Positions 1-53,413 of a DNA stretch of 53,413 nucleotides are shown here, piece by piece. How positions within the stretch are numbered: the first letter of the stretch is position 1; the number at the start of each line of letters is the position of its first letter. Source of the stretch: an uncultured Eubacteriales bacterium (GTDB lineage: Bacteria > Bacillota > Clostridia > Peptostreptococcales > Anaerovoracaceae); assembly GCA_900315125.1 (NCBI GenBank), contig OMXT01000040.1:1-53413 (forward strand), read 5' to 3'. A model generated the notes under the pieces. It searched no databases. It was not told the origin of the DNA and saw nothing but the letters and a program-made list of their open reading frames with translations. The position numbers and the translations under genes are program-made.

Positions 1-128
1 ACAAAATAGACCGCAGGGGTGCAGTCTACTTTGTTCAAAAGGGGTATTGGGATTAGAGATTAATGAGGTTATCAGGGGGATAACCACAACTAAATTATAA
101 CTTAAATAAAGGATTTTTCAAGATAATA
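1..128. other. Left-edge non-coding stretch with two small inverted repeats
   Basis: No gene is seen here. Positions 1-11 and 24-34 form an 11-bp imperfect inverted repeat (one mismatch) around a 12-base loop, and 68-73 pairs perfectly with 79-84 (GTTATC/GATAAC, loop AGGGG). An A+T-rich stretch follows. The hairpins could be the end of a transcript that begins left of the window or a leader. Without the upstream sequence I cannot decide. Confidence 0.35.
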
Positions 129-270
129 TTGAAAAAATTATTTTATTTTTATAATTATTTTCGTGAGTTCTATGCGTTCAGAAATACGTTCCGAAGCCGA
201 ACCGAAAAAGGGCAGGGAAAGGGCAGTATACGAGAGAAAGGAAAACTTTCTCCCGCAGGGCAAATATATG

Positions 271-299
271 TTTTCAACAGGGTTTACGAGTGTTATAAT
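271..299 (+). promoter_or_regulatory. Extended -10 promoter for the Nudix gene
   Basis: The -35 is TTTTCA (271-276) and the -10 is TATAAT (294-299), with a 17-bp spacer and a TGn extension at 291-293. Transcription would start near 306. The reading frame of the Nudix gene is open upstream to 129, but this promoter lies inside that extension, so the coding start must lie downstream of it. Confidence 0.7.
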
Positions 300-368
300 A
301 TTGTAAAGTGTGCGGTTTCCGCGGATCAACATAAAAAGATGCGGGGAACGCAGGGGAAGAAGGATATC

Positions 369-929
369 ATGTCGCTCGAGGAAGAAACGATCCGTTCGGA
401 TGTTGTATATAATGGAAAACTGATCCGCGTCAGGGAGGACCTGGTGACCGCAGCCTGCGGTCCCGCTGCCCGGGAGATCGTGGAGCATGCGGAAGGTGTT
501 GTTATCGCGGCCCTCAAGCCGGACGGCAGCCTCATCATGGAGCGCCAGTACCGTAAGGCAGCGGAGCGAGAGTTCTTCGAATGTCCCGCAGGAAAGATCG
601 ATCCCGGCGAGGATCCGGTGCATGCAGCTCTCCGGGAACTGCGGGAGGAGACCGGCTGCAGGGCCGGCAGGATCGAACTGCTAGCCAGGTCCTGGCCGTC
701 CGCAGGATATTCCACGGAAGTGCTGCATATATTCTTATGTACAGACCTGATCCAAGGTGATAGGGATCTCGATGACAGCGAGTCGATCGACCTGGAGGAG
801 CATCCCCTGGAAGAACTCTATGAGATGATCATCGGGGGAAAACTGGAGGACGGCAAGAGCCAGCTTGCCATCCTTCTGACAAGGGACAGGATCGTCAGAG
901 GCATGCTGGAAGATTATTTAATTGGTTGA
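369..929 (+). CDS. Nudix hydrolase, ADP-ribose pyrophosphatase-like
   Basis: A protein of 186 aa that probably hydrolyses a nucleoside diphosphate linked to another group, ADP-ribose being the commonest substrate of this subgroup. The full Nudix box is visible: G-K-I-D-P-G-E, seven residues, then RELREETG, which provides the metal-binding glutamates. The ATG at 369 (MSLEEETIRS) is chosen because a promoter sits at 271-299 and a purine-rich AGGGGAAGAAGG lies just before it. The frame is open back to 129, and an ATG at 339 is the only other plausible start. The stop lies four bases before the next gene's ATG, so the two are likely co-transcribed. The family assignment is firm, but the exact substrate is inferred from family resemblance. 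Confidence 0.88.
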   Translation: MSLEEETIRSDVVYNGKLIRVREDLVTAACGPAAREIVEHAEGVVIAALKPDGSLIMERQYRKAAEREFFECPAGKIDPGEDPVHAALRELREETGCRAGRIELLARSWPSAGYSTEVLHIFLCTDLIQGDRDLDDSESIDLEEHPLEELYEMIIGGKLEDGKSQLAILLTRDRIVRGMLEDYLIG

Positions 930-933
930 GTTA

Positions 934-1839
934 ATGGAGAACCTGCAGATGATAGTTAATGATTTTCTCGAGTATATACAGTCTGCCAAGAAGGTGTCGG
1001 GCAATACGGTGGCAGCTTATAAACAGGACATCCGGGCTTTCGGCCGTTTCCTGAATGACAATGGTATAGAAGACTACAAGGATGCGACGAACACACAGGT
1101 CGTGGCCTATCTGATGGAACTGAAGCAGACAGGGAAATCCAAGGCTACGGTGAACCGCAAGCTGGCGTCCATCCGGGCTTTTTACCGTTATCTGCAGAAC
1201 CAGGGCTTTGTTGCCCAGAATCCTACAGAAGGGATCAAGTCCCCCAAGATCTCCCGCAAGGAAATTTCTTATCTTTCTATCGCTGAAGTGGAGCATCTGC
1301 TGGAGATGCCTGATGACTCCATCAAGGGCCTGCGGGACCGTGCCATGCTGGAGGTCCTGTATGCCACCGGGATCCGGGTCAGCGAGATCATAGAACTGAA
1401 GGTTTCTGACGCGAACCTGACCATGGGATTCGTTAAATGCAACGGGAACCACGGAAGGGCGCGGATCGTGCCCATGGGCAAGCCTGCCCGCCGGGCGCTC
1501 AAGGCGTATCTCGACAAGAGCCGGCCTGAGCTGGTCAAGGATCAGCCGGAGGACGGGCCGGACAGCCCTTTGTTCGTGAATTATATGGGAGAGATCTTTA
1601 CCCGGCAGGGTTTCTGGAAGATCCTCAAGCAATACGGTAAGGATGCGGGACTGGAGGATAAGCTGACGCCCCAGACGCTGCGGAATTCCTTCGCCATGCA
1701 TATGGTGCAGAACGGCATAGACATGAAGTCGCTCCAGGAGCTCATGGGTCATGAGGATATCCTGGCGACCCAGGTGTACTTTGAGCATATGCGCAACCGG
1801 ATTAAGGATGTGTACGACAAGACCCATCCCCGGGCGTGA
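934..1839 (+). CDS. xerD: Xer-type tyrosine recombinase with atypical active site
   Basis: A two-domain tyrosine recombinase of about 301 aa: an N-terminal SAM-like core-binding domain (residues ~10-95) and a C-terminal catalytic domain. XerC/XerD proteins resolve chromosome dimers at dif. Arg (GIRVSE, ~148), the second Arg (TLRNSF, 250), His (MGHEDI, 273) and the Tyr nucleophile (TQVYFEH, 282) are present. The usual HxxR reads QTLR, so His is replaced by Gln at 247. The lysine of the usual GKGNKER hairpin aligns with Asn in GNHGRARIVP. The start is uncertain. ATG 934 follows the Nudix stop closely, while ATG 949 has a better GGAG at 936-939. The xerD call rests on length and layout. It may be a divergent or inactive relative. 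Confidence 0.75.
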   Translation: MENLQMIVNDFLEYIQSAKKVSGNTVAAYKQDIRAFGRFLNDNGIEDYKDATNTQVVAYLMELKQTGKSKATVNRKLASIRAFYRYLQNQGFVAQNPTEGIKSPKISRKEISYLSIAEVEHLLEMPDDSIKGLRDRAMLEVLYATGIRVSEIIELKVSDANLTMGFVKCNGNHGRARIVPMGKPARRALKAYLDKSRPELVKDQPEDGPDSPLFVNYMGEIFTRQGFWKILKQYGKDAGLEDKLTPQTLRNSFAMHMVQNGIDMKSLQELMGHEDILATQVYFEHMRNRIKDVYDKTHPRA

Positions 1840-1897
1840 ACAAAGGCGGGACCGGCTGTTCGCCGGCGATTATGACATAAATAATAATGACAACGTA

Positions 1898-1925
1898 AAA
1901 GAGCTGCGGATTTCCGCAGCTCTTT
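1898..1925. terminator. Bidirectional terminator between xerD and rplS
   Basis: AAAGAGCTGCGG at 1898-1909 pairs perfectly with 1914-1925 around a four-base loop. A-tracts and T-tracts on both flanks let it serve the converging xerD (+) and rplS (-) transcripts. The T-run is stronger on the minus strand (AAAA at 1897-1900 on plus). Confidence 0.8.
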
Positions 1926-1943
1926 GAGAATACTGATCTCTGA

Positions 1944-2282
1944 TTATTTGCTCTTGATCTTGGCAGCTTTACCTGTTCTGCTGCGCATGTAGTTGAGCTT
2001 AGCTCTTCTGACATCGCCTCTGCGAACAACCTCGATCTTCTCGATCCAGGGTGAGTGGATCGGGAATGTCTTCTCTACGCCGACGCCGGATGCGATTCTT
2101 CTTACGGTGAAGGTCTCGCCGATGCCGCCGTTCTGACGCTTGAGAACGAATCCCTCAAATACCTGAATTCTCTCTCTGTTTCCTTCCTTGATCTTGATAG
2201 ATACGCGAACGGTATCACCAACACGGAATTCAGGGATGTCCTTCTTCAGGTAATCCTGAGTAATTGCATCTATTGCATTCAT
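1944..2282 (-). CDS. rplS: 50S ribosomal protein L19
   Basis: A 112-aa protein that fits L19 in length and sequence ([34 protein letters not shown]). L19 sits at the 30S-50S interface. The start ATG at 2282 is preceded by a strong GGAAGGAGG, although the frame is open much further upstream. The gene stands alone on the minus strand, facing xerD and divergent from rbgA. In many Bacillota rplS lies co-directionally in rimM-trmD-rplS-rbgA-rnhB, so here it appears inverted relative to rbgA-rnhB. It has its own promoter (2410-2438) and a ~120-base structured leader, suggesting separate control. Confidence 0.97.
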
Positions 2283-2403
2283 GATTGTATCCTCCTTCCT
2301 TCCATAGACGTTCTTACAATGCTTTCCTTCTCTGCAGAAGGGGCTCCGCGTCAGTCTCTGAGGACGGCCGGAGCGTCTCCATTCAGAGGAACGCCCGTAA
2401 TAC
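2283..2403 (-). promoter_or_regulatory. Structured rplS mRNA leader (candidate L19 leader)
   Basis: The transcript from the promoter at 2410-2438 has about 120 untranslated bases. Two helices are clear. One is GCTCCG (2343-2348) with CGGAGC (2369-2374), stacked on CGTC (2349-2352) with GACG (2363-2366). The other is CCTTCT (2326-2331) with AGAAGG (2336-2341), with a CTGC loop on the plus strand. Autoregulatory L19 leader RNAs are known in Firmicutes. I cannot confirm a match to that consensus by eye. Confidence 0.5.
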
Positions 2404-2409
2404 TGCATT

Positions 2410-2438
2410 ATTATAGCAGAACTGCCATTGGGATGCAA
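2410..2438 (-). promoter_or_regulatory. rplS promoter
   Basis: On the minus strand, TTGCAT (complement of 2433-2438) and a perfect TATAAT (complement of 2410-2415) are separated by 17 bp. Transcription would begin near 2403. Confidence 0.8.
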
Positions 2439-2513
2439 GAAATATTTTAACTTAAGCATCTGTTTTTTAATCTCTGCCATTAGGAAGTACAGCTGTGTAT
2501 ACAGCCCTCCCGG

Positions 2514-2542
2514 TTGAAAGTAAGGGGAAAATGAAATATAAT
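2514..2542 (+). promoter_or_regulatory. rbgA promoter
   Basis: TTGAAA (2514-2519), a 17-bp spacer and TATAAT (2537-2542). Transcription starts near 2549, giving a short leader before the rbgA ATG at 2584. It is back to back with the rplS promoter. Together they account for the roughly 300-base gene-free gap 2283-2583. Confidence 0.85.
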
Positions 2543-2583
2543 AGTTTAGTACGCGAAACCAAAGACGACGGAGGAGACGGAGC

Positions 2584-3492
2584 ATGAACAGCATCAACTG
2601 GTACCCGGGCCACATGAAGAAGACGCGGGAGCTGATCCAGAGCAATCTTAAGATGGTAGACATCGTGATCGAGGTGATCGATGCCAGGATCCCCGTCTCG
2701 AGCCGCAATCCCATTATAGACGAACTGGTGGGGGAGAAGCCAAGGGTCATCGTGCTGAACAAGAAGGATCTGGCTTCGCCGGAGGAGAATGAGCGTTGGA
2801 TGAGTTACCTGAAACGGGGCAATACGACGGCCATCGACATGAACTGCATGTCCGGCGAAGGAGTCAAGCGGCTCTTTGCGCTGCTGGATGATGAGAAGAA
2901 GCGCATTGCAGCGGAGCGGGCAGCCCGGGGAGCATCGGATGACAGTGACGGGAGCAGGAACGCTGCGAGAGCAGCCATGCTCCGGAACAAGCCCCTGCGG
3001 CTCATGATCGTAGGCGTACCGAATGTAGGCAAGTCTTCGCTGATCAACCGGATGACCGGGAAGAAGAGTACCCAGACCGGCGACCGGCCGGGTGTGACGA
3101 AGGGCAAGCAGTGGCTGACACTTAAGGGCGGAATGCAGCTCATGGACACGCCGGGTATCCTATGGCCCAAGTTTGAGGATCAGCAGGTGGGACTGAACCT
3201 TGCGTATTGCGGGAGCATCAGGGATGAGATCATGGATATTGCGGATCTCTGCCTGGAGTTCATCGGCGATATGCGCCAGGCTTATCCGGGGCTCCTGATG
3301 AAGCGATACGGACTGGAGGAACTGGGTGAGACGCCTTTGGAGACTATGGAGGACATCGCACGCCGCAGGGGTTTCATCCTGCCCGGCAAGCGCATAGACT
3401 ATGAGCGCTGCGCCAGGACGGTCCTGGACGAGTTCCGCAGCGGAAAGATCGGAAGGATCACACTGGAGCGCTGCGAGTCAGACCAGAAATGA
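2584..3492 (+). CDS. rbgA: Ribosome biogenesis GTPase RbgA (YlqF)
   Basis: A circularly permuted GTPase of 302 aa needed for late assembly of the 50S subunit. The motif order G4 (NKKD, ~59), G1 (GVPNVGKSS, ~144) and G3 (DTPG, ~181) is diagnostic. The opening [16 protein letters not shown] is the conserved start of the family. The C-terminal ~90 residues form the helical RNA-binding domain. The ATG at 2584 follows GGAGGAGACGGAGC. It heads a co-directional run with rnhB and fhs (31 and 1 base gaps), the rbgA-rnhB pairing being widespread in Bacillota. Confidence 0.96.
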
Positions 3493-3523
3493 CGAAGCAG
3501 TACAGCGGAAATGAGGACAGACC

Positions 3524-4192
3524 ATGACGAAAGACGAGCGGCTGCGCAGACAGGAAGAACGGCAGAGGGAGCTCTTCGGATTTGACTGCCGGATGAGAGA
3601 ACGAGGCGTGATCGCCGGTGTGGACGAAGTGGGCAGGGGCCCGCTGGCCGGTCCGGTGGTGGCAGCCTGCGTCGTGCTCCCGGAGGACTTTTGCGTTCTG
3701 GGAATCGACGATTCCAAAAGGGTGAGCGAAAAGCGAAGAGAGGCTTTGTATAAAGAAATCATCGACGGGGCGGATGCGTACGGCATTGGGTGCCGGGACA
3801 ACCGGGTCATCGATGAGATCAATATTCTGGAGGCAACCAAGCAGGCTATGGCGGACGCGATCCGGGAGGCAGACCGGATGCTCCGGGAGCGGACGGGACG
3901 GTCTATTGATCTTGTACTGATCGACGCAGTGCATCTGGAGCAGCTGGACATTCCTCAGGAATCCATCATCAAGGGGGACGCTACAAGCCTTTCCATTGCG
4001 GCGGCTTCGATCGTGGCGAAAGTCACCCGGGACCGGGAGATGATCGCTTATGATGATATTTATTCGGGTTATGGATTTGCAAAGAATAAGGGATACGGGA
4101 CCCGTGCTCATTATGACGGGATCCGGGCCCAGGGGATCACACCGATCCACAGAAGGTCTTTTCTAAAAAATTTGGAACAGGAGGAAAACTGA
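3524..4192 (+). CDS. rnhB: Ribonuclease HII
   Basis: A 222-aa type 2 RNase H that cleaves RNA in RNA-DNA hybrids and at single ribonucleotides embedded in DNA. The catalytic DE of [11 protein letters not shown] is near residues 32-33, LIDAVH carries a further Asp, and [20 protein letters not shown] is the conserved segment around the last metal-binding residues. The ATG at 3524 follows GAGGACAG. The stop is one base before the fhs start, so translation of fhs is probably coupled. Confidence 0.96.
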
Positions 4193-4193
4193 A

Positions 4194-5867
4194 ATGAAAA
4201 CAGATATTCAGATCGCGCAGGAAACGGAAATGAAGAACATACGCGAGATCGCAGCATCTGCAGGGATCGATGAGAAGTACCTGGAGCTTTATGGAAATTA
4301 TAAGGCGAAGATCGACTACAGCATCCTGGATGACATGAAGGACAAGCCGGACGGCAAACTGATCCTGGTTACAGCGATTTCCCCGACACCTGCGGGAGAA
4401 GGCAAGACGACTACATCTGTCGGACTGGCGGACGCTTTTCACCGGCTGGGCAAGAATGTCATGGTCGCTCTGAGAGAGCCTTCCCTGGGACCGGTATTCG
4501 GCATCAAGGGCGGCGCTGCAGGCGGCGGCTATGCCCAGGTGGTGCCCATGGAGGATATCAATCTTCATTTCACGGGGGACATGCACGCTATCGGCGCGGC
4601 GAACAACCTGATCGCCGCCATGCTGGACAACCACATTCAGCAGGGCAATAAGCTGGGCATCGATCCCCGCCGCATCACGTGGAAGCGGGCCGTGGACATG
4701 AACGACCGCCAGCTCCGCCATATCGTAGACGGCCTGGGGGGCAAAGCCAGCGGCGTGCCGAGAGAAGACGGATTTGAGATCACCGTTGCCAGCGAGATCA
4801 TGGCGATCCTCTGCCTCTCTCATGACATAGAAGATATGAAAGATAAGATCTCTAAGATCATTGTTGGATATACCTACGATGGTCAGCCGGTGAAGGTTGC
4901 GGACCTTAAAGCGCAGGGCGCGGCGGCAGCGCTGCTGAAGGATGCCCTCAAGCCCAATCTGGTCCAGACACTGGAGCATACACCGGCATTTATTCACGGC
5001 GGTCCTTTCGCTAATATCGCCCACGGATGCAACTCCATCATGGCTACGAGAACGGCGCTGAAACTGGCGGATTATACCGTTACAGAGGCGGGATTCGCCG
5101 CGGATCTGGGTGCGGAGAAGTTTGTGGACATCAAGTGCCGCAAGGCTGGTCTCAGACCGGATGCCTGCGTGATCGTTGCCACCGTAAGAGCGCTGAAATA
5201 TCACGGCGGCGTGCCCAAGAACGATCTGAATGAGGAGAACCTTGAGGCTCTGGAAAAAGGACTTCCCAATCTGCTGCAGCACCTGGAGAACGTGAAGAAG
5301 GTCTTCGGGATCCCGGCAGTGGTCGCTATCAATGAGTTCCCCACGGATACCCAGGCAGAGATCGACCTGGTAGAAAAGAAGTGCCGGGAGCTGGGTGTAA
5401 ATGTCGTGCTCAGCCAGGTATGGGCGAAAGGCGGCGAAGGCGGCGAGGCCCTGGCGAAGGAAGTGATCCGGCTCTGTGACGAGGGGGACAATCATTTCGG
5501 ATTCACCTATCCTCTGGATCTGCCGATCCGGGAGAAGATCGAGATGGTCGCGAAGCGGATCTACCACGCAGACGGCGTGATCTACGAGAAGAAGGCCGCC
5601 CAGTCCATCGATCAGCTGGAGAAGCTGGGATACGGCGGACTGCCTGTCTGCATGGCCAAGACTCAGTTCAGCTTCTCTGATGATCCGTCTCTTCTGGGCG
5701 CGCCGAAGGGATTTGAGATCACGGTCACAGAGGTCAAGGCAGACGCGGGTGCAGGATTCATCGTTGTCAAGACCGGCAATATCATGACTATGCCCGGACT
5801 GCCCAAGGTTCCCGCGGCGGAGAAGATCGACGTGGACAACAACGGAAAGATCACCGGCCTGTTCTAG
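4194..5867 (+). CDS. fhs: Formate-tetrahydrofolate ligase
   Basis: A 557-aa enzyme of the expected length that joins formate to tetrahydrofolate at the cost of ATP, giving 10-formyl-THF. The ATP loop [10 protein letters not shown] lies near residues 64-73. The downstream regions [21 protein letters not shown] (split here by position ~98-118) and [14 protein letters not shown] are typical. AGGAGG at 4177-4182 serves the ATG at 4194. It belongs to the rbgA-rnhB transcript. Its functional partner fchA is 4 kb downstream, after an inserted acyl-transfer cassette. With GlyA (37.2 kb) it provides C1 folates. Whether it feeds acetogenesis or only biosynthesis cannot be told from here. Confidence 0.97.
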
Positions 5868-5935
5868 AGAACGGCACGGATATTAACGGATATTTTATCA
5901 AAGAGGAGAAGGGGACGAGTATTTAGAAAGGGACT

Positions 5936-6721
5936 ATGAGGATCAGGGGGATCGACATAACACGGAAACGGGTCATCACGGTTATTCTTCTCGCCGCGGC
6001 GCTGATATTTCTGTTCCAGCTGGTGCGGATCAATCTGCCTGCCCGGGTCAGCAGCGACACGGTGAAGGATAACCTTAAGATGATCTCGGAATATAATTTC
6101 TCGAGCGTCACAGATGTAGAGCAGAAGCTGGATGAGGTCAACAGCACCGATCCGCCCCAGGCGGGGGTGACCAAGAGCGGCATTTCCAAGGCGAAGTACC
6201 GCCAGATCTTTGACGGCTCTGTTGTGGTGGGCGATTCCATCACGGAAGGGCTGACAGAATACGGGTTCCTGGACGACGGCCAGGTGTTCGGCAAGGTGGG
6301 TGCGTCCATAATAAAAGACGGGGCTTTGTTCACCGGAGCGTCAGCGACTTATCCGAAGCACGCTTTTTTCTCCTTCGGCATGAACGACATGGGCAATTAC
6401 CGGGGCGACAGCAGCGCTTTTATGAAGAAGTACAAAGGCCTGCTGGATCAGTTCCATAAAGATTCGCCGAAGACTGTTCTCTATGTCAACAGCATCTCTA
6501 CGCCCTCCGCGGCGGCGAGAAAGAAGAACAAGTCTCTTCGGAATTATAAGAAATTCAATGCGGCGCTGCGGACCATGTGCAGCGAGATGGGCATCACTTA
6601 TATCGATAACAACTATATTCTGGAAGGTCATCCGGAGTATTACGGAAGTGACGGGATCCACGTGAGCCAGGGCTACTACAGAAAATGGCTGAACAACATG
6701 ATCCTGAAGGCGGGGCTATGA
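5936..6721 (+). CDS. Membrane-anchored SGNH/GDSL-type hydrolase-like protein
   Basis: A 261-aa protein with a basic N-terminus and one hydrophobic helix (~13-30), so the catalytic domain should face outward. The SGNH blocks are present: GDSITEG with Ser 101 (block I), FGMND with Gly/Asn near 148-150 (block III) and SDGIH with Asp 239 and His 242 (block V). Such proteins act as esterases or as the acyl-transferring partner of MBOAT proteins on surface glycans. AGAAAGGG precedes the ATG. The stop overlaps the next gene by ATGA. Its grouping with DUF4358, MBOAT and DHHW genes supports a role in O-acylation of an exported polymer. The substrate is unknown. Confidence 0.82.
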   Translation: MRIRGIDITRKRVITVILLAAALIFLFQLVRINLPARVSSDTVKDNLKMISEYNFSSVTDVEQKLDEVNSTDPPQAGVTKSGISKAKYRQIFDGSVVVGDSITEGLTEYGFLDDGQVFGKVGASIIKDGALFTGASATYPKHAFFSFGMNDMGNYRGDSSAFMKKYKGLLDQFHKDSPKTVLYVNSISTPSAAARKKNKSLRNYKKFNAALRTMCSEMGITYIDNNYILEGHPEYYGSDGIHVSQGYYRKWLNNMILKAGL

Positions 6722-7260
6722 GCGGTAAGACATCTGCAGACATCAAGGGAATATCGAGAGAACTCCTGGGCAGGATGGATCCGCGGCAGCTGGGGGGCTC
6801 CGCCATCACCCGGATCGTGCTGGTGGTGATCCTTATCATCTTCATGGCCTCCGTCTATCACAGTGCCAATGCGAAGGACGTGCCTATGGATACCATAGAG
6901 CACAGCCTTAAGACAGAGACGGATCTTGGGTCCATGACCAGGTGCAGCAACCGGCAGCTCATGCAGTTCATCGGGCTGGATTATTCCAACTATCAGTCCT
7001 ATATATATTATAAGAGCAAAGAAGCCCTGGGGGTGGACGAGCTGCTGATCGTAAAGGCCCATAACAGGGACGATCTGACGGCGGTGCAGGACGCGGTGGA
7101 GCAGCGTATTGCCGACCAGATCCAGGCATTCTCCGGCTACGGACCGGACCAGGTGGCGGAGCTGAAGAACGCGGTGATCTATAAGCGGGGAAACTATCTG
7201 TTCTACTGCACGGCGAAGGATCCGGATCAATATGAGGGGGTGTTCCGCCATGTTATTTAG
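6718..7260 (+). CDS. DUF4358-type membrane protein
   Basis: A 180-aa protein with one transmembrane helix (~30-47) followed by an extracytoplasmic domain. It resembles the uncharacterised DUF4358 family, which I recall as occurring beside MBOAT and DHHW genes. No catalytic motif is visible. The ATG at 6718 overlaps the upstream stop (ATGA), which fixes the start despite an open frame from 6685. The C-terminus overlaps the MBOAT start by 11 bases. Translational coupling on both sides suggests stoichiometric production with the SGNH and MBOAT proteins. It could be an accessory or scaffold subunit of the acyl-transfer complex, which is inference from context. Confidence 0.7.
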   Translation: MSGKTSADIKGISRELLGRMDPRQLGGSAITRIVLVVILIIFMASVYHSANAKDVPMDTIEHSLKTETDLGSMTRCSNRQLMQFIGLDYSNYQSYIYYKSKEALGVDELLIVKAHNRDDLTAVQDAVEQRIADQIQAFSGYGPDQVAELKNAVIYKRGNYLFYCTAKDPDQYEGVFRHVI

Positions 7261-8653
7261 CAGCATCATCTTCCTCTTTTATTTTCTTCCCATACTGACT
7301 GCCGTGTATTTTCTGGTACCCCGGAGGAGAATGGATCTGCGGAATCTGGTCCTGCTCATTGCCAGCCTGATCTTCTACAGCTGGGGGGAGCCGGTCTACG
7401 TGTTCCTGATGATATACAGTTCCTTCTTTAATTACTTTATGGCCCACCTGATCCATCAGAACCAGGTGAAGGGCGGCAGCGGAAAGAAGGACCTGGCCTT
7501 CACCGTGGGAATGAACCTGTTTATCCTGTGCTTCTTCAAGTACTTCGGGTTTCTGATGGATACAATCAACGGGATATTCGGCAGCCATCTCCATTACACG
7601 GCGCTGGCGCTGCCCATTGGGATCTCCTTCTATACCTTTCAGGCTCTGTCCTATATCATCGATGTGTACCGGGGCAATGTTAAGCCCCAGGGCAGCTTCC
7701 TGAAGTTTACGCTCTACATCTCCCTCTTTCCCCAGCTGATCGCCGGGCCTATCGTAAAATACAGGGACATTGAGGAGCAGCTCGCGGAGAGAGAAACGTC
7801 GCTGGAAAAATTCGGAGAAGGGGCGGTCCGGCTTTTGTTCGGGCTGGGCAAGAAAGTGCTCCTCGCCAACAACCTGGGCGCGCTTCACACGGCCATACTG
7901 GCTTTGCCTGACAGCAAGGTCAGCATGGCGACCTACTGGATCGGCATGATCGCTTATACGCTGCAGATCTATTTCGACTTCAGCGGGTATTCCGACATGG
8001 CCATCGGCCTGGGGCGGATGTTTGGTTTTGAATTTCTGGAGAATTTCAACTATCCCTATATGTCCCGGACGGTGACGGAATTCTGGCGGCGGTGGCATAT
8101 CTCTCTGGGTACGTGGTTCCGGGAGTATCTCTACATTCCCCTGGGAGGCAACCGGGTCTCTGTGCCGCGGCATCTGCTGAACCTGATGATCGTCTGGTCT
8201 CTGACCGGACTGTGGCACGGCGCCAGCTGGAACTTCATCTGCTGGGGACTTTACTACGGAATCATACTGATACTGGAGAAATATATCTACAGCAGAGGTC
8301 TTTCCCGGACCAGTCCCTGGGTCCAGCACGTATATACCATGCTGCTGGTCATGCTGGGATGGGTGCTGTTCTTCAGCGATGACCTGGGCAGCGCGCTCCA
8401 TTACATGGCGGTGATGATCGGCATCGGCAAGTTCCCGCTGGTCAACATGATGACCCTCTATCTGATCCGGACCAATCTGATTCTGCTGGTCGTCGCTGGG
8501 TTCTGCGCCACGCCGAAGCCCATGGAGAAATTCAGGAAATTCAGCGAACGGTACAGCATTGCGGGTATCATTTGCGTGTTTGCAATCTTCATCTGCTCCG
8601 TCGCTTACCTGATCTACAGCTCCTATAATCCGTTCCTGTATTTCCGGTTCTAG
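7250..8653 (+). CDS. MBOAT-family O-acyltransferase (AlgI/DltB-like)
   Basis: A polytopic membrane protein of 467 aa with many hydrophobic helices. The conserved MBOAT histidine is in LTGLWHGASW (His 323), and the family segment EFWRRWHISLGTWFREYLY is present. MBOAT proteins pass acyl groups, usually acetyl, across the membrane to a periplasmic or surface acceptor. The ATG at 7250 (MLFSSIIFLF) lies inside the end of the DUF4358 gene and follows GAGGGGG. In AlgI systems the acyl group is handed to SGNH/AlgJ-AlgX-type partners. The flanking SGNH and DHHW genes fit that scheme. The polymer that is modified is not identifiable here. Confidence 0.93.
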   Translation: MLFSSIIFLFYFLPILTAVYFLVPRRRMDLRNLVLLIASLIFYSWGEPVYVFLMIYSSFFNYFMAHLIHQNQVKGGSGKKDLAFTVGMNLFILCFFKYFGFLMDTINGIFGSHLHYTALALPIGISFYTFQALSYIIDVYRGNVKPQGSFLKFTLYISLFPQLIAGPIVKYRDIEEQLAERETSLEKFGEGAVRLLFGLGKKVLLANNLGALHTAILALPDSKVSMATYWIGMIAYTLQIYFDFSGYSDMAIGLGRMFGFEFLENFNYPYMSRTVTEFWRRWHISLGTWFREYLYIPLGGNRVSVPRHLLNLMIVWSLTGLWHGASWNFICWGLYYGIILILEKYIYSRGLSRTSPWVQHVYTMLLVMLGWVLFFSDDLGSALHYMAVMIGIGKFPLVNMMTLYLIRTNLILLVVAGFCATPKPMEKFRKFSERYSIAGIICVFAIFICSVAYLIYSSYNPFLYFRF

Positions 8654-8674
8654 GGCAGAGCCTGAAAGGATGAT

Positions 8675-9823
8675 ATGAATAAGAAACGATTTTCGACAAT
8701 TGCATCCATCCTGTTTCTGGTGATGATCTTCGGAGCCTTTCTGGGGAATCTGCTGCTGCCGGACCGGACATTTTCTGCGGACGAGAACCGGATTCTGGCG
8801 TCCCGTCCGTCTTTTTCCATCTCTAAGTATCTGGAGGGGCGGTTTGAGACCGGCGCAGAGGATTATGCCAATGACCAGTTTATGTTCCGGAAGGGGTTCA
8901 TCCGGCTGAAGTCCGCCCTGGATGTGACGGAAGGACAGCTGGAGGCCAAGGGTGTCTACCGCTGCCGGGACCACTATCTCATGGAAGATATTAAAACGCC
9001 GGGCGCCCATTTTCAGTACACGGAGAACGGGCTGAAGCAGTTCCGCCGGGAGTACCGTGGCCTGAACATGTATTTCCTGCTGGCGCCCAACGCGGCGAAT
9101 ATCCTGTCGGACAAGCTGCCTCTGACGGTTCGGACGGCGGACCAGAATGCTCTCATGGACAGCTTTTACAGCAGGATGAAAAGCTGCGGCTACCAGACCA
9201 TCGATGTTAGGGATACCTTCCGGGAGAACAAAGACCAGGTCCAGCTTTATTACCGGACGGATCATCACTGGACATCGGACGGCGCCTATCTGGCTTATAA
9301 GAAGGCGGCGAAAGCCATGAAGCTGGACAATGTGCTGGAATATGACGGCTACGTTGTAAAGAAAAATTTCCGGGGCACGCTGTATTCCACCAGCGGGTTC
9401 GCCAACGGAAGAGACGATGAAATAAAAATATACATGCCCTCAGACAGTTCCAAATTTGAGAACTCTGTGATATATTATTCAGATACGAAAAAGAAAACAA
9501 CCCGGTTCTACCGGCTGAACAATCTGAAGAAGAAGGACGCATATACCGTGTTCGGGGGCAGCAATCATCCGCTGTATACCATACAGACGCCGGTGAAATC
9601 CAATAAGACGCTCCTGGTGATCAAGGACAGCTATGCCAACAGTTTTATTCCGTTTCTGTCCCAGAGTTACCGGAAAATCGTAGTGGTGGATCCCCGTTAC
9701 TGTTATGATGACATCGATGATATAATAGAAGCGAATGGAGTGAATGAGATCCTGTTCCTCTATAACTGTAATACGTTTATGGAAGATGACTCACTGGAAA
9801 TGATGCTCAGCGATCAGGGCTGA
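8675..9823 (+). CDS. DHHW-family protein (AlgJ/AlgX-like)
   Basis: A 382-aa protein with an N-terminal hydrophobic anchor (~8-28) and an extracytoplasmic domain carrying the family-naming motif DHHW at 196-199 (YRTDHHWTSDG). A late KDSYANSF segment resembles an SGNH-like serine block, as in AlgX/AlgJ. These proteins accompany MBOAT acyltransferases and are thought to complete transfer of acetyl groups to exopolysaccharide. The gene starts 21 bases after the MBOAT stop and is the last gene of the cassette before fchA. Membrane location and pathway follow from family and context. Confidence 0.85.
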   Translation: MNKKRFSTIASILFLVMIFGAFLGNLLLPDRTFSADENRILASRPSFSISKYLEGRFETGAEDYANDQFMFRKGFIRLKSALDVTEGQLEAKGVYRCRDHYLMEDIKTPGAHFQYTENGLKQFRREYRGLNMYFLLAPNAANILSDKLPLTVRTADQNALMDSFYSRMKSCGYQTIDVRDTFRENKDQVQLYYRTDHHWTSDGAYLAYKKAAKAMKLDNVLEYDGYVVKKNFRGTLYSTSGFANGRDDEIKIYMPSDSSKFENSVIYYSDTKKKTTRFYRLNNLKKKDAYTVFGGSNHPLYTIQTPVKSNKTLLVIKDSYANSFIPFLSQSYRKIVVVDPRYCYDDIDDIIEANGVNEILFLYNCNTFMEDDSLEMMLSDQG

Positions 9824-9853
9824 CAACGCATCCGTATTTATGGAGGTATTTTA

Positions 9854-10495
9854 ATGATAGCAGATATGACATGCAGGGAATTCGTAGATGTTCTGGCTAG
9901 CAGAGAGCCGGTGCCCGGCGGCGGAAGCGCCTCCGCTCTTCTGGGCGCCATAGGGACTGCCCTGGGCAATATGGTGGGACATCTTACGGTAGGCAAGAAG
10001 AAATACGCTGATGTGGAAGAGGACATCAAGGTACTGATGGCCCGGAGCACGGAGATCCAGAATAAGATGCTTGACCTGATCGAGAAGGACGCCCAGGCTT
10101 TCGGCCCTCTGGCGAAGGCTTATGCCATGCCGAAGGACACCCCGGAAGAGAAGGAAGCCAAGGACCGGGTCATGCAGAATGTGCTGGAGGGCGCCTGCGA
10201 GGTGCCCATCGAGATCATGCGGGTGCTGGGAGAAGCCATCGATCTGATCGGAGAGTTTGCCCAGAAGGGCAGCAAGCTGGCCATCAGTGACGCCGGCGTG
10301 GGCGTGGCTTTCTGCAAGGCAGCCATGCAGGGCGCGGCGCTGAACGTGTATATCAACACCAAGTCCATGAAGAACCGGAAACGGGCAGAGGAGCTGAATC
10401 TGGAATCGGACAGCCTGATGTTCCACTTTACGGTCCGGGCCGATGAGATCTACGGCACCGTGTACAGCCAGCTCAGGTCTTACTGGACGAAATAG
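9854..10495 (+). CDS. fchA: Methenyltetrahydrofolate cyclohydrolase / cyclodeaminase family (FchA)
   Basis: A 213-aa all-helical protein of the formimidoyl-THF cyclodeaminase/cyclohydrolase family. The opening PVPGGGSASALLGAIGTALG is the signature substrate-binding segment. In Clostridia such proteins act as FchA, hydrolysing 5,10-methenyl-THF, the step beside Fhs. A cyclodeaminase role in histidine breakdown is the alternative, but no hut genes are nearby. GGAGG at 9842-9846 serves the ATG at 9854. The gene ends the rbgA-fhs direction run and is followed by a strong terminator at 10528-10567. Confidence 0.85.
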   Translation: MIADMTCREFVDVLASREPVPGGGSASALLGAIGTALGNMVGHLTVGKKKYADVEEDIKVLMARSTEIQNKMLDLIEKDAQAFGPLAKAYAMPKDTPEEKEAKDRVMQNVLEGACEVPIEIMRVLGEAIDLIGEFAQKGSKLAISDAGVGVAFCKAAMQGAALNVYINTKSMKNRKRAEELNLESDSLMFHFTVRADEIYGTVYSQLRSYWTK

Positions 10496-10527
10496 AGAAA
10501 CGGAATAGAATAATCGATTGTCTGGTT

Positions 10528-10567
10528 ATCCCGCATATCCTGAGTCATGAGGTATGCGGGATTTTTT
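10528..10567 (+). terminator. Rho-independent terminator after fchA
   Basis: ATCCCGCATA (10528-10537) pairs with TATGCGGGAT (10553-10562), followed by TTTTTT. It closes the one-carbon/acyl-transfer transcript. Confidence 0.9.
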
Positions 10568-10687
10568 ATGCGGAAATGGGTCATGGTTTATAAGGCAGCA
10601 GTTCCATTCGGAGCAGGCCGCAGCCGTTCAGTTACGGCAAATAATACTCAAGGGGCTGCCGCAAATGGACTGTACTAAAGTTCAAAC

Positions 10688-10716
10688 TTGACTGTAATGA
10701 TTATAAAATTTATACT
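10688..10716 (+). promoter_or_regulatory. Promoter of the surface-protein gene
   Basis: TTGACT (10688-10693), a 17-bp spacer and TATACT (10711-10716). Transcription begins near 10723, leaving a ~190-base leader before the ATG at 10913. The stretch 10570-10687 upstream holds no gene. Confidence 0.75.
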
Positions 10717-10763
10717 TTACTCGCAGAAATTTTACAAAAGATTTTAACTTTAAGAAAAACGCG

Positions 10764-10859
10764 GAGCCCGCATTGGTATGGCGGGTTCTATGTTTTTATA
10801 TTTTGCGATTGCTCTATCCCGGCGTAATATAGAGGGGAGGTTTCAGTACCGGGACATAG
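10764..10859 (+). promoter_or_regulatory. Structured leader with terminator-like hairpin
   Basis: Inside the leader, GAGCCCGC (10764-10771) pairs with GCGGGTTC (10781-10788) and is followed by a T-rich run with five T at 10793-10797, which looks like an attenuator. A second helix joins CTATCCCGG (10814-10822) with CCGGG (10849-10853) and ATAG (10856-10859). I do not recognise a known riboswitch class. Confidence 0.45.
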
Positions 10860-10912
10860 GAGGCGGAGGCGATGCTCTGCCGAGTTGCGTTAAGAGATTT
10901 TGGAGGAAAGTT

Positions 10913-12346
10913 ATGCATGTAAAACGCAGGTCTGTCAGAATGGTGCTATGCGTGACACTGGCTCTTCTGACATTGATGGCAATGATGCCTGCCGCATCAT
11001 TCGCCGCAGTAGATCCAATATCACGAACGGTAACGGTCGATATTGGAAGTGATGAGGTGTCATGTGCTCCTGGCAAAGTAAAAGCATCTGACACCAAAGC
11101 GGATTATCCTGCTCAGGCTCAGGAATATTCAGGGACTGTGACAGGACATGTCGATGTAGTAAAACTGCTTAAAGATTCCTATGATTATTACAGCCGCTTC
11201 TATGTAAAGGCTAAATATCGACATTTCGTGATGTTCAGTGAAGGGAAAACATTCCCCGTAATGAAGTACACGGTGTCTGTACCGAAGAACAGTGATGTCC
11301 AGATCACAGACACGACACAATCGGAAAATGCAATTTGCCTGAGCTCAATCAAGGCGGATATTGCTGAGGACCATAAGTCAGTGACATTTACAGTTGGGCT
11401 TGGTAACTGGAATGACTATGAGGAATTCTTTGATCTGTATAAGCAAGACGCAGACAGCGGGGAGAATCCGGCGATTGACTTTACGGTAAGCTATTCCGGA
11501 ACAGCGGATCCGTCATCTTCATTTGATGCTGTCAAAAACAGTGTAGAAGCGCAGGGCGGCGGAGACCTGTGGTATTACGGAAGTAAGAAATCGCAGATTT
11601 TCCTGAAAATCAGGACAAATAAACTTACCATGCCTTTATATACAGAGGGGGCAGCAGAGGTTGCGGCGAGAAAAGCCCCCAGTGCTAAGGTGCGTAGTGT
11701 GAAGTCCGTTGCTGGTGCTGAAGAAACGACTGCTCCTGCCCAGGAGGAGGTGACAGCGGGTGCCTCTGATAACAGGACAATGGAGCTGGAAGATTTAAAG
11801 GATTGGATCCCATCACAATTCCAGAAAACGGCAGGCGATCTGCTAGTTACGGAGTTTAACGGAAAACAGATTGCAGATAATGATACGCAGACTGGAAAAG
11901 ATGCAAAAAAGGCACTTACGGTTTATCCAGGCGACAAGCTGACATTTACAGGCATGTATGATGTTGATAATATTAAACTTGCCCTGAATTTTCTGAATAT
12001 TACAGAATTAGGAGAAGGTTTTGATCTGGAAAATGTGAACTGTACATTTTATGCAAAACTGACGCTGCCCGAGGGTATGATGATACCTGAGGGGTACGAT
12101 GTAAAGCAGATTTCATTCTCGGATACCAATTCATTTTCAATAGATTATGACAATCTGAAGATCGAGAAAAACAGTATTACTGTGCCGCTTGTTCTAAAGT
12201 CTGCTTCAGAAATAAAGAACATGGCTGATTTGAATCAGGCAATAAACGGCGGCAGGGTTATTTGGATCCTGAAATGTTCTCCGGATTGGAAGAAAATTAT
12301 CCTCCTGAGTATTTTGACAAAAAAGCATTTGATTCTTCTGGTGTAA
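10913..12346 (+). CDS. Secreted surface protein, N-terminal part (frameshifted)
   Basis: This frame encodes 477 aa starting at ATG 10913, which has a perfect GGAGG six bases upstream. An N-terminal signal peptide is clear: basic MHVKRRSVR, a hydrophobic core, and a likely cut near ASFA-AVDP (~31). The mature part has beta-rich repeats with no recognised enzyme motif. Near 12255 the frame appears to slip. The true continuation lies in the frame starting at 12262, and the last ~30 residues here (after NQAINGG) are out-of-frame translation. One missing base in the GGG at 12255-12257 would join the two parts into one protein of about 1,000 residues. Sampled 60-base lines here are 30-45% G+C, below the rest of the window, which suggests separate ancestry. 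Confidence 0.75.
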   Translation: MHVKRRSVRMVLCVTLALLTLMAMMPAASFAAVDPISRTVTVDIGSDEVSCAPGKVKASDTKADYPAQAQEYSGTVTGHVDVVKLLKDSYDYYSRFYVKAKYRHFVMFSEGKTFPVMKYTVSVPKNSDVQITDTTQSENAICLSSIKADIAEDHKSVTFTVGLGNWNDYEEFFDLYKQDADSGENPAIDFTVSYSGTADPSSSFDAVKNSVEAQGGGDLWYYGSKKSQIFLKIRTNKLTMPLYTEGAAEVAARKAPSAKVRSVKSVAGAEETTAPAQEEVTAGASDNRTMELEDLKDWIPSQFQKTAGDLLVTEFNGKQIADNDTQTGKDAKKALTVYPGDKLTFTGMYDVDNIKLALNFLNITELGEGFDLENVNCTFYAKLTLPEGMMIPEGYDVKQISFSDTNSFSIDYDNLKIEKNSITVPLVLKSASEIKNMADLNQAINGGRVIWILKCSPDWKKIILLSILTKKHLILLV

Positions 12347-13905
12347 ACAGGAAGCTGTATGTATCGTGCCCGGGAATCGAAGTAAATAATGATGTCAAAG
12401 AAAATACATTACTTCAGGCTAGCGGAACGTTATCGGGTGACTTCTCCGTGGATCTTATTCCGACTCAGGAAGGTTATGAAGATCAGCCGGGAAAGCGCTT
12501 TACAGGAAGATGGAACGCAGATCAGAGCGCAGACGGCATGGACTGGAATCAGCCCGATGGCGATATCACAGGCATCCATTACACCGTAAAGGTTGATAAG
12601 AAGGCGGAGCCTGCTCCCACACCGGAGCCCACAACCAAGCACTACAGCATCACCGGCAGCACCGACGGCAATGCGGACATCCTGGTAGGCGAGGACACGG
12701 AGCACGCCAAGATCTACGATCTGACGGGCAATACCGTTGCCTTCACAGGATCCATGGATCTGAAGGGACTGAAGCAGCAGATCAGCAGCAATATCAGCAA
12801 GTACGGCATCCGGGATCTGAGCAAGGTCCAGCTGAGGGATACCAAGCAGTCTGCAGTCGTAACGCTGACACTGCCCGAGGGCATGTCCTATTCCGAGGGA
12901 ACCAAGGCGGAGCTCAGCGGTCTCGGGGATGCATTCCAGGTAACAGAGACCAAGGCAGAGGGCAAGAACATGAAGGTCACCATCGCGCCGAAGAATGAGT
13001 TCAAGACACTGGAAGAACTGAAGAAGGCATGGGACGCTGCGGCGGATACCGCCAAGGTCACGCTGACTGAGGTCAGGGTAGATGAGAATGCAAAAGACGG
13101 CGCTCTCTTCACGGTAACGGGATCCGCAGAAGGTTCCTATGCCGCAAGAGCGCTGGATACCGCCACAGGAAATACGGCAGATATCAATGTAACCTGGAAG
13201 GCGAAGCAGACAGAAGAAGGATCCGACTTTACGGATGCGGATCACAACAAGCTGCAGTTCACGCTGAAGTACCATAAGGTACACAAGGCGCCCTATATCC
13301 TGCTTCTGAAGACTATCGACAAGGGAACCACCCTGCACCTGTCCTGGACTAAGGTAGCGCCGGCAGACGGATACATCGTATACGGCGCCCGCTGCAACCA
13401 CGACGGAAAAATTGTCAAGATGAAGAAAATCAAGAAGCTGCCCGCATCCAAACAGACACTGGTTATCAGGGGCGCTAAGAAGGGCGTATCCTATAAGTAC
13501 ATCGTCAAGGCATACCAGAAGAATGACGGGGACGCGGATGTGATCGCAAAGAGCAACGATACCCAGACACTGGTCCTGAAGAGCAACACGACCCACACAT
13601 CCGTGGGCATGAGCCAGGGACCGAACACGAAGGGTACCACCAATGCGGTGAAGGTGACCGTCTCCAAGAAGAAGGCGTCCCTTAAGACAGGCAAGAAGTA
13701 CCAGATCAAGGCGAAGGTCAAGGCAGCAAACGGCAAGCTGTTCTACAAGGAGCACGCGTCCAAACTGCGTTACATCAGCGGAGATAAGTACATTGCCAAG
13801 GTCAGCAAGAGCGGCAAAGTAACAGGCGCTCACAAGGGATCCTGCAAGATCTACGTTCTGGCGCCCAACGGCGTACGGACCAGCATAAAGGTAACCGTCA
13901 GGTAA
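12262..13905 (+). CDS. Secreted surface protein, C-terminal part with Fn3-like and Ig-like domains
   Basis: The 547-aa continuation of the preceding frame. It has no signal peptide and no convincing start (TTG at 12262, poor ribosome site). Its first ~110 residues complete the repeat begun in the N-terminal part. A Pro-Glu-Thr linker near residues 115-125 is followed by a second copy of the repeat (LTLPEGM and EELKKAW match LTLPEGM and ADLNQAI in copy one). After ~345 comes a fibronectin III-like domain (SWTKVAPADGYIVYG), and the last ~80 residues resemble a bacterial Ig-like Big2 domain. No LPXTG motif or C-terminal membrane helix is present, so attachment is unclear. Sampled lines are 52-58% G+C. 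The role is unknown, possibly adhesion or cell-wall association. Confidence 0.75.
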   Translation: MDPEMFSGLEENYPPEYFDKKAFDSSGVNRKLYVSCPGIEVNNDVKENTLLQASGTLSGDFSVDLIPTQEGYEDQPGKRFTGRWNADQSADGMDWNQPDGDITGIHYTVKVDKKAEPAPTPEPTTKHYSITGSTDGNADILVGEDTEHAKIYDLTGNTVAFTGSMDLKGLKQQISSNISKYGIRDLSKVQLRDTKQSAVVTLTLPEGMSYSEGTKAELSGLGDAFQVTETKAEGKNMKVTIAPKNEFKTLEELKKAWDAAADTAKVTLTEVRVDENAKDGALFTVTGSAEGSYAARALDTATGNTADINVTWKAKQTEEGSDFTDADHNKLQFTLKYHKVHKAPYILLLKTIDKGTTLHLSWTKVAPADGYIVYGARCNHDGKIVKMKKIKKLPASKQTLVIRGAKKGVSYKYIVKAYQKNDGDADVIAKSNDTQTLVLKSNTTHTSVGMSQGPNTKGTTNAVKVTVSKKKASLKTGKKYQIKAKVKAANGKLFYKEHASKLRYISGDKYIAKVSKSGKVTGAHKGSCKIYVLAPNGVRTSIKVTVR

Positions 13906-13953
13906 TACGGCCTGCAGTACGAGAAAACGAACGTTAAATAGAGCAATTGTATG

Positions 13954-14001
13954 AAAAACCTCTGAGGTCCTTCCTGACGGAAGGCAGCTCAGAGGTTTTT
14001 T
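13954..14001. terminator. Bidirectional terminator between surface protein and leuB
   Basis: ACCTCTGAG (13958-13966) pairs with CTCAGAGGT (13988-13996), with an inner CCTTCC/GGAAGG helix and a TGAC loop. T-runs exist on the plus strand (13996-14002) and on the minus strand (complement of A at 13954-13958), so it can end both converging transcripts. Confidence 0.9.
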
Positions 14002-14025
14002 TCTAAGAATATATTGTTTTTGGTA

Positions 14026-15108
14026 TCAGATAAAGGATGCGATCAGGTCGCCGGTCTCCACGGTGGATTTGGCCTCCGGCGCGTTGCCGCAGAGGTCCGG
14101 TGTCCGGTATCCGGCGGCTAGGAACTGGTTCACGGCGTTTTCTATATCGTCGGCTTCTTCCTTCAGGCCGAATGTGTAGCGGAGCATCATCGCTGCGGAC
14201 AGGATGGTGGCGATGGGGTTGGCCGTTCCTGTGCCTGCGATATCGGGAGCAGATCCGTGGATGGGCTCGTACATGCCGAAGTTTCCGTCCGCCAGGGAAG
14301 CGGAGGGGAGCATGCCGATGGATCCGGTGATTTGGCTTGCCTCGTCGGAGAGGATGTCTCCAAACATGTTGCTGGTCACGATCACGTCGAACTGGCGGGG
14401 ATTGCGCACCAGCTGCATGGCGGCGTTGTCCACGTAGAGATTGTCCAGTTCCACTTCCGGATATTCTTTCGCCACGTCGGCTACCGTGCGGCGCCAGAGT
14501 TTGGAACTCTGCAAAACGTTGGCTTTGTCCACGCTGGTTACCTTCTTATTTCTCTTCATGGCCATGTCGAAGGCCACCTTGGCGATGCGCCGGATCTCCT
14601 TGACGGAGTACTGTTCTACATCATAGGCAGTTTCGCCCATATCCGGGTCCACCGTCTCCCGGTATCCCTTCTCGCCAAAGTAGATGCCTCCGGTCAGTTC
14701 CCGGACGATGAGGATATCCAGACCTTCGCCGATGATCTCCTGCTTGAGAGGAGATGCGTCCGCCAGCTGGTCGAACATCATGGCAGGGCGCAGGTTGGCG
14801 TAGAGCCCCAGCTCCTTGCGCAGTCCCAGAAGGGCTCCCTGCTCCGGACGTTTTTCACCGGGCAGATGATCCCACTTGGGCCCCCCAACAGCGCCCAGCA
14901 GGACCGCGTCGCTGGATTTGGCTGCTGCTACGGTCTCCGCAGGCAGGGGTTCGCCGGTGGCGTCTATGGCTGCGCCGCCTGCAAGGCACTCTGTGAAGTT
15001 AAATGTATGATCGTACTTTCTGCCTACGGCTTCCAGCACCTTCATCGCCTCAGTCACGATCTCCGGGCCGATGCCGTCGCCTTTTATTACCGTAATGTTA
15101 TAGTTCAT
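14026..15108 (-). CDS. leuB: 3-isopropylmalate dehydrogenase
   Basis: A 360-aa NAD-dependent dehydrogenase that oxidises 3-isopropylmalate to 2-oxoisocaproate, the third step of leucine synthesis. Visible family marks are [10 protein letters not shown] near the N-terminus, the Tyr-bearing [13 protein letters not shown], the catalytic Lys in [13 protein letters not shown], and the metal-binding Asp residues of [19 protein letters not shown]. It is last in leuA-leuC-leuD-leuB. Its ATG overlaps the leuD stop (ATGA at 15105-15108), so translation is coupled. Confidence 0.97.
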
Positions 15109-15599
15109 TTCTGCTGTTCCTCCTTAATGCTGTTCATCAGTCCGCCGGCCTTGATGATCTTCTGGATGAAGGGCGGGAAAGGAGCAGCCTGGTATGTTTC
15201 GTTCCTTGTGATATTCGTGATCACGCCGCTGTCGAAGTCCACGGAGACTTCATCGCCGTTCTGGATCTTCTTGCTTGCCTCCGGGCATTCCAGAATGGGC
15301 AGCCCGATATTGATGGAGTTGCGGTAGAAGATCCGGGCGAAGGTGTCCGCGATGACGCAGCTGACGCCGCAGGCCTTGATGGCGATGGGAGCATGCTCCC
15401 GGGACGATCCGCAGCCGAAGTTCTCGCCGGCGACCATGATGTCGCCTTCCTTTACGTCATTAAAGAATGTGTTGTCCACGGGCTCCATGCAGTGCTGGGC
15501 CAGCTCCTTCTCATCCGTAGTGTTCAGGTAGATCGCGGGGATGATGATGTCCGTGTCTATGTTGTCTCCGTATTTATGTACAAAGCCTTTTGCGTCCAT
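15105..15599 (-). CDS. leuD: 3-isopropylmalate dehydratase small subunit
   Basis: A 164-aa small subunit that partners LeuC to isomerise 2- to 3-isopropylmalate. The start [20 protein letters not shown] and the segment [17 protein letters not shown] are typical of the short archaeal/clostridial type. The ATG at 15599 shares one base with the leuC stop (TAATG) and is preceded by AAAGGAG. The frame is open further upstream, but that extension is inside leuC. Confidence 0.97.
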
Positions 15600-16861
15600 T
15601 ATTCGCTCCTTTCCGGTCCGCAGATCTTGCCTGCGAGCGCTGAGAATGCCGCCACTGCGGGGCTGGCCAGATAGATCTCCGATGTAACGTCGCCCATTCT
15701 GCCGAGGAAGTTCCGGTTTGTGGTGGCTACGCACTTTTCACCGGCAGCCAGGATTCCCATGTAACCGCCCAGGCAGGGACCGCAGGTGGGGGTGGATACC
15801 ACGCAGCCCGCGTCGATGAACGTATCGATATAGCCCCGGCGGATGCATTCCTTATATATGGACTGGGTCGCAGGGATGATGATGACGCGCAGCCCTTTGG
15901 CTACATGCTTGCCCTTCAGGATCTCCGCGGCGGTCTCCATGTCAGAGATTCTGCCGTTTGTGCAGGAACCAATGACGACCTGTTCTATGGCGATGTCGCC
16001 CACCTCGTCGATGGTCTTAGTATTCTCAGGCAGGTGAGGGAAGGCCACAGTGGGTTTGATCTCGGAGAGGTCGATGTCGATGGTCTTCTCGTATTCCGCG
16101 TCGGGATCGGCCTCGTATACCGTATAATCTCGATGGACGCGGTCCTTCATATATGCCTTTGTTATATCATCTACGGGGAAAATGCCGTTCTTTCCGCCGG
16201 CTTCGATTGCCATGTTGCAGATGCAGAGCCGGTCGTCCATGGACAGGCTGGCAACACCGGGACCGGTGAACTCCATGGACTTATACAGGGCGCCGTCCAC
16301 TCCGATGAGTCCGATGATGTGGAGAATCACATCCTTGCCGCTGACATAAGGATTCAGCTTGCCCGTCAGGTTGAAGCGGATGGCGGAGGGGACCTTGAAC
16401 CAGGCCTGGCCCGTGGCGATGCCTGCTCCCAGGTCGGTGGAGCCGACGCCCGTAGAGAAGGCGCCCAGGGCACCATAAGTGCAGGTGTGGGAGTCGGCGC
16501 CGATGATGGCCTCGCCGGCGCATACCAGTCCCTTCTCCGGGAGCAGGGCGTGCTCTATGCCCATTTCTCCCACGTCGTAGTAATTGTCCAGGTCAAAGCG
16601 GCGGGCGAATGTCCGGCACTTCTTACACTGCTCCGCGCTCTTGATATCCTTATTCGGCACGAAGTGGTCCATGACCAGGGAAACCCGGCTCTTGTCGAAT
16701 ACATGGTCGAATCCCGCCTTGTCGAATTCCTTGATGGCTACAGGACCGGTAATGTCGTTGGCCAGCACCATGTCCAGCCTGGCGTTGATCAGCTGTCCCG
16801 CGGTGACGTGATCCAGGCCGGCGTGGGCAGCCAGGATCTTCTGTGTCATTGTCATTCCCAT
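15599..16861 (-). CDS. leuC: 3-isopropylmalate dehydratase large subunit
   Basis: A 420-aa aconitase-family subunit carrying the [4Fe-4S] cluster. The family marks [26 protein letters not shown] and [10 protein letters not shown] are present, and the Cys of SCTN and the CxxC of TCGPC are the expected cluster ligands. The length matches the short homoaconitase-like class, not the ~470-aa enterobacterial type, in agreement with the short LeuD. ATG 16861 and the nearby in-frame ATGs at 16855 and 16849 are alternatives. The gene starts 18 bases after leuA. Confidence 0.97.
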
Positions 16862-16878
16862 ACTGGTTGTTTCCTTTC

Positions 16879-18588
16879 TTATTTATTAACGATATGATCT
16901 TTCTTGTTCATCCGGTTCAGGGCAGATACCAGAGCGTTGACCGCGGCCAGGGTGATATCGTTCTGGGTGCCGACGCCCCAGAACTCGTTGCCCTCCTTGT
17001 CTGCGATGCAGATATAGGCGGCTGCCTTGGAGTTGGATTCCGCGCTGATGGCATGCTCTTTATATGTAATAAAGTTGTAGTCGAAATTAAATTCTGTCCT
17101 CTTCAGCCCGTTGCTGACAGCGTCCAGGCGGCCGTTTCCTTCGGATTCTATATTATAGACTTTGTCCCCGATAACGACGCGCATGCGTACGCCGACGGTG
17201 TCATCGCCTTCCTCCTTGGTAGAGGAGAAGTAGTTGAAGGACGCGTCGGTGATGTCCAGAGGGCTGAAGTAGTTGATATATTCTTTGGAGAATATATCGA
17301 AGATCTCGTCGGAGGACAGCTCCTCGTGACGGTGATCGGAAATGCCCTTCATCATATAGCCGACCTCTGAGCGCATGGCTTTGGGGATATCGAAGCCGTG
17401 ATCCCGCTCTATGATGTATGCCACGCCACCCTTGCCGGACTGGCTGTTGATGCGGATCACGTCGCCGTCGTAGCGGCGTCCAACGTCATGGGGATCGATG
17501 GGCAGATAGGGAACGGTCCAGCGATTCGGATCGGTCTCCTGTCTCCACTTCATGCCCTTGGCGATGGCATCCTGGTGGGAGCCGGAGAATGCGGCGAATA
17601 CCAGGGATCCGCAGTAGGGCCGGCGGGGATCCACGGTCATGTCCGTGAACTGTTCGAACTTGTCCACGGCCTCCGGCATGTCGGAGAAGTCCAGCTTGGG
17701 ATCGACGCCGTGGGTGAACATGTTCATAGCCAGGGTAACGATGTCCACGTTGCCGGTGCGCTCGCCGTTGCCGAACAGGGTGCCCTCTATGCGCTGGCCG
17801 CCTGCCAGGATGCCCAGTTCCGCGTCTGCCACGCCGGTGCCCCGGTCGTTATGGGGATGGAGGGACAGGATGACGCTGTCTCTTCTGTGGAAATTCTTGC
17901 TCATGTATTCTACCTGGTTGGCGAATACGTGGGGCATGGACATTTCCACGGTGGCAGGCAGGTTGATGATCATGGGATGATCCGGCGTGGGCTCCCAGAT
18001 GTCGATGACCGCGTTGCAGACTTCCAATGCGTATTCCGGTTCTGTGCCTGTAAAGCTCTCCGGAGAATACTCGTACTGGAAATCTGTATCCGGGTAGCCG
18101 GCGGCGATCTCCTTGATCAGCTCTGCGCCATCTGTGGCGATCTTCTTGATCTCTTCCTTAGACTGACGGAAGACCTGCTGCCGCTGAGCGAAGGATGTGG
18201 AATTGTACAGGTGAACCACCGCGTGCTTAGCCCCCACGAGGGATTCAAATGTCTTTTCTATTATATGTCTCCTGGACTGGGTCAGTACCTGGACCGTCAC
18301 ATCGTCGGGGATCAGATCATGTTCGATCAGGGTGCGCAGGAAAACAAACTCGGTCTCCGACGCGGCAGGGAAGCCTACCTCGATCTCTTTAAAACCGATA
18401 TCGCAGAGATATTTGAAGAATTCCAGCTTCTCTTCAAGACTCATGGGAACGATCAGTGCCTGGTTGCCGTCCCGCAGGTCTACGCTGCACCAGCGGGGCG
18501 CTTCTGTGATGTGATCTTTCTTCATCCAGTCGTAATCATTCACCGGAGGATTGAAGTATCCGATGCTGTACTTCTCGAAGTTCTTCAT
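16879..18588 (-). CDS. leuA: 2-isopropylmalate synthase (long LeuA type)
   Basis: A 569-aa enzyme that condenses acetyl-CoA with 2-oxoisovalerate, the committed step of leucine synthesis. DLRDGNQAL provides metal and substrate contacts, and [11 protein letters not shown] carries the metal-binding histidines. The C-terminal ~130 residues form the regulatory LeuA dimer domain, so leucine feedback is likely. Length and N-terminus (the segment before DLRDGNQ) fit the fungal/actinobacterial type, whereas LeuC and LeuD are of the short type. The gene is first in its operon, behind a leucine-specific T-box leader with a strong promoter. Confidence 0.97.
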
Positions 18589-18603
18589 TAGTAAATACTC
18601 CTT

Positions 18604-18887
18604 TCAAAACAAATCGCCTCTCGACGATCCAGAAATATAAATCGTAAAGAGACGAAAACATGCGCTTGTCGTTTCCGCGGTACCACTCTTTTTGGCTCGG
18701 ACGTCCATCAACATCCGGCCCGCTCGTTTGGCATGCTCGGGGGTGAGACACCGGAGTGTTTCCGCAGCCTCGCACCAAACGGCTGCTCTCTGGCGGATCT
18801 GCATCCTTGGCAACAAAGGCCGGACCGGCTGGATCCTGAAAACATGTTCCGATTTATTCCCGTCATCGCAATGGGATATGAAACTCT
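18604..18887 (-). promoter_or_regulatory. T-box riboswitch, predicted leucine (CUC) specifier
   Basis: On the minus strand the T-box core AGAGTGGTACCGCGG (complement of ~18675-18689) is unmistakable. Stem I elements AGAGAG and GGTGCGAG are present. The specifier position reads CTC (complement of 18745-18747) followed by A, giving a leucine codon, which fits leuA downstream. The terminator pairs 18640-18654 with 18615-18629 (about 14 pairs with wobbles) and is followed by a T-rich tract. Uncharged leucine tRNA would bind and favour read-through into leuACDB. Confidence 0.93.
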
Positions 18888-18893
18888 TAATCT

Positions 18894-18922
18894 AATATAA
18901 AGGAACTGCTGTCTTTTGTCAA
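18894..18922 (-). promoter_or_regulatory. leuACDB promoter
   Basis: On the minus strand a perfect TTGACA (complement of 18917-18922) lies 17 bp from TATATT (complement of 18894-18899). Transcription begins near 18887 and enters the T-box leader. Confidence 0.88.
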
Positions 18923-19008
18923 CAGAATCCACAGAAATATCTAAGAAAAAGTTGTGCGGATTCAATACGAATTCTTTTGATTTTTTGTTTTAGAATACAA
19001 ATTACGGG

Positions 19009-19036
19009 TTGACAATCTGTTAGGGAACGATATAAT
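19009..19036 (+). promoter_or_regulatory. ilvBNCD promoter
   Basis: Perfect TTGACA (19009-19014) and TATAAT (19031-19036) with a 16-bp spacer. Transcription starts near 19043, so the leader is only about 60 bases, too short for a T-box. The gap to the divergent leu promoter (18923-19008) is A+T-rich and may bind a regulator. The whole gene-free stretch 18589-19105 is explained by the T-box and the two promoters. Confidence 0.88.
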
Positions 19037-19105
19037 GATAGTCGGGCAGCGGAGTAGGAAGAATCACCGCTGTGCTGATAATAAATGGAGATAAGGAGAG
19101 GAAAA

Positions 19106-20767
19106 ATGAGACTGACAGGATCACAGATTGTGGCAGAAGTTCTGCTGGATCACGATGTGGATACTGTGTTTGGATATCCTGGCGGCGCGGCGCTGAATAT
19201 TTACGATGAACTGTATAAATACAGCGACCGGATCAAGCATGTGCTTACGGCTCACGAGCAGGGCGCCAGCCATGCGGCGGACGGATATGCCAGAGCCACA
19301 GGCAAGACCGGCGTGGTGTTCAGCACAAGCGGACCGGGAGCGACCAACCTGGTGACGGGCATTGCCACGGCATCCATGGACAGCGTGCCCCTTGTGGCAA
19401 TCACAAGCAATGTAAACGACAACCTGATCGGCAGAGACGCCTTTCAGGAAATATATATCACGGGTATTACGATGCCGATTACCAAATGGAATTTCTTCGT
19501 GAACCGTGTAGAGGATCTGGAACCGGCGCTGAGAGAGGCGTTCCGGATCGCGAACAGCGGACGGAAGGGTCCGGTCCTGGTGGATATTACCAAGGACGTA
19601 ACGGCGGCATCCACAGAATTTACCAATAAACCGCCGCTGCCTCTCAAGCCGCTGCCTAAGATCGAACGGCAGGATGTCCTGGACATCGCCAAGCTGATCA
19701 ACGAGGCAGAGAAGCCGGTGGCTGTCCTGGGAGGCGGATGTGTCGCTTCCGGCGCCTATAAGGAAATAAACGAACTGATCAATAAGGCGGATATCCCTGT
19801 GGTCCACACACTGATGGGCCTTGGAACGGTCAGCTGCGATAACGAGTTGGATCTGGGCATGCTGGGCATGCACGGTTCCGTCGCGGCGAACCGGGCCATA
19901 GATCAGGCGGACCTGATCTTCGCTCTGGGTACAAGGCTCAGCGACCGTGTGGCGCTGAATACCAAGAAGTGGGGACGCAAGGCCAGGGTGGTCCAGGTAG
20001 ACATCGACCGAAGCGAGCTGGGCAAGAACATCCCGGTCGTAAAGGATTGCGTCGGCGATATCCTGGATTTCCTGGAGAAGCTGCTGCCCGCAGTGGATCC
20101 TGCCAGACATTACGAGTGGCATGACCGGGTCGTTTCCTGGAGGAAGAAGGAACGGGTCGTGCGCTATAATTCGGATATGATGCACCCGAAGGACGTTCTG
20201 GAATGTGTGGCGTCCAAGGCGGATAAGGATACGATCTATGTAACGGATGTAGGCCAGCACCAGATGTGGGCGGCACAGTATCTGCCTCACCGCAAGCCCC
20301 GCAAGTTCCTGACCAGCGGCGGCCTGGGCACCATGGGATTCGGCTATGGCGCTGCGATCGGAGCCAAGATCGGCTGTCCGGATCAGCGGGTGATCCACAT
20401 CACCAGCGACGGTTCCCTCCATATGAATATGAACGAGGCATGCACCGCGGTGAGCCAGAACCTGCCGATTATAACGCTCATATTGAACAATCAGGTCCTG
20501 GGCATGGTTTATCAGTGGCAGAATGTATTCTACGGCGGACGTTTCTCCAGCACCACACCGGAGAGAAAGACCAATTATGTCAAGGTCATAGAGGGCTTCG
20601 GCGGAAAGGGCTACCATGTGGAAACGCTGGAAGAACTCAGCGCCGCCATGGATGAGGCGCTGAAGGCGGAAGGTCCGGTATGGATCGAGTGCATGATCGA
20701 CCGCAATGAGCGGGTACTGCCCATGATCCCCGGCGGCAAGACCGTAGACGATATGATCGTAGAGTAG
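19106..20767 (+). CDS. ilvB: Acetolactate synthase large subunit
   Basis: A 553-aa thiamine-diphosphate enzyme that makes acetolactate from pyruvate, or acetohydroxybutyrate with 2-oxobutyrate. The catalytic glutamate is in HEQGASHAADGYARA. SGPGATNLVTGIA and the C-terminal SDGSLHMN...NNQVLGMVYQWQ are the cofactor-binding parts. The ATG at 19106 follows GGAGAGG. An earlier in-frame ATG at 19085 lacks such a site. It is the first gene of ilvBNCD, 12 bases before ilvN. The presence of a regulatory subunit and of the leu operon supports a biosynthetic (valine-sensitive) form and not a catabolic AlsS. Confidence 0.96.
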   Translation: MRLTGSQIVAEVLLDHDVDTVFGYPGGAALNIYDELYKYSDRIKHVLTAHEQGASHAADGYARATGKTGVVFSTSGPGATNLVTGIATASMDSVPLVAITSNVNDNLIGRDAFQEIYITGITMPITKWNFFVNRVEDLEPALREAFRIANSGRKGPVLVDITKDVTAASTEFTNKPPLPLKPLPKIERQDVLDIAKLINEAEKPVAVLGGGCVASGAYKEINELINKADIPVVHTLMGLGTVSCDNELDLGMLGMHGSVAANRAIDQADLIFALGTRLSDRVALNTKKWGRKARVVQVDIDRSELGKNIPVVKDCVGDILDFLEKLLPAVDPARHYEWHDRVVSWRKKERVVRYNSDMMHPKDVLECVASKADKDTIYVTDVGQHQMWAAQYLPHRKPRKFLTSGGLGTMGFGYGAAIGAKIGCPDQRVIHITSDGSLHMNMNEACTAVSQNLPIITLILNNQVLGMVYQWQNVFYGGRFSSTTPERKTNYVKVIEGFGGKGYHVETLEELSAAMDEALKAEGPVWIECMIDRNERVLPMIPGGKTVDDMIVE

Positions 20768-20779
20768 GAGGGGGATGTC

Positions 20780-21292
20780 ATGTATAAGCCATATCAGAGA
20801 AAAATTGTCAGCGTCCTCGTTCAGAACCGCGCCAACGTGCTGAGCCGCCTGGCCAACATGTTCGGACGGAGAGGATTTAATATAGAAAGTATCACAGCGT
20901 CTCCGACCATGGATCCGGAACTGACGCGGATCACCATCGTGTTCAGCGCCACAGAGCAGTCCATGCAGCAGATCATCACACAGACCGAGAAACTGGAATG
21001 TGTAGAAGCGATCTACCTGCTGGACCGGGAGAACAGTATATACCGGGAGATGCTCATGATCCGGATCGGCTATGAGACCCCGGATCTGCCGGCACTTAAG
21101 GAAATCGTCGATATTTACAGAGGGAAGGTGATCGATCTGTCTGCGGACAGTATGATCGTCGAGCTCACCGGAGCGCCGGAAAAGATCGACGGCTTTATGG
21201 ACGTTGTCAGCAGATTCCATGTGATCGAGATCTGCCGCACCGGCGTAGCGGGCATAGAAGTAAATGCCCGTGACGCCAAAAAAACTGTTTAA
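20780..21292 (+). CDS. ilvN: Acetolactate synthase small (regulatory) subunit
   Basis: A 170-aa protein with an N-terminal ACT domain (residues ~5-75, RKIVSVLVQNRANVLSRLA and GRRGFNIESI) followed by the conserved C-terminal activation domain, the normal two-part layout. It stimulates IlvB and confers feedback inhibition by valine. GAGGGGG precedes the ATG. The symbol could equally be ilvH, and ilvN is used here for the operon position. Confidence 0.95.
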   Translation: MYKPYQRKIVSVLVQNRANVLSRLANMFGRRGFNIESITASPTMDPELTRITIVFSATEQSMQQIITQTEKLECVEAIYLLDRENSIYREMLMIRIGYETPDLPALKEIVDIYRGKVIDLSADSMIVELTGAPEKIDGFMDVVSRFHVIEICRTGVAGIEVNARDAKKTV

Positions 21293-21318
21293 TTTTTGTT
21301 TATAATGATATAAAATAA

Positions 21319-22380
<1,062 letters not shown>

Positions 22381-22395
22381 GTGAGACTTTTTCTG

Positions 22396-22424
22396 AGGAA
22401 ACGCGGACACTGTCCGCGTTTCCT
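22396..22424 (+). terminator. Intercistronic hairpin between ilvC and ilvD
   Basis: AGGAAACGCGGACA (22396-22409) and its exact complement at 22411-22424 form a very stable stem, but only three T follow. It may partly terminate transcription or protect the 3' end of a processed ilvC message, lowering ilvD relative to ilvC. Confidence 0.6.
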
Positions 22425-22445
22425 TTGGCAATGAGGAGAAATTAT

Positions 22446-24113
22446 ATGGCAAAGAGAAGCGATAATGTAACGAAGGGCGTGGAGCGCGCTCCCATGAGGA
22501 GTCTGTTTTATGCCATGGGATATACGGAGGAAGAACTGGAGAGGCCTTTGATCGGCGTCGTATCCGCTCACAGCGACATTGTCCCGGGACACATGAACCT
22601 GGATAAGATCACGGAAGCGGTCAAGGCCGGCGTTCGCATGGCAGGCGGAACACCCATCATGGTTCCTTCCATCGGCGTCTGCGACGGCATCGCCATGGGC
22701 CACGTTGGGATGAAGTACTCTCTGCCCAGCAGGGAGTTGATCGCGGACAGCGTGGAGACCATGGCGGAAGCTCATCAGTTCGACGGACTGGTGCTGGTCC
22801 CCAACTGTGATAAGATCGTACCGGGCATGGTCATGGGCGCTCTGCGTCTGGATATCCCCGCAGTGGTCTGCTCCGGCGGACCGATGATGAGCGGTCTGGT
22901 CAACGGTGTAGAAACATCCCTGTCCAAGATGTTCGAGGCAGTTGGAGCCAGAAAGGCAAACATCATAGATGACGCAGGTCTTCTGGAGTATGAGCAGAAC
23001 GTATGCCCGGGCTGCGGATCCTGCAGCGGCATGTATACGGCAAACAGCATGAACTGCCTTTGTGAGGCGATCGGACTGGCGCTGCCCGGCAACGGGACCA
23101 TCCCGGCGGTCCACAGCGGACGCCTGATGCTGGCGAAGCACGCGGGCATGGCGATCATGAACCTGGTGGAGAAGAACATCACGGCTCGCCAGATCGTCAA
23201 TGAGAAATCCATCCGCAACGCGCTGGCATGCGACATGGCTCTCGGCTGCTCCTCCAATACGGTGCTTCACCTGCTGGCCATCGCCAATGAAGCCGGCGTG
23301 GACCTGAACATGGAGATCTTCAACGAGATCAGCGCCAAGACGCCGAACCTGTGCCACCTGGCGCCCGCAGGCCCCACCCATATGCACGATCTGAACAACG
23401 CCGGCGGCGTACAGGCAGTGCTGGCGGAGCTGAACAAGAAGGGACTGATCGATACATCCCTGATCACAGCCAACGGCCATACAGTAGGGGAGAACATCAA
23501 GGACGCCCATATCAAGACTGACGCCATCCGGCCCATCGACAATCCTTATATGGAGACCGGCGGTCTGATGATCCTCTGGGGCAACATCGCCCAGGACGGC
23601 AGCGTGGTCAAGCGCAGTGCCGTTGCGCCGGAGATGCTGGTCCACAGCGGCCCGGCACGGGTCTATGACTCAGAGGAAGAGGCGATTGCCGACATCTACG
23701 ACGGAAAGATCGTTCCCGGCGACGTGGTGGTCATCCGTTACGAAGGACCTAAGGGCGGTCCGGGCATGCGGGAGATGCTGAATCCCACCAGCGCGCTGGC
23801 AGGCATGCAGCTGGATAAGACTGTTGCCCTGATCACAGACGGACGGTTCAGCGGCGCAAGCCGGGGCGCGTCCATCGGACACGTCTGCCCGGAAGCAGCC
23901 AGCGGCGGCAACATCGGCCTGATCGAGGAAGGGGATATCATCGATATCGACATCCCGGCAGGCAAGCTGAACGCCCGGGTAACCGACGAGGAGTTCGCTG
24001 CCCGCAGGGCGAAGCAGGTTCCCCATGAGCCCAAGGTCAAACACGGCTGGCTCTATCGCTACAGCAAGATGGTAGGGCCGTCCTGCAAGGGCGCTGTAAT
24101 GATGGAAGACTGA
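22446..24113 (+). CDS. ilvD: Dihydroxy-acid dehydratase
   Basis: A 555-aa iron-sulfur dehydratase giving 2-oxoisovalerate and 2-oxo-3-methylvalerate. Cluster cysteines are in [10 protein letters not shown] and [18 protein letters not shown]. The C-terminal [19 protein letters not shown] is the classic family signature. The ATG at 22446 ([11 protein letters not shown]) follows GAGGAG. An upstream TTG at 22425 in frame overlaps the hairpin and is rejected. Last of the ilv operon, followed by a strong terminator. Confidence 0.97.
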
Positions 24114-24139
24114 TCCTGTAAATACTGATAATTTTGGAG

Positions 24140-24185
24140 GGCTGTCCCGCACACCAATAACGGGGCGGCCTTTTTTGGTGTGCGG
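24140..24185 (+). terminator. Terminator after ilvD with an alternative overlapping helix
   Basis: GGCTGTCCCG (24140-24149) pairs with CGGGGCGGCC (24161-24170) before TTTTTT (24171-24176), a standard terminator. The overlapping CCGCACACCAA (24147-24157) is perfectly complementary to TTGGTGTGCGG (24175-24185), and that helix would exclude the terminator. Confidence 0.8.
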
Positions 24186-24225
24186 CATTACAATGGCTCT
24201 GCCCCTGTCCAACGTGCCGAATCCA

Positions 24226-24234
24226 TGTTATAAT
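24226..24234 (+). promoter_or_regulatory. Possible extended -10 promoter for the nitrilase gene
   Basis: TGTTATAAT at 24226-24234 is a perfect extended -10, but the -35 region is poor. It lies 37 bases before the nitrilase ATG, after the ilvD terminator. Confidence 0.5.
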
Positions 24235-24271
24235 TTAATAATCGGAAGAAAACTGACGGAGGTATATGATA

Positions 24272-25195
24272 ATGAAGGATCTGAAAGATACATGCAGCGT
24301 GGCTCTCGCTCAGCTGGAGCCGGTGCTTTTTAACAAAGCCGAGTCTCTGGAGAAAGTGCTCGGATATATAGAATGGGCAGCCAGGATGAACGTGGACCTG
24401 ATCGTATTCCCGGAGATGGCTATACCGGGGTACCCCTACGGACTGACCTTCGGGTTCCGGGTAGGCAGCCGGGATGAGGACGGAAGGGTGGACTGGAAGC
24501 GTTATTACGATTCCTCTGTCGTCGTGCCCGGACCGGAGACGGAGGCCATCGGCGAGGCAGCGAAGGAAGCCCATGCCTATGTGAGCATTGGCGTTTCCGA
24601 ACGGGACGCGGTGTCCGGCACCCTGTACAACACGAACCTCATATTCGGACCGGAAGGGGATCTTCTCTCGGTGCATCGCAAGATCAAGCCCACGGGGGCA
24701 GAGCGCATGGTTTGGGGCGACGCGGACCGGGGCTATTTCCCCGTTGTGGACACGCCCTGGGGTCCCATGGGCAGCCTGATCTGCTGGGAGAGCTACATGC
24801 CCCTTGCACGGGTGGCCCTCTACGAGAAGGGCGTGACCATCTATATCGCGCCGAATACCAATGACAATATCGAGTGGCAGTCCACGATCCGTCATATCGC
24901 CATAGAAGGGAAGTGCTTCGTCCTGAACAGCGACCTGATCTTCCACCGGCGGAGCTATCCCAAGGATCTGCTGGCCCAGGATGAGGTCAGGGACTTAAAC
25001 GGCATCGTCTGCCGGGGCGGCAGCTGCATCATCGACCCCTACGGACATTACGTGGTCAAGCCGGTATGGAATAAGGAAGGGATCTTGTACGGGGAGCTGA
25101 ACATGCAGGACGCGGCGGCGAGCCGCATGGAGTTCGACGCCTGCGGTCATTATTCCCGGCCGGACATCTTCCATTTCAGCGTCGAGGATAAGTAA
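24272..25195 (+). CDS. Nitrilase-family hydrolase
   Basis: A 307-aa carbon-nitrogen hydrolase. The catalytic triad is visible: Glu 48 (VFPEMAIPGYPYG), Lys 137 (VHRKIKPTGAERMVWGD) and Cys 171 (LICWESYMPL). CWE plus the HRKxxPT segment place it with true nitrilases (branch 1), which convert nitriles to acids and ammonia, and not with the amidases. The ATG at 24272 is preferred over 24266 because GGAGG (24258-24262) is only three bases from the latter. The gene precedes a GlnK/GlnL-like system by 58 bases, suggesting a nitrogen-acquisition role. The natural nitrile is unknown. Confidence 0.9.
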   Translation: MKDLKDTCSVALAQLEPVLFNKAESLEKVLGYIEWAARMNVDLIVFPEMAIPGYPYGLTFGFRVGSRDEDGRVDWKRYYDSSVVVPGPETEAIGEAAKEAHAYVSIGVSERDAVSGTLYNTNLIFGPEGDLLSVHRKIKPTGAERMVWGDADRGYFPVVDTPWGPMGSLICWESYMPLARVALYEKGVTIYIAPNTNDNIEWQSTIRHIAIEGKCFVLNSDLIFHRRSYPKDLLAQDEVRDLNGIVCRGGSCIIDPYGHYVVKPVWNKEGILYGELNMQDAAASRMEFDACGHYSRPDIFHFSVEDK

Positions 25196-25253
25196 ACAAA
25201 GGCAATATATTGAGAGAAGGGCCGGTCAGGGCTTTGTTATAAAGGAGAGGAAA

Positions 25254-26564
25254 ATGGACAGGAGCAAACTGAAGAAAACGATTATCGTCTCTCTGTGTGT
25301 AGCCCTGGGCTCCCAGATTCATTTCCAGTTCCTGAGCAACGGGTTCATCGTGGCTCTGTCGGTGCTGATCATGGAGGTGTTTATCTACTGTTATGAGGAC
25401 CTGAAGCCCATGTACATCGCGTTCATGACGGCCATATTCGCGCCGCTGATGCGGGTGGTTGTACTGGCGGTTCAGGGCACCCTGTTTATGGCGCTGAAGC
25501 TGACGCTGCCGGACGTGGCCTTTTTCATGACCTACGGGATCGTTTATACGTTCTTTTATCGTTTCGTGAACCAGGAGCCCAAGACGATGCGGAATTTTCC
25601 GTATACGATTTTTATTGCTGACATATCGGGCAATATCGGCGAGCTGACAGCCAGGACGTTCCTGTGGCACCAGATGATGCTGACGCCGGGGACGATCGCT
25701 GCGCTGATGGTGATTGCCGCGGTCCGGACCGGGCTTGTGATGATGGTCGTTGTGGCCATTGAGTCCTATACTCATTTTATGATCAAGCGGGAACACCGGG
25801 ATGAATTTCACCGGCTCCTGCTCCAGGCGTCCATGATCGAGGGCGAGATGCGGGTCATGGAGAAAAATGAGAAGGAAGTAGAAGAAGTCATGAAGCAGGC
25901 TTACAGTCTCTACCGGGAACTGGAACAGAGGGCAGAAGGTTCCGGCACAGGCAGTGAGGCGGACAGGGAAACGGCGCGGCGCGTCCTGGCGATCGCCAAG
26001 AACACCCATGAGATCAAGGCAGATTATCAGAATGTACTCAGCGTGCTCCAGGAGACCTTTATGGGCCGGATGGATGATCAGACCCTGTCCATGGATGAGA
26101 TCATCAGTCTGGAGCGGTCCAACGTGGCGGTGCGGGCCCGGGAGCGGGGCCAGGATCTGACATTCTATTACAGCAGGAATGCCTCTTACCAAGTAAAGCA
26201 GACGTTTAAGATGATGTCCATTGTCCGCAACCTGCTGACAAACGCTGCGGAAGCCATGGGTGACCGGCGGGGACACATCCGCATCGAGACCTGGGACGAC
26301 CGGGACAGCGTCTATCTCTCTGTGTGGGATGACGGACCGGGCATAGAGGAAGAGGACCTGGACACCATTTTCCTGGAGGGCTATTCCACCAAGTTTGATG
26401 AGAAGACCGGCAACATCATGCGGGGCCTGGGTCTGTCTCTGGTCCGGGATTTTGTGGAAAATGACTACGGCGGAAGGATCACGGTCCGGAGCACGCCCGG
26501 AGAGTTTACGGAATTTCGCATTGCGATACCAAGGGAAAGGATAGCGGCCGGCGACGCCGCTTAG
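25254..26564 (+). CDS. Sensor histidine kinase, GlnK (YcbA)-like
   Basis: A 436-aa membrane kinase with about five or six hydrophobic helices in residues 8-175, a short helical linker, and a C-terminal kinase core. The phosphorylated histidine is probably His 252 in NTHEIKADYQNVL, matching the HEIK-type box of GlnK-like kinases. NLLTNAAEAM (N box), WDDGPGIE (G1) and GLGLSLVRDF (G2) follow. GGAGAGG serves the ATG. The response regulator gene begins 10 bases after the stop, and an AGCS symporter gene comes next, the same set as glnK-glnL-glnT of Bacillus subtilis. Glutamine or a related amino acid is the likely signal by analogy. Confidence 0.85.
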   Translation: MDRSKLKKTIIVSLCVALGSQIHFQFLSNGFIVALSVLIMEVFIYCYEDLKPMYIAFMTAIFAPLMRVVVLAVQGTLFMALKLTLPDVAFFMTYGIVYTFFYRFVNQEPKTMRNFPYTIFIADISGNIGELTARTFLWHQMMLTPGTIAALMVIAAVRTGLVMMVVVAIESYTHFMIKREHRDEFHRLLLQASMIEGEMRVMEKNEKEVEEVMKQAYSLYRELEQRAEGSGTGSEADRETARRVLAIAKNTHEIKADYQNVLSVLQETFMGRMDDQTLSMDEIISLERSNVAVRARERGQDLTFYYSRNASYQVKQTFKMMSIVRNLLTNAAEAMGDRRGHIRIETWDDRDSVYLSVWDDGPGIEEEDLDTIFLEGYSTKFDEKTGNIMRGLGLSLVRDFVENDYGGRITVRSTPGEFTEFRIAIPRERIAAGDAA

Positions 26565-26573
26565 GTGATATTT

Positions 26574-27410
26574 ATGAAGTATTATATTGTGGACGACAAC
26601 ATTGGAACGTGTAAGACACTGGTGACCATGATCAGGTCGAGGAATATCGGCACGGTCTGCGGCTATTCCACGGATCCCGCTTCAGCAGTGGACGAGATCC
26701 TGGGGGATCGCCCGGACATCGTCATGGCGGACCTGCTGATGGAGGGCATGGACGGCATCGCCCTGGTACGGGCGGTAAAGGCGAAGGATCCTTCCATCAG
26801 TTTCGTCATGCTGAGCAAGGTCACGGATAAGGATATGATCCAGCAGGCATATAATGCCGGCGTGGAGTTCTTTATCAGCAAACCGCTGAATATCGTGGAG
26901 GTGGAGAAGGTCCTGGAGAACGTGTCCGAGCGGCGGAAAATGAAGAGCATCATGAATAATATCCGGGGGATGTTCAATGATGATCCGAAGGAGGAACAAA
27001 GCCGGGTACGCCCGTCGTATGTAAAGGAACTGGATACCCTGTTCGGCCAGCTGGGCATGCTGGGGGAGAAGGGTATTTCCGACATCCGCAGTCTGTTCCA
27101 GTATATGGAGTCCAATGACTGCCATTATGACCGGGCGGTCCTGGAGGCTGTCGCAGAAGAAGCGGGGGATACGCCCCGCAATATAGAACAGCGGGTCCGT
27201 CGGGCAATCAAGAAAGGCCTGACGAATGCGGCAGTCATCGGTATCGAGGACTATGGCAATGAGGCATACAGCGTATATGCAGGCTATGTGTTCGATTTTA
27301 AGACTCTTAAGGATGAGATGAACAGCATAAAGGACGGAAGCAGCGGCGGACGGGTGAGTATTTCTAAGTTTATGGACGGTCTTGCGCTGTACGCCAATTC
27401 GCTGAAATAG
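26574..27410 (+). CDS. Response regulator, GlnL (YcbB)-like
   Basis: A 278-aa regulator with an N-terminal receiver domain (acidic DD at 7-8, phosphoacceptor Asp 53 in VMADLLMEG, Lys 103 in ISKP) and a C-terminal YcbB-type domain from ~130. The latter shows SDIRSLFQYMESN and QRVRRAIKKGL, as in the DNA-binding part of GlnL. The ATG at 26574 follows AGGTGAT. The GTG at 26565 in frame is less likely. A terminator at 27437-27481 ends the transcript. It probably activates the symporter gene downstream, where a GlnL-like direct repeat is seen. Confidence 0.87.
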   Translation: MKYYIVDDNIGTCKTLVTMIRSRNIGTVCGYSTDPASAVDEILGDRPDIVMADLLMEGMDGIALVRAVKAKDPSISFVMLSKVTDKDMIQQAYNAGVEFFISKPLNIVEVEKVLENVSERRKMKSIMNNIRGMFNDDPKEEQSRVRPSYVKELDTLFGQLGMLGEKGISDIRSLFQYMESNDCHYDRAVLEAVAEEAGDTPRNIEQRVRRAIKKGLTNAAVIGIEDYGNEAYSVYAGYVFDFKTLKDEMNSIKDGSSGGRVSISKFMDGLALYANSLK

Positions 27411-27436
27411 CAGAAAGTAATACATTTTGAGCATTC

Positions 27437-27481
27437 AACTCACAGAATTTCGAAAATTTACGGAAGTCTGTGAGTTTTTTT
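27437..27481 (+). terminator. Terminator after the response regulator
   Basis: AACTCACAGA (27437-27446) pairs perfectly with TCTGTGAGTT (27467-27476), followed by seven T (27475-27481). Confidence 0.9.
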
Positions 27482-27510
27482 GATTTTTTTTGAATGCGCC
27501 TGTTTATACT
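27478..27510 (+). promoter_or_regulatory. Candidate GlnL-like operator and weak symporter promoter
   Basis: TTTTGA (27478-27483), four bases, TTTTGA (27488-27493) form a direct repeat with a 10-base period. The published GlnL site of B. subtilis, as I recall it, is TTTTGT-N4-TTTTGT, also 10 bases apart. A -10 TATACT lies at 27505-27510, but the expected -35 (27482-27487) is poor and falls inside the repeat, as expected for an activated promoter. The T-rich tract also serves the preceding terminator, so the repeat could be coincidental. Confidence 0.5.
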
Positions 27511-27568
27511 AATAATGCCTTAAGAAATACGTAACATTTGAGAGTTGTTTGTTTGAAAGGAGAATGAG

Positions 27569-29101
27569 ATGTTAGACCAATTAGCAAGTACCCTTAACGG
27601 GTTTTTGTGGGCGCCGGCGCTGGTTTATCTGGCACTGGGTGTGGGATTATTCCTCTCGATCTGCATGAGGTTTCCCCAGTTCCGTTTAGTTAAGGACATG
27701 ATCCACCAGCTGGCAAGAGGCGGTTCCAGTGAGAACGGCGTATCGTCCTTCCAGGGATTCGCAATGGCCCTCGGCGGCAGAGTGGGAACCGGCAACATCG
27801 CCGGCGTTGCCAGCGCCATCGGAACCGGCGGCCCGGGCGCAGTATTCTGGATGTGGATGATCGCGCTGGTCAGTGCGGGTTCCGCGTTTTCCGAGTCCGC
27901 TCTGGCTCAGGTATATAAGAGAAAGGTGCTGACCACATACCGCGGCGGCCCGGCTTACTACATTGAGAAAGGACTGAAGTGCAAACCGCTTGCGTTCGTC
28001 TTCGCATGCGCCACCATCCTGGCTATGACCATTACCGGACCGACAGTACAGGCCAACGCCATTTCCACCGCATTCAAGGGAATGAACTGGAATATCAGTC
28101 CTCTGGTCGTTGGCGTCGTGATCTTCGTTCTGTTCCTGCTGGTAACCCTGGGCGGACTGAAGAGAATCGGATCCTTCGCATCCTATGTTGTTCCGATCAT
28201 GGCTATCGTGTACGTCGTACTGGCTATCATCATCCTGATCGCCAACGCGAAGAACATCGGTCCCATGTTCGCGCTGATCTTCCGCTGCGCATTCAATAAG
28301 GAAGCAATGTTCGGCGGCATCTTCGGCCAGTGCGTCATGATGGGCGTTAAGAGAGGTATCTACTCCAACGAGGCAGGCTGGGGCTCCGGAGCTCACGCAG
28401 CTGCTACCGCTGAGGTATCTCACCCGGCCAAGCAGGGACTGGCTCAGTCCTTCTCCGTTTATATCGACACACTGCTTGTCTGCACCGCTACCGCTCTGGT
28501 GATGCTCTCCACCGGATGCTACAATGTAAGCGCGCTGGACGGACAGAGCTTCATCGTTGAGAATCTGCCTGGGGTAGAGGCAGGTCCCGGATATGTACAG
28601 GCTGCGATCAACACGCTGATCCCCGGATTCGGCGCACCCTTTATCACCATTGCGATCTTCTTCTTCGCCTTTACCACACTGCTTTCCTTCGCGGTATACG
28701 CGGATGCGAATATCCAGTATATCATGGGATCCATCAATGATAAGGGCAAGAGATATGCTTATTACATCGGCGTTATCATCATTGCCACACTGTCACTGTT
28801 CGCTTCCATGAAGGATATGACCACCGCATGGAACTACGCAGACGTAGGTGTCGGAATCATGTGCTGGCTGAACCTGCCGGTTCTTGCTCTGATGATGCCT
28901 AAATCTGTTAAACTTCTGAAGGATTACGAGTACCAGAAGAACAAGCTGGGCATCGATCCGGTATTTATTCCAGAGGATCTGGGATTCACCAACTGCGAGC
29001 TCTGGGATGAGATCGTCGAGGAACATTATTCCGACCTGAAGGCTGCCAAGAGAGAGGCGGAAGCCAAACTGGGCGTGAATGAGAAAGAAGTCATCGGATA
29101 A
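27569..29101 (+). CDS. Sodium:alanine/glutamine symporter (AGCS family)
   Basis: A 510-aa polytopic carrier with about ten or eleven hydrophobic helices. The AGCS signature near residues 68-95 is clear (GRVGTGNIAGVA and GGPGAVFWMW). Such proteins import alanine, glycine or glutamine with sodium. B. subtilis GlnT/AlsT belong here. AAAGGAG precedes the ATG. The kinase and regulator upstream suggest glutamine or another amino acid as substrate, which is context-based. The hydrophilic C-terminal ~60 residues are cytoplasmic. Confidence 0.93.
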   Translation: MLDQLASTLNGFLWAPALVYLALGVGLFLSICMRFPQFRLVKDMIHQLARGGSSENGVSSFQGFAMALGGRVGTGNIAGVASAIGTGGPGAVFWMWMIALVSAGSAFSESALAQVYKRKVLTTYRGGPAYYIEKGLKCKPLAFVFACATILAMTITGPTVQANAISTAFKGMNWNISPLVVGVVIFVLFLLVTLGGLKRIGSFASYVVPIMAIVYVVLAIIILIANAKNIGPMFALIFRCAFNKEAMFGGIFGQCVMMGVKRGIYSNEAGWGSGAHAAATAEVSHPAKQGLAQSFSVYIDTLLVCTATALVMLSTGCYNVSALDGQSFIVENLPGVEAGPGYVQAAINTLIPGFGAPFITIAIFFFAFTTLLSFAVYADANIQYIMGSINDKGKRYAYYIGVIIIATLSLFASMKDMTTAWNYADVGVGIMCWLNLPVLALMMPKSVKLLKDYEYQKNKLGIDPVFIPEDLGFTNCELWDEIVEEHYSDLKAAKREAEAKLGVNEKEVIG

Positions 29102-29149
29102 TCGCGCGTTTCGACGTGTTATCGCGAGTATGAATATGTTATGATAAGT

Positions 29150-29175
29150 GAGAGCAGAGCCTTGGCTTTGCTCTC
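29150..29175 (+). terminator. Terminator-like hairpin after the symporter gene
   Basis: GAGAGCAGAGCC (29150-29161) pairs with GGCTTTGCTCTC (29164-29175) with one G-T wobble. The downstream ATTATT is a weak T-tract, so read-through into the amidohydrolase gene is possible. Confidence 0.6.
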
Positions 29176-29208
29176 ATTATTGCAATATTGATAAACGAGG
29201 AAAAGAGA

Positions 29209-30813
29209 ATGAAAAGGACAGCTTATATCAACGGAAAGATTTTTACTTCCGACCGGGAGAACCTTTATGCGGAGTCTATGATCACGGAAGGCGGGAGAGT
29301 CGCCTGGATTGGAAAGGAATCCCAGCGGCCATGCGACGCGGAGGAGATCATCGACTTAAAAGGCAGATGCGTCGTACCGGGATTCGTCGACGCCCACATG
29401 CATCCCACGCTGCTGGCGGATTTCAGCAAGCAGATCGCCTGCCTTCCGCCGAAAGTCAATTCACTGAAAGAGCTGGCGGCGGAGATCGCCAGGGTCCGGG
29501 AGCAGCAGGGACCGGATCAGTGGATCATGGGCTGGGGCTATGACGAGGGGAAACTGGCGGAGCACCGTGCTCCCAACCGCTATGACCTGGACGCGGGCGC
29601 TTCCGATGCTCCCGTTTACCTGATCCGAAGCGACGAGCACATCCGCTGCGTGAACAGCGCGGCCCTGAAGCTGGCGGGCATCACCCGGGATACGCCGGAT
29701 CCGGAAGGCGGCGTCGTGGAGAAGGATGAGAACGGCGAGCCCACGGGGATCCTGAAGGAGAATGCCAAGTATCTCATCGCGCCCTATCTCCCGGAGGAGA
29801 CGCTGGAAGGAGCGAAGCAGAACCTGCTGGATCTGGGCGAGCTCCTGTCATCCCAGGGTGTAGTGGCTGTAGGGGATATGGGGAACCTCACGTCATCGCG
29901 GGATAATTATCCTTTGTACAAAGACGCGGCTGCGGCGGGCTTCCGGCAGAGAGTGGCTGTCTATTATATGTGGGATTTCTATGAGAACGATCCCGCGTTT
30001 GCGATTCCTGCCGGACGCACCGACGGCAGGGAGCAGATCCACGCGGCGGGACTCAAGCTCATCGGCGACGGTACTCCCTCGGGCAGGACGGCCTGGTCCT
30101 ATGAGCCGTTCCTGGGATCCGAGGATTACGGTATGCCCATCTATACCGACGAGAGTTTCCAGAGCGCGCTGGACTTTGTTAAAGCGAATCATCTCCAGCT
30201 CTCCGTGCACGCCATGGGCGCCCGGGCCATCGACCGGATCGCAGACCGGATCGCGGAGGAACCTCACTGGATGGATGATCCGGATGTTCCGGATATCCGC
30301 ATAGAACACATCACGGAGCCGACGGAAAGCGCCCTGGACAAATGCAGGGACCGGGGCATCGCCATCGTCAGCCAGCCGATCTTCGGCTTCTGTGAGGTAG
30401 AGACATACCTGGACAATATGGGAGCAGAGCGGTTCAAGAAGGCCTATCCCTTCCGCCATATGCGGGAGAAGGGATGCCGTCTGGCATTCTCCACCGATTC
30501 ACCGGCGACATCCTGGGCAGTTCCCTCGGATCCATTCCCAAATCTCAAGGCAGCCGTCACCCGGTATGCTTATGACGGAACGGACATGGGGCAGGATCAG
30601 AAGCTGGACATGGAAACGGCAATTATTCTTTATACGAAGGAAGCAGCAGAGGTCTGCGGATTCAAAGGACTCGGCATGCTGAAGTCCGGGTATGACGCGT
30701 CCTTCGTGGTCCTGGGAGAGGATATCTTCAACGCGGATCCGGAGAAACTGGACGCGGGCATGATTGACGAGGTCTATATAGGCGGAAGTGTAGCATACAT
30801 GAGAAAAGTCTGA
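29209..30813 (+). CDS. YtcJ-like metal-dependent amidohydrolase
   Basis: A 534-aa amidohydrolase of the Amidohydro_3/YtcJ group. Metal ligands are visible in order: HMH (VDAHMHPT), a later His in SVHAMGARAIDR, His in RIEHITEP, and Asp in AFSTDSPATSW. Family members hydrolyse C-N bonds in varied amides and N-acyl compounds. The substrate cannot be read from sequence. GAGGAAAAGAG precedes the ATG at 29209, and a short upstream extension in frame to 29188 lacks a site. It follows the symporter by 107 bases and could process an imported amide. Confidence 0.87.
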   Translation: MKRTAYINGKIFTSDRENLYAESMITEGGRVAWIGKESQRPCDAEEIIDLKGRCVVPGFVDAHMHPTLLADFSKQIACLPPKVNSLKELAAEIARVREQQGPDQWIMGWGYDEGKLAEHRAPNRYDLDAGASDAPVYLIRSDEHIRCVNSAALKLAGITRDTPDPEGGVVEKDENGEPTGILKENAKYLIAPYLPEETLEGAKQNLLDLGELLSSQGVVAVGDMGNLTSSRDNYPLYKDAAAAGFRQRVAVYYMWDFYENDPAFAIPAGRTDGREQIHAAGLKLIGDGTPSGRTAWSYEPFLGSEDYGMPIYTDESFQSALDFVKANHLQLSVHAMGARAIDRIADRIAEEPHWMDDPDVPDIRIEHITEPTESALDKCRDRGIAIVSQPIFGFCEVETYLDNMGAERFKKAYPFRHMREKGCRLAFSTDSPATSWAVPSDPFPNLKAAVTRYAYDGTDMGQDQKLDMETAIILYTKEAAEVCGFKGLGMLKSGYDASFVVLGEDIFNADPEKLDAGMIDEVYIGGSVAYMRKV

Positions 30814-30854
30814 AAACGATTTGTTAAATTTAACAAAAATAGTTGTTTTTCTTG

Positions 30855-30883
30855 TTGACAAAGTACAATCATTGCAGTATGAT
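30855..30883 (+). promoter_or_regulatory. Strong promoter of a putative non-coding RNA
   Basis: TTGACA (30855-30860), a 17-bp spacer and TATGAT (30878-30883). Transcription would start near 30890, exactly at the first paired base of the helix described next, while no coding gene starts for another 400 bases. Confidence 0.8.
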
Positions 30884-30889
30884 AGGTAC

Positions 30890-31197
30890 GTAATCAAGAG
30901 AGATACTTAAGAAGGGAATCTCAGGTTACAGGCTGAATGAGCCCTCTCCGTTTTTCGAAGACAACTGGAACCGAAAGGTGCCAGCCTTCAGAAACTTTAT
31001 GCATTGGAATAGCTCCGGTTCGATGCCGGGCCGGGCTGTTCCAATCATATCAAACAACTTAATAATTGATAAAATTCTACTTGTAATTGTACTGATGAGT
31101 CTACTGTTACCCTACGGATTTTGATACTCCTACAGTTGATTTGATTGATTATACAGATACTACCCACCTCATGAGTCAGTTGCCAGTAGATTTTTTT
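30890..31197 (+). ncRNA. Candidate structured non-coding RNA upstream of valS
   Basis: There is no open reading frame of note in 30814-31288. Several helices are clear. GTAATC (30890-30895) pairs with GGTTAC (30924-30929), enclosing GAGAT (30900-30904)/ATCTC (30918-30922). GAAG (30957-30960)/CTTC (30986-30989) encloses CTGG-A-ACC, a GAAA tetraloop and GGT-G-CCAG (30965-30984). ATTGGAATAGC and CCGG (31003-31018) pair with CCGG, GCT and TTCCAAT (31031-31045), about 15 bp. The 3' end may be TCTACTG (31100-31106)/CAGTAGA (31184-31190) plus seven T. It lacks the T-box core, RNase P, tmRNA and SRP consensus elements. The class is not recognised; it could be an aptamer or a small RNA. Confidence 0.55.
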
Positions 31198-31212
31198 ATG
31201 ATTTAAAGGTCC

Positions 31213-31238
31213 CCCGGGTTTTACACTGCCCGGGTTTT
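31213..31238 (+). terminator. Terminator overlapping the valS promoter
   Basis: CCCGGG at 31213-31218 and 31229-31234 pair, with loop TTTTACACTG, followed by TTTT (31235-31238). It backs up the terminator at 31184-31197 for transcripts from the left. Confidence 0.75.
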
Positions 31239-31248
31239 GTATTATAAT
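31220..31248 (+). promoter_or_regulatory. valS promoter
   Basis: TTTACA (31220-31225), a 17-bp spacer and TATAAT (31243-31248). Transcription starts near 31255. The -35 lies inside the loop of the CCCGGG inverted repeat. The leader is only about 34 bases, too short for a T-box. Confidence 0.82.
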
Positions 31249-31288
31249 CGATATATGTATGCTTTAACAGAAAGGAACTGAAATATCT

Positions 31289-34030
31289 ATGGAGAAGAAT
31301 TTAGCCAAGACTTATGATCCTAAGGAATTTGAGGATCGGATATATCAGATGTGGGAGGAGAACGGCTCCTTCCGCGCGGAGGTGGACAGAGACAGAAAAC
31401 CCTTTACCATCGTCATGCCGCCTCCGAATATTACGGGACAGCTCCACATGGGACACGCCCTGGACCAGACGCTCCAGGATGTGCTGATCCGCTGGCGCCG
31501 GATGCAGGGATATTCCGCCCTGTGGCTGCCCGGATCGGATCACGCCAGCATCGCTACAGAGGTCAAGGTAGTGAATAAGATCCGCGAGGAAGAAGGACTG
31601 GAGAAAGAGGATCTGGGCCGGGAAGAGTTCCTGAAGAGAGCATGGGACTGGAAGAAGGAATACGGCGGAAGGATCACCCGCCAGTGCCGCAAGCTGGGCG
31701 ATTCCTGCGACTGGAGCCGCGAGCGGTTCACGCTGGATGAGGGATGCAGCCGGGCGGTACGGACATTCTTCGTCAAACTGTATAAGAAGGGCCTGATCTA
31801 CAGAGGCAACCGGCTGATCAACTGGTGCCCCAGCTGCGGAACATCCCTGTCTGACGCTGAGGTAGAGCACGAGGATAAGAACGGACTGTACTGGTATTTC
31901 CGTTATCCTGCGGCAGAGGAGGGCGGAAAGGACATCGTCGTCGCCACATCCCGTCCGGAGACCATGTTCGGCGATGTAGCCATCGCTGTCAGCCCGGAGG
32001 ATGAGCGGTATAAGGATATGGTAGGGCAGAAGGTCATCCTGCCTCTGGTTGGCAGGGAGATCCCCATCATCGCTGACCCCTATCCGGATCCGGAGAAGGG
32101 AACCGGCGCCGTTAAGATCACGCCGGCCCACGACCCCAACGACTTCGCGGTAGGACAGAGACATGACCTGGAGGTCATGAGCTGCATCAATGAGGATGCC
32201 ACCATGAACGCCTATGCCGGTAAATACGAGGGCATGGACCGTTACGAGTGCCGGAAGCAGTGGGTCAAGGATCTGGAGAATGCCGGATATCTTGTTAAGA
32301 CAGAGAATATGGTGATCCCCGTAGGGGAGTGCTACCGCTGCCATACGGTTATCGAGCCCATGCTGTCCGACCAGTGGTTCGTCAAGATGGAGGAGCTGGC
32401 CAAGCCGGCCATCGAGGCGGCAGAATCCGGCAAGCTGAAGCATGTGCCGGAACGTTTCACTAAGACATACCTGCGCTGGCTCTATGACATTCATGACTGG
32501 TGCATTTCCCGTCAGCTGTGGTGGGGTCACCGGATCCCGGCCTGGTACTGCCAGGACTGCGGCGAGATCATCGTAGAGCAGGAGGATCCCACGGTATGCC
32601 CCAAGTGCGGCGGCCATCACCTGAAGCAGGATGAGGATGTACTGGATACCTGGTTCTCCTCCGCGCTGTGGCCTTTCTCTACACTGGGATGGCCGGATAA
32701 GACAGAGGATCTGGATTATTTCTATCCAACCAATGTACTGGTTACGGGATATGACATCATATTCTTCTGGATCGTCCGCATGGTATTTTCCGGCTGCGAG
32801 GCTATGGGCGAGCCGCCCTTTGAGTACGTCTATGTACACGGACTGGTCCGGGACGCTCAGGGACGCAAGATGAGCAAATCTCTCGGCAACGGCATCGACC
32901 CGCTGCAGGAAATCGATAAATATGGAGCAGACGCGCTGCGGTTCATGCTCGCTACGGGCATCACACCGGGCAATGACATGCGCTACCAGGATGAGAAGAT
33001 CCTCTCTGCCAGGAATTTCGCCAACAAGCTGTGGAACGCGTCCCGGTTCGTTATCATGAACCTGAAGGATGACGAGGGTAATTTCCTGCCCATGGCGAAG
33101 TGCTGCAGCGACTGCTGCGGATGCGCCTGCGACAACACGCTGGATTTCTCCAATATCGCTCTGAAGGACGAGGATAAGTGGATGATCAGCCGGGTGAACG
33201 AGGCGGTGCGCTATGTGACAGACGCCATGGAGAAGTTTGAACTGTCCCTGGCAGGCCAGAGAGTGTACGACCTGATCTGGAACGAGTACTGCGACTGGTA
33301 TATCGAGATCGTCAAGAAACGCCTGTGGGGCGATGATGAAGAGGATAAGAAGGTGGCGAGATTCGTCCTTGTCCTTGCGCTGAAGAACATGCTGGAGCTG
33401 CTCCATCCCTTCATGCCCTTCATCACAGAAGAGATCTGGAGCTACCTGCCTCATTCCGATGAGGAAAAGAAGGATAATCCCACAGGGTACCTCATTACCG
33501 CCCACTGGCCGGTATACGACGAGAGCCGCTGCTTCACAGAGGAGGAGCATACGCTGGCATCCGCTATGGAAGCGGTTTCTGCTATCCGTAATATCCGGGC
33601 AGAGGCAGAAGCGGCGCCCTCCCGCAAACTCAGCGCCGTTATATTCGCTGAGGGCGATACGCTGGGCAGACTGCGCAGCGGTGTAAGATACATCCAGGAT
33701 CTGGCAAATATCACCGACGTCGCGTTCATCGGCGATCCCTCCGAGGCGCCGGCAGACACCATGTCCGCTGTCATTACGGGCGCCCAGATCTTCATCCCGC
33801 TGGATGAGCTCGTAGACTACGAGGCGGAGCTGGCGAGACTGCAGAAAGAGAGAGACCGCCTGACCGGAGAAGTACAGAGAGTGGAGAAGAAACTGTCCAA
33901 CCAGGGCTTTGTTTCCAAGGCTCCCGAGAAGGTCGTACAGGCGGAGAGAGACAAGCAGGCTCAGTATCAGGAGATGCTGGACAAGGTTATCGACCAGCTG
34001 GACGTTGTTCTGAAAAAGGTGAATAAATAA
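31289..34030 (+). CDS. valS: Valyl-tRNA synthetase
   Basis: A class I synthetase of 913 aa charging tRNA-Val. HIGH motif as HMGH ([12 protein letters not shown], ~49-52), KMSKS motif in GRKMSKSLG (~530), and an editing domain between them. Zinc-type Cys pairs occur in WYCQDCGE and VCPKCGG. The C-terminal ~75 residues form the coiled-coil arm that contacts tRNA. Odd feature: residues 605-614 read [10 protein letters not shown], six cysteines in ten residues, in the junction leading to the anticodon-binding domain, where relatives I recall have a short plain loop. Its stop shares a base with the folC start. Confidence 0.97.
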
Positions 34031-35316
34031 TGAACGCAGAAGAGAGGATCCACCGTTACGGGCGGTTCGGGCATCTTGGACTGGAACGGATGGAAACGCT
34101 GATGGAGAAGCTGGGGAATCCTCAGGATGACCTGGAGTATATCCATGTGGCGGGAACGAACGGAAAGGGCTCTGTCTGCAAGTATATCTATGAGATGCTG
34201 CGGGCCGGCGGCTATCACGTCGGCCTGTTCACCTCGCCCTATCTGGAGGTATTCAACGAGAGGATCGAACTGGACGGGGAATATATCAGCGATGATGATC
34301 TGGAGGCTGTGACGGATCAGGTCATAGCCAAAGCAGACGAGATGGAAGCGGAAGGGCTGGAGACGCCTACGGAATTTGAGATCATCACAGCCATTGCCTT
34401 CGTATACTTCGCGCAGAAGGGATGCGACTTTGTGGTGCTGGAAGTGGGGCTTGGAGGCCGGGGAGATTCTACCAACATTATCAAAGCCCCGCTCTGCTCT
34501 GTTATCGCCTCGATCTCTCTGGATCATACGGACCGGCTGGGGACGACCATCCCGGAGATCGCCGCGGAGAAGGCAGGCATCATCAAGAAGGGCTGTCCGG
34601 TGGTCATCAATACAGATAATGACGATGCGCGGGCGGTCTTCCGGAAGAAGGCCCACGATATGGACGCGCCTCTTTTTGACGCTGCCCGGGTGCCCGTGAA
34701 GATCACGAGGGAAACGCTGGAGGCAGTCACATTTAATGTGGAGATCCTGGATCATCTGTACCGGAGCATGGAAATTTCCATGCTGGGACGCCATCAGGTC
34801 AGCAATGCCGCGGAGGCGCTGTTTGTCATTACACTGCTGGTCCAGCAGGGCAAACTGGAGCTGGAGAATCGCGATATTAAGGACGGCCTGCGCCGGGCGA
34901 AGCAGATCGGCCGGTTTGAGATCCTGGGCAGAGATCCCTTTGTTATTATAGACGGAGCTCATAACCCGGACGCCAGCCTGCGGCTTAGGGAAACAGTCCA
35001 GAAGTATTTCGCAGACGGAAAGATCCTTATGGTGTGCGGCATTCTGGCGGATAAGGACGTGGAAGACGTCCTCGTCAATTTCCGTGGCATTACGGATCAG
35101 TTCATCGCTGCGGAGCCGCCCAATCCAAGACGGATGCCTGCCGGGGAACTGGCGGAACGCATTGCGGCGGAGGGCGGAGAATGCCATGTATGCGCTGACC
35201 CGAAGGAAGCAGTTCGGTGCGCGCTGGAACAGAGAAATGATTATGACCTGATCCTGTTTGCGGGGTCTCTGTATTTGATCGGATCGATCAGGAAGGATAT
35301 AATAAATGCCCTGTAA
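34030..35316 (+). CDS. folC: Folylpolyglutamate / dihydrofolate synthase
   Basis: A 428-aa Mur-ligase-like enzyme that adds glutamate to folates, and in bifunctional forms also makes dihydrofolate from dihydropteroate. The ATP loop HVAGTNGKGSV is at ~39-49, LEVGLGGRGDSTNI and SLDHTDRLG are typical folate-ligase segments, and DGAHNPDA marks the C-terminal domain. The start overlaps the valS stop (TAATG). The valS-folC pairing is common in Bacillota. Confidence 0.95.
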   Translation: MNAEERIHRYGRFGHLGLERMETLMEKLGNPQDDLEYIHVAGTNGKGSVCKYIYEMLRAGGYHVGLFTSPYLEVFNERIELDGEYISDDDLEAVTDQVIAKADEMEAEGLETPTEFEIITAIAFVYFAQKGCDFVVLEVGLGGRGDSTNIIKAPLCSVIASISLDHTDRLGTTIPEIAAEKAGIIKKGCPVVINTDNDDARAVFRKKAHDMDAPLFDAARVPVKITRETLEAVTFNVEILDHLYRSMEISMLGRHQVSNAAEALFVITLLVQQGKLELENRDIKDGLRRAKQIGRFEILGRDPFVIIDGAHNPDASLRLRETVQKYFADGKILMVCGILADKDVEDVLVNFRGITDQFIAAEPPNPRRMPAGELAERIAAEGGECHVCADPKEAVRCALEQRNDYDLILFAGSLYLIGSIRKDIINAL

Positions 35317-35773
35317 GTATAAAACGCGTCTTGTCATGAGTCCGGTGAAAGAAGAAGAATATAGAGAACTGACTGATTTTTTTACGCGGAACGGGCTGAA
35401 GCTCGCAGACGCTGAAGAAAAGAAAACAAATATTGTTCGCAGTTATAAAATTACGAAGGGTGACGCAATGATCGCCGCAGCCAGTCTCGCACAGAGAGAA
35501 GGTCAATTTTACGTTGACGCCATAGCCGTCGATCCTTCCATGAGGAAAGGCGGCGTGGGAAAGATCCTGCTGAATAAGCTGGTTTCCGCCGCAAAGGACA
35601 GGGGCGGGAAGCAGCTCTGGCTTGCGGCGCCGTCCCCTGGCTTTTTCCTGGCATGCGGTTTTCGGCCTGCAGATGCGGAGGAGACCGAAGCGTCCTGCTT
35701 GTCAGAGTATGCAGCGGAACAGAGGGACGACGAGTCCGGCCATCCGGAAATCATGAAGAAGGAGATTGCCTGA
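35306..35773 (+). CDS. GNAT-family N-acetyltransferase
   Basis: A 155-aa protein with a GNAT core: beta-strand AIAVDPSMRKGGVGKILLNKL (acetyl-CoA pyrophosphate loop RKGGVGK at ~78-84) and ACGF near 118. AGGAAGGA lies upstream of the ATG at 35306, which is inside the last codons of folC. An internal ATG at 35336 is possible. The acceptor substrate is unknown. The last ~30 residues are polar and poorly conserved-looking. Confidence 0.8.
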   Translation: MPCKYKTRLVMSPVKEEEYRELTDFFTRNGLKLADAEEKKTNIVRSYKITKGDAMIAAASLAQREGQFYVDAIAVDPSMRKGGVGKILLNKLVSAAKDRGGKQLWLAAPSPGFFLACGFRPADAEETEASCLSEYAAEQRDDESGHPEIMKKEIA

Positions 35774-35778
35774 GGCAG

Positions 35779-36609
35779 ATGACAGAGAATAAACAGAATA
35801 TCAGCCCGGATATTCTTATGCTGGGTGAGATACCGGAAAACAGTGAGTCAGATCCTGACGATCTTCTGCTGCAGACGTTTCTCGACATTGGCGAAGAAAT
35901 GGTCGTGGCGGGAGCAGAGATCTGGCGGGTGACGGACAGCATAACGCGCATGTGCGAAGCCTATCACTTTACGCGGATCAACGTATTTATTATCGTTTCC
36001 AATCTGCAGGCAACGGTCCAGACGCCGGAGGGCAGGATCCTGACTCATATACGCTGTATTGCGCGGGATGACGTCAACTTCGACCGGCTGGATTATCTGA
36101 ATGACCTGTCCAGGTATATCTGTGCCAATCGGCCGGATGTGCCGGAAATGAAAAGACGCCTGGTAAACGTCATGGCCCGCAGGCCCCAGAGCCGGATGGT
36201 CTCTGTGCTGGGCGACGTGTGCGCCTCCGCGGGATTTACTGTGTTTTTCGGCGGTTCTCCTCTGGACGGGGCGGCATCCGCCGTTATGGGTGTGGTGCTC
36301 TGGCTTTTTCTGCGCTTTATCCAGACAAGAGAGCACAATACCATCGTCAGGAATTTTGAGGCGTCCTTCATCGGCGGCGTTCTCGCTCTGCTGCTGGTCC
36401 ACATTGGCATCGGACAGGATCCTGGTGTGATCATGATGGGCGGCATCATGCTTCTCATACCGGGGATTGCCATGACAAACGCTATAAGAGACATGCTGTT
36501 CGGCGATACGGCTTCCGGACTCCTGCGCCTCTTCAACGCGCTGATCGTTGCGGCAGCCATAGCATCCGGATTCGCCCTGGCGATTATTCTTCTGAGAGGT
36601 GTGCTATGA
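35779..36609 (+). CDS. Threonine/serine exporter family, N-terminal-domain subunit
   Basis: A 276-aa protein of the ThrE-N (DUF1212) family: a cytoplasmic domain (~20-130, GEEMVVAGAEIWRVTDSI and VFIIVSNLQATVQTPEG) followed by about five hydrophobic helices. In Corynebacterium ThrE is one polypeptide. Here, as in many Bacillota, it is split, the partner being the next gene. The ATG at 35779 is five bases after the GNAT stop. The frame is open further upstream, but only within the GNAT gene. The likely role is amino acid efflux; the substrate is inferred from family. Confidence 0.87.
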   Translation: MTENKQNISPDILMLGEIPENSESDPDDLLLQTFLDIGEEMVVAGAEIWRVTDSITRMCEAYHFTRINVFIIVSNLQATVQTPEGRILTHIRCIARDDVNFDRLDYLNDLSRYICANRPDVPEMKRRLVNVMARRPQSRMVSVLGDVCASAGFTVFFGGSPLDGAASAVMGVVLWLFLRFIQTREHNTIVRNFEASFIGGVLALLLVHIGIGQDPGVIMMGGIMLLIPGIAMTNAIRDMLFGDTASGLLRLFNALIVAAAIASGFALAIILLRGVL

Positions 36610-37061
36610 CTTGGTATAACGTAATACAGGTGATTGCCGCGTTCTTCGGATCCATCGGCTTTGCTATCATACTGAAGATACGGGGAAAGCAGATCACCTA
36701 CGCCGGAATCGGGGGCATGCTTACATGGATGATCTATCTTGTGGTATATCCCCTGGTGGATTCTTATTTCTGGGGGAATCTCATCGCTTCTCTTTTCGTC
36801 GCGGTCTACGCGGAGGTCATGGCAAGGGTGAACAAAGCCCCGGCTACCATTTTCCTCACGGCAGCCGCGGTCCCTCTGATCCCGGGACGGAATCTTTATT
36901 ATATGATGTTCGGCCTTGTAAACGAGGACTACCACCTGGCGTACAGCAACGGCGTTGCGGCGCTGCTCATCTCCCTTGCCATCGGACTTGGATTCGTCGT
37001 CATAGCCGTTTCCAACCGCTACCTGAATCGGCTGAAATATTTCGCGAAGGAAAATCTCTAG
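36606..37061 (+). CDS. Threonine/serine exporter family, C-terminal-domain subunit
   Basis: A 151-aa membrane protein with four or five helices, matching the ThrE_2 half of the exporter (GGMLTWMIYLVVYP, TIFLTAAAVPLIPG). The start overlaps the stop of the preceding subunit (ATGA), a sign of coupled synthesis of a two-part carrier. It is the last gene of the valS-folC direction run. No clear terminator follows before the glyA promoter. Confidence 0.87.
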   Translation: MTWYNVIQVIAAFFGSIGFAIILKIRGKQITYAGIGGMLTWMIYLVVYPLVDSYFWGNLIASLFVAVYAEVMARVNKAPATIFLTAAAVPLIPGRNLYYMMFGLVNEDYHLAYSNGVAALLISLAIGLGFVVIAVSNRYLNRLKYFAKENL

Positions 37062-37095
37062 GACGCCGGCGCTGACGCGAAATCAGCAATAATCC

Positions 37096-37124
37096 TTGTA
37101 ACCGGAGCGTTCCTTTGGTATAAT
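37096..37124 (+). promoter_or_regulatory. glyA promoter
   Basis: TTGTAA (37096-37101), a 17-bp spacer and TATAAT (37119-37124), with a TGG extension before the -10. Transcription starts near 37131, and no riboswitch fits in the remaining ~65 bases. Confidence 0.8.
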
Positions 37125-37196
37125 TTTAATGTTAAACCGGGGATGAAAATCCAGTCAATCAATCAAGTTATAGGTAATAGTAATAAGGAGTAGATA

Positions 37197-38474
37197 ATGT
37201 TTGACAGAAATGGAAATGATAACAGTACGTACAATGTTGATAACATTGAGTTTATCAAGAAGACCTCTCCGGTCGTCGGCGGACTGATTGAGAAAGAGTA
37301 CAACAGACAGAAGAACAATGTAGAATTGATCGCTTCTGAGAACTACTGCTCTGAGGCAGTCCTGGCGGCCAACGGAAGCTGCCTCTGCTGGAAATACGCA
37401 GAAGGATATCCCGGAAAGCCCATGGAGAGACATTCCGGAAACAAGGGCAGATATTACGGAGGAACTCAGTTTATCGACCAGATCGAGGAGTACTGCTGCG
37501 ACAAGTGGAGAGAGGTATTCCATACAGATTATCACGTCAACGTACAGCCCCACAGCGGATCCCAGGCGAACTTCGCGGCTTATAAGGCAATCTGCGATCC
37601 CGGGGATGTTGTCCTTTCCCTCAGCCTGGACAACGGCGGCCACCTGACACACGGTTCCGCAGTAAACTTCAGCGGAAAATTATATGACATCCACTTCTAT
37701 GATGTTGATGAGAAGGGATTCATCGATATGGAGGATGTAAGGAAGAAGGCCCACGAGCTTCAGCCTAAGGTGATCCTGACCGGAGCCAGCGCTTATTCCC
37801 GCATCATCGACTTCAAGGCGTTCGCTGAGATCGCTCAGGAAGTCGGCGCTTACTTCATGGTAGACATGGCTCATATCGCGGGCCTCGTTGCTGCAGGCGA
37901 GCATCCATCTCCCTTCGGATATGCGGATATTATCACAACGACGACTCACAAGACACTGAGAGGACCGAGAGGCGGACTGATCTTCGCCAAGCCGGAGCTG
38001 GCCAAGAAGGTCGACAGCGCTGTATTCCCCTACGCTCAGGGCGGTCCGCTGGAGCACATCATCGCTGCTAAGGCAATCGCTGCAGAAGAGGCTCTTAAGC
38101 CGGAATTCAAGGAATATGCGCATCAGGTAGTCCTGAACTGCAAGGCCCTCTGCGATGAGTTCCTGAAGATGGGATATCACATTGTGACAGGCGGCACAGA
38201 CAACCACGTATTCCTGCTGGATCTGAAGGAATTCCCCTTCAGCGGAAGAGACCTGCAGGAGAGATGCGATGCTGTAGGCATCACGCTGAATAAGAACGCA
38301 GTTCCGGGAGATCAGCGTTCACCCATGCAGACAAGCGGCGTCCGCATCGGTACAGCGCCGATGACGACCAGAGGCTATAAGGAAGACGATTTCCGCCAGG
38401 TTGCCCGCAGGATCGACGGCGTGATCAAGGAACTCAAGGCTGAGAAGGAAGCAGAAGCAAAGGAAGAAAAATAA
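37197..38474 (+). CDS. glyA: Serine hydroxymethyltransferase
   Basis: A 425-aa PLP enzyme converting serine and THF to glycine and 5,10-methylene-THF. The PLP lysine is in TTTTHKTLRGPRGG. Substrate and cofactor parts include ELIASENYCSEAV, YAEGYPGKP and PHSGSQAN. AAGGAG precedes the ATG. An N-terminal extension of ~15 polar residues precedes the usual start. Uniform codon use suggests high expression. It supplies C1 units to the same folate pool as Fhs and FchA. Confidence 0.97.
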   Translation: MFDRNGNDNSTYNVDNIEFIKKTSPVVGGLIEKEYNRQKNNVELIASENYCSEAVLAANGSCLCWKYAEGYPGKPMERHSGNKGRYYGGTQFIDQIEEYCCDKWREVFHTDYHVNVQPHSGSQANFAAYKAICDPGDVVLSLSLDNGGHLTHGSAVNFSGKLYDIHFYDVDEKGFIDMEDVRKKAHELQPKVILTGASAYSRIIDFKAFAEIAQEVGAYFMVDMAHIAGLVAAGEHPSPFGYADIITTTTHKTLRGPRGGLIFAKPELAKKVDSAVFPYAQGGPLEHIIAAKAIAAEEALKPEFKEYAHQVVLNCKALCDEFLKMGYHIVTGGTDNHVFLLDLKEFPFSGRDLQERCDAVGITLNKNAVPGDQRSPMQTSGVRIGTAPMTTRGYKEDDFRQVARRIDGVIKELKAEKEAEAKEEK

Positions 38475-38524
38475 TGTTTCCAGCTGCGCCCGCAGCACAG
38501 AAACAGAAATAACAGAATGATCAA

Positions 38525-38549
38525 GGTGCGCGCTAAGTCAGCGCGCACC
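38525..38549 (+). terminator. Perfect hairpin between glyA and plsX
   Basis: GGTGCGCGCT (38525-38534) and AGCGCGCACC (38540-38549) pair fully around AAGTC. No T-tract follows, so it is more likely an RNA-stabilising or partial attenuating element than a full terminator. Confidence 0.5.
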
Positions 38550-38570
38550 GTTCTCAATAGGGGTAGATTT

Positions 38571-39593
38571 ATGAAAATCATACTGGATGGAATGGGCGGA
38601 GACAATGCGCCGGAAGCAGTCGTAGACGGAGCCATAGACGCGGCGAAGGAGATCGCAGAAGAGATCGTGATCACCGGACCGCAGGATATGCTGGAACATG
38701 AGCTTCGCAGCAGAGGATACAGGGGATCGCAGATTTCTGTCGTCAATGCGGAAGAAGTGATAACAAATGACGAGGCGCCGGTAAAGGCGATCCGCACCAA
38801 GAAGGACTCTACCATCGCTGTGGGTCTCCGGATGGTGAGGGACGGAGAAGGCGACGTCTTTATCTCTGCGGGCAGTACAGGCGCTTTGCTTGCAGGGGGC
38901 ACGCTGATCCTGGGCAGGGTGAAGGGCATAGAACGGCCTACACTTGCCACGGTCTATCCGGTGATAGGAAATGAACCCTCTCTGCTGACAGACACAGGAG
39001 CCAACGCGGAGTGCCGTCCAGGCAACCTGCTGGAGTTTGGCCTGATGGGCAGCATATATATGGAGAAGGTCCTCGGACGCGTCAATCCATCAGTAGGCCT
39101 TGTAAATCTCGGTACGGAATCCCACAAGGGGACGCCCCTGACGAAGGAGGCCTATCAGCTTCTGTCAGAAAGCAACCTGAATTTCATCGGGAACGTTGAG
39201 ACCAGGGAACTGCAGAACGCAGTCTGTGATGTGATCGTCACAGACGGGTTTACGGGCAATGCCATTATCAAGCTGACAGAGGGCATCGGCCTCATGGTCC
39301 TTCGGGAACTGAAGAAACGCTTTCTGGGGACGACCAAGGCGAAAATGGGCGCACTGCTCCTGAAGGATCAGCTCATGACGCTGAAGACAGAATTTGATTA
39401 TAAGGAATACGGCGGCGCTCCGATCCTCGGCGTGCGCAGACCGCTGCTGAAGATGCACGGTTCTTCCGACCGTCTGGCGGTCAAGCAGACGATCCTCAAG
39501 TCCATACCCTATGTGGAGCAGGATGTAGTAGGCACCATCGAGCGGGCAATACAGGAAGAGAAAGAACGGCAGCAGGAGCATCAGGATGCGTAA
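38571..39593 (+). CDS. plsX: Phosphate acyltransferase PlsX
   Basis: A 340-aa enzyme that makes acyl-phosphate from acyl-ACP for phospholipid synthesis. The opening MKIILDGMGGDNAP and the GANAECRPGNLLEFGLMGS segment (written here from ~142) are family hallmarks. The ATG at 38571 is chosen for this conserved start; the frame is open back to 38517. It feeds PlsY, encoded 7 kb downstream. rpmF, often upstream, and acpP, often between plsX and rnc, are absent here. Confidence 0.96.
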   Translation: MKIILDGMGGDNAPEAVVDGAIDAAKEIAEEIVITGPQDMLEHELRSRGYRGSQISVVNAEEVITNDEAPVKAIRTKKDSTIAVGLRMVRDGEGDVFISAGSTGALLAGGTLILGRVKGIERPTLATVYPVIGNEPSLLTDTGANAECRPGNLLEFGLMGSIYMEKVLGRVNPSVGLVNLGTESHKGTPLTKEAYQLLSESNLNFIGNVETRELQNAVCDVIVTDGFTGNAIIKLTEGIGLMVLRELKKRFLGTTKAKMGALLLKDQLMTLKTEFDYKEYGGAPILGVRRPLLKMHGSSDRLAVKQTILKSIPYVEQDVVGTIERAIQEEKERQQEHQDA

Positions 39594-40275
39594 CGGTGAA
39601 TTTGAAAAGAAAATCCAATATGAATTTCACGATAAAGAGCTGCTGCGGAAGGCGCTGACCCACAGTTCCTACTGCGTAGAGCACCAGATGCCCGGCAGGG
39701 AAAGCAACGAGAGGCTGGAATTCCTTGGAGACGCATATCTCGACGCGATCACGGGAGCGGAGCTTTACCGGAGAATGGAAGAAGTGAATGAGGGCAGGCT
39801 GTCCCAGACCAGGGCTCTCGTGGTCTGTGAGCGTTCTCTTGCCATGGTGGCGGAGAGACTGGATATCGGCAGTTATCTTGACCTCGGTCACGGCGAGGAG
39901 CGTTCAGGAGGAAGGCACAGGGAATCGATCATCGCAGACGCATGTGAAGCAGTGATCGGGGCGATCTATCTCGACGGGGGTTATACGGCCGCAGAGGTCT
40001 TTGTTCTAAGAGAATTTACCCCTGTGATCGAGGACGCCCTGGCAGGCAGGCTTTTCTCAGACTATAAGACGCGGGTGCAGGAGATCCTCCAGAAGGACGG
40101 TTCTTCTCCGGTGATAGAGTACGTGCTGGACCGGGAAGAGGGGCCGGACCACGATAAGACTTTTTATATGCACATGACGGTGAACGGACAGGTCTGCGGA
40201 AGAGGCAGCGGCAAGAGCAAGAAGGAAGCAGAGCAGAACGCGGCGAGGCTTACGCTGACGGGAGGATATATTTAA
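39586..40275 (+). CDS. rnc: Ribonuclease III
   Basis: A 229-aa double-strand-specific RNase that matures rRNA and some mRNAs. The signature NERLEFLGDAYLD (~40-52) carries catalytic acids, and ADACEAVIGAIYLDGG the others. Residues ~155-225 form the double-stranded RNA-binding domain (GSGKSKKEAEQNAA). The start overlaps the end of plsX by eight bases and the stop shares a base with smc, so the three are probably translationally linked. Confidence 0.97.
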   Translation: MRNGEFEKKIQYEFHDKELLRKALTHSSYCVEHQMPGRESNERLEFLGDAYLDAITGAELYRRMEEVNEGRLSQTRALVVCERSLAMVAERLDIGSYLDLGHGEERSGGRHRESIIADACEAVIGAIYLDGGYTAAEVFVLREFTPVIEDALAGRLFSDYKTRVQEILQKDGSSPVIEYVLDREEGPDHDKTFYMHMTVNGQVCGRGSGKSKKEAEQNAARLTLTGGYI

Positions 40276-43200
40276 TGTATTTTAAGAGACTGGAAATGCA
40301 GGGGTTTAAGTCCTTTGCGGAGCCGGTTGTCATAGAATTTCATCAGGGGATCACCTGCATCGTCGGACCAAATGGAAGCGGCAAGAGCAATATAAGCGAC
40401 GCGATCCGCTGGGTTCTGGGGGAGCAGAGTCCCAGGGCGCTGCGGGGCGGCAAGATGGAAGAGGTCATCTTCAACGGCACGGAAAACCGCAGGCCGAGAG
40501 GCATGGCAGAGGTCACGCTGGTGATCGATAATTCCGACGGCAGTCTGAATATCGAGTACAAGGAAGTGGCCATCACCCGGAGGATGTTCCGCTCCGGAGA
40601 AAGTGAATATCGGATCAATGACAATCCGTGCAGGCTGAAAGATATCCGTGAACTGATCATGGATACGGGGATCGGCGTGGACGGCTATTCTATTATTGGC
40701 CAGGGCCGGATCCAGGACATCGTCAGCAATAAACCGGAAAGCCGCCGGGAGATATTTGAGGAGGCGGCCGGCGTCGTCGCCTATAAGACCCGCCGGGCGG
40801 AAGCAGAAAAGAAACTGGGCGGCACCAGAAACAACCTTGAGCGCATCGACGATATCGTCGGTGAGATCGAGGGCCGGATCGACGGACTGAAGAAGGACAG
40901 CCAGAAGGCCAGGAGATATCTCGAGCTGCGGGAGCAGTATAAGATGCTGGAGATCAACATTATTCTCCGCAACATCGACACCTGCGGCAGGCACAGCGAT
41001 GAATACCGGGGCGATATCGCAGACCTTGACGCGAAGATCAAGTTCATGGAGGGCAACCGGAAGACATCGGAAACGGAAGTCCTGGAGCTGAATAAGCGCA
41101 CCGAGGTGCTGGACCGGATCGCCGAGTCCACTCACGCGAAGCTCGTTTCCAATGTAGAGAGGATCAATGTGCTCCGGGGTCAGAGCAGGCTGAACGAGGA
41201 AAAGCTTGCCAATATCGAGAAGGAAGAGGAGCGGCTGGAGAAGGAGATCGCATCTCTGAATCAGAAAATTTCCGACGGCCAGGGCGAGCTTGAGAATCTG
41301 AAGGACCAGAGAGATGAGATCCAGAACTCGGAAAGAGAGGCGCAGCGGGATCTCCAGGAGAAGCTTTACAAGCTGAGGCAGATTCAGGGGTCATCGGACC
41401 GTTACGGCGATACCATTGAGGACAGCAACGAGCAGATCATCCGGTTGAACAGTGAGTCTGCTTCCAAAAAGAGCGAAGCCCGGAGCATTGAGAATTATAA
41501 GTCTACGCTGGAGAAACGCCGGAAGGAAATAGAAGAGGAAAGCGACGCCGTGCGCCGCGCCCAGCACAGGGATACGGAAGAACTCCGCAGAGCGGAAGGC
41601 AAGTATAAGCAGGCGAAGGAACAGAAAGACCGTCTGGATTCAGAAAACGCGGAGAGAGAATACCATTACAGGGAACGGATCGCCCAGAGAGACAGTCTTC
41701 GGAAAGAGATCGAAAAACTGCGCATAGATATCAGCCGGCACGAGTCGAGACGCCGGACATTTGAGGAAATGGAGCAGAATTTCGACGGCTATAACTATGC
41801 GGTAAAATACATCATGCGCTGCGGGATCAGCGGGATCGAAGGCGTTGTAGGCGAGTCCATGGGCGTTCCTCAGGGGTACGAGACGGCTGTGGAAACGGCT
41901 CTGGGCGCCCAGATGCAGAATATCATCTGCGCGGATGAGCAGAGCGCCCGCCGGGCGATCACCGCCCTGAAGATCAATAAGTCCGGCCGTCTGACATTTC
42001 TGCCGGTAAGTTCTGTCCGGGGCAATAAGGCGGATCCGCCGTCCGCAATACTGGAGGATCCCGGATATCTGGGCGTTCTCTGCGATATTATCGACTATGA
42101 CCACAGGTACCGGAGGATCTTCGAATATCTCCTTGGAAGGGTCCTGTGCGTCGATGAGCTGAACACGGCGATCCGGCTGTCGAAGGCCGGAGGCAGGGGA
42201 CTGCGCTTTGTGACTCTGGACGGCGAGATCATCAATGCCGGAGGCGCGATCACAGGCGGAAGGTACCGGAACCAGTCAGCCAACCTTCTGGAACGGAAGA
42301 ATGAGATCGCCAAGCTGAAGCACGAGACGGAGCAGCTGCAGAATCAGCTTTCGTCGTTAGAGAAGGAGCAGGGCGTCTGCGAGGCGTCCATACGTCAGCT
42401 GGATCAGGCGCTGCAGGCTACTGCTGACGACGGCAGTGAGAATGCTTTGTCCATGGCGGCGCTGAAGGAGAAAATCTCTGCGCTGAATCATTCTCTGGAA
42501 GAGAGTGACCGTAAGCTGAACAAGAATCAGCTGGAGAACGAGACCATAGAACGGGAGCTGGATGAAGCAGACGGCATGATCGAACGCATGCTTGATGAGA
42601 GCAAGTCTGCAGAGGCTGAGATCGAGCGTATCAGCAGAGAAGTGGAAGAGATCACCGCCGATTACGAGGAACGGCGGAGCAATATAGAACAGGCCCAGGC
42701 GGAGGTGACCGAAGCCCGCCTCGCGGCAGGACAGTGGTCCGGCAGGGTATCCGCGGCGGAAACGCTGATCACCCGTGTGGAAGAGGAACTGAAGGATCAG
42801 CGGAAACAGAACCGGGAACACGAGGATCATCTCAGAGAGATCCGCAGGGAAAAAAGCCATATGGAAAATGGCGGCAGCAGCAGTCTCTATGAGATCCAGG
42901 AACTGGAACAGGATCGGAAATCCCTGGATGAACAGGCGGAGGAGACTAGCCGGGAAAAGACGGATATTGCCGCAAGGCTGAAAGCTCTTTCTGAGGAGCA
43001 GGAGAAAAACGAGCGGGAGATCCGCCAGAGCCGGGACCAGAAATACCAGCTGGAGATCAAGTCAGCGAAGAACGAGACCCAGATGGATAATCTGAAGGAC
43101 AAACTCTGGGATGAGTTTGAGGTATCCTATGCCCAGGCCATGGATTACAAGGAGGATCATTTCGCCATGTCCTCCGGCGTCAGCGAAAGCCGCAGGATCC

Positions 43201-43835
43201 GTAAAGAACTGCGGGAACTGGGCGACGTCAATGTAGGCGCCATAGAAGAATACGAGCAGGTGAACAAACGCTATCAGTTCCTGACAGAGCAGCGGCAGGA
43301 TGTGGTCAAGGCAGTGGACGAACTCGTTACGATCATAGACCAGCTGGACGGGACGATCACCCGGACATTTAAAGAGAGCTTCAATCAGGTAGAATATAAT
43401 TTTGAAAAAGTGTTCAGCGAACTCTTCGGGGGCGGCCATGCGGAGCTCCGCCTGGAAGACGAGACGGATCCGCTGGAATCGGGCATAGAGATCGTCGCCC
43501 AGCCGCCGGGAAAGCGGCTGCAGAATATCAATCTCATGTCCGGCGGGGAGAAGACCATGACAGCCATCGCGCTGATGTTCGCCGTGCTGAAGACCAGGCC
43601 TACGCCATTCTGCATCCTCGATGAGGTGGAGGCAGCGCTGGATGATGACAATATCGACCGGTTTTCTGACTATCTCAGGAACTTCGGCGAAACACAGTTC
43701 GCCCTCATCACCCACCAGAAGGCGACGATGGAGCATGCGGACGTCCTTTACGGCATCACCATGCCGGAGCACGGGGTCTCCAAGGTCCTGAGCCTGCGGA
43801 TCGGGGATTATGATCCGGACGATTATACAGACTGA
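40275..43835 (+). CDS. smc: Chromosome segregation protein SMC
   Basis: A full-length 1,186-aa condensin ATPase. Walker A GPNGSGKSN is at ~32-40, and the first coiled-coil arm covers ~170-500. The globular hinge (~515-630, EGVVGESMGVPQGYE) and second coiled coil (~660-1000) follow. The C-terminal head has the signature LMSGGEKTM and Walker B CILDEVEAALDD. It acts with ScpA and ScpB, which are not in this window. The start shares a base with the rnc stop. smc-ftsY adjacency is conserved in Bacillota. Confidence 0.98.
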   Translation: MYFKRLEMQGFKSFAEPVVIEFHQGITCIVGPNGSGKSNISDAIRWVLGEQSPRALRGGKMEEVIFNGTENRRPRGMAEVTLVIDNSDGSLNIEYKEVAITRRMFRSGESEYRINDNPCRLKDIRELIMDTGIGVDGYSIIGQGRIQDIVSNKPESRREIFEEAAGVVAYKTRRAEAEKKLGGTRNNLERIDDIVGEIEGRIDGLKKDSQKARRYLELREQYKMLEINIILRNIDTCGRHSDEYRGDIADLDAKIKFMEGNRKTSETEVLELNKRTEVLDRIAESTHAKLVSNVERINVLRGQSRLNEEKLANIEKEEERLEKEIASLNQKISDGQGELENLKDQRDEIQNSEREAQRDLQEKLYKLRQIQGSSDRYGDTIEDSNEQIIRLNSESASKKSEARSIENYKSTLEKRRKEIEEESDAVRRAQHRDTEELRRAEGKYKQAKEQKDRLDSENAEREYHYRERIAQRDSLRKEIEKLRIDISRHESRRRTFEEMEQNFDGYNYAVKYIMRCGISGIEGVVGESMGVPQGYETAVETALGAQMQNIICADEQSARRAITALKINKSGRLTFLPVSSVRGNKADPPSAILEDPGYLGVLCDIIDYDHRYRRIFEYLLGRVLCVDELNTAIRLSKAGGRGLRFVTLDGEIINAGGAITGGRYRNQSANLLERKNEIAKLKHETEQLQNQLSSLEKEQGVCEASIRQLDQALQATADDGSENALSMAALKEKISALNHSLEESDRKLNKNQLENETIERELDEADGMIERMLDESKSAEAEIERISREVEEITADYEERRSNIEQAQAEVTEARLAAGQWSGRVSAAETLITRVEEELKDQRKQNREHEDHLREIRREKSHMENGGSSSLYEIQELEQDRKSLDEQAEETSREKTDIAARLKALSEEQEKNEREIRQSRDQKYQLEIKSAKNETQMDNLKDKLWDEFEVSYAQAMDYKEDHFAMSSGVSESRRIRKELRELGDVNVGAIEEYEQVNKRYQFLTEQRQDVVKAVDELVTIIDQLDGTITRTFKESFNQVEYNFEKVFSELFGGGHAELRLEDETDPLESGIEIVAQPPGKRLQNINLMSGGEKTMTAIALMFAVLKTRPTPFCILDEVEAALDDDNIDRFSDYLRNFGETQFALITHQKATMEHADVLYGITMPEHGVSKVLSLRIGDYDPDDYTD

Positions 43836-43855
43836 TATCAGAGGAGTACACAGAT

Positions 43856-44755
43856 ATGGGACTTACAACGAAGAAAAAGGGGTTCTTCGGACGGCTTTCC
43901 GAGCGCCTGAATGATGTAATATTCATGCGCCCTAAGATCGACGAAGAGACCATGGATGATATTGAGGAGGTGCTGATCACGTCAGACATCGGCATGGATA
44001 CGACCATGAAGATCATGGATAACCTGCGGGAGACCATCAAATCAGAACGCATAGAGGATCCGGATGTGATGAAACAGGCCCTCGTTAAGATCATTGCCGG
44101 ACTGACGGATAAAGGCGAGCGGAACCTCCTGACAGACAAACGTCCCCTGGTCATACTGATGATCGGCATCAACGGGGGCGGCAAGACAACGACCATTGCC
44201 AAGCTGGGAAACCGTCTGAAACAGGAAGGGCAGACCGTAGAGTTTGCCGCGGCGGACACATTCCGGGCTGCGGCAGCAGAGCAGCTTCAGATCTGGGGAG
44301 ACCGGATTGGCGTAAGAACGGTAAGACACCAGGAGGGAGCGGATCCCAGCGCGGTTCTCTTTGACGCGGTACAGTCAGCCAAGGCCAAGGGAACGGACGT
44401 GCTGATCTGCGATACGGCAGGACGCCTTCAGAATAAGAAAAACCTCATGGACGAGCTGGCCAAGATGAACCGGGTGATCGACAGAGAATATCCGGAAGCG
44501 GAACGGGAGACTCTTCTCGTGCTGGACGCGACGAACGGAAAGAACGCCGTTTCCCAGGCGAAGGAGTTCAATGAGGCGGCGGCGCTGACCGGCGTGGTAA
44601 TCACCAAGCTGGACGGCACGGCGAAGGGCGGCATTGCCATCACCGTAGCCGACGAATTTGATCTTCCCATCAAGTTTATCGGGACCGGTGAGGGTGTAGA
44701 AGACCTGGAAGCATTCGACCCAGAGGAATTTGCCGGAGGAATTTTCAATGAGTAA
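43856..44755 (+). CDS. ftsY: Signal recognition particle receptor FtsY
   Basis: A 299-aa SRP receptor GTPase with a short N-terminal region and the NG domain. Motifs: GINGGGKTTTIAKL (G1), DTFRAAAAEQLQ (insertion-box region), DTAGRLQNKKNLM (G3), TKLDGTAKGG (G4). There is no long acidic A domain, as in most Gram-positive bacteria. GAGGAG precedes the ATG. The ylxM-ffh genes that often follow are missing; der overlaps the end instead. Confidence 0.97.
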   Translation: MGLTTKKKGFFGRLSERLNDVIFMRPKIDEETMDDIEEVLITSDIGMDTTMKIMDNLRETIKSERIEDPDVMKQALVKIIAGLTDKGERNLLTDKRPLVILMIGINGGGKTTTIAKLGNRLKQEGQTVEFAAADTFRAAAAEQLQIWGDRIGVRTVRHQEGADPSAVLFDAVQSAKAKGTDVLICDTAGRLQNKKNLMDELAKMNRVIDREYPEAERETLLVLDATNGKNAVSQAKEFNEAAALTGVVITKLDGTAKGGIAITVADEFDLPIKFIGTGEGVEDLEAFDPEEFAGGIFNE

Positions 44756-46073
44756 ACCGATCGTGGCTGTCGTAGGACGGCCAAATGTAGGAAAATCTAC
44801 ATTTTTTAACAGCATCATAGGCCGGCGGGTATCCATCGTAGAGGATACGCCCGGCGTTACGAGAGACCGGATCTATGCAGAGGCGGAATGGAACGGCATT
44901 GCCTTCGGTATGATAGACACCGGCGGCATAGAGCCGGCAAGCAAGGACGTCATCCTGTCCCAGATGAGAGAGCAGGCCCAGATTGCCATGGACATGGCGG
45001 ATGTCATCCTGTTCATGGTGGACGGCAGAGAAGGCCTGACCTCTGCGGACGAAGAGGTGGCGTCCATGCTGCGGCGCACAGGGAAGAAAGTGATTCTTCT
45101 CGTGAACAAAGTCGATAATCCCCGGAAACCGCCGGATACCCTTTATGACTTTTACACACTGGGGATCGGCGAACCGATTCCCATTTCCTCAGCGAATAAG
45201 CTGAACTTCGGCGATGTGCTGGACGAGATCGTCCAGAGTTTTCCTGAAGAAAAACTGGAAGAGGAGGACGAGCGGATCCGCCTGGCGGTGATCGGCAAGC
45301 CCAACGTGGGAAAATCCTCGCTGATCAATGCTTTGATCAATGAGAACAGGGTCATCGTATCTGATATCGCAGGAACGACCCGGGACTCCATCGACACGCC
45401 TTTTACGTGGAAAGGGAACGATTATGTGCTCATCGACACTGCCGGCATACGCCGTAAGAGCAAGGTCAATGAGAATATCGAGAAATACAGCGTTGTCCGG
45501 GCGGTCGCAGCCATAGAGCGGTCCGATGTGTGCCTGCTGCTGATCGACGCGGCAGAGGGCATCACAGAACAGGACAAGAAGATCTGCGGCATTGCCCACG
45601 AGGCGGGCAAGGGCATCGTCGTCATCGTAAATAAATGGGATCTGATCGAGAAGTCGACGAACACCATGCGGGATTATAAGAAAAAGATCCTGACGGAGCT
45701 CAGCTATGCTTCCTACGCGCCGGTTCTCTTCATATCCGTGAAGGACAGGATCCGGCTGGACCAGGTCATGGAAACAGCTGCAAAGGTGGCGGAGATCCGG
45801 GCGACGAGAGTGCCTACGGGCATGCTGAACAGCCTGATCATCGATTCCGTCATGATGAAACAGCCGCCTTCGGACAAGGGCAAGCGGCTGAAGATCTATT
45901 ATGTGACTCAGGTGAGCGTCAAGCCGCCCCTGTTCTCATTCCAGATCAACTCCCGCGAGCTCATGCACTTCTCCTATGCACGCTATCTGGAGAACCGCAT
46001 TCGGGACACATTCGGCTTTGAAGGCACGTCCATAAAGTTTGTATTCAGAGAAAAGAGAGAGAAGGACCAGTAA
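44748..46073 (+). CDS. der: Ribosome-associated GTPase Der (EngA)
   Basis: A 441-aa protein with two tandem GTPase domains: GRPNVGKST (~9-17) and GKPNVGKSS (~184-192), each with its own NKVD/NKWD and DTxG motifs, plus a C-terminal KH-like domain. It is required for 50S assembly. The ATG at 44748 (MSKPIVAVVG) follows GGAGG and overlaps ftsY by eight bases. The frame is open slightly upstream, but only inside ftsY. Confidence 0.97.
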   Translation: MSKPIVAVVGRPNVGKSTFFNSIIGRRVSIVEDTPGVTRDRIYAEAEWNGIAFGMIDTGGIEPASKDVILSQMREQAQIAMDMADVILFMVDGREGLTSADEEVASMLRRTGKKVILLVNKVDNPRKPPDTLYDFYTLGIGEPIPISSANKLNFGDVLDEIVQSFPEEKLEEEDERIRLAVIGKPNVGKSSLINALINENRVIVSDIAGTTRDSIDTPFTWKGNDYVLIDTAGIRRKSKVNENIEKYSVVRAVAAIERSDVCLLLIDAAEGITEQDKKICGIAHEAGKGIVVIVNKWDLIEKSTNTMRDYKKKILTELSYASYAPVLFISVKDRIRLDQVMETAAKVAEIRATRVPTGMLNSLIIDSVMMKQPPSDKGKRLKIYYVTQVSVKPPLFSFQINSRELMHFSYARYLENRIRDTFGFEGTSIKFVFREKREKDQ

Positions 46074-46075
46074 CG

Positions 46076-46672
46076 ATGATAAGCGCTGAATTTATCGCGG
46101 TGATCGTCATCGCTTACATACTTGGAAATATATCGCCCTCAACGATCCTTGCCAAAAGGAGAGGGATGGATATCAAACACGAAGGCAGCGGCAATGCGGG
46201 GACGACCAATACCCTCAGGGTGCTGGGGGTGCACGCGGCGCTGATCACCCTCGTCGTGGACATCGGCAAAGGCGTCCTTGCCGTGATGCTGGCCCGCTGG
46301 ATCTGTCCCGCGGCTGTCATGTACTGCGCGCTGGCGGCATTCCTGGGTCATGTGTTCCCGGTATTCCTTAAATTTAAAGGGGGCAAAGGCGTGGCTGTGG
46401 CATTTGGCGTTCTTCTTGCCATGAACTGGAAACTGGCCCTGGCGGCCTTCGGCGTCGTGGCCGTCGTGGTTGTGCTTACAAGAAGAGTTTCGCCGGGTTC
46501 CATCGCCATTGCGGTGGTTTTCCCGCTGCTTGTGTATTGGATGGAGCCGGATTTCTTCTATCTTTCCATCATCATGGCTCTGATCGTATTCTTTAAACAC
46601 TGGTCCAACCTGATGAGGCTCATCCATGGAGAAGAAAAGCCGATCACCGCAAGCTGGTTCAAAAAGCGCTGA
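46076..46672 (+). CDS. plsY: Glycerol-3-phosphate acyltransferase PlsY
   Basis: A 198-aa membrane protein with about five helices. The conserved cytoplasmic motifs are present: GSGNAGTTNTLRVLG and LGHVFPVFLKFKGGKGVA. It transfers the acyl group from acyl-phosphate (PlsX product) to glycerol-3-phosphate, whose supply depends on GpsA, the next gene. It begins two bases after the der stop. Confidence 0.96.
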   Translation: MISAEFIAVIVIAYILGNISPSTILAKRRGMDIKHEGSGNAGTTNTLRVLGVHAALITLVVDIGKGVLAVMLARWICPAAVMYCALAAFLGHVFPVFLKFKGGKGVAVAFGVLLAMNWKLALAAFGVVAVVVVLTRRVSPGSIAIAVVFPLLVYWMEPDFFYLSIIMALIVFFKHWSNLMRLIHGEEKPITASWFKKR

Positions 46673-46710
46673 AGAAGATTCTGTAGTTAATAAGAAAGGC
46701 GGAATACTAT

Positions 46711-47709
46711 ATGAAAAATATCGGAGTTATAGGAGCCGGAAGCTGGGGGACTGCTCTGGCGCTTACCCTCAGCAATAAGGGGCATAAGGTAAGGATCTGC
46801 GATGTGGATACAGCCCACGTGGCAGAAATGAAAGAAAAAAGAGAGAATGCGAAGTACCTTCCGGGTATTCCTTTTAACGACAACATGGAAGTGGTGGACG
46901 AAACGGGTGAAGCACTGGAGGGAGCGGATATCGTGCTGTTCTCCGCACCTGCCCAGCATTTCCGCAGCGCCCTGGAGCATGCGATCCCCTATCTGGAAGA
47001 CAATATGGTAGCAGTCAACGTGGCTAAGGGAATCGAACAGGGCACGCTGATGCGCATGTCGGAGATCGCCTACACGCTGAAGCCGGATCTGAAATATGTG
47101 ACCCTTTCCGGTCCGTCCCACGCGGAAGAAGTAGGACGGTTCCTGCCCACTACCGTTGCCGTCGCATCCAGGGACATGGAGCTGGCGGAATACATCCAGG
47201 ATGAGTTTATGACGAACCGTTTCCGCATTTACACCAATCCCGATGTGTGCGGCGTGGAGCTGGGCGGATCCCTGAAGAATATCATCGCCCTGGGCGCCGG
47301 CATATCCGACGGGATCGGCTTCGGAGACAATGCCAAGGCTGCGCTGATGACCAGAGGCATTACGGAAATGAAACGCCTCGGCGTAAAACTGGGCGCAAAG
47401 GAAGAATCATTCGCCGGCCTGACGGGCGTAGGCGACCTGATCGTAACATGCACCAGCATGCATTCCCGCAACCGCCGGTGCGGCATACTCATCGGCGAGG
47501 GCGAAAAGCCCAGCGCGGCTGTGAAGAAGATCGGCATGGTCGTAGAAGGGATCTATACGACACAGGCGGCATATCAGCTTGCTCAGCGCGTCGGCGTGGA
47601 GATGCCCATTACGGAGAGTATATACGACTGCGTCAATGAGAAGATCGACGCGAGAGAAGCGGTAGAAATGCTCATGACCCGCGACAAGAAAAATGAGATG
47701 AAGTTATAA
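46711..47709 (+). CDS. gpsA: Glycerol-3-phosphate dehydrogenase [NAD(P)+]
   Basis: A 332-aa dehydrogenase making sn-glycerol-3-phosphate from dihydroxyacetone phosphate for phospholipids. N-terminal dinucleotide motif GVIGAGSWGTALA (~4-16), a conserved GPSHAEEV segment, and the catalytic lysine in GGSLKNIIALGAG. AAGGCGG precedes the ATG. In many spore-forming Clostridia spoIVA comes next; here miaB starts three bases after the stop. Confidence 0.97.
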   Translation: MKNIGVIGAGSWGTALALTLSNKGHKVRICDVDTAHVAEMKEKRENAKYLPGIPFNDNMEVVDETGEALEGADIVLFSAPAQHFRSALEHAIPYLEDNMVAVNVAKGIEQGTLMRMSEIAYTLKPDLKYVTLSGPSHAEEVGRFLPTTVAVASRDMELAEYIQDEFMTNRFRIYTNPDVCGVELGGSLKNIIALGAGISDGIGFGDNAKAALMTRGITEMKRLGVKLGAKEESFAGLTGVGDLIVTCTSMHSRNRRCGILIGEGEKPSAAVKKIGMVVEGIYTTQAAYQLAQRVGVEMPITESIYDCVNEKIDAREAVEMLMTRDKKNEMKL

Positions 47710-47712
47710 GCA

Positions 47713-49044
47713 ATGGAGAAAACATTTCATATCACGACATTTGGCTGCCAGATGAATGAGCATGACTCGGAGATCATGGCGGGGATGCTCCTGGAGAGGG
47801 GCTACCGGCAGGTCAGCGAGCGGCGTCAGGCGAAGGTTGCCATTATCAATACCTGCAGTGTCAGGGAAAATGCAGACAAGCGGTTCTTCGGAACCCTGGG
47901 GCAGCTCAAGCGGCGGAAGATGGCGGAGCCGGACTTTACGGTCTGCGTCTGCGGATGCATGATGCAGCAGCAGCACATCATCGACACGATCAAGACGAAG
48001 TATCCCTGGGTGGACGTGATATTCGGCACTCATAATATCTCACATTTCCCGGAGCTCCTGGAACATGTGATCCAGGAGAAGACCAAGCAGATCGAGATCC
48101 TGGAGGACGGCAGGACTGACGACGGGGAACTGCCATCCCGGCGGATGTACCAGTGCAAGGCGCTGGTGAATATCATGTACGGCTGCAATAACTTCTGTAC
48201 ATACTGCATCGTGCCCTACACCAGGGGACGGGAGCACAGCCGCAGCCCGGAGCATATCCGGGAGGAGGTCGAGAAACTCGTAAAGGACGGCGTCCGGGAG
48301 GTCATGCTCCTGGGACAGAATGTGAACTCCTACCGGGGCGTTTCGGAGGACGGGAGCACCTGGAGTTTCGCCCGGCTGATCCTTTTCCTTGCGGAGATCG
48401 ACGGGCTGGAGCGGATCCGGTTCATGACGTCTCATCCAAAGGATCTTTCCGATGAACTGATCGATGTGTTCCGCAGCTGCGACAAGCTGTGCAAGAATAT
48501 CCATCTGCCGGTCCAGTCCGGGAGCACGGAAATCATGCAGCGGATGAACCGGCATTATACAAGGGAAAGTTATATGGATACTGTCCGCAGACTCCGGAAA
48601 GCGGTGCCGGATATCACCATGTCTACGGATATCATCGTCGGATTCCCCGGGGAAACGGAGGAACAGTTCCAGGATACCCTGAGCCTGGTGGAGGAGGTCC
48701 GGTACGATTCTGCCTTTACGTTCCTGTATTCCGTGCGGACGGGGACGCCGGCGGCGTCCTACGGAGAGCAGATCCCAGAGGAGGTAAAACACGAACGGTT
48801 CAACCGGCTCGTTGATCTTGTGAACCGGATCAGCGCCGAGAAAAATGCGAAATATAAGGGGCGTGTGGAGCGGGTCCTGGTAGAAGGACCCAGCAAGCGA
48901 AACAGCAAAACGCTCTGCGGAAGAACGGATGGATTTAAACTCGTGAATTTTGAAGGGAGCAGAGAGATGATCGGAACATTTGTAAATGTAGAGATCACAG
49001 AAGGCAAAACCTTCAGTCTGGAAGGCCGGGTGGTGGAAGAATGA
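47713..49044 (+). CDS. miaB: tRNA methylthiotransferase MiaB
   Basis: A 443-aa radical-SAM enzyme that adds a methylthio group to i6A37 of tRNA. The N-terminal domain holds the auxiliary cluster cysteines (FGCQMNEHDSE, NTCSVRENADK, CGCMMQQ). The radical-SAM motif is CNNFCTYCIVPYTRG (~159-173). The C-terminal ~65 residues are the TRAM domain. The start has only a weak ribosome site and lies three bases after gpsA. Its stop overlaps the MurT-like start by ATGA. Confidence 0.96.
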   Translation: MEKTFHITTFGCQMNEHDSEIMAGMLLERGYRQVSERRQAKVAIINTCSVRENADKRFFGTLGQLKRRKMAEPDFTVCVCGCMMQQQHIIDTIKTKYPWVDVIFGTHNISHFPELLEHVIQEKTKQIEILEDGRTDDGELPSRRMYQCKALVNIMYGCNNFCTYCIVPYTRGREHSRSPEHIREEVEKLVKDGVREVMLLGQNVNSYRGVSEDGSTWSFARLILFLAEIDGLERIRFMTSHPKDLSDELIDVFRSCDKLCKNIHLPVQSGSTEIMQRMNRHYTRESYMDTVRRLRKAVPDITMSTDIIVGFPGETEEQFQDTLSLVEEVRYDSAFTFLYSVRTGTPAASYGEQIPEEVKHERFNRLVDLVNRISAEKNAKYKGRVERVLVEGPSKRNSKTLCGRTDGFKLVNFEGSREMIGTFVNVEITEGKTFSLEGRVVEE

Positions 49045-50405
49045 AATTTTACATCGCCCTGTGGTCGGCTAAGCTGATCAACGCTATGATCAATGTGATC
49101 GATTCCAGCAGAGGCACGAACTTCGCCGGTGAGAAGGCAATGAAGATCGATCCGAAGATGATCGCGCATTTTAAGGGGATAGACCCTGAGAAGGTTTTGT
49201 TTATTACGGGAACGAACGGCAAGTCTACGACGAACAACCTCATAAACCATGTACTGAAGGAAAACGGAAAGACCGTGGTTTCCAATCTGGAGGGCGCGAA
49301 CCTGATCACCGGCGTCTGCACGGCGCTGATCAAGGCCAGCAGCCTGTCCGGACGGGTCCGGGCGGACTATTTTATATTCGAGACCGACGAACGCTATGTG
49401 CCGGTGATCCGGGAGCAGCTCCCGGCGGCAAACCTGCTGGTCACCAATCTGCAGAAGGATCAGGTGCAGAGGAACGGCGATCCGGACTTTATCTACCGGA
49501 AGCTGAAGAAGGCTGCTGCGGGCCAGAACATGCGGCTGTTTCTCAATAATGAAGAACCCAGGGCCCGTGCCTTTGACGAGGACGCCCGGGAAGTGGTCAG
49601 CTACGGTGTGGCCAGCCATTCGGAGAGTTTCTGCAAAGGCGGCAGCTATGTGACTATGGCCTGTCCCAAGTGCCATCACCGCATCAACTTCGCCTATTAT
49701 AATAATGACGGGGTAGGACCCTTTGAGTGTTCCCACTGCGGTCACCGCAGCGCGGAGCACGCGGATTACGAAGTAGAAAATGTAAACTTCAAAAAGCGCC
49801 GGTTCACGGTGCAGGGAGCAGAATTTCCCATGCCCTACGATACGCCCTACATGCTCTATAATTACGCGGCGGCAGTAGCTGTGGCGAAGGAGCTGGCGGG
49901 CATCGAGCCCCAGGATGCGGCAAGGGCATTCGGGAGCTTTAAGAACGTGGGAGGACGTTTCGAGATCCTTCATTACAAAGGCAAGACCATCAAGTACATG
50001 CGGATCAAGCAGGAGAATCCGGAGACCCTCCAGACCAGCATTAATGTAATGGCGGCGGATCCGAACCGGAAGATGGTCGCACTGGGTCTCTGTCCCCTGG
50101 TGGACATGATCCCCCATTATGCGAACTCCTTCTATGCCTTTGACTGTGACTTCAGCAAGCTGGTCCGTTCCGATGTGGAGAAGTATTTCTGCTTCTCCGA
50201 GCGGGTATGCTATGACACGGCAAACCGCCTGATCTACGAGGGCGTGGACCCGAAGGACATCAGTATCGCGGACACGGAGGATGTAGAAGTGATCTTCCGG
50301 GAGATCGAGGAGGCAGAAACGGACAATATCTACCTGATCACATGGCTCCATACCTATGAGTATATGGAGAAGATTCTGAAGAAAGAAGGTGTGGAGATTG
50401 AATGA
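49041..50405 (+). CDS. MurT-like Mur ligase (divergent)
   Basis: A 454-aa Mur-ligase-like protein. ATP loop ITGTNGKSTT (~53-62), a four-cysteine zinc ribbon (CPKCHH and CSHCG, ~210-238) inserted in the middle domain as in MurT, and a C-terminal DUF1727-like domain. True MurT with GatD amidates the D-glutamate of lipid II to D-isoglutamine. Differences from the MurT sequences I recall: NlfRDQLDRYGE reads NLQKDQVQRNGD, VKNPAG reads KQENPETLQ, and the NDxxADGxDVSW stretch is replaced by a segment around CPLVDMIPHYAN. Its GatD-like neighbour lacks catalytic residues. It may be a paralogue with another substrate, or use free ammonia. Paired and overlapping with miaB and the GatD-like gene. Confidence 0.8.
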   Translation: MKFYIALWSAKLINAMINVIDSSRGTNFAGEKAMKIDPKMIAHFKGIDPEKVLFITGTNGKSTTNNLINHVLKENGKTVVSNLEGANLITGVCTALIKASSLSGRVRADYFIFETDERYVPVIREQLPAANLLVTNLQKDQVQRNGDPDFIYRKLKKAAAGQNMRLFLNNEEPRARAFDEDAREVVSYGVASHSESFCKGGSYVTMACPKCHHRINFAYYNNDGVGPFECSHCGHRSAEHADYEVENVNFKKRRFTVQGAEFPMPYDTPYMLYNYAAAVAVAKELAGIEPQDAARAFGSFKNVGGRFEILHYKGKTIKYMRIKQENPETLQTSINVMAADPNRKMVALGLCPLVDMIPHYANSFYAFDCDFSKLVRSDVEKYFCFSERVCYDTANRLIYEGVDPKDISIADTEDVEVIFREIEEAETDNIYLITWLHTYEYMEKILKKEGVEIE

Positions 50406-51156
50406 GTTCAGAGTAGCGTGGCTTTTTCCTGATACGCTGTTCCTCCACGGTGAGCGGGGCAATCTCCTGGCACTGGCGAAGTTCGCCCAGAGGGCAGGGC
50501 TGATCCCCCAGGTGGATAAGGTGGATTTCAGCACAGAAGGCTTTGTGCCCCAGGATTATGACGCCATATTCTGCGCGCCGGGGGAGATATCCTCGTTCCA
50601 GACGGTACTGAACTGGCTGGCGCCCTATAAGCAGCAGCTGGCGGATTATGTGGACGACGGCAGGCCGCTGATCGTGACTGGGACGTCTGTGGGACTGTTC
50701 GGCGCCCATGTGGTCCGGGAGGACGGTTCGTCCTTTGCGGGACTAGGCCTGATCGACACGGAGTTCCACGAAAACAGAGATGTTTACGGTGACGATATCT
50801 GGTTTACCTGTGAGTACAACGGCAAGTCCATGGAGATCATCGGGAACCAGATCCAGATGGGGGATTTCCTGATCGGTGAAGAGCAGCCCTTCGGCCATCT
50901 TTCTTACGGATACGGAAATACCGGGAAAGACCGAAATGAAGGGGTGCTCCGGGGAAATTCGATTTTCACGAACACCCTGGGGCCCATGCTCGTGTGCAAC
51001 CCCTGGCTCACGGAGGAGATCATTCGTGTGGGCTGCGCGGCGAAGGATTACGACATAGAGGATTTTGGCTACGATATGAAACTGGAGAAGGATTCCTTCG
51101 CGACGAAGAAGGACTTCATCGAGACGAAGGAAACGAACCTGACGAACTGTAAATAA
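50398..51156 (+). CDS. GatD-like glutamine amidotransferase, catalytic residues absent
   Basis: A 252-aa protein aligning along its whole length with GatD (start VAWLFPDTLFLHGERGNL, middle GLGLID, late GHLSYGYGNTGKDRNEGV). The start is probably TTG 50398, overlapping the MurT-like stop. The only nearby ATG (50402) is out of frame. Compared with Staphylococcus aureus GatD as I remember it, the nucleophile region ICGGYQ reads TGTSVG, so Cys 94 becomes Gly 95, and TYLHGP reads TNTLGP, so His 189 becomes Leu 194. GGGSDREQ reads APGEISSFQ. It should not hydrolyse glutamine. A structural or regulatory partner of the MurT-like protein is likely. Confidence 0.82.
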   Translation: MNEFRVAWLFPDTLFLHGERGNLLALAKFAQRAGLIPQVDKVDFSTEGFVPQDYDAIFCAPGEISSFQTVLNWLAPYKQQLADYVDDGRPLIVTGTSVGLFGAHVVREDGSSFAGLGLIDTEFHENRDVYGDDIWFTCEYNGKSMEIIGNQIQMGDFLIGEEQPFGHLSYGYGNTGKDRNEGVLRGNSIFTNTLGPMLVCNPWLTEEIIRVGCAAKDYDIEDFGYDMKLEKDSFATKKDFIETKETNLTNCK

Positions 51157-51228
51157 TTATGAACCGCTGCGGCAGCGATCCGGGCAGACCGGGCGCCTGC
51201 CGCTGCAGGATATAAAGGAGATTTTATT

Positions 51229-51504
51229 ATGGGACTTTTTGACAACATTCAGGGAGCAGTAAAGAATGCCGGCGACCGGGCAGGCGACGCCATCGAAATG
51301 ACGAAGCTGAAAAGCAGAGTCAGCAGTGAAAAGAAAGAAGTGCAGATCGAAATGAGCAAAATCGGCAAGATATTCTATGACCGGATCAAGAACGGGGAGA
51401 TCGAGCCGGACGACGACCTGAACAATATCATTGAACGCATCGACGCTCACAAGGCGACCATTGATGAACTCCAGGAATCGCTGTCTGCTCTGGCAGGGGA
51501 ATGA
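51229..51504 (+). CDS. Small coiled-coil protein
   Basis: A 91-aa, charged, mostly helical protein with a good AAAGGAG site before its ATG. The opening MGLFDNIQGAVKNAGDRAGD and the middle TKLKSRVSSEKKEVQIEMSKIGKIFYDR resemble the N-terminal part of small Clostridial proteins that end in a zinc ribbon, but no cysteine is present here. Heptad-like spacing continues to the end. It lies 72 bases after the GatD-like gene, with a GCGGCAG/CTGCCGC inverted repeat in the gap, and is followed by a terminator. Function unknown. Confidence 0.7.
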   Translation: MGLFDNIQGAVKNAGDRAGDAIEMTKLKSRVSSEKKEVQIEMSKIGKIFYDRIKNGEIEPDDDLNNIIERIDAHKATIDELQESLSALAGE

Positions 51505-51558
51505 TCCCGTCATCGCAGCATGATCCCGCAATCGTGGAATAAAATGAAGGACACATCT

Positions 51559-51584
51559 GAGCCTGCTGATGCAGGCTCATTGTT
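51559..51584 (+). terminator. Terminator after the small coiled-coil gene
   Basis: GAGCCTGC (51559-51566) pairs with GCAGGCTC (51571-51578), loop TGAT, followed by ATTGTTTT. Confidence 0.85.
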
Positions 51585-51652
51585 TTCTGCGCCTCTGCTG
51601 CGCCTGTGACCGCGCGGCATCTGGTGCATTGCAATAAACAAAAGGAGTATGG

Positions 51653-52372
51653 ATGAACAACAGAAGCGAGTGGATGCCCCTGGCCATCGTCATCGGGGCA
51701 ATGGTGCTGCTGAATTTCCTGAACGGGGATTTCAGCAATTTCGGCGAATGGATCATGCGGCAGCTTCTGGCGCTGCCCGGGATCGTGGTCGGCCTTTCTT
51801 TTCATGAGTTCGGTCACGCGATCGTTTCGGACCGCTGCGGCGATCCCACACCCCGGTCCCAGGGAAGGGTGACCCTCAACCCGGCGGCCCACATCGACCT
51901 GGTAGGGTTTATATGTCTTTTCTTCGCCGGATTCGGCTGGGGTCAGCCCGTGGAAGTGGATCCCCGCTATTATAAGCACCGGCGGATCGATAAATTCCTC
52001 GTGGACATCGCCGGCGTCGTCATGAATTTCCTAGTGGCTCTGGCGGGAGCGGTGATTCTGCGCTTCATCGCCCACGGGAGCAGCGCCTTCTTCATGTCCG
52101 CAACCGGAGGCGCCGTCATAGAGATCGTCCAGCAGCTGATCCTCATCAATCTGGTACTGATGATCTTCAACCTGATCCCGGTGCCGCCTCTGGACGGGTT
52201 TGGGATCCTGACCCAGATATTCAACCTGGAAAGATACAGCTGGTATTACAAAGTGTATTCTTACGGCTTTTACATCCTGCTTGCGCTGATATTTTTTGGC
52301 GTCACAGATAAGATCCTCACGCCAGGGATCCAGGCAGTCTATACCTGGATGTTCCACACAATCATATATTAG
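51653..52372 (+). CDS. Site-2 protease-type zinc metalloprotease (M50)
   Basis: A 239-aa integral membrane protein with about six helices. The zinc motif HEFGH is at ~52-56 in a helix (GLSFHEFGHAI), and a later Asp in NLIPVPPLDGFGIL completes the metal site. NPAAHIDLVGF is typical of the compact M50B group. No PDZ or CBS domain is present, so it belongs to the minimal intramembrane proteases. AAAGGAG precedes the ATG. Its substrate, often an anti-sigma factor or signal peptide remnant, is unknown. ScpA/ScpB, frequent neighbours in Clostridia, are not in the window. Confidence 0.9.
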   Translation: MNNRSEWMPLAIVIGAMVLLNFLNGDFSNFGEWIMRQLLALPGIVVGLSFHEFGHAIVSDRCGDPTPRSQGRVTLNPAAHIDLVGFICLFFAGFGWGQPVEVDPRYYKHRRIDKFLVDIAGVVMNFLVALAGAVILRFIAHGSSAFFMSATGGAVIEIVQQLILINLVLMIFNLIPVPPLDGFGILTQIFNLERYSWYYKVYSYGFYILLALIFFGVTDKILTPGIQAVYTWMFHTIIY

Positions 52373-52378
52373 CACGAA

Positions 52379-52414
52379 AAAAGGACTGTCCCAAAATAAA
52401 GAGGCGGTCCTTTT
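52379..52414. terminator. Bidirectional terminator between the M50 protease and the alpha/beta hydrolase
   Basis: AAAAGGACTG (52379-52388) pairs with CGGTCCTTTT (52405-52414) with one wobble. A-run and T-run on the two sides suit both converging genes. Confidence 0.8.
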
Positions 52415-52422
52415 GGTTTCTG

Positions 52423-53238
52423 TCAGCCGATGACTTCTGCCAGCGCCTGAGCTACTTCCAATGGCTTCTCTGTTGGAAACACGTGGGAGCAGCCGCTGAA
52501 ATGCCGGATCGTCAGCGGGGAACTGACGGCGGAACGGAGATAGCCCTCGATCCCCGGGGCAAACATTGGTGTTTCCGGAATAAAATATCCCATGGGCACA
52601 GTCAGATGACCGAGAATGTCCCGATGATCCAGCATGTTTATAGAATGCCAGAGGCTCATAAGGGCGAAGGGTGAGTTATTGCCCATCAGGATCGTTCCGG
52701 CATAGTCCTTCACATCCGCCGGAAGCCGGCTGAAGGCCGGCAGGATCCGGTCCCACATACGGACCATGAACTGGGATGGATCCTGAGCCATGAGCGCAAG
52801 ATCTCTGTTCAGATCCTCCACGCAGTAGCCGCCTGCGCCGCCCAGGTTCCAGGACCCTTCGCACATGGGTTTGGGACTCATGTCCAGAATCACGAATCCG
52901 GAAATCCCGCTGCAGCCGTATTTGCTGATATATTCATAGACGGTACATCCGCCCATGGAATGCCCTACGAGCACAGGCCGCTCCAGGTGGAGTCCGTCGA
53001 TCAGCTCGTGGAGATCCTCTGCCAGCTGGCTCACGGTATACCCGCCGGAGGGCACATCCGACTGGCCGTGACCCCTGTGGGAGTAGCTGATACAGCGGTA
53101 ATGCCGGCAGAGCTCCGGAACGATCTCATTATAAGCTTCCAGGGAATGTCCCCATCCGTGAAGGAGGACGACAGGCCGTCCGTGACCGTTTACTCTGTAA
53201 TCAAGCCCTGTTCCGTCACTTGTAATAAATCTGGGCAT
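52423..53238 (-). CDS. Alpha/beta-fold hydrolase
   Basis: A 271-aa cytoplasmic hydrolase. Oxyanion-hole HGWG (~27-30), nucleophile elbow GHSMGG (Ser ~94), and catalytic His in GCSHVFPTEKP (~251). The acid is less certain: the usual position reads IPETPMFAP, so Glu may replace Asp. A lid of ~80 residues follows strand 6. AGGGAGG serves the ATG at 53238. It is monocistronic, with its own promoter. Substrate unknown; esterases, haloperoxidase-like and carboxylic ester hydrolases share this layout. Confidence 0.88.
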   Translation of the reverse strand: MPRFITSDGTGLDYRVNGHGRPVVLLHGWGHSLEAYNEIVPELCRHYRCISYSHRGHGQSDVPSGGYTVSQLAEDLHELIDGLHLERPVLVGHSMGGCTVYEYISKYGCSGISGFVILDMSPKPMCEGSWNLGGAGGYCVEDLNRDLALMAQDPSQFMVRMWDRILPAFSRLPADVKDYAGTILMGNNSPFALMSLWHSINMLDHRDILGHLTVPMGYFIPETPMFAPGIEGYLRSAVSSPLTIRHFSGCSHVFPTEKPLEVAQALAEVIG

Positions 53239-53289
53239 TATTGACCTCCCTCGTAACTGTGGTTCGTTATAAAATACTGAGTATATTTT

Positions 53290-53319
53290 ATCATATTACT
53301 GAGGTCAGGGCAAATTCAA
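53290..53319 (-). promoter_or_regulatory. Promoter of the alpha/beta hydrolase gene
   Basis: On the minus strand TTGAAT (complement of 53314-53319) and TATGAT (complement of 53290-53295) are 18 bp apart. Transcription starts near 53283, about 45 bases before the ATG. The remaining bases to 53413 hold no gene. Confidence 0.6.
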
Positions 53320-53413
53320 TAAAATTATTGATAGTGTCAAGTTGTTAGGGAGTTTTTTGTTGACAATCCTCGGTAGGTATCTTCCTGCATAGGGATTAGC
53401 ATAGAGGATTTCT

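Follow-up and report, generated by a model that had tools for sequence, protein, structure and literature searches.

A MurT/GatD-like gene pair without glutaminase residues, a candidate amino acid ligase for the D-glutamate of peptidoglycan

Results and Discussion

The murT-X and gatD-X genes, found in the window (the whole analysed stretch of DNA, 53,413 nucleotides), may encode an ATP-dependent ligase that joins an amino acid to the α-carboxyl group of D-Glu in the peptidoglycan stem peptide. Judging from sequence comparisons, the probability of this reading was estimated at about one half. We infer the reaction, including its amine and acceptor substrates, from the features described below.

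The MurT-X/GatD-X pair and its setting

The pair comprises the following genes:

49041..50405, + strand: MurT-X, the Mur-ligase-like partner; 454 aa, ATG start; Pfam domains Mur_ligase_M and MurT_C
50398..51156, + strand: GatD-X, a class I glutaminase fold without the catalytic residues; 252 aa, TTG start, TAA stop

The gatD-X frame (50398-51156) is uninterrupted and shares 8 nt with the end of murT (stop at 50405), so the intact frame and the coupling to a MurT-like partner proposed in the earlier note were borne out. Since the murT ATG (49041) also overlaps the miaB stop, the two genes belong to one gene run with gpsA and miaB. The NCBIfam models of both proteins are narrow, and the scores obtained were far below the curated cut-offs: 140-166 bits for MurT-X (cut-off 800) and 65-69 bits for GatD-X (cut-offs 400-450). 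In phmmer comparisons S. aureus MurT matched MurT-X with 140 bits, and GatD-X matched the GatD proteins of known structure 9sq9 (68 bits), 5n9m and 6gs2 (63 bits) and 6fqb (47 bits), in alignments spanning most of the protein length. No Pfam domain was found in GatD-X at E values up to 1. The structural model of GatD-X (pLDDT 94.7) returned GatD chains as the first nine matches in a fold search (TM 0.81-0.93), those of S. aureus giving TM values of 0.86-0.93. The window genome (98% complete) contained one GatD-like and one MurT-like gene, and the search for a second, canonical murT-gatD pair, advised in the earlier note, revealed none. No racemase gene adjoins the pair in the window.

Residues lost and retained in the two subunits

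Aligned GatD and MurT residues, with S. aureus numbering as the reference, were counted in 35 representatives of the clade to which the pair belongs (clade X) and in 48 canonical representatives. The positions of interest in the window are:

50680..50682, + strand: Gly95 in place of the nucleophile Cys94; Gly in 35/35 X, Cys in 48/48 canonical
50977..50979, + strand: Leu194 in place of His189 (TNTLGP); Leu in 35/35 X, His in 47/48 canonical
50782..50784, + strand: Val129 in place of the glutamine-binding Arg128; Arg gone in 35/35 X, present in 48/48 canonical
50578..50586, + strand: P61-G62-E63 in place of the oxyanion GGGS, from the alignment
50112..50135, + strand: MurT motif PxYxN[TS]FY in place of ADGRDxSW; Asn362 at D349, the triad-completing position
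49209..49229, + strand: MurT P-loop GTNGKST, K61 corresponding to S. aureus K59; kept in 33/33 X covering the position
49380..49382, + strand: MurT Glu114, corresponding to S. aureus E108 (ATP/Mg); kept in 35/35 X
49662..49739, + strand: MurT Cys4 zinc ribbon, C208, C211, C230 and C233; all four kept in 35/35 X

The replacement of the catalytic Cys by Gly95 and of the His by Leu194, together with the loss of the oxyanion GGGS, had been claimed for this GatD-like protein and was confirmed by the alignment. The list was incomplete in that the losses of Arg128 and of MurT D349 had been missed. At the oxyanion positions G60 is replaced by Pro61 and G95 by Thr96. The D349 position of MurT is occupied by N in 33, D in one and V in one of the 35 X representatives and by D in 48/48 canonical ones, and the whole canonical DNAADGRD stretch gives way in X to a new conserved motif, DxxPxYxN[TS]FY. 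The K59 position of the P-loop was not covered in 2 of the 35 X representatives; in the 33 that cover it the Lys is followed by Ser instead of Thr (window 49224-49226). Displacement of the conserved Cys and His to other positions was not observed: in an alignment of 36 X GatDs the 22 invariant columns include no Cys or His, and the His at GatD position 17 (Tyr17 in S. aureus), kept in 32/35 X, is not accompanied by a conserved Cys.

The available text of PMC5871853 reports that Ala at C94, H189 or R128 of S. aureus GatD abolishes glutaminase activity. The third residue of the glutaminase triad is MurT D349, and amidation fails or nearly fails in the S. aureus C94 and D349 mutants (accessible part of PMC6113224). 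Every residue known to us as needed for glutamine hydrolysis is absent from both subunits of X.

GatD-X is nonetheless an intact protein under purifying selection with its fold kept. The dN/dS ratios were 0.06-0.16 for GatD and 0.02-0.08 for MurT (six pairs each with a value; in five of them dS approached or exceeded 1). These low values speak against a decaying pseudogene or a sequencing error, an explanation that is refuted by the occurrence of the same changes in 35/35 X representatives. No support for it was found, its probability is negligible, and the sequencing errors considered in the earlier note did not materialise.

Clade X and its relation to canonical pairs

In the phylogenetic tree X constitutes one MurT clade (SH-aLRT 100). 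The loss of Cys and His in 35/35 representatives supports the distinct subfamily supposed in the earlier note. Its hosts are Eubacterium sensu stricto, Acetobacterium, Emergencia, Hornefia, Aminicella and MAGs, and the named genomes include Eubacterium callanderi, E. aggregans, E. barkeri and Acetobacterium species. In the class sample of 291 genomes, seven of the eight X genomes had no other MurT/GatD match, the eighth (G280) carrying an X and a Y pair. Of 40 genomes of the E. callanderi family, 28 carried X alone (motif checked), seven a canonical pair only and three gave no match; one (G1057) had a fragment scoring like X and one (G1070) both X and a canonical pair. X and canonical pairs are thus mostly mutually exclusive, a pattern to be expected of enzymes that modify the same carboxyl group.

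Since two groups that stand apart in the MurT/GatD tree lack the nucleophile Cys, the presence of a GatD-like gene alone is no evidence of wall amidation. In G401, a genome of the window's family, a group Y pair occupies the place held by X in the window, flanked by a PlsY-GpsA-MiaB run on one side and an M50 protease on the other; an ATP-grasp gene (PF14397) adjoins it. Cys-less GatD/MurT pairs of group Y were also seen beside a "sugar-transfer associated" ATP-grasp gene in L199, L201, L248, L249 and L251 (PF14397, 5/5); L199 and L201 have two Cys-less pairs each, with the ATP-grasp gene between them. Y-type Cys-less pairs occur as well in the class of genome G446 (L165-L167, L170-L172, L174, L178, L180, L191 and L192), where several MurT P-loops are altered, e.g. 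GSSGKGS, and the genomes are of 0.8-1.6 Mb.

Genes adjoining the pair

An Orr-like racemase gene lies directly 3' of gatD-X in six genomes: G053, G301, G418, G364, G317 and the actinomycete G447. Their products scored 411, 339, 284, 287, 394 and 308 bits, respectively, against the ornithine racemase (Orr) model NF040742, whose curated cut-off is 480 bits. The six linked pairs belong to one X subclade of seven rows, the seventh of which (L088) has no such link, so the racemase linkage represents one event, kept or moved between two phyla. Counting representatives with at least 900 bp downstream only, a racemase gene was found 3' of the pair in 6/33 X versus 1/44 canonical cases (P 0.04), and the lone canonical case concerns an alr-like gene in the opposite orientation.

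The murE gene is situated upstream of murT in G301 and G317 and is divergent and adjacent in G418 and G364. In these four genomes (79-90% complete) the adjoining murE encodes the only MurE found at E 1e-40. This position, as well as the fact that MurT and GatD are the closest proteins in sequence and fold, makes it very improbable that the pair works outside peptidoglycan on another carboxylate, even though the relatives of MurT include pseudomurein, CfbE and cyanophycin ligases.

Other X members differ in their neighbours, which may be an Orr-like gene, alr, an AMP-ligase gene or none of these. In L072 alr is located just upstream of the pair (226 bits, cut-off 168), along with a gene for a SpoVB/MurJ-like flippase. 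This variety would suit a pair that performs the same ligation with glycine, an L-amino acid or a diamine (cadaverine, putrescine) rather than a D-diamino acid, and α-linked glycine and diamines on D-Glu are known from other bacteria. Such a choice of amine is nevertheless rather unlikely, because the racemases, where linked, favour a D-amino acid. As for diamines, Selenomonas and Veillonella, known diamine-wall genera, were not among the 49 named matches of a scan with two peptide patterns, in which absence is a weak sign.

An AMP-binding ligase gene was noted just upstream of murT-X in two loci (L046:2956-4617 and L067:2802-4535); its relative (29-37% identity) is located just upstream of an Orr-like racemase gene in L124, L126, L127 and L128.

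Co-occurrence with Orr-like racemases

The racemase, counted at a score of at least 340 bits, was detected in 44 of the 291 genomes of the class sample, in 8/8 X genomes versus 36/283 others (P 1.5e-7). When counted by family, it was present in 5/5 X families versus 15/78 family codes (P 1.4e-4), a count that removes relatedness only in part, in a sample that may hold a few families beyond these 78. Among 20 X genomes searched, 16 had an Orr match and G446, G448, G449 and G450 had none, G446 having alr beside the pair. The 16 include every Eubacterium sensu stricto (three) and Acetobacterium (five) genome tested, with one copy each of 405-435 bits. In the window's family Orr-like genes were found in 114/148 genomes whatever the pair and so have no discriminating value there; the window genome itself contains two (512 and 361 bits), on other contigs than the pair.

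MurE motifs and wall type

In group B walls, described since about 1969, the cross-links start at D-Glu and not at the third residue, and the bridges begin at the D-Glu α-carboxyl. D-Lys or D-Orn was reportedly found by Guinand in 1969 in the group B bridge of Butyribacterium rettgeri (E. limosum), and Kandler and Schoberth are said to have described a B-type murein in Acetobacterium woodii in 1979.

Six genomes of Eubacterium sensu stricto and Acetobacterium were examined for the MurE motif, which reads DNPA or EDPS, with DNCR in a second MurE copy of A. bakii; in canonical-pair members of the E. callanderi family it reads DNSR (4/4). For this family the motifs accord with the group B walls described above. 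The motif is EDPR in the window genome and DNPR, the motif that goes with DAP, in the X genomes G053 and G448-G450. Given the DAP-type MurE of several X genomes, X is probably no marker of group B walls as such, and in hosts with a DNPR or EDPR MurE the product may be D-Glu with a side group and not a group B bridge. The D(D,N)P(N,A) motif is associated with lysine in Thermotoga MurE in the available portion of PMC6113224. The wall peptidoglycan of E. limosum contains Ala, Glu, Lys, Orn and Ser according to the accessible text of PMC4791908, and Table 1 of PMC11382707, as available, lists the genus Eubacterium with several A types and B2-α peptidoglycan.

Proposed reaction

MurT-X would activate the D-Glu α-carboxyl with ATP, like canonical MurT, the stem peptide that accepts the amine being carried by lipid II or by the UDP-precursor. 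The nucleophile would be the amino group of an amino acid, not glutamine-derived ammonia; in many members this amine is probably D-ornithine or D-lysine supplied by the Orr-type racemase. GatD-X is predicted to have given up glutamine hydrolysis, but the complex would still require it as a structural subunit, which may help to hold the amine. The ligation would begin the group B cross-bridge in Eubacterium and Acetobacterium, and its product in DAP-type members would be D-Glu with a side group.

The main rival to amino acid ligation is free ammonia, with which the pair would amidate the D-Glu of lipid II independently of glutamine, a reaction that would suit amino acid fermenters rich in ammonia. 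The X hosts Aminicella, Emergencia and Hornefia are indeed amino acid or butyrate fermenters. The Gly found naturally in X at Cys94 is the same change as in the S. aureus C94G mutant, which lost the use of glutamine with NH3-dependent amidation at pH 8.5 unaffected, S. aureus MurT alone being inactive (PMC3266927, text available in part). A dead GatD therefore suffices for ligation of a free amine, a point that counts for amino acid ligation as well as for ammonia. At pH 7.5, however, the S. aureus complex did not use NH3 according to the same partial source. The use of ammonia would also leave unexplained why some members have murE and orr as neighbours, as well as the racemase association, and the replacement of DNAADGRD by a new conserved MurT motif is what a changed nucleophile or acceptor would bring about, so ammonia seems less probable than an amino acid as the natural amine.

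The fixed dead GatD, the new MurT motif and the racemase and murE neighbours taken together are most simply read as pointing to an amino acid, often a D-diamino acid, as the amine. The earlier note had spoken of an ammonia-using or otherwise repurposed pair. The disappearance of the glutaminase residues across a distinct subfamily bears that note out in part, and the neighbours in some relatives and some of the taxa (Eubacterium, Acetobacterium) favour an amino acid, a possibility absent from that note, over ammonia.

Comparison with known systems

We know of no gene for the ligase that places the first amino acid on D-Glu in group B walls, and neither a GatD without the Cys nor a ligase for group B bridges was recognised in the literature covered, i.e. 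open-licence papers.

The racemase linked to gatD-X resembles Orr in matching the whole NF040742 model, at 284-411 bits below the cut-off of 480, and the racemases so linked resemble each other more than they do the second copy of the window genome.

With the MurT/GatD isoglutaminyl synthase (S. aureus 6gs2/5n9m, S. pneumoniae 6fqb, S. pyogenes 9sq9) X shares the gene order, the GatD fold, the MurT domains, the P-loop, E108 and the Cys4 zinc ribbon. It differs in the lack of C94, H189, R128, G60 and MurT D349, in the DxxPxYxN[TS]FY motif in place of DNAADGRDxSW and in the murE/orr neighbours of some members.

The D-Glu α-carboxyl is the site amidated by MurT/GatD (accessible text of PMC3266927), and X, like the ligase that starts a group B bridge, would join an amino acid to this same carboxyl. 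If this reading is true, the two genes of X are candidates for the first step of the group B bridge, with a companion racemase and hosts known by name.
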